Virus record (IMG/VR): IMGVR_UViG_3300035158_000089
Span: 1 to 22,605 of that record
Source of the DNA: a virus
DNA: 22,605 nucleotides
Direction: 5' to 3' (one strand)
Shown here: in pieces, positions 1 to 22,605 of the stretch
Numbering within the stretch: position 1 is the stretch's first letter
How the letters are laid out: each line of letters begins with the position of its first letter
Notes under the pieces: model-generated
The model's input: the letters and a program-made list of their open reading frames with translations, nothing else
Told to the model about the DNA's origin: nothing
The model's database searches: none
Program-made: the position numbers and the translations under genes

Positions 1-1001
1 ATCTCACAGCTCGTCTCGCAGCCCATCTCACAGCTCGTCTCGCAGACACTCTCACAGCCAGTCTCGCAGCCCATCTCACAGCTCGTCTCGCAGCCCGTCT
101 CGCAGCTCGTCTCGCAGCCCATCTCACAGCTCGTCTCGCAGCCTCCCGTCTGGCACCCGCCCGTCTGACAAGAGACGGTCTGGCAGGACGTGAGCTCACA
201 GCCGATCTGACAATCGGTCGTGCAGCCGATCTCGCAGCCAGTCAGACAGCCCGCTGTGGCCTGACAGGAGGTCTGACAGAGGGTCTGGCATGGACCTTGG
301 CAGGTGGTCTCGCAGAAGTCGCAGGCCTCATCGCCCGTCTGGCAGACGGTCGTGCATCGGACCGTGCAGCCCGTCGCGCAGGCGTCCTGACAGCCTCCCG
401 TGCAGTCGTTCTCACAGCCAGTGATCTCGCAGCCGGTGATGCAGCCAGCCGTGCAGCCGTAGGCGCAGTAGTTGGTGCATCCCCCGGTCGTGCAGCCTCC
501 CACGGTGCAGCCAGCGGTCGTGCAGCCCCCTGAGACGCAGCTACCTGAGGTGCAGGAGCCCTGTGTGCAAGCCGACGTGCAGGAGCCCTCGGTGCATTGA
601 TTCGTGCAGCCTGAGCTCTGGCAGCTCACGGCCTCACAGAAGGGGCAGGAGGTCTCGTCAGCGGCGACGGTGCAGCCCCCGGTCTGGCATCCCCCGGTCT
701 GGCACCCTGTCTGGCAGGATCGGCCCTCACAGCCGGTCTCACAGCCAGCCTGACAGGCAGTCGTGCAGTCCTCCGTGCAGCCCGAGGTGCAGGAGCCCTC
801 GCAGCCCACCTGACAGCCACCCCCGAGCTGGCAACCTGCCGTGCAGTTGAGCTCACAGCCGTTGACGCACACGAGCTCACAGAGACCCTGACAGTCGGTC
901 TCACAGGCATACTCGCAGGCACTCTCACAGCCAGTCTGGCAGACCCACTCACAGGCCGTCTCACAGCCCGTCTCGCAGCCCATCTCACAGGTCGTGGAGC
1001 A
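1..1001 (-). repeat. Coding tandem-repeat tract of 12-15 bp units (Cys tetrapeptide repeats)
   Basis: This is the DNA encoding the Cys tail of the hub-like protein. The unit is basically TGY-GAG/CAG/ACG-N3-GGC/AGC, 12 bp long, with some 15-bp units (CQTGG type). Units are diverged from about 150 to 1000 and nearly identical from 1 to 150. The plus strand shows endless cagctcgtctcgcag-like strings. It continues past the left edge, so its total length is unknown. Confidence 0.9.
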
Positions 1002-3122
1002 TCCGGCCCATCGGGGAAGCTCCAGCTCCAGCTCGACGATGTCGGGCTCAGGGGGGTCCCCAGCCCCTAGAATCCGGCGCTGGCTCCGGATCAGGGCAGG
1101 CTGGTCAGCAGTAAAGAAGGTCGTCCAGTCGAGCGCCAGCGTGTCCTGCCTCTCCAACTCCATGATGTCGAGGTGGGCCTGCAGCTTGACGATCTCACGA
1201 GGGAAGGCCAGACGCTGCAGCCAGAAAGCCATCACAGCCGCTACCGGACGCCTGCTCTGGTAGCACCAGAAGCTGATCCTCGCAGCCCGCCTACCATAGG
1301 TGGTCTGTGAGGTCGTCTCGACGCCCTTGAGCTGCTTGGGCCTCCGATCCTTCTCGATCCCGGCCTCCTCCCACGTCGCCAGAATCTCGTTGGTGACCTT
1401 GTCCCGGTCGCTCTCCTCGATGTCGAGCTCGTCTTCGGTGATCTGACTGTTGTCCAGCGTGTACCCTGACGCCGTGATCTTGTTGCGGAGGACGCACCAC
1501 CGGACCTTGTCACGGCTCCAGTCGAGCACAGAGCGGGCTTGGAAGGCCAGCTCAGCAAAGAACTCGGCAGGATCGACCTCCTTCGTGATGGCGAAGCCCA
1601 TCTTGAGGGCTGCCAGCTCGGTGTCTGCCGCGTCGAAGGAGGGCACGTCGATGTCAGCCGCCGTCAGCGCCAGATCGCGTGTCATCACGGCGTAGACGAT
1701 CTGGGCCGGGAGGTTGATAGGCACACCTCCCCCGTCATCGGGCAGGGACGAGCACCCCGTCAGGCTCACGTAGAGATGGTCGTCCTTGGCGTTCGGCATG
1801 ATGTTCATCAGAGGCCGGTTGAGCGTAATCGTCGTCAGCGTTCGGCCCGAGATCGCCGTCGTGTTGGCCAGATCGACCGTGTAGGCCGTCCTCGGTATCT
1901 CGATCCAGCCCTCCTGCTCGGCGACGGTGACTCCCGTCACGATCAGGTGATTATCGTTGCAGGTGCCCTCCTCACGGGCTGTGCCATCCCCTGATGTGGT
2001 CCCCCAGACCATGACCCTCTCGACCTGCACAGAGGCCATGTCATTGGCCACGTAGACGTATTCCTCGTCGTTGAGGAGCCAGTAGACGGCTGCCCCCGCG
2101 TCATGGAAGTCGGCGACCGAGACGAGGTCGTAGTCATCCCCTGAGGCCGGAACATACCAGTCAGACGCCGTGTCGTCCCAGATACGAGGCCGGAACCAGA
2201 GGACGTTGTTCGCCGCGTCGAAGCCTCGGACCGTCGAGAGGTGCTTCTCGCCGTTCAGGAAGAAGCGGACCTTGCAGCCGTTGTAGCTGTAGGGATTGCC
2301 CCCTAGCTTGTCGTCGATGAGCTGGTAGGGGCTGGCAGACGCTGAAGTCGTCTTCGAGGACCAGAACACCCGCCCTCTCTGAACGATGGTGAACTTGCGC
2401 CCGTTGAAGTAGCCGAGGATGTGCTCTTGGTCGATGAGAACCCAGATGTTCGTGTTCTGGGGGAAATCGCTGCTGTCCTCGACGTAGAAGGAGCCCACAG
2501 AGCCCTCCACGAGCCCCGAATACTTCAGCTCCATGGTCAGGGTAGTCTTGGCCCCATACTTCAGGCTGACGGCCTTGACCCGCTCGACACGACCGTAGAC
2601 CCGAGGGAGCACCCTGCCCTCATCTGACGGGTCCAGATACTCGTAGTCGTCACGGCTCACGCTGAAGGTCAGGGGGTCCGACCAGAGGGTGCTCACGTCG
2701 GTTACGTCGAGCCGTAGAACGGCCTCCCGTTCGTCCCAACGGATCGGGACTGAGACCGTTCCCCTCAGGATCGGCACGATGCTGCTGGCCCCAGTCCCCT
2801 CGAACCACTGATGGACCTTCACCGTGCATCGCTGGACCTCCTCAGTCCTGATCTTGCCGAGGAGGTCCTTGTCGGGGTCCAGCAGCTCAACCTGGATGTC
2901 ACCCACGCCACCCGACCGCTGTGAGCCCCTGAGGTCCACCCGGCCCCACGATCTCACCCGTCCCTCGGCGTCTACGGGGTCCCCACCTGCTATCGTGAGC
3001 TCACGGTCAGCATACCACTTCGTTCCGATGGCCCCGCCCCAACGAACCTCCAGCAGGTTGGCAGGGATGGCCCCCTCAGTCTTGACCTTCTCGGCATTGG
3101 TCTCGGCGCTCAGGATTATCAT
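1..3122 (-). CDS. Hub-like minor tail protein with giant Cys-repeat C-terminal tail (3' end outside window)
   Basis: One frame stays open from ATG 3122 to the left edge, giving more than 1040 residues. The start overlaps the previous stop as ATGA. Residues 1-707 form a mostly beta-rich body. It has a P-R-V-Y-G segment of the kind common in siphovirus tip or hub proteins and sits just after the tape measure and a small tail protein, which is the hub or tail-associated position. From Cys708 (base 1001) composition changes abruptly: 77 Cys fall in about 334 residues, nearly all spaced four or five apart as C-[E/Q/T]-x-[G/S/A]. Two C-x-F-C motifs interrupt the series. The tail is acidic and almost free of Lys. 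The body is ordinary tail protein by position and style; the function of the Cys tail is unknown. Disulfide ladder, metal binding or surface adhesion are all only inference. The C-terminus is not seen. Confidence 0.88.
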   Translation of the reverse strand, partial: MIILSAETNAEKVKTEGAIPANLLEVRWGGAIGTKWYADRELTIAGGDPVDAEGRVRSWGRVDLRGSQRSGGVGDIQVELLDPDKDLLGKIRTEEVQRCTVKVHQWFEGTGASSIVPILRGTVSVPIRWDEREAVLRLDVTDVSTLWSDPLTFSVSRDDYEYLDPSDEGRVLPRVYGRVERVKAVSLKYGAKTTLTMELKYSGLVEGSVGSFYVEDSSDFPQNTNIWVLIDQEHILGYFNGRKFTIVQRGRVFWSSKTTSASASPYQLIDDKLGGNPYSYNGCKVRFFLNGEKHLSTVRGFDAANNVLWFRPRIWDDTASDWYVPASGDDYDLVSVADFHDAGAAVYWLLNDEEYVYVANDMASVQVERVMVWGTTSGDGTAREEGTCNDNHLIVTGVTVAEQEGWIEIPRTAYTVDLANTTAISGRTLTTITLNRPLMNIMPNAKDDHLYVSLTGCSSLPDDGGGVPINLPAQIVYAVMTRDLALTAADIDVPSFDAADTELAALKMGFAITKEVDPAEFFAELAFQARSVLDWSRDKVRWCVLRNKITASGYTLDNSQITEDELDIEESDRDKVTNEILATWEEAGIEKDRRPKQLKGVETTSQTTYGRRAARISFWCYQSRRPVAAVMAFWLQRLAFPREIVKLQAHLDIMELERQDTLALDWTTFFTADQPALIRSQRRILGAGDPPEPDIVELELELPRWAGCSTTCEMGCETGCETACEWVCQTGCESACEYACETDCQGLCELVCVNGCELNCTAGCQLGGGCQVGCEGSCTSGCTEDCTTACQAGCETGCEGRSCQTGCQTGGCQTGGCTVAADETSCPFCEAVSCQSSGCTNQCTEGSCTSACTQGSCTSGSCVSGGCTTAGCTVGGCTTGGCTNYCAYGCTAGCITGCEITGCENDCTGGCQDACATGCTVRCTTVCQTGDEACDFCETTCQGPCQTLCQTSCQATAGCLTGCEIGCTTDCQIGCELTSCQTVSCQTGGCQTGGCETSCEMGCETSCETGCETSCEMGCETGCESVCETSCEMGCETSCE
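7..141. repeat. Near-identical 24-bp tandem repeats
   Basis: The 15-mer cagctcgtctcgcag occurs five times, at 7-21, 31-45, 79-93, 103-117 and 127-141. Spacings are 24, 48, 24 and 24 bp. The full 24-bp unit encodes two tetrapeptides (CETS and CEMG or CETG). Such homogeneity next to diverged copies suggests recent expansion by slippage or unequal recombination. Confidence 0.9.
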
Positions 3123-3562
3123 GCCGCTGCCGTCACCTCCAGCTCAACGCTGACCGACCAGACCGGCTCCTCACGGGTTGTCGTCGGGTAGGCTGTGCCC
3201 GTAGCCCCATCCACTTGGAAGGTGCCCGCTGAGGCCACCTGATCGTCGAGCTGGGTCCACTTGAGCGTGTCATGCAGGAATCGAGCGGTCCACGAGTTGC
3301 CCTCGTGATCCGTGAGCGTGAAGGTGTAGGTCATCCCCTCGGCGCTGTTGTCGAAGAAGTCCTGCAGAGCATCCTTCTCAGCGTCCCTGAGGGCAACGAA
3401 GTCGGCCTCCAGAACGATCCTCGCCGTGCCCTTGGAGTAGACGTAGGGCGTCCCGTCAGCCGCCCGGCTCAGGGCCTGACGTGCGGTCCTATTCTCACGG
3501 TTGGACCGCTGGGGGTTCTGGATGTTGCAGGTCGTGCCGCCCTTCACGAAGCTCCAGCTCAT
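3119..3562 (-). CDS. Small tail protein between tape measure and hub (distal-tail-like by position)
   Basis: A protein of 147 residues starting at ATG 3562, which overlaps the tape-measure stop by one base (TGATG). A strong AGGAGG lies seven bases upstream. An earlier in-frame start is possible but would lie inside the tape-measure gene and lacks this signal. The sequence is beta-rich, with alternating segments such as YTFTLTDHEGNSWTARF, and ends with VWSVSVELEV, which resembles beta-sandwich tail-tip adaptor proteins. Gene order (tape measure, this gene, hub) is where the distal tail protein or its functional equivalent sits in siphoviruses. The role is assigned from position and fold style, not from a diagnostic motif. 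Confidence 0.8.
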   Translation of the reverse strand: MSWSFVKGGTTCNIQNPQRSNRENRTARQALSRAADGTPYVYSKGTARIVLEADFVALRDAEKDALQDFFDNSAEGMTYTFTLTDHEGNSWTARFLHDTLKWTQLDDQVASAGTFQVDGATGTAYPTTTREEPVWSVSVELEVTAAA

Positions 3563-5970
3563 CAGGCAGCCTCCTGCCCCTTGCCGCCCATCTTCTGCTT
3601 CCACCACCTGTCGAGCTGCTGGAGCACGTAGGGCATGACCTTGTCACGGACTGTCTCACGGGTGATGTCACCCTCGACCTTGATGTCGAAACTCGCAGCC
3701 CCACCTCCAGCCGCCCCAGCAGCCCCAGCCTTGGGCTCAGGAGCCCCCTGCTCGGTCGTCGGACCCTCGGGCTCGGCCTTCTCCTGCGTCTCAGGAGCCG
3801 TGGGGGCTGGCATCGTCTGGTCGGAGCCCTCCAATGCCGTGCCCACCTGTGAGGCCAGCTCAAGGGTCCTACGGAGATTCTCCTCGGCAGTCCCCGTGTT
3901 GATGTTGAGGTCGTATTCCCGCTGGACGAGAGCAGCGAACTCCTCATACATCGTCTTCACGTTCTCTAGCTGCTGCTTCCGGGCCTCCATGAGCCCTTCT
4001 TCAGCCGTCGTCTGCTGCTGGATCGTTTCGAGGATGAACTGCTGGGCAGCCTGCGTCCCACCCATGTCGCCCATCTGCTCGTAGTAGTCCATCGCCTTCT
4101 CAGCCAGATCGAGGGCGTCGTCGAAGTCACCCGCCTCTCGGGCACTCCTCGCGGTCCCTGCGATCTGCTGAGCGAACATCCGCTTCTCAGCCTCAGCCTG
4201 CTGCCTGATGGCGTCTGCCCGTCTCTTGTAGCCCGCCTCGATGGCCCCAGCCCGGCCCTCGATGCTCTGTCGCCTCTGCTCCTCCTGCAGATACTTGCGC
4301 CGCTGCTCAGGAGACATGCCCCGGAGCCTGTGCTCCCTCTCAGCCTGTGCTCTGAAGGCGTCTGCAGCCCTACGGCCCTGCTCCTCCAGACCACTGGCAG
4401 CCTCGGACATCTGCGACTGACGGAACCCAAAAGCCTTCTCGGCGAAGCCCCGCTCAGCCTCTATCGTCGCCTTCTTGAGGTCCCTGATCTTGTTCTCGTG
4501 GTCCTCGACAGCCCGCTCGACCTCACGCAGGAGGTCCTTGCAGACGCTGGCTGCCCGCCGCTTCTCCTCGATCTCCTCCTTGACCCGCTCCTTGACCTCA
4601 CGGACCTGCGTCTTGTAGCTCTCAGCCGTGTCGGCCTCGATCTCAGCGTAGTAACGCTTGAAGGCCTCAGACTGCTCATCGAGGGTCTTCTCGACCTCAA
4701 GCTGAGCCTCCCTGAGGAGCTGACGCTCCTTCTCAGCCTCCTCCTCAGCGAGAAGACGGGCCTCCTCCGCAGCCATCTCCTCCCGCCTCTTTTCCTCCTT
4801 CATGGCTGCCAGCCTGGCCATCGAGCGACGATTCGCCTCGTTGATCCAGCGGGCATACTGGCCCTCCTCAGTCCCAGCCTTAGCCTTCCAAGCTTCTCCC
4901 AGATTGGCCCAGAAACCCTTGACATGCTCGTTAGCCAAGTCCTCGTCGCCGAGGGTCAACGACGTACCCATCGCGGCAATGGCGTGGAGGTTGGCCTTGA
5001 CCGTGAGATCCATCGAACGGAGGAAGCCTACGAGCTTCTCGCCGGACATCTGCGCCCTCTGATTGGCCGCTTCCATCTCAGCGATCATCTCGGGGTAGGC
5101 CTCCCGGAGAATCTCCAGCTCCTTGCGGGACAGCTCCAGAGAGGTCGTCCAGTCTTGGAAGCCCTTCGTGAGCCCCGACAGGAACCCCTTGGCCTTCGGG
5201 CTCTCGGAGACGATCCGGCCCATCTCCTCCCTCAGACCCTTCCATGAGCCCGACAGCTTGCGGATCACGTTGACCCACGAGCCGCCTGTGCGGGCGAGGT
5301 CACCCTGAGCGTCCTTCGTGGACTGCATGATGATGTTGATCCGGGCCTGCACCTTCTCTTGGGCTGTGAGCTCGTCATAGCTCTTTTCCAGCCCCATGTT
5401 CCATGCCTCCTGCGTGATCTTGTTCTCGTCGATCACGATGCCGTATTTCAGGAGAGCACGGTGCATCCCGACGATGCCCGAGGTGATGGCCGACATCGCC
5501 TCCTCGGGAGCCTGATCCTTGAAGGACCCGAGGTCGACGGCCAACTGAGCGATCTCACGGCTCGTCCCGGCAGCCTCCCCCCTCATATAGCCGAGGGGAA
5601 CGAGGGTGTCCTGTATCTGGGCCAGCCAGTCCTCCCACTGGCTCCGAGCATAGCCCAGCGAGGTCATGTGGTCGGTGATCCAGAGGTCGGTCTCGGCGGT
5701 CCACGCCCGGAAGGTCGACGTGAAGCGGTTGCGGGTCTCCTCGGCCTTGCCAGCAGCGTCTGCCGTAGCCTTGACGGCCATGAACATGGCCCGGCCCAGA
5801 GCGATGGCTGCAGCGGCCACCGCCATCAGGGCCAGCTTCGACTGAGCGAAGGCAGCAGCGGACTCCTTGCCCGCCCGCTTAGACTCCCTCCGGACCTCGT
5901 TCATGCCCTGCTTGAACTTCCGCACGTCGGCAGAGACGAGAGCCCTGAGCTCAGATGCTACAGTCGCCAT
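3562..5970 (-). CDS. Tape measure protein
   Basis: An 802-residue protein that should span the tail lumen and set tail length. The N-terminus (MATVASELRALVSADVRKF) and a hydrophobic stretch near residues 45-68 are typical of tape measures. Residues about 100-270 resemble the conserved N-terminal tape-measure region. About 390-700 is long, charged, Ala/Glu/Arg-rich coiled coil, followed by a Pro/Gly/Ala-rich linker and a short C-terminal domain. With the usual 0.15 nm per residue, the tail would be about 120 nm. It starts at ATG 5970 behind GAGGAGG and overlaps the upstream chaperone by 13 bp. No lysozyme or peptidase domain is evident. The family call is based on length, architecture and position after the chaperone pair. 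Confidence 0.92.
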   Translation of the reverse strand: MATVASELRALVSADVRKFKQGMNEVRRESKRAGKESAAAFAQSKLALMAVAAAAIALGRAMFMAVKATADAAGKAEETRNRFTSTFRAWTAETDLWITDHMTSLGYARSQWEDWLAQIQDTLVPLGYMRGEAAGTSREIAQLAVDLGSFKDQAPEEAMSAITSGIVGMHRALLKYGIVIDENKITQEAWNMGLEKSYDELTAQEKVQARINIIMQSTKDAQGDLARTGGSWVNVIRKLSGSWKGLREEMGRIVSESPKAKGFLSGLTKGFQDWTTSLELSRKELEILREAYPEMIAEMEAANQRAQMSGEKLVGFLRSMDLTVKANLHAIAAMGTSLTLGDEDLANEHVKGFWANLGEAWKAKAGTEEGQYARWINEANRRSMARLAAMKEEKRREEMAAEEARLLAEEEAEKERQLLREAQLEVEKTLDEQSEAFKRYYAEIEADTAESYKTQVREVKERVKEEIEEKRRAASVCKDLLREVERAVEDHENKIRDLKKATIEAERGFAEKAFGFRQSQMSEAASGLEEQGRRAADAFRAQAEREHRLRGMSPEQRRKYLQEEQRRQSIEGRAGAIEAGYKRRADAIRQQAEAEKRMFAQQIAGTARSAREAGDFDDALDLAEKAMDYYEQMGDMGGTQAAQQFILETIQQQTTAEEGLMEARKQQLENVKTMYEEFAALVQREYDLNINTGTAEENLRRTLELASQVGTALEGSDQTMPAPTAPETQEKAEPEGPTTEQGAPEPKAGAAGAAGGGAASFDIKVEGDITRETVRDKVMPYVLQQLDRWWKQKMGGKGQEAA

Positions 5971-6110
5971 CCACGAGCCTCCTCACGCTGCCTCACCACT
6001 TCGTAAGCCAAGAACAGGTGCTGCTCGTCTTCGGGCAGCCTCTTGAAGTCCTCAGGCCCTGAGAACTTACGGGGCCACCTCTCCGTCGCCCTCCACGTCA
6101 GATACAGCAT
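5958..6110 (-). CDS. Tail assembly chaperone, second (T-like) frame
   Basis: A 50-residue ORF overlapping the end of the first chaperone in the +1 frame and ending 13 bp inside the tape measure gene. ATG 6110 is preceded by GGAG with a six-base spacer, so independent initiation inside the upstream gene is plausible. The same frame is open further upstream, so a +1 (or -2) frameshift fusion is also possible. The product (about WRATERWPRKFSG, then EDFKRLPEDEQHLFLAYE) resembles the T part of tail chaperones, with its Trp-rich start and AYE-type end. It would act with the first chaperone on the tape measure during tail assembly. I saw no convincing slippery heptamer of the lambda -1 type. Confidence 0.65.
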   Translation of the reverse strand: MLYLTWRATERWPRKFSGPEDFKRLPEDEQHLFLAYEVVRQREEARGWRL

Positions 6111-6654
6111 CGTTATCTCCGGATGCTCCTTCGTGCTCGATAACGGAACGAAAGAGCTCCTCGAAGCGTTCCAGCCTTTCGGGATCAATCCCGCTCAGAG
6201 CATTGGAGCACCGGATGATGTCGCCGACTGCTCCCCAGCCAAAGGCCTCTGTGAGCTCCTTCTCCAGCGCCTCGGCGTAGTCCTCATAGTCCTTGGGGAG
6301 GTCGTAGTTCTCGGGGTCTGTGTCCCACGAGATGTCCTCGTCGGCACTGAGAGCCTCCCTGACCATCATCACGGTCTGGAGGCGGTTCACCCTACGCAGC
6401 CGGGCCTGATAGTCCGGGTCTGCATAGTCGTAGGACGGGATCGGCCTGTTGAGGTCGTCGTAGACGATCTTGCGCCGCTTGTCGCGGACGAAGTCGTCGA
6501 ACGGGACGGGCGGCTCGGGCAGGATGTCGTCGAGCCAGTCCGTGAAGCCATAGGGCAGCGCCTGCACGAGGACCACGACCGACTTGCCCGAGGCCGTGAT
6601 CCCGACCGGCAGGTGCTGCGTCTTGCGAACAAGAGCCTCGCCCTTGACCTTCAT
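6067..6654 (-). CDS. Tail assembly chaperone, first (G-like) frame
   Basis: A 195-residue protein starting at ATG 6654 directly behind AGGAGGAGAGC. It is acidic at the C-terminus (repeated Asp/Glu/Gly). Its position between the tail-tube genes and the tape measure is the invariant place of the G/T chaperones. The first part has beta strands (VVVLVQALPYGFTDWL) and a Pro-rich linker, followed by an Asp/Tyr-rich segment and helices. The 3' end overlaps the T-like frame. It is inferred to bind and protect the tape measure until tube polymerisation; it is not part of the mature virion in known systems. Confidence 0.75.
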   Translation of the reverse strand: MKVKGEALVRKTQHLPVGITASGKSVVVLVQALPYGFTDWLDDILPEPPVPFDDFVRDKRRKIVYDDLNRPIPSYDYADPDYQARLRRVNRLQTVMMVREALSADEDISWDTDPENYDLPKDYEDYAEALEKELTEAFGWGAVGDIIRCSNALSGIDPERLERFEELFRSVIEHEGASGDNDAVSDVEGDGEVAP

Positions 6655-6681
6655 GCTCTCCTCCTCAAAGAGATCGTGGGC

Positions 6682-6801
6682 TCAGCGGCGTCTCCTGCGT
6701 CTCGTCCTCGCAGCCTTCCGGGCTCCCCGCTTTCGAGCAGCCCGCTGCTTACGCCACATCTTCGAGCCCTTCTTGTAACGCTTGTTCAGCCCATGACACA
6801 T
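6682..6801 (-). CDS. Very basic 39-residue protein of unknown function
   Basis: A short gene in the gap between the tail tube and the chaperones. ATG 6801 has an excellent ribosome site (GGGAGG, six-base spacer) and the frame ends at TGA 6682. Roughly half of the 39 residues are Lys or Arg, ending with six consecutive Arg. No motif other than the basic composition is visible. It could bind nucleic acid or the acidic tail of the neighbouring chaperone; both are guesses. The support is the ribosome site and snug fit in the operon, not homology. Confidence 0.6.
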   Translation of the reverse strand: MCHGLNKRYKKGSKMWRKQRAARKRGARKAARTRRRRRR

Positions 6802-6821
6802 GAGGCACCTCCCTCAACGTC

Positions 6822-7325
6822 TTAGACCTTGCTGAACGACGGGGCCGTCTCCCAATCGACGAACGTGAAGCGGAGAGTGTTGTATTCGTCTCCCTCCGAG
6901 AACTCCACGCTCTCCGCGTGGAGGTAGGCGAACTCGATGAGCTCGTCACTGTTCGCCGTGATCGGGTCTGCGACGGTGACCTCCATCTCTACGCAGTAGA
7001 CCTCGTTGCCACCACTGGCAGCCGCGAGGGTCCCGGTGTAACCGGCAGCCGTACCAACCTGCATCAGGAACTCGTAGGGCGTGGCATCTGCGTCACCCGC
7101 CTGCTTGATGAACTCCCGGAACTTCAGAGTCATCGAGCCTTCCACAGGGGCCTCGTCCCCCGCCCTGGCGTGCGAGAGAGCCCCACGGTCCATAATGCGA
7201 CGGATGGGGTCCTGAATCGTGAAGCTCAGGTCCCCCTCCTCGCAGGCCAACGTGATGCTCTGGGCACCACCACTGGTCTTCAGGACGATGGTCGCATCCC
7301 GAAGGTTCTTCGTGATCGAGGCCAT
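6822..7325 (-). CDS. Tail tube protein paralogue without Cys tail
   Basis: A 167-residue protein starting at ATG 7325. It is clearly paralogous to the next gene upstream along its whole length. Shared segments include TKNLRDA, ACEEGDLSF, RRIMDRGAL, EGSMTLKFREF and EFSEGDEY-TLRFTF. The beta-strand pattern and position before the chaperones fit a siphovirus major tail (tube) protein. It ends at the point where its paralogue goes on into the Cys repeat, so the tail has been gained by one copy or lost by the other. The two may form a mixed tube, or one may be the major subunit and the other a specialised minor one. It lies about 17 bp after its paralogue. Confidence 0.8.
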   Translation of the reverse strand: MASITKNLRDATIVLKTSGGAQSITLACEEGDLSFTIQDPIRRIMDRGALSHARAGDEAPVEGSMTLKFREFIKQAGDADATPYEFLMQVGTAAGYTGTLAAASGGNEVYCVEMEVTVADPITANSDELIEFAYLHAESVEFSEGDEYNTLRFTFVDWETAPSFSKV

Positions 7326-7342
7326 TCAGAGGCCCTCCTTTC

Positions 7343-7912
7343 CTACTCGGCTGAGGTCTCACAGCCCGTCTGGCAGGCCGTCTGGCAGGACGCCTCACAG
7401 GCGGTCTCGCAGCTCGTCTTGACCACGGTCGGCGTCGTGATCCACGCAACGAAGGTGAACCGGAGCGTGTCATACTCGTCACCCTCAGAGAACTCGATGT
7501 TCTCAGCGTGGAGCTTCGTGAGGGTAATCATCTCGTTGTCGTTGGCCGTGATCGCGTCGTTGATCGTGATGTCCATGTCGACGCAGTAGACCTCGTCCCC
7601 GCCTGAAGCCGAGGCCAACGTCGTGAGCCACGCTGCCGCCTGATCGACCTTCTGGATGGCAGCATAGGGCGTCACAGCCGCTGCCTGATCGTAGAACTCC
7701 CGGAACTTCAGGGTCATGGACCCCTCGATGGGCTGCTCATCACCCGCCCTCAGGTGGGCCAGAGCGCCCCTGTCCATGATCCTGCGGACCGCATCCTGCA
7801 CCGAGAAGGACAGGTCGCCCTCCTCACAGGCCAGAATCACCTTGTTGGGCGGGCTGCTACCGTCCTTGATGACGACCGACGCATCCCGCAGATTCTTCGT
7901 TACTGAGGCCAT
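7343..7912 (-). CDS. Tail tube protein paralogue with C-terminal Cys tail
   Basis: A protein of 189 residues when started at ATG 7912, which overlaps the previous stop as TGATG; a GTG codon directly before it is less likely. Residues 1-165 match the downstream tail-tube paralogue. Residues 166-189 add Cys168, 172, 176, 180 and 184, exactly four apart, within E/Q/T/A/G/S residues. The tube fold is inferred from position and beta pattern. C-terminal extensions of tail-tube proteins are known to project from the tail surface (the lambda gpV C-terminal domain is an example), so the Cys tail is probably exposed. The five-Cys end shares 23 identical bases with the end of the next gene upstream (7362-7384 and 7931-7953). 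Confidence 0.85.
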   Translation of the reverse strand: MASVTKNLRDASVVIKDGSSPPNKVILACEEGDLSFSVQDAVRRIMDRGALAHLRAGDEQPIEGSMTLKFREFYDQAAAVTPYAAIQKVDQAAAWLTTLASASGGDEVYCVDMDITINDAITANDNEMITLTKLHAENIEFSEGDEYDTLRFTFVAWITTPTVVKTSCETACEASCQTACQTGCETSAE

Positions 7913-8379
7913 CACTCACCTCCGGTTTCGCAGCCCGTCTGGCAGGCCGTCTGACAAGTGCCCTCGCAGCTCGTGCCGCACGGGTTCTCGACGATTATGG
8001 GGAAGCGGACGACATAGCCTCTCACGCCCTCTACCTCCCCGACCATGTTCAGCTCGCCCTCCAAGCACCTGACGATCCGGGCGTCAGCCGTCTGGATCGC
8101 TACGTTCTCGAACAGCGTCGTGAGCTCGTCAGCAAGCTCATCCGGCCTGTAGGCGTTCGTGCCGCCTTCCCTTACAAACACCCGGACCTGCAACTCTGTC
8201 GCCGTCCGTTGCCACGAGGGGCGCTGAGGCTCCTGTGTAACCCCTACCACGTCGGGCTCGATCCACTCCTGATCGTCCTGTGTGTCAGCCCCTACACCCG
8301 GCCAGACGATGTTCGTGGTCGACCAGTTGTCGTTGAGCCGACCAAAGAGCGCCGCTCTGGCATCCTCGATGGAGATCAC
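7912..8379 (-). CDS. Tail terminator-like protein with C-terminal Cys tail
   Basis: A 155-residue protein from GTG 8379, overlapping the previous stop as GTGA. The body (MISIEDARAALFGRLNDNW, central beta strands, TELQVRVFV, VVRFPIIVE) and its position between the neck genes and the tail tube fit the tail terminator/minor tail family that caps the tube at the head side. The protein then ends in a Cys tail with Cys134, 138, 142, 146 and 150, in the same CQTACQTGCET style as the adjacent tube protein. I call the body by gene order and fold style; the tail is read directly. It probably shares one surface with the tube Cys tails. Confidence 0.75.
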   Translation of the reverse strand: MISIEDARAALFGRLNDNWSTTNIVWPGVGADTQDDQEWIEPDVVGVTQEPQRPSWQRTATELQVRVFVREGGTNAYRPDELADELTTLFENVAIQTADARIVRCLEGELNMVGEVEGVRGYVVRFPIIVENPCGTSCEGTCQTACQTGCETGGE

Positions 8380-8666
8380 TTCAGGAAGGCCTCTATCTTG
8401 CCCTTGAGCTCACCCAGCACGTTGCCGATGTGGTCCAGCTTCTCGCCGGTCTGCCGGATGTGATCCTTGAGGTCCTGAGACGTGTCGTAGAGCCACGTCC
8501 GACGCTCAGCACAGTTGTTCTCCCGAGCATCGAGCATCGTGTATATCTTGGCCAAGTCCCGCTGACAGCGAATGATCGACACGGCCACCCAGCCCCAAAA
8601 GCTGAGGATGATGCCACCCACGACGATCTGGCCTATGGTCAGCAGCACCTTTGCCAACTCGCTCAT
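8376..8666 (-). CDS. Small single-pass membrane protein with coiled coil
   Basis: A 96-residue protein with ATG 8666, overlapping the previous stop as ATGA and the next start as GTGA. Residues about 7-32 form one hydrophobic helix (LLTIGQIVVGGIILSFWGWV). The rest, with RENNCAERRTWLYDTSQDLK and following helices, looks like a charged coiled coil. One transmembrane helix plus a charged tail is compatible with a holin or spanin-like protein, but its place between the tail-completion and tail-terminator genes is odd for lysis. A membrane-linked assembly factor or a DNA-entry protein is equally possible. I do not assign a function. Confidence 0.75.
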   Translation of the reverse strand: MSELAKVLLTIGQIVVGGIILSFWGWVAVSIIRCQRDLAKIYTMLDARENNCAERRTWLYDTSQDLKDHIRQTGEKLDHIGNVLGELKGKIEAFLK

Positions 8667-9211
8667 TCACTGCTCCTTGGAGGAGTCACAGCCACCTTCA
8701 GACGGCGGTTCATCTCACGCTTGAGCTCCCTCAGGCTGATACGCAACATGCCCTGAGGTGCGATCTTCGACCAGCCAAACTCCAGCATCACGATGTAGGG
8801 CACTGCGTTGACAACCCATGCTCGTGGCTGGTCCCCTGTGTAGTCCTCCCCCTCCAAGTGCCATCCGGCTCTCGCAGTTCCTCCGACGTAGCCCTGAGGC
8901 ACCTTGTCCTGCCAGTAGGGAGACCATCTGGCGGGGTCCCCTACCGGCGTCCGCGCACGACATCGCGCCAGCAGCCACATGGCCATCTGACGCACGACAG
9001 AGGCGACCTTCGTGGGCGTGAGAGCCGCAAACCGCTGCACCGTGCGGTTCCACTGCTTCATGTCCCACTCCAGCAGCCCTGCACGAGCTGCCTGCACCAT
9101 GGACCGGGGAGGAGCTCCCTGAGCGTAGAAGCCCTGAGCCCCCGTCCACTGACGGGCAAATCGGTCGACTTCCTTGTAGTCGGCACTCGTGACGTTGAAG
9201 AAGCTGTTCAT
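8663..9211 (-). CDS. HK97 gp10-like tail completion / neck protein
   Basis: A protein of 182 residues when started at ATG 9211, which overlaps the previous stop as ATGA; an in-frame TTG further upstream is rejected for that reason. The C-terminal half has the typical sequence of this family: ARTPVGDPARWSPYW, a TARAGWHL beta segment, VNAVPYIVMLEFGWS and APQGMLRISL. In known phages this family joins head and tail at the connector. It is followed by the membrane protein and the tail terminator, in line with its role. The N-terminal 60 residues are helical and less conserved in appearance. Confidence 0.85.
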   Translation of the reverse strand: MNSFFNVTSADYKEVDRFARQWTGAQGFYAQGAPPRSMVQAARAGLLEWDMKQWNRTVQRFAALTPTKVASVVRQMAMWLLARCRARTPVGDPARWSPYWQDKVPQGYVGGTARAGWHLEGEDYTGDQPRAWVVNAVPYIVMLEFGWSKIAPQGMLRISLRELKREMNRRLKVAVTPPRSSE

Positions 9212-9603
9212 CCACTCGCCTGTGGCCTCATCACGACACGATACAGGGCATCCCGGTCGATCAGCTCCCAATCGACCACGGTATACGTCACGGAGCCCAC
9301 GACGAGAACGTCCTCATCCCCCGGCTCAATGCCGAGCTCATCAGCTCTGATGAGGAACGTCACGTCGCTGGCCTCGAAGTTCAGCACCTGCAGGTTGCCA
9401 CCCTTGGACCGGCTCCTCTCGATCTGAGAGACCTTCAGGGGGCGCTTGACGACGTTGACGCTGACCTCGTTCCACGTAGGGGTGGCTGTGCCGGACGCTG
9501 GCGCGAAGCTGGCGGCAGTGCGCTGCTTCCACGTCCCAGCGGTCTCGAAGTCGTCAAAGATCGTGTTTTCGAGGTCAGCGTCAAAGTCGATCTGGCTACT
9601 CAT
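9208..9603 (-). CDS. Head-tail joining protein (neck stopper type)
   Basis: A 131-residue protein from ATG 9603, overlapping the gpW-like gene by 8 bp; the in-frame TTG upstream is not needed. The beta-rich second half (DVTFLIRADELGIEPGDEDV, then VGSVTYTVVDWE) resembles the small barrel of head-closure proteins, in which a loop plugs the DNA channel. The gene sits between gpW-like and gp10-like genes, precisely the place of the stopper/joining protein. The first 60 residues are low in distinctive features. The call is mainly from gene order and fold style. Confidence 0.75.
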   Translation of the reverse strand: MSSQIDFDADLENTIFDDFETAGTWKQRTAASFAPASGTATPTWNEVSVNVVKRPLKVSQIERSRSKGGNLQVLNFEASDVTFLIRADELGIEPGDEDVLVVGSVTYTVVDWELIDRDALYRVVMRPQASG

Positions 9604-9817
9604 CGGCGAACTCAATCACGCTGAAGGCCACGAAGGGCTCCTGAGACAGCTCCCTCTTGAGCTGAGTCCGATACTCCATCAGAGCCTTCAGGAGCGCCGT
9701 GTATTCCATCCTCACGCCGTCTACCTGATACGTCGGCTTGGGGTTGGCCGTGATCGACTGGATGAGCGTGTTGATCCGGTCGATCTCAGTCTCAAGCTCA
9801 GTCTCTGTGAGGGGCAT
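9596..9817 (-). CDS. gpW-like head completion protein
   Basis: A 73-residue protein from ATG 9817 with an AGGAG ribosome site. Two helices enclose a short beta hairpin with VDGVRMEYT, close to the V-x-x-D-G-R-x-V-x-[FY] signature of lambda gpW. That protein binds the portal ring after packaging. The gene follows the capsid gene and a hairpin, and it is coupled to the joining protein by overlap. Length is normal for the family (about 68 in lambda). Confidence 0.8.
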   Translation of the reverse strand: MPLTETELETEIDRINTLIQSITANPKPTYQVDGVRMEYTALLKALMEYRTQLKRELSQEPFVAFSVIEFADE

Positions 9818-9834
9818 CCGTGACTCCTATGAGA

Positions 9835-9869
9835 AGGGCTGGCCCCCCCTGCACGGTCAGGCCAGCCCT
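9835..9869 (-). terminator. Hairpin after the capsid gene
   Basis: A perfect 10-bp inverted repeat AGGGCTGGCC/GGCCAGCCCT (9835-9844 and 9860-9869), loop 15 nt. It lies between the capsid stop and the gpW-like start. No U-run follows on the minus strand, so it may be a partial terminator or an RNA-processing or stabilising hairpin that lets the capsid gene be expressed more than the connector genes. Confidence 0.55.
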
Positions 9870-9909
9870 ACCTTCACGGCTCACGCGGCGGTTACCCCGG
9901 CTGCAGGGC

Positions 9910-11040
9910 TTACGCCGTGTTCTTGTAGTTGTAGCGATGGTCCCGGCAGTGGGCCGTGCCCCACTCACGGAACTTGAACTGCTCGACGATGTCCTTCGTC
10001 CAGCCGTCCTCGGTCTCTCGCCGACGCCTGAAGCTCTGGAACGGCCAGTGCTCCCGGTAGAGGAACGCCCGCTTCGGAGCGCCCAGATACCATGCCGTCC
10101 CCGAGTAGCCGTCCACGAGCGGACTCGACACGAGCCTCGGGGTGGCCCCCACGAGACTCGACACGAGGTTCGGGCCGTTGGTCTGGATGAGGCTGCCAGC
10201 GCCCGACGTGGCCGAGGTCTGCCTGATCTCGGTCGCACCGATGATCCGCAGGGCAGTCGCACGGAGAGCCCACGGAACGACGATGGTGTTGACCGGGACG
10301 ATGATCTTCTTGCCTTCAGGGCTCGTCTGAGCGGCCATGGTCTGCATACAGGCGTCGATGTCCGTCCAGTCGACGAGCCCGTTGCCGGTCGTCAGGTTGC
10401 TGTTGTCGGCGTGGTAGATCGTCGTCGCCGTGCCATCGGGGTAGTAGTTGTTCGTCGTGCCCGTGAAGACGTTGAGCATCCGCGTCTCGCGGTCCAGACG
10501 AATGAACTCCCCGATGCCCGAGGCGCGGTCCAGCAAGACGCCCGTCTCGTCGAAGAAGATGGACTCCTCCGTGATGCTCAGGAGGACACCCCGCTTCTTC
10601 CCCGACGTGAAGCTGACGTAACGGTCCCGCAGCCCGCTCTCCGGATACGGCTCGGCCTCGTTCACCTCATCGGTCTCGTCCTGCAGGACGAAGCCGGGGG
10701 TCCGTTCCGTGCGCTGCCTCGAAGGCCGCACGGTGAACAGGGAGTCGCCGATGTAGCCCACCATGTTGTAGGCTTCGAGGACCTGCCCTGTCAGGACCTG
10801 TCCCGTGATGTCGGCGAACGCCGTCGAGTCCACGGCGGCTTCGCTCATCTGCACGAAGCCCTCGGCCCTCTGGGCGAACTCCAGCGTTTGCCCACACGGG
10901 CCGACGAGGCTTTCCCAGAGCTCCTTGATGCTGAAGTCGCTCGGCTTGACTTCACCCGAGGCCAACAGCGTCTTGAGCTTGTTGCAGACGGGGCCGACGC
11001 CTTCGGACTCGACGAGCTGTTTGAGAGCAACGCCGTTCAT
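9910..11040 (-). CDS. Major capsid protein (HK97-fold type)
   Basis: A 376-residue protein starting at ATG 11040 with a strong AAGGAG site formed by the preceding stop (TAAGGAG). The size, the position after decoration and protease-scaffold genes, and the organisation (helical N-terminus to about 55; then QMSEAAVDSTAFADITGQVL; then a beta-rich core and a basic end) fit an HK97-fold capsid protein of the type with separate scaffold. The N-terminal 45 residues contain two L-x-E-S tetrapeptides (9-12 and 41-44), like those in the protease-scaffold protein, and may be a cleaved propeptide. The capsid call is strong by context; the cleavage is inference. Confidence 0.88.
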   Translation of the reverse strand: MNGVALKQLVESEGVGPVCNKLKTLLASGEVKPSDFSIKELWESLVGPCGQTLEFAQRAEGFVQMSEAAVDSTAFADITGQVLTGQVLEAYNMVGYIGDSLFTVRPSRQRTERTPGFVLQDETDEVNEAEPYPESGLRDRYVSFTSGKKRGVLLSITEESIFFDETGVLLDRASGIGEFIRLDRETRMLNVFTGTTNNYYPDGTATTIYHADNSNLTTGNGLVDWTDIDACMQTMAAQTSPEGKKIIVPVNTIVVPWALRATALRIIGATEIRQTSATSGAGSLIQTNGPNLVSSLVGATPRLVSSPLVDGYSGTAWYLGAPKRAFLYREHWPFQSFRRRRETEDGWTKDIVEQFKFREWGTAHCRDHRYNYKNTA

Positions 11041-11049
11041 GTCGGCTCC

Positions 11050-12198
11050 TTACGCCCTGAGGGCTCTGATACGAACGTGGTCCACGTCGAGGTTGTTCGT
11101 CGTGGCCCCACCGCTCTTGTTGATCCAGAAGGCCGGTTGCAGGCCCGCCGTGTAGTTCGACAGGTCGAACGTCGTGCCCGACAGGACGCGGGCGTAAGCC
11201 CCGTTCCCTGCCGCGTCGAGGTAGAACTTCACGCTCGACGTGTCGGAGAAGTCGATCAGCAGGGAGCACCATACGTCGTTCCCCAGATCGACCGTGGAGT
11301 CCTCGTCGTCGTTCCGGTTAGTGCCGTCGTCGGACTCGCAGTCGATGTTGGTGTCGCCATCGACGCTGATCCACGCACCCTCCGTCAGGGCTGCAGGAGC
11401 CCCGATCTCGGAGATCATCCCGATCACGACCTCCTGCACAGCAGCGACGGTCGGAGCCCGGAACCGGCACTCGAACGTCAGCAGGTAGTCGATGTCGAAC
11501 TGGAGGGTGTCCCCCATGTAGAGGCCGACCGACTGGTCCTCGTCCTGCGAGTCGTGCTTCGCCTCGATGGCGTGGACGCCCTCGTCGGCGCTCGGGATGA
11601 GGGTAGGCGTTCCGGCTGCGCTGGAGTCATAGACCGTCCAGCCTGCCGGGGGAGCCGACAGCGTCCAGCCACTGCCGATGAAGTCGCAGAAGAACTCCAC
11701 GACCTCCAGCCCCACACCCTGATCGCTCAGGGTGGCCATGGCCAGCCCCGCGTTCCCGTCGACGCGGACCTTGACTGCCGTGACAGCCGAAGCCTCGGTC
11801 TCCTCAACGACGCCGATGGCCGCACCGCTGTCGGTGACCGCGATCACCTGCTGCGGCGTCAGGGCATCCGGCGTAGCGTTGTCATCCGGCCCGATGAGGT
11901 CGCCGACCTTGAAGGTGGCACTCGCACAGACGTAGTCGAAAACGCCGCCTGTCGCCACACGGACCCTCACCGTGTCCCCCGCAGCCGAGGCGCTCTGAGC
12001 CACGCCGACGAACAGCATGGCGAAGTGCGCCTGCGTGGAGAGCAGGGAGCTCCGGTAGGTGAAGTCATCAGCCGCCTTGACCTGCTTCGTGGACGGGTCA
12101 AGCCAGCAGAGGTCGCCGATCTCGATGACCGATGCCGAAGCGACCGGCAGCAGTATCTCGCGGGCGTCCTCCTTACGGTGTCTCTGAACGTCGCTCAC
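11050..12198 (-). CDS. Capsid decoration protein with lectin-like C-terminal domain
   Basis: A 382-residue protein from GTG 12198 behind GGAGGTGAGCT. Residues about 10-140 (ASVIEIGDLCWLD, then FVGVAQSASAAGDTVRVRVA, then FKVGDLIGPDDNA) look like DUF2190-type head decoration proteins, small barrels that sit on the capsid lattice. After a linker, residues about 170-382 form a second, beta-rich domain (YLLTFECRFRAP, WCSLLIDF, SVKFYLDAAGNGAYARV, DVDHVRIRALR) with the pattern of concanavalin/laminin-G-like jelly rolls. The gene is immediately upstream of the capsid gene. A lectin-like surface domain could bind glycans on hosts or particles; this is inferred from fold style only. Confidence 0.8.
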   Translation of the reverse strand: MSDVQRHRKEDAREILLPVASASVIEIGDLCWLDPSTKQVKAADDFTYRSSLLSTQAHFAMLFVGVAQSASAAGDTVRVRVATGGVFDYVCASATFKVGDLIGPDDNATPDALTPQQVIAVTDSGAAIGVVEETEASAVTAVKVRVDGNAGLAMATLSDQGVGLEVVEFFCDFIGSGWTLSAPPAGWTVYDSSAAGTPTLIPSADEGVHAIEAKHDSQDEDQSVGLYMGDTLQFDIDYLLTFECRFRAPTVAAVQEVVIGMISEIGAPAALTEGAWISVDGDTNIDCESDDGTNRNDDEDSTVDLGNDVWCSLLIDFSDTSSVKFYLDAAGNGAYARVLSGTTFDLSNYTAGLQPAFWINKSGGATTNNLDVDHVRIRALRA

Positions 12199-12215
12199 AG
12201 CTCACCTCCGCGTTG

Positions 12216-12674
12216 TCAGCTCGTGAGGATGCTGGCCAGTTCGTCCAGCTTCGGGGCGTCCCCGCCACCGCTGGCGCTCTCGTGCAGGGCCGTGCGCCCG
12301 GCTGACCGGGGCGTAGCCTTTGCAGAGCCCACCAGCTTGGCCCGATCCTCGATCAGGGCCTTCATGGCGTCCTCGTCCTTGCAGTCACAGAGCTGTGACA
12401 GGAACAGGCCCGTCACGGCCTCCTTCGGCAGCTCGGACGCCCCCACGAGCTCCTGCGCCTTCGCCTTCTTCGCGGCGACGGCTGCCTGAGCTTCGTGGGC
12501 GTCGATCTTCTGCTGCGCCTCCTTGAGGCTCTCCGTGAGCTGCGTGACCTTCGCCTCGGCATCCTGCAGGCTCCGGGTTGTCTCGTCCGCATCCCTACGG
12601 CTCTCGACGATCTGCGAGACGAGGTCCGGACACTCGGCCAGAAGCTGTTCGGCAGTCAGGTCCTTCAGCTCCAC
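12216..12674 (-). CDS. Scaffold protein from nested in-frame start
   Basis: Within the protease-scaffold gene, GTG 12674 (residue 181, VELKDLTAEQLLAECPD) is preceded by AGGAGG with a seven-base spacer. This is a far better ribosome site than that of the full gene. It would give a separate 152-residue, all-helical scaffold sharing the C-terminus of the fusion. The same arrangement is well known in lambda (C and Nu3), where the nested protein is the major scaffold. Expression is inferred from the signal and from the exact placement at the domain border. Confidence 0.65.
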   Translation of the reverse strand: MELKDLTAEQLLAECPDLVSQIVESRRDADETTRSLQDAEAKVTQLTESLKEAQQKIDAHEAQAAVAAKKAKAQELVGASELPKEAVTGLFLSQLCDCKDEDAMKALIEDRAKLVGSAKATPRSAGRTALHESASGGGDAPKLDELASILTS

Positions 12675-13214
12675 GTCACCACCTCCTGTGTGGTCCCCAT
12701 CGTCGGCGCTCTCGTGGAGGCCATGAACAGTGCCGGGCCGGGAGACCAAATCAACCCGATGCACGTCCGCGATCTTCGTGACACGAGTTCCCCCACCCCG
12801 CTGACGCTCCTCCTTCCCCAACATCCGGGGGCTGGAGCCGCAGGCAGAGGGCATTGACTCGCACAGATCGAAGAACCAGTCCGCGTGTCTTGAGTTAGGT
12901 CGCACGTCGCCCCTTATCTGCCCCTTCTCGCGTACAAACCGAGCCGCCTCCACGATCCCGATGAGATCGAAGGGAGACGGCTTGCGCTTCCAGTCTTCGT
13001 GCGTGTCCCGGTCGCCATAGAAGGGCTTCCCCGTGAACAGGGCGGCTGCCTCCTCCATCGCGGCGAGGGAGTAGGAACGCTTGCGAGAAGGGCTCTCGCA
13101 CCCGAGTAGGGGGATGTTGCGAACGACACCCGCGTCACGGTCGACTTCCATGCCGGTCAGGCCGGTAGACTCATGGAGGACCGTGAAGCCGTTCTCAGTC
13201 CGTCTCTCGGGCAT
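12216..13214 (-). CDS. Prohead protease fused to scaffold
   Basis: A 332-residue protein from ATG 13214. Residues about 22-170 match the head-maturation protease pattern of tailed phages: EVDRDAGVVRNIPLLG; SYSLAAMEEAAALFTGKPF; HEDW; DLIGIVEAARFV; a small-residue turn ACGSSP where the catalytic Ser lies; and VTKIADVHRVDLVSRPGTV near the end. The usual Asp-His after the G-[KR]-P segment is here D-R-D-T-H, so the catalytic His is probably H72 rather than the standard position. Residues 181-332 are a charged helical scaffold (coiled coil about 200-260). No good ribosome site precedes ATG 13214, but one precedes the scaffold start. The protein contains repeated LHES motifs. Confidence 0.85.
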   Translation of the reverse strand: MPERRTENGFTVLHESTGLTGMEVDRDAGVVRNIPLLGCESPSRKRSYSLAAMEEAAALFTGKPFYGDRDTHEDWKRKPSPFDLIGIVEAARFVREKGQIRGDVRPNSRHADWFFDLCESMPSACGSSPRMLGKEERQRGGGTRVTKIADVHRVDLVSRPGTVHGLHESADDGDHTGGGDVELKDLTAEQLLAECPDLVSQIVESRRDADETTRSLQDAEAKVTQLTESLKEAQQKIDAHEAQAAVAAKKAKAQELVGASELPKEAVTGLFLSQLCDCKDEDAMKALIEDRAKLVGSAKATPRSAGRTALHESASGGGDAPKLDELASILTS

Positions 13215-13308
13215 CTGGGAACCACAGATGTAGTAGGGCTAGTGCATCAACCCTACAAACGGAGACGGCCAGAAAAGTGTCCCTGAGCCCCTCAGGAGGG
13301 GAGAGAGC
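13215..13308 (-). promoter_or_regulatory. Intergenic stretch with two inverted repeats
   Basis: About 94 bp, the second longest gap in the window, before the protease gene. GTAGGG/CCCTAC (13233-13238 and 13251-13256) flanks a 12-nt loop. A second structure CTGAGC/GCTCAG with inner CCCCT/AGGGG (13283-13312) overlaps the stop of the gene upstream and is followed on the minus strand by CACTTTT, as in a weak terminator. I did not find a convincing promoter. The stretch could divide the packaging/portal genes from the capsid genes in expression. Confidence 0.4.
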
Positions 13309-13575
13309 TCAGGAGCGCATTTCGGCCCACAGATAGGGGCCGATGTAGTAACGGGGGAGAGCCTCCAGAAAGGCTCTGCCGTCACGGGGCTTGAGGGGCT
13401 TCTCAGGGTGCGGAGCCATCTTGGGCATGATGCCCTCAGACTCCCACTGCTCCTCAAACAGCTCGATCTCACCCACCTTCGCGCCTTCAAGGGGCAGGAG
13501 GGTCACAACACCGTCCATCAGGCTGACAGCGCAGACCTCGCCGCGCCCGTGATGCTTGAGGATCACTTCGATCAT
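13309..13575 (-). CDS. Small protein of unknown function between head proteins
   Basis: An 88-residue protein. ATG 13575 is chosen over the upstream TTG because it overlaps the previous stop as ATGA. The sequence starts with a beta hairpin (MIEVILKHHGRGEVCAVSLMDG), then VVTLLPLEGAKVGEIELFEEQW and a Pro-rich, more polar end with an aromatic segment (RYYIGPYLW). There is no signal peptide or membrane segment. It is coupled to the kinase-bearing head gene and precedes the protease, so it is probably a head accessory or regulates its neighbour. I do not recognise a family. Confidence 0.7.
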   Translation of the reverse strand: MIEVILKHHGRGEVCAVSLMDGVVTLLPLEGAKVGEIELFEEQWESEGIMPKMAPHPEKPLKPRDGRAFLEALPRYYIGPYLWAEMRS

Positions 13576-15518
13576 GTAGGGGGTCCCCAATGCTCCTGTT
13601 CCTGCTTCGCCTTACACTTCTCCCAAACGCTGTAGCACGAACCTTCTACCGTCTCATCCGAGGACATCGCGTCATAGAGCCACTCAGCCCGCTCCCGCGC
13701 CCGGTCCACGCTCATCTGGCTGAGCCCATGAACAGACCGAAGCCCAGACCAGTAGTCGTCGTCCGACAGGAGCTGCTGGACAGCCGCCCTCTCAGCCCGT
13801 GTGAAGTGAGTCTGCGTCGAGTAGCTCGACTTCCAAGCGTGGAACCAGTCATACTTCTCGGTCCAGTGCTCGGGCATGAAGGACCCCCCGTGGTCGATCC
13901 CCCATATCCTGCCGTCAGCGTCCAGCCTCCAGTTCTCGTTGTTCCTGTCCTGATTGCCGATGATGACATCAAGGATGATGAGCCGTCGATGCTGGGCTCT
14001 CTGAGCTCGTGACCACGGTAGGCTGTCATCCTGAGAGCTGAAGGTGCCATGCTGCCCCAGCCAGTCCTTGCCCTCCAGACTGTCCTCCACCCACTGCATC
14101 ACGGAGGCCTTGCCGCTGTAGGGGATGCCCTGAACGTCGGTGATGTCCCGGATCACGGTCGCGGGGACCGGGTTGTCCCCACCCCAGAGCCGCTTCCCCG
14201 TGTCATAGACCGCACTCTCAGCCTCCATGAGACCGTACTGTAGGCCCTCCTGAGGCTTTATGACGGCGTGGTAGCCGTTCGGCCCCTTGACCTCGTAGGT
14301 CGGGTTGATCCCGCCACCCAGCTCCTGTGCTGAGCTCACGGAGCCATGGCCCATCTTGCGCTCGGCCACCTGAGCCAGCTCCTCGGGGGACGGACCGCCC
14401 ATCGTGGGCTCCAGCGTCTCGGGCTGTGTGGGGACCGGAGGCTGAGCTCCTGCCGGGCCTTTGGCCTGAGGCTTGATCGTAGGAGCCCCCTCAGGGCCTT
14501 TCGCAAGCACCTCCCCCATCGGGGGGATCCACCACTGCTGCTTGGGGTCCAGAGGCTTGAAGCCCGGCTCGAACAGCTTCGTCGTCCGCACGAAGCCGGT
14601 CTTGTGGTCGACCACCTCATAGGCCCCATCCTTCAGGTGCCCGACGATGGTGGCCGTCCTCCACTCAGCGTTGACCTTGATCCGGATCGTCTTGCCGTAG
14701 AGGGCGTCATACCCTTCGGCCTGTGCCCATTCAGCGTAGGCCTGAGAGGTGTCCGGCATCAGAGCCCAATGGGAAGTCGGCTGCTGGAGGGGGATGCCGA
14801 TGTCGGGCACCTTGTTGCCCACCACAGGAGCCCAGAGGTCGGAGTGCCGGTAGAACATGTGGTAGCGACCGTTCTGGTCCCTGACCCACATACGGTCCCC
14901 TTCCATCCGGGTCACAGCGCCTTTGATGTAGACGTGCTTCTTCTCCTTCGGATCGTAGGCCAGCCCGTAGACATCCTTGCCGTAGTAGCCCGCCGTGACA
15001 TCCTGCTGATACTGGAAGGCCCACGTCTCGGCGACCTTATACTGCTCCTGCGTGATGATCCCCGGAGCTCCGGGATGGTCCGGCCTCAGCGTCTTCGCGG
15101 GCTCCTCATCGGGCAGCGGCTCGATGAAGTCCGAGAGGGCGTCCTCGCCCGGTCCCGACATCGCCACGTCGAGAGCGGCCTCCCCCTCCTCTCCAAGCTG
15201 ATTGAGCGTCAGGAGCTTACGAGGGTCCTTGCTGTTGACGAATCGGTGCAGGGGGACCCCGGTCTTCCACAGGTTGTAGCGAGAACGCCCGAGGATGGCC
15301 AGAGCGAAGCCAGCATGGCGGGCGTCCATCCGGCCCATCCACGCCTCGAAGGTCAAGTCACCCTCGACCGTCCCGCCCGTTGCGGCCTGAGCCGACAGGA
15401 GCGGAGTCCCCTCGAACTCCCCTCCCGGCCCGAGGAACGCAGGGATCGGGACCTCGGTGCATCGGCAGTTCGGATGCACCGGCTTGTAGGGCATCTCACT
15501 GACTAGACGCTTCGCCAC
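13572..15518 (-). CDS. Mu F-like domain end fused to PI3K/HipA-like kinase domain
   Basis: A 648-residue protein from GTG 15518; ATG 15494, directly after the previous stop (TGA-G-ATG), is an alternative start. Its first residues, PYKPVHPNCRCTEVP, are the typical end of the Mu F/SPP1 gp7 head-morphogenesis domain. Then comes the usual downstream segment (FEAWMGRMDARHAGFALAILG, residues 58-77, and LLTLNQLGE). Residues 160-330 contain small beta modules of unknown type, and 335-385 a Pro-rich linker. Residues about 390-620 look like a kinase: GGG (401-403), Lys421 in HAVIKPQEG, Glu434, catalytic loop GNQDRNNEN (D524, N529), and metal-binding I-D-H-G (D542). All key residues are present. The W-G-I-D-H-G ending resembles PI3K/HipA-like and actinobacterial SCO1664-type proteins. 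Substrate unknown. Confidence 0.85.
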   Translation of the reverse strand: MAKRLVSEMPYKPVHPNCRCTEVPIPAFLGPGGEFEGTPLLSAQAATGGTVEGDLTFEAWMGRMDARHAGFALAILGRSRYNLWKTGVPLHRFVNSKDPRKLLTLNQLGEEGEAALDVAMSGPGEDALSDFIEPLPDEEPAKTLRPDHPGAPGIITQEQYKVAETWAFQYQQDVTAGYYGKDVYGLAYDPKEKKHVYIKGAVTRMEGDRMWVRDQNGRYHMFYRHSDLWAPVVGNKVPDIGIPLQQPTSHWALMPDTSQAYAEWAQAEGYDALYGKTIRIKVNAEWRTATIVGHLKDGAYEVVDHKTGFVRTTKLFEPGFKPLDPKQQWWIPPMGEVLAKGPEGAPTIKPQAKGPAGAQPPVPTQPETLEPTMGGPSPEELAQVAERKMGHGSVSSAQELGGGINPTYEVKGPNGYHAVIKPQEGLQYGLMEAESAVYDTGKRLWGGDNPVPATVIRDITDVQGIPYSGKASVMQWVEDSLEGKDWLGQHGTFSSQDDSLPWSRAQRAQHRRLIILDVIIGNQDRNNENWRLDADGRIWGIDHGGSFMPEHWTEKYDWFHAWKSSYSTQTHFTRAERAAVQQLLSDDDYWSGLRSVHGLSQMSVDRARERAEWLYDAMSSDETVEGSCYSVWEKCKAKQEQEHWGPPT

Positions 15519-17685
15519 CCGGCATCACCCTCTTGCTCTTGGGGATCAGCCTCCCCGTCTTCAGATCGTAGCAGGGGGGCTTCCCCTTCATCAGCATGAT
15601 CCTGTTCGCAGCCTTCATCTGCTCCCGCGTCCTCGGCCCAAGCTGACCCGTCGAGGCCTCGATGATCGCCTGCCCCGGAGTCATCCCGGCAAACCTGTCT
15701 CTCTCGCGCCTTCTGGCCACTCTCTCGGCCTCCACCAAGCCCCAGAGCTCATCGAGCTCCTCCTCGGTCGCTACGTGAGCATAGACCTCCGTGATGCCCC
15801 AATACATCTCCTCAAGGTCCGGATTCTTGTCGGGGTCCTGCGGGTCCCAAGGCCCCATGAGCCCCTCATCGTAGTCGTCAGGGGGCTCGTCGCCCCACGC
15901 CGCATCGTAGTTGTAGTCGGCCTCGACACGCCCCTCGTCGATACTGTCGATGATGATCTTCGTGCCCTTGGGCAGGATCATCTCGTCCTCATCGTAGGCG
16001 CTGTAGGCACTGATGTCGAAGCCATGGATCGGGTTGCCGTCACCCCCCTCAAGGTGAAAGATCACGCCCTGAGGCTGGCTGTAAGCATGACCACCCAGGG
16101 AGCCCCCAGCAGACAGCTCAGCGATCTCACCCTGCCCAGAGAAGCCCTCCATGCCCCCCATCTCGAATCGCCCGTTGTGCTGCGACAGAGCCCGCCTGAA
16201 GGGCCTGAGGAAGTCCTCCTTGGCGTCCTCAGGTCCATCACCCCCGAAGTTGTAGCCCCTGTGGATCTCGTCCAGACGGAGCCTCGTCGCCTGACCGAGC
16301 TGCTGCATGATCTCCCGGCCCTGAGTCAGCGTCGGTGTCCCGCCTCCCCGCACAGCAGAGGGGCCACCTCCAGCCCACCTCTGGAGAGACTCAGAGATGG
16401 CCTGCCGGTCCTCGCCCGAGAGCCCCGCGTCCTGCAGCCGGTTCATCAGGTTCCTGAAGTTGGCCTGCGAGTTCTCCTGCGAGATGGCGTTCGGGATGCC
16501 CTGAGAGTCCTTCTGGTCGTGAGGCAGGTCACGCCATGCCTCAGGCCACGAGTAGTCGTCGTCCCGGTAGAACCCCCGTGGCCCCACATGAGCTGCATGG
16601 GCCTCCTGCAGCGCCCTGAGCTCAGCGGGGTTGAGAGGCCCCTGCGACGGATCGCCGTAGATACGCTGTGCCAGTGGCTGAGGAGCCTTGGGACCGGCCT
16701 TGAACCGCTCGGGGTAATACCACTCCGTCTTGTCGAGATCGGCACACTGGATGCAGGTCTTCGTGTCGAAGGTCGCCAGCCACTGCAGACCGATCACGTC
16801 ACCCGCCTCAGCCGCCGCGTCGAACTGCTCCCGTGTGATGGCATTCTGAATCCGGGCCATCTCGGTGTTGGCCACAATGGCTGCCTTGTGCTTCAGGGAG
16901 GCGGGGAGGGCATCCCTGAGCCTGCTAATGGTCCTCGCCCGCCCGGCTCCCTCCGTGAGCCCACCAAGAATGATCGACCGGACGAAGGGCTTCTGGTCGA
17001 TAGCCCAGCCGTCCGTGAAGTAGTTGAGACGGTCCGACCAGCTCTGACCGTCCCACGGAGCCGGGTTGTCGAGAATCCGGCTCACGTCCTCGTGCTTGTA
17101 GGCACTGTAGAGCCCCACCTTCTGCGCGTGGAGCTCAAAAGGGTCATACTCATCACCCGGCCAGTCCTCACGGCTCCACTCGACGAGCTGGCCCCCGATA
17201 CTGACCGATCCGTAGCCCGGCTCGTCAGCCTTGGCCTCCTGAAGCTGGAACCTCTCCAGATCGAGGTCGCTGAGCTCAGGAGCACAGTATTCGCCGATGA
17301 AGAACCGCCAGAAGCGGCTCTCATGGGTAATCTGCTGGCGCAGGAACCATGTGAAGGCCCTATGGACACGTCGAGCGTATAGCGGCACGAGATCGTCCAC
17401 GATCCGGTCCGTGAGCTCATCAGCCAGCAGGTTGGGGTCTACGCCGGTCTCCCCCGCGTGACTGGATGCCCACTCACGGGCCTCCTCATCATCAACGTCC
17501 CGGTTCCACGGGTAGCCCCTGAGCACAGTGGGTCTCAGGGCGTTCCTCGTCATCTTCTGGGCCATCTGGCCCATCTGCCCGACGAAGTTGCGCCCCTGCC
17601 GGTCGAGGAAGACCATGTGGGCGAACCACAGGTCCGTCATCTCCTGCAGGAGCTCACGGACTACCCGTTGGCGCTCCTTGCTCAT
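15496..17685 (-). CDS. Mu F-like minor head protein with ADP-ribosyltransferase-like insert
   Basis: A 729-residue protein, ATG 17685, coupled to the portal stop as ATGA. Residues about 245-325 are a Mu F/SPP1 gp7-type head morphogenesis domain (AIVANTEMARIQNAIT, QWLATFDTKTCIQCADLDKTE; C311 and C314). The expected HPNCRC end of that domain is missing here and occurs at the start of the next gene. In between, residues about 470-585 match ADP-ribosyltransferase exoenzymes: EIHRGY (R476), GFSGQGEIAELSAGGS, GVIFHLEGGDG, ISAYSAYDEDEMILPKGTKI with the E-x-E pair E566/E568. A weak point is the absence of a strict S-T-S triad. The domain would transfer ADP-ribose from NAD to an unknown target, perhaps after injection as for T4 Alt. 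The C-terminus (EQMKAANRIMLMKGKPP) is basic. Confidence 0.88.
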   Translation of the reverse strand: MSKERQRVVRELLQEMTDLWFAHMVFLDRQGRNFVGQMGQMAQKMTRNALRPTVLRGYPWNRDVDDEEAREWASSHAGETGVDPNLLADELTDRIVDDLVPLYARRVHRAFTWFLRQQITHESRFWRFFIGEYCAPELSDLDLERFQLQEAKADEPGYGSVSIGGQLVEWSREDWPGDEYDPFELHAQKVGLYSAYKHEDVSRILDNPAPWDGQSWSDRLNYFTDGWAIDQKPFVRSIILGGLTEGAGRARTISRLRDALPASLKHKAAIVANTEMARIQNAITREQFDAAAEAGDVIGLQWLATFDTKTCIQCADLDKTEWYYPERFKAGPKAPQPLAQRIYGDPSQGPLNPAELRALQEAHAAHVGPRGFYRDDDYSWPEAWRDLPHDQKDSQGIPNAISQENSQANFRNLMNRLQDAGLSGEDRQAISESLQRWAGGGPSAVRGGGTPTLTQGREIMQQLGQATRLRLDEIHRGYNFGGDGPEDAKEDFLRPFRRALSQHNGRFEMGGMEGFSGQGEIAELSAGGSLGGHAYSQPQGVIFHLEGGDGNPIHGFDISAYSAYDEDEMILPKGTKIIIDSIDEGRVEADYNYDAAWGDEPPDDYDEGLMGPWDPQDPDKNPDLEEMYWGITEVYAHVATEEELDELWGLVEAERVARRRERDRFAGMTPGQAIIEASTGQLGPRTREQMKAANRIMLMKGKPPCYDLKTGRLIPKSKRVMPGGEASSQ

Positions 17686-19178
17686 GCAGCAGCCGCCGTG
17701 CCCTGAGCCACCTTGCCGTCACTGCCTCCCGTCGCCGACTTGCTGCTCCCATCACCTCCCCCCGCGTTGTGGGGGTAGATGGCTCCGGGAATCTCGTCCT
17801 GCTCGGGGTTGCGCTGGACCCGCTCACGCTCCTCGATGGGATCAAGGCCGTCCTGCTCCTGCCACGTCTCGACGCTGAGAACGCCGTGGGCCAGCTTGAT
17901 CTCGTTGCCACGGGCCTCGTCGAGCTGACGACGAGCGACGACGCGGGGTCCCTTGAAGCTGAGGAGCACGTCGTTGGCGTCCTCGGGGAGCTTGCCGATC
18001 TTGATCCTGTGCTGCAGCCAACGGGTGGCGACGGGAGCCCAGAAGTCGCTGGCGTCCCCCTGCCAGAGCTGGAACTCCATGACCGAGGAGCCCTCAGCCA
18101 CCATGATCGAGCTGTAGTTGACCTCGGACACGTCCCCGGTGACGTGGTGCTCACCGATGGACGCCCCGGCTGCGATCTGCAAGAGGACGGCCCGCCCGTC
18201 GTGCTGCACGTCCTGAGCCTGCACATTGGGGGCCTCGAAGCGGTAGTTGACGCCCCTCGACGTGTCGAGGATCGAGCCCGGCCTGAAGGTCTCGGCCTGC
18301 ACGGTCTCGTTGTTCTGGTCCGTCACGTCCTTGAACTTCATGCTCGACCGCAGGGTGCGGATCGAGGTCGGACTCGCGGACTCGAACTCACGGACGAGGA
18401 CAATAGCCGCTCTCGCCTTGTTTAGGGCCATCCTGTAGGTCAGCCACTGGTCGTAGCGTTTGATTGGGGTGCAGAGAATCCAGAGCAGCGGGAGGCCCCG
18501 GATCAGCGTGTCATCGACCTCACACTTCCAGAACTGCACGTCCTCGGCTGGGATGTAGTCGGTCTTCTGATCCGGCGTCCACGCAAAGCGGGTGATCTTG
18601 ACCACGTCATCGTCTTCGGTCTCGATCCCCTGCGTAAACTTGCTGTCGCCCGCCGAGTCCCTGATGTGCTCGGGCTCAAGGAAGCGGTAGTTGAACTCCC
18701 CGCCGCTGTCGAAGATACGGAGGAACACCTCACCGTCTCTCGCGGCCCTCCGGATGCTCTCCTGCTCGTTGCGCCTCTGCTTCATCCTGACGCTGTCGAC
18801 GGCCCACTGACGCCTGATCTCGCGGATCAGATCGTCATCCTCGCACTGGCTAACGACGAGCTGGAGCCCACGAGGCCCCACCGTATACTTCTGCAGGGTC
18901 CTGATGACGGCCCGCCCCGTGGGAGCCTCAGCCAGCGCACGGGTCTCACCCCTGACCTCGTCCAGCGAGGAGGCGTCTCGCTCCCTCGCCGTGGCTGCCT
19001 TGCCCAGAGGGACCCAATCAGCATCCTCCTCGGCAGTCACCTGAGCGATGCTCTTGGCCTCCTGAAGCTGGGTGAGGGCCAACTGGAGCTGCTCGATCTC
19101 GACGGCGGCTCGGGCCTCGAAAAGGCGATCCTCGGCCACTTCCCTCTTGGTCCGTCTACGTCTCACTGTCTTGGCCAT
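17682..19178 (-). CDS. Portal protein
   Basis: A 498-residue protein; ATG 19178 is preferred to the GTG directly before it because GGGGAG is better spaced. The N-terminus is a basic helical segment. The core has the usual portal sections (TGRAVIRTLQKYTVGPRGLQLVV; then RRAARDGEVFLRIFDSGGEFNYRFLEPEHI; then WTPDQKTDYIPAEDVQFWK; then PIKRYDQWLTYRMALNKARAAIVLV; then a long beta/alpha end). The C-terminus is a Gly/Ser/Ala-rich linker. Length and sequence style are typical of the lambda B/SPP1 gp6-like superfamily. It sits between TerL and the Mu F-like genes and would form the dodecameric DNA gate. It overlaps the zinc-ribbon gene by 23 bp. Confidence 0.92.
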   Translation of the reverse strand: MAKTVRRRRTKREVAEDRLFEARAAVEIEQLQLALTQLQEAKSIAQVTAEEDADWVPLGKAATARERDASSLDEVRGETRALAEAPTGRAVIRTLQKYTVGPRGLQLVVSQCEDDDLIREIRRQWAVDSVRMKQRRNEQESIRRAARDGEVFLRIFDSGGEFNYRFLEPEHIRDSAGDSKFTQGIETEDDDVVKITRFAWTPDQKTDYIPAEDVQFWKCEVDDTLIRGLPLLWILCTPIKRYDQWLTYRMALNKARAAIVLVREFESASPTSIRTLRSSMKFKDVTDQNNETVQAETFRPGSILDTSRGVNYRFEAPNVQAQDVQHDGRAVLLQIAAGASIGEHHVTGDVSEVNYSSIMVAEGSSVMEFQLWQGDASDFWAPVATRWLQHRIKIGKLPEDANDVLLSFKGPRVVARRQLDEARGNEIKLAHGVLSVETWQEQDGLDPIEERERVQRNPEQDEIPGAIYPHNAGGGDGSSKSATGGSDGKVAQGTAAAA

Positions 19179-19476
19179 CACCTTCTCCCCTCAAGGCCAT
19201 GAACGGTTGCGCGATGCTGATGACGAGCTCACGGGTGATCCTGAGCTCCCGGCTGAGCTCCTCGATGGACCGAGCCAGCCTCTCCTGTCCGGCTGGGAGC
19301 TCAGGAGCATACGGCAGGGGTGCTGGAAGCCCTCCTGCCACACCGTCACGGGCCTGACTGAGACACCTGTCGCAGCCCACGATCCCGTGAACGGTGTCAT
19401 AGAGCAGGACGGCCTGTCGCCCGCAGTCGGGGCAGGTGCCGTCCTGAGCGATCACTTTGATGGTCTTGTCGGCCAT
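19156..19476 (-). CDS. Small zinc-ribbon protein
   Basis: A 106-residue protein starting at ATG 19476, overlapping the TerL stop by one base (TAATG). It has two Cys pairs, CPDC (15-18) and CDRC (35-38), separated by 16 residues, which is a zinc-ribbon pattern, followed by a linker and a helix with ARSIEELSRELRITRELVIS. Proteins like this near terminase and portal genes are common but without a defined role. It may bind DNA or TerL during packaging; this is inference. The gene overlaps the portal start by 23 bp. Confidence 0.8.
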   Translation of the reverse strand: MADKTIKVIAQDGTCPDCGRQAVLLYDTVHGIVGCDRCLSQARDGVAGGLPAPLPYAPELPAGQERLARSIEELSRELRITRELVISIAQPFMALRGEGDGQDSET

Positions 19477-20999
19477 TACCAGCCCCTCAGGAAGTTGCTG
19501 AAGCCCGGTGTGACGGGCATCTCGGTCGCCAGCAGGTGACCGGCCATCTCCTCAGCGGTCGTCGCGTAGATGGTCGCCTCGGCCCTGTCGGGGCTCCTCC
19601 TGCCGTCCTTCTTCATCACCCTCTTGCTCTCAATCCTCAGGCGGTCCTTGCCATCCTGCTCATACTTGCGGCCCGCAAGCTGATTGATGAGGACCCTGTC
19701 GTCCGGGATGCAGATGAGCTGGTCCCTGAACAGGTCCCTCATCGTGAACCACGCCTCCGTGATCCAGTTGGCGTAGCGGGTGTTGTGGGGAGCTCTCGCC
19801 TGATGATTGATGGCGATGGGCTCCCAGCCGTGATCGGCCAGATAGTCCGTCACAGCGCCCCCGATCCCGGTGTCGTCGACGAGGACCCTCTGAGGGAACA
19901 TGTTCCAGTCCTGCAGGTTCCTGTGGACCTTCTGGGAGCTCCACGTCAGGGGCTTGCGGTCCCACGTCTCGATGGCCCGGACCCAGCCGCCCTGAGCGAA
20001 GACCTGACAGCTCTCATCCTGCCCGTAGCGGGCGATGTCGACGCCCGAGTAGAGGTTGAGCTTCTTGGAGAGCTCCTTGGCCCTCTCGGCGATCTCGGTG
20101 CCCTCAATGCACGGCAGGATCGAGCTGAGCGAGATGACGGTGTCCTCGCCCTCATGGGGAAACTCGGCGAGGTCCATCGACCAGAACAGCGGCCCGTCTT
20201 CCCCGAGCTCCTCCAGATCGGCCTGAATCTCGTCCATGCCGATCATCTGGCTCTCGTAGGCCGAAATCTTGAACTCCGTCCACAGGGAGCTCTGCGTGGC
20301 GTCGTAGTAGGCTCCGAAGGGGCTGGCGGGCGTGGAGGCCACGATCCACCACAGCTTCACGTCGAAGACGCCCCTGCCCCGGAGGATTCGACGAGCCGCG
20401 TCCCAGATGTCGGACTTCACGGCCTTGGCCTCGTCGAAGATGACGAGGACATACTTCGAGTGGATGCCCTCGAAGGTGTGCTCCTTAGAGGCCGTCCGAC
20501 CGATGGCATACCACTTGTCCGAGACGTTGATCCCCGTCTTCTGGAGGTCCTTCGGCGTCCAGACCACGTCCTCGGGGTCCAGCACCTTCGCGGCCCAGAA
20601 CGGTATCTCACGCCAGAGCTGGTCCCTGATCTGGCTCCATGTGCCCGCCGTGGTGACGACGGCCCCGTCCGGGTAGTTGTCGAGGAACCACAGGACGAGG
20701 ATCGCCAGCAGCGCCGTCTTCCCGGCCCCATTCGGGAACCGGAGGATGTAGCGCCCCGGCTCAGAGACCATCTGGAGGGCCTCGTCCTGATAGCTCCTCC
20801 CCGCGTCCAGCGTCAGCCGCCCCGCAGCCATCTGAGCCCGAGCCCACATGTGCTCGTTCGGATGCTCCTCCAGCCACTGCTCCAGCTCAGCCCGGCCCCG
20901 ATACTTGATCCCCTCAAACCCCAGCTTATGCAGAGCCCACCTGTCCGGGTTCGCCCGGTAGAACAGGGTCCGGCCCGCTTCTCTGCTCAGCTCAGTCAA
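19476..20999 (-). CDS. terL: Terminase large subunit
   Basis: A 507-residue ATPase-nuclease that drives DNA into the prohead. Walker A is FPNGAGKT (88-95), Walker B VLVIFDE (184-190), and the ATPase coupling motif is near WWIVASTP. The nuclease half has D321 in SGVDIARYG, D375/D376 in VLVDDTGIGG and D471 in SPDRAEA, the three acidic clusters of the RNase H-like fold. The only possible start is TTG 20999, since a stop in frame (TGA) lies 21 bases upstream and no ATG or GTG intervenes; GGGAGG sits eight bases before it. The gene is complete and closely coupled to the zinc-ribbon gene. Confidence 0.97.
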   Translation of the reverse strand: MTELSREAGRTLFYRANPDRWALHKLGFEGIKYRGRAELEQWLEEHPNEHMWARAQMAAGRLTLDAGRSYQDEALQMVSEPGRYILRFPNGAGKTALLAILVLWFLDNYPDGAVVTTAGTWSQIRDQLWREIPFWAAKVLDPEDVVWTPKDLQKTGINVSDKWYAIGRTASKEHTFEGIHSKYVLVIFDEAKAVKSDIWDAARRILRGRGVFDVKLWWIVASTPASPFGAYYDATQSSLWTEFKISAYESQMIGMDEIQADLEELGEDGPLFWSMDLAEFPHEGEDTVISLSSILPCIEGTEIAERAKELSKKLNLYSGVDIARYGQDESCQVFAQGGWVRAIETWDRKPLTWSSQKVHRNLQDWNMFPQRVLVDDTGIGGAVTDYLADHGWEPIAINHQARAPHNTRYANWITEAWFTMRDLFRDQLICIPDDRVLINQLAGRKYEQDGKDRLRIESKRVMKKDGRRSPDRAEATIYATTAEEMAGHLLATEMPVTPGFSNFLRGW

Positions 21000-21460
21000 A
21001 GCCTTAGCCTCCCGCGTTCAGGCCCTTCCCCCCTATAACCCCCCTTCCCCCACACCCCCCTAAGGGGGTGTGTGGTGGGGGATAAGGGGTCAGAGATATG
21101 AGAGATGAGGACGAGGGGGCTAAGCACTTGGCATCGACTGCGGGGGTCAGGGCAGTCGTGTGGGAGGAGCACTCAGCCCCCGGAGTGTCTAAGGCTTTGG
21201 CATCGGGCACGGAGACGCCCCGCATTTGGTGACCTGTGAGGGAGTGAGGTCGCTCGGGGCCTCCTGCCCCTCCTGAGCTTCTGGGGAGGTCCCGGCGTTC
21301 GTTGAGATGGCTTCTGCCCCGGAGCTCATGGAGCCTAAGCCTCTCTGGCTGTGCCATACTACATGTGTTGATAGCACCAGCCACAATGCTGTGTGCTACA
21401 CTGAGAGGCTCTCTCGTGGCCATGTGTGGCATTAGGCTACGTCCGATAACAGGTGTAATG
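21000..21460 (-). other. 460-bp non-coding or weakly coding gap between small and large terminase
   Basis: This is the longest stretch without a convincing gene. It has two overlapping weak minus-strand ORFs (21004-21432 and 21189-21386), neither with the codon style or composition of the other genes. It holds a strong G/C-rich hairpin (21052-21071, extended imperfectly to about 21037-21090), two 17-bp imperfect direct repeats (21120-21136 and 21189-21205) and a 10-bp inverted word shared with the TerL start. Such a gap next to terS in this phage class often holds the packaging site (cos or pac). No promoter can be called with confidence. Confidence 0.5.
21052..21071. repeat. G/C-rich hairpin in the terminase gap
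   Basis: Perfect 8-bp stem ACACCCCC/GGGGGTGT with a CTAA loop. C/G-rich flanks extend it imperfectly on both sides: ACCCC(CC)TT-type words at about 21037-21048 face TAAGGGGT at 21083-21090. There is no U-run on either strand, so a simple intrinsic terminator is unlikely. Attenuation, RNA protection or a packaging signal are possible. Confidence 0.6.
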
Positions 21461-22165
21461 TTAGGTGCCTGAGATACGCCTCTGTGCTGTGGGCTCCTGA
21501 GCGTCCTCTACTACAGTGGCCTCAGCCTCCACAGTATTGGCCCTCAGCCACTCCTCTATCTCCCTGTCTTCTGCTCGGCGTCCTTCCTGAGGGCCTATAC
21601 CGAGGTCCATCTTATGCACGATCTCCCCGAGGTTGTCTATAACCCTAGCCAAACGCTCCCCGGCTTGTATGAGCTCAGCATCCGACATCTTGCCGTCGAA
21701 GCCTGTCAGGGCCTTGGGCGCGATCATGGTATGGCCGCATTCGCTACATACGATCCCATGCTCAGAGGCCTCCAGACGGCCTCTAATACGGTTCAGAGTG
21801 CGTTCTAGGACGTTCCAAGCCAGTCGGATTGCGCGTAGGCGAGAAACGGTTCTTGCGTTCCCCGTCAGACTTTCCTCCTCACGCATCTGCTCAAACCACT
21901 GGCTCACCGTCGTTGTGGGCACCCCGAACTTCCTACTCGCAGAGCTCAAGGACCCCGTTTTCATCACATGGGCTAAGGCTTTCTCCCTCGTTTCCTCTGA
22001 CCACCTCGTTCCCTGCAGGCCTTTCTCCTCACGTTCCTTGGCTTCCTGCAAGTCCTTCCCTACTCTACCCTTGCGTTTAGCTCTCCTGAGAGCCGTCTTG
22101 TCAGGATGCCTATCTGACTTGCCCTCGTAGAGCTTCCTGCGGCCTTCCCAGCTCGATTTTGCCAA
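21461..22165 (-). CDS. Helix-turn-helix protein, probable small terminase subunit
   Basis: A 234-residue protein in the position of terS. TTG 22165 is the likely start, since the next Met is at residue 69. Residues 1-55 are strongly basic and helical. Residues about 57-92 form a helix-turn-helix (RWSEETREKALAHVMKTG, then SRKFGVPTTTVSQWF), as in small terminases and transposase-like DNA binders. Residues 105-135 are a helix, followed by a single CSECGH pair (C140, C143) with no second pair. The rest is helical with an acidic end. The DNA-binding part is clear. TerS is inferred from position before TerL; the 460-bp gap is unusual for this. Confidence 0.7.
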   Translation of the reverse strand: MAKSSWEGRRKLYEGKSDRHPDKTALRRAKRKGRVGKDLQEAKEREEKGLQGTRWSEETREKALAHVMKTGSLSSASRKFGVPTTTVSQWFEQMREEESLTGNARTVSRLRAIRLAWNVLERTLNRIRGRLEASEHGIVCSECGHTMIAPKALTGFDGKMSDAELIQAGERLARVIDNLGEIVHKMDLGIGPQEGRRAEDREIEEWLRANTVEAEATVVEDAQEPTAQRRISGT

Positions 22166-22179
22166 AGGCTTGTCCCTGT

Positions 22180-22350
22180 CTAAGGCTTATACTGAGGGCG
22201 GGCCTCTCTCAGCCGCCTCCCCAACATGTCGAGTGTCACTCTCCCTACGACGATCTGGAGCTCCGTTATCCGGGCTCTCACCCAGCGGAGGCCCAGCTCG
22301 AATCGCCGAGTGTCAGCCGTCAGTTCCAGCGTCCTCTGCAGGCCCCTCAC
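22180..22350 (-). CDS. 56-residue basic helical protein of unknown function
   Basis: A short gene starting at GTG 22350 with an excellent GGGAGG site six bases upstream, ending TAG 22180. It overlaps the end of the preceding ORF by 38 bp in another frame and lies 14 bp before the terS-like start. The sequence (RTLELTADTRRFELGLRWVR, then ITELQIVVGRVTLDMLGRRL) is amphipathic helix, with many Arg and Leu. No family is recognised. Confidence 0.6.
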   Translation of the reverse strand: MRGLQRTLELTADTRRFELGLRWVRARITELQIVVGRVTLDMLGRRLREARPQYKP

Positions 22351-22561
22351 CGTAGGCCTCCCTGTGGCTGCGGGCCATGCACTCCATGACGGCGATCAGG
22401 GCCTTCTCGTCAGCGGCCAGTCTGATCCTCATGGCCTCGATCAGGCCGATCATCCTCTCACGGGGATCGGCGATCTCCCTCGCTGTGTCGAGGGCCTCCC
22501 CTGCCTCCTTGAGCCCCTTCAGGAGCTCCGTCTGTGCGGCTTCGATCTCCGGACAGTGCAT
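22313..22561 (-). CDS. 82-residue helical protein of unknown function
   Basis: It starts at ATG 22561 behind GAGGAGGAGCTGAG and ends TGA 22313. Nearly the whole protein is helical and acidic (EIEAAQTELLKGLKEAGEAL; ERMIGLIEAMRIRLAADEKA), with no membrane segment, signal or metal motif. It is the first complete gene of the visible run and may be a small regulator or assembly protein in the operon. No family recognised. Confidence 0.7.
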   Translation of the reverse strand: MHCPEIEAAQTELLKGLKEAGEALDTAREIADPRERMIGLIEAMRIRLAADEKALIAVMECMARSHREAYGEGPAEDAGTDG

Positions 22562-22562
22562 C

Positions 22563-22605
22563 TCAGCTCCTCCTCGTCCTTGGCCTGAAGTAGGCCGTGC
22601 AGAAC
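22563..22605 (-). CDS. 3' end of a possible upstream gene
   Basis: A frame entering from the right edge codes for FCTAYFRPRTRRS and stops at TGA 22563, one base before the next ATG (TGA-G-ATG). This matches the coupling seen elsewhere in the operon. With 13 residues nothing can be said about function. Confidence 0.35.
   Translation of the reverse strand, partial: FCTAYFRPRTRRS

Follow-up and report, generated by a model that had tools for sequence, protein, structure and literature searches.

The cysteine array at the C terminus of the tail-tip hub protein analyzed here is, as we read the sequence comparisons, quite likely to be a domain that is fused to virion tail proteins and that serves as substrate for a ranthipeptide-type radical SAM/SPASM maturase encoded by the phage, which would convert it into a ladder of thioether rings. 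The tail would then probably be a chemically crosslinked spike rather than a string of free thiols. The DNA studied (the window) consists of positions 1 to 22,605 of the linear virus record IMGVR_UViG_3300035158_000089, and it carries a siphophage structural module with genes for terminase, portal, a Mu F-like protein, capsid, head closure, neck, terminator, tube, tape measure, distal tail protein, and hub. The features relevant to the arrays are given in Table 1.

Table 1. Positions of tail and capsid genes and of Cys arrays in the window.
Feature	Position	Strand	Basis or remark
Tail-tip hub protein (T5 pb3 / lambda gpJ type by predicted structure), at least 1040 aa	3..3122	-	Translation, AF2, Foldseek, hub relatives
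Hub Cys array, 77 Cys, C-[E/Q/T]-x-x repeats; proposed radical SAM maturase substrate domain	3..1001	-	
Distal-tail-like protein adjoining the hub	3119..3607	-	phmmer against relatives
Tape measure protein	3562..5970	-	phrog_1535, E 1.8e-11
Putative tail-tube paralog 2, without Cys array	6822..7325	-	Alignment
Putative tail-tube paralog 1, with C-terminal Cys array	7343..7912	-	Alignment with paralog 2 and four relatives; gene position
5-Cys array CETACEASCQTACQTGCETSAE, C terminus of tube paralog 1	7346..7411	-	Glu at +5 from the last Cys
Tail terminator with C-terminal Cys array	7912..8379	-	phrog_179 tail terminator, E 3.9e-11
5-Cys array CGTSCEGTCQTACQTGCETGGE, C terminus of the terminator	7915..7980	-	Gly after the first Cys; Glu at +5 from the last Cys
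Major capsid protein	9910..11040	-	Pfam Phage_capsid_4, E 3.5e-17

The hub gene ends the tail module, behind the genes for the tape measure and distal tail proteins, and its reading frame is open through the contig end; the 3′ end of the gene is missing, so the 77 Cys counted are a lower bound. By sequence, comparison of the hub protein with Pfam, PHROGs, and the PDB gave nothing useful, and tblastn of the hub body or of the arrays against phage records gave no match. An AlphaFold2 model built with nine sequences had pLDDT values mostly of 70–90 over the body (residues 1–700), and a Foldseek search with this model returned the DT57C/T5 hub (E 2e-15) and lambda gpJ (E 4.5e-12). The body is therefore, on the evidence of the model, a tail-tip hub of the T5 pb3/lambda gpJ type, and the original prediction was right to call the protein hub-like. 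The resemblance to T5 pb3 and lambda gpJ covers the fold of the body and the position of the gene after those for the tape measure and distal tail proteins, whereas the C-terminal extension of the window's hub is a Cys array; we know of no Cys array in the T5 or lambda hub. The array was mostly modeled at pLDDT below 35 with no confident fold, which leaves the proposal of a helix with Cys along one face unsupported.

The 337 residues from 704 to 1040 contain 77 Cys (22.8%), compared with 6 Cys in the 703 residues of the preceding body. Residue 708 (window 999–1001) is the first Cys of the array and is followed by Ser. Among the 76 Cys-to-Cys spacings, 53 are 4, 17 are 5, and 6 have other values (a spacing of 3 occurs twice and one of 2 is absent); the 70 spacings of 4 or 5 compare with a maximum of 29 in 20,000 composition shuffles. 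The residue directly after Cys (+1) is Glu in 30 cases, Gln in 19, and Thr in 19, and the 49 cases of Glu or Gln compare with a permutation maximum of 29. A quarter of the +1 residues are Thr, which stands for Glu/Gln in the middle segment of the array, and only 53 of the 77 Cys have Glu/Gln at +4 to +6, while 70 of the 77 have Glu, Gln, or Thr at +5 or +6. These counts bear out the earlier description of at least 77 regularly spaced Cys from residue 708, at about 23% Cys and mostly in C-[E/Q/T] units. A blastn match in the faecal contig MT836263 was set aside, as it sits on a CGTG/CGAG repeat without the Glu/Gln pattern.

A search of the window DNA against itself revealed two more copies of this repeat type, of 5 Cys each, that the original prediction had not spotted. 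According to the translations, CETACEASCQTACQTGCETSAE and CGTSCEGTCQTACQTGCETGGE each run to the stop of the protein that carries them. The terminator assignment also has a match to Pfam Phage_tail_terminator_5 (E 3.7e-5) just under the cut-off of that family. The gene of tube paralog 1 sits between the terminator and tape measure genes; its product is 64% identical to paralog 2, and the array is present in paralog 1 only, the tube protein of the four aligned relatives also being without a Cys array. The AlphaFold2 model of paralog 1 was poor, and its Foldseek matches, although all to tail tubes or Hcp, were not significant (best E 0.006); they are suggestive of a tail-tube protein. Elsewhere in the window, the gene that follows the Mu F-like gene (13572–15518) has a match to the Pfam PI3/PI4-kinase family barely above the cut-off (E 3e-6, residues 509–552) in the C-terminal part of its product.

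Relatives were gathered from IMG/VR by C-[E/Q]-x-x repeat patterns and by alignment of the hub body; a search with the single hub sequence found no relative, but the alignment-based search did. Similar arrays occur in dozens of uncultivated phages, on hub proteins, on P2 gpI-like proteins (Pfam Tail_P2_I), and on other tail proteins, as well as on proteins in Clostridia and planctomycete MAG contigs. The proteins that carry them are mostly virion proteins of 150–1700 aa in which the array is one domain. The array-bearing hubs of the relatives share 24–29% body identity with the window's hub, and the gene order of the window is common to four relatives with capsid identities of 39–50%; the distal-tail-like protein is kept at the equivalent position in L267, L268, L264, and L269 (phmmer E 1e-23 to 1e-28). 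A frame break between body and array had been named as a possible refutation of the fusion; none was found, and relatives assembled from other samples show the identical fusion. When the hub body alone was used for searching, 8 of 10 loci carried such an array, and the contigs of the two with array-less hubs (L270 and L271) had no radical SAM match. The hub of L271 (2874–7085, on a 12 kb contig) has Thr-rich, mucin-like linkers and scattered Cys-rich stretches where the array would be. In L256, a Cys-rich protein (3–1349) has an 8-residue CxxxGExxC-like repeat that precedes a C-[E/Q]-x-x array. PHROGs already includes the repeat type of the arrays as family 6085, to which no function is assigned; this family matched the array stretches of L182, L190, L023, and L238 (E 3e-5 to 4e-7) and gave no match to the window's hub array at E 0.1.

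The hubs of L264 and L268 were compared codon by codon. At the 64 array Cys codons, 27 synonymous and 2 non-synonymous differences were counted, and at the 249 other array codons there were 76 synonymous and 84 non-synonymous differences. As judged from these substitutions, the array Cys codons are under purifying selection.

The placement of Glu and Gln at the ends of the arrays was evaluated in 98 non-redundant arrays with 2376 Cys. Of the 1982 inner Cys, 1772 have Glu or Gln as the +1 residue, compared with only 17 of the 98 first Cys. The residue at +5 from the last Cys is Glu or Gln in 63 of 87 arrays, against a background of 0.09, though no Cys precedes that position; the other 24 last Cys lack Glu/Gln at +5. 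The position follows the next Cys: where this is 5 residues away, Glu/Gln is found at +6 (0.86), and where it is 3 residues away, at +4 (0.74). At inner positions with a spacing of 4 on both sides (n = 1447), Glu (743) and Gln (566) dominate and Thr ranks third, with 7 Asp and no Asn. Because the arrays were picked by interior Cys only, their ends played no part in the picking; because arrays within one protein are not independent, p-values are descriptive. Among arrays sorted by hand as DNA-repeat ORFs (n = 23), Glu/Gln was present at +5 in 4 of 19. In the window, both short tails have Glu at +5 from the last Cys, and the first-Cys rule is obeyed by the hub and the terminator and broken by the tube tail. 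These end effects are what a chain of Cys(i)-to-Glu/Gln(i+5) links needs, since no donor exists for the first +1 residue and an acceptor must be available to the last Cys.

Of 27 contigs, made up of array contigs and the two array-less hub relatives, 20 contain a radical SAM domain (PF04055), versus 2 of 49 control contigs, which were other IMG/VR contigs of the same scans pre-sorted as array-less (Fisher p 1.5e-10, as first sorted); one of the two positive controls proved to hold an array gene abutting the enzyme gene. In nearly all cases, the enzyme and array genes overlap, abut, or are separated by no more than about 2 kb (one pair is 6.6 kb apart). Wherever a contig runs on, a radical SAM/SPASM gene nearly always adjoins the array, and the array contigs without an enzyme mostly stop in or near the array. 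In L256, which has no PF04055 match, an ORF located 0.9 kb upstream contains a CxxxCxxC motif. The enzyme gene lies downstream of the hub in L264, L268, and L269, among the four relatives with the window's gene order; it is 0.6 kb from the array hub in the planctomycete MAG, and in two Clostridia contigs it overlaps the array gene. No radical SAM gene was found on the window's own 22.6 kb contig, which ends inside the hub gene; truncation of the contig in the hub array explains this, short of proving it.

Two further searches agree with the linkage of array and enzyme. A reverse search with an alignment of eight enzymes found arrays in 35 of 80 loci, always on the same strand as the enzyme, and several of these arrays had escaped the Cys patterns; more than half of the loci, mostly distant ones, were without an array. 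The major capsid protein was also used as a probe for relatives that is blind to both array and enzyme. This sampling gave 5 contigs with array and enzyme, none with the enzyme alone, 25 with neither, and 1 with an array only, which ends inside the hub (p 3.5e-5), many of the contigs being short and the array search being confined to the fetched stretches. Among the five contigs with both, L438 has repeated ends, which mark it as a complete, circular genome (about 33.4 kb); behind its hub array, which spans the contig ends, come an array ORF of 98 residues, the enzyme, and a GT9-like ORF recognized by the N-terminal motif of GT9 genes. A glycosyltransferase family 9 gene follows the enzyme gene in four of five tested loci by the Pfam cut-off, the fifth being just under it. 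Such heptosyltransferase-like genes recur behind radical SAM genes in L281 (17006–18151), L345 (8729–9757), L282 (5903–7036), L299 (13394–14395), L290 (9950–10888), and L462 (contig 30123–31172; N-terminal motif only), and their recurrence makes sugars on Ser/Thr of the repeats possible.

Several loci have unusual arrangements. In L286, a 172 kb phage (G011 contig 70168–72720), the radical SAM ORF by the arrays is 851 aa long with seemingly two intein-like insertions, and in L296 (G023 contig 28128–33980) one small protein with an 8-Cys array lies amid four radical SAM genes. A second radical SAM type (CNAGCTYC/CNAACLYC) is found directly behind the array gene in L282 (3482–4603), where it is additional to the PapB/SCIFF-like enzyme, and in L285 (3–1154). 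A human faecal phage contig, L425, has a small ORF (5420–5632) with GECQTSCQSACKTSCTVGNQ, in which Gln is at +5 from the last array Cys, and a radical SAM gene just downstream. Two cultured phages were considered as carriers and rejected: Achromobacter phage JWF (L429, gp026–gp031) carries a radical SAM gene behind gpJ in its tail operon and no such array, and Campylobacter phage CPt10 has radical SAM genes and no Glu/Gln array within the stretch examined. In JWF, gp028, near the radical SAM gene, contains a CNCDCNCNCSC stretch that may be the target of the enzyme.

The enzymes were compared with characterized maturases. In NCBIfam, the PapB ranthipeptide maturase or the SCIFF maturase was the top match for all 10 enzymes scanned, followed closely by QhpD-type and nif11 maturases and, at weaker scores, by sactipeptide and cyclophane maturases; every enzyme was below the curated cut-offs (best PapB score 209.5 versus 340 bits, best SCIFF score 216.9 versus 425 bits). 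The best solved structure was 5wgg (E 2e-34), which we take to be that of CteB. Alignment A3 of the enzymes has invariant Cys at 118, 122, and 125 (CxxxCxxC) and at 425, 428, 434, and 438 in a SPASM-type C-terminal motif, and the TIGR04085 SPASM domain is above its cut-off in L282. By sequence homology, the enzymes clearly belong to the group of ranthipeptide maturases (PapB, SCIFF/CteB, and QhpD), at scores below the curated family cut-offs.

The QhpD crosslinks sit in a structural protein subunit of quinohemoprotein amine dehydrogenase. This maturation (TIGR03906) offers a homologous enzyme and a precedent for thioethers in a structural subunit, but there a small enzyme subunit receives few links, whereas the arrays here are long and on phage tail proteins, and the score is below the cut-off. 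The bacterial peptide systems TIGR04115, TIGR04119, and NF038107 (CXXX-repeat, Cys-every-fifth) share a Cys at every fourth or fifth residue and weak enzyme matches, but the phage enzyme scores far under their cut-offs (e.g., 111 versus 350). The systems of PapB (freyrasin) and CteB/SCIFF (thermocellin) are similar in that a Cys-repeat substrate lies beside a radical SAM/SPASM enzyme of the shared homology group and in that the acceptor is a carboxyl side chain or Thr a fixed distance downstream of Cys. They differ in that the substrate is a short precursor peptide with C-X3-Asp/Glu, whereas here it would be a large protein of the virion whose Cys can number more than 100 and whose Glu/Gln acceptor is proposed at i+5, and the enzymes score under the family cut-offs. 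PapB links Cys to Asp, accepts Cys-Xn-Asp with n of 0–6, and also accepts Glu and nested rings (PMC9413430); CteB joins Cys to the Cγ of Thr, and the Cys crosslinks of QhpD are named in the same paper (PMC11002830).

From these patterns we infer thioether chemistry with S–Cγ bonds, i+5 pairing, and a mechanical or adhesive role. The enzyme, which for the window phage would be encoded just left of base 1, probably joins each Cys sulfur to the γ-carbon of the Glu or Gln (sometimes Thr) five residues downstream, which is normally the residue directly after the next Cys. The overlapping rings would form a ladder along the C-terminal extension of the hub, and five-ring tags would be formed on the terminator and one tube paralog, giving a tip spike together with crosslinked tags along the tube, provided that paralog 1 is incorporated. 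At the tail tip, this would yield a spike or adhesive that is stiff, redox-proof, and resistant to proteases.

The carbon attacked by the enzyme is not fixed by homology, and sactipeptide and cyclophane maturases also appear, at weaker scores, in the NCBIfam scan, so a radical SAM enzyme might modify the arrays in another way, by sactionine (S-to-α-carbon), ether, or C–C links or by epimerization, with Glu/Gln serving for recognition only. We consider this unlikely, because the best matches are maturases of non-α thioethers and because the need for Glu/Gln (7 Asp and no Asn among 1447) and the acceptor at +5 from the last Cys fit a side-chain acceptor. A rod or adhesin that is crosslinked by disulfides or exchanges them, with the radical SAM gene serving another purpose, is less probable still. 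Dense, strongly conserved Cys on a tail tip outside the cell would suit such a rod, but neither the in-phase Glu/Gln, nor the positions of these residues at the ends of the arrays, nor the association with radical SAM genes is predicted by it; thioredoxin was found in only 2 of the 27 contigs and Erv/Alr in none, the latter by a search without a positive control. The covalently crosslinked rod that the original prediction had offered is probably correct in essence, with the evidence favoring thioethers made by an enzyme over disulfides.

A metal-loaded filament, with the array binding metal or iron-sulfur clusters, would draw on the Cys content of about 23% and the many Glu, and radical SAM enzymes are themselves iron-sulfur proteins. 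Metallothioneins and rubredoxin-type sites use CxC and CxxC motifs, which the hub spacings (4 or 5 in 70 of 76, 3 only twice, and never 2) do not resemble, and Gln is accepted like Glu although it is a poor ligand; we regard this explanation as very improbable. Free thiols, metal loading, and disulfide exchange, all raised earlier for this protein, leave both the in-phase Glu/Gln rule and the linked radical SAM/SPASM gene unexplained. There is next to no chance that the array is an artefact, either a 12-base DNA repeat translated as an open frame or an error in the assembly or in the frame. Many genome-contig matches to the DNA pattern are indeed plain 12-base repeats, and these, which were most of such matches, were set aside. 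The units of the arrays are diverse, however, the fusion of body and array recurs in relatives at 24–29% body identity, and the DNA-repeat ORFs do not follow the +5 rule (4 of 19); the artefact reading is refuted by the purifying selection on the Cys codons.

In the open-access literature that was searched, no paper was found that joins radical SAM enzymes to phage tail crosslinking, and no report was found of this modification in any virion or of a natural substrate with so many rings. This agrees, for open-access papers, with the original statement that no phage family with this architecture had been described. In Campylobacter phage CP220, 11 radical SAM proteins have been reported and read as possible metabolic enzymes (PMC2853527). 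What is already known is the homology group of the enzyme and the logic of a Cys-to-acid acceptor; what would be new is their use on virion proteins.

Going beyond the thioether ladder of the window's hub, we think it rather more probable than otherwise that phage radical SAM enzymes turn Cys arrays of tail proteins (hub, tube, terminator, and baseplate) into polymers, thioether ladders that can exceed 100 rings, and that this is a widespread and unrecognized virion maturation, possibly with GT9 glycosylation, by which redox-stable spikes or adhesins of the tail are built. With the i+5 rule, the chemistry can be tested directly. If the interpretation is true, phages covalently crosslink their own tail proteins by a RiPP-type radical enzyme, unexplained phage radical SAM genes would gain a function, puzzling Cys-rich phage proteins would be explained, and a genetically encoded, redox-stable, crosslinked protein polymer would be on offer.
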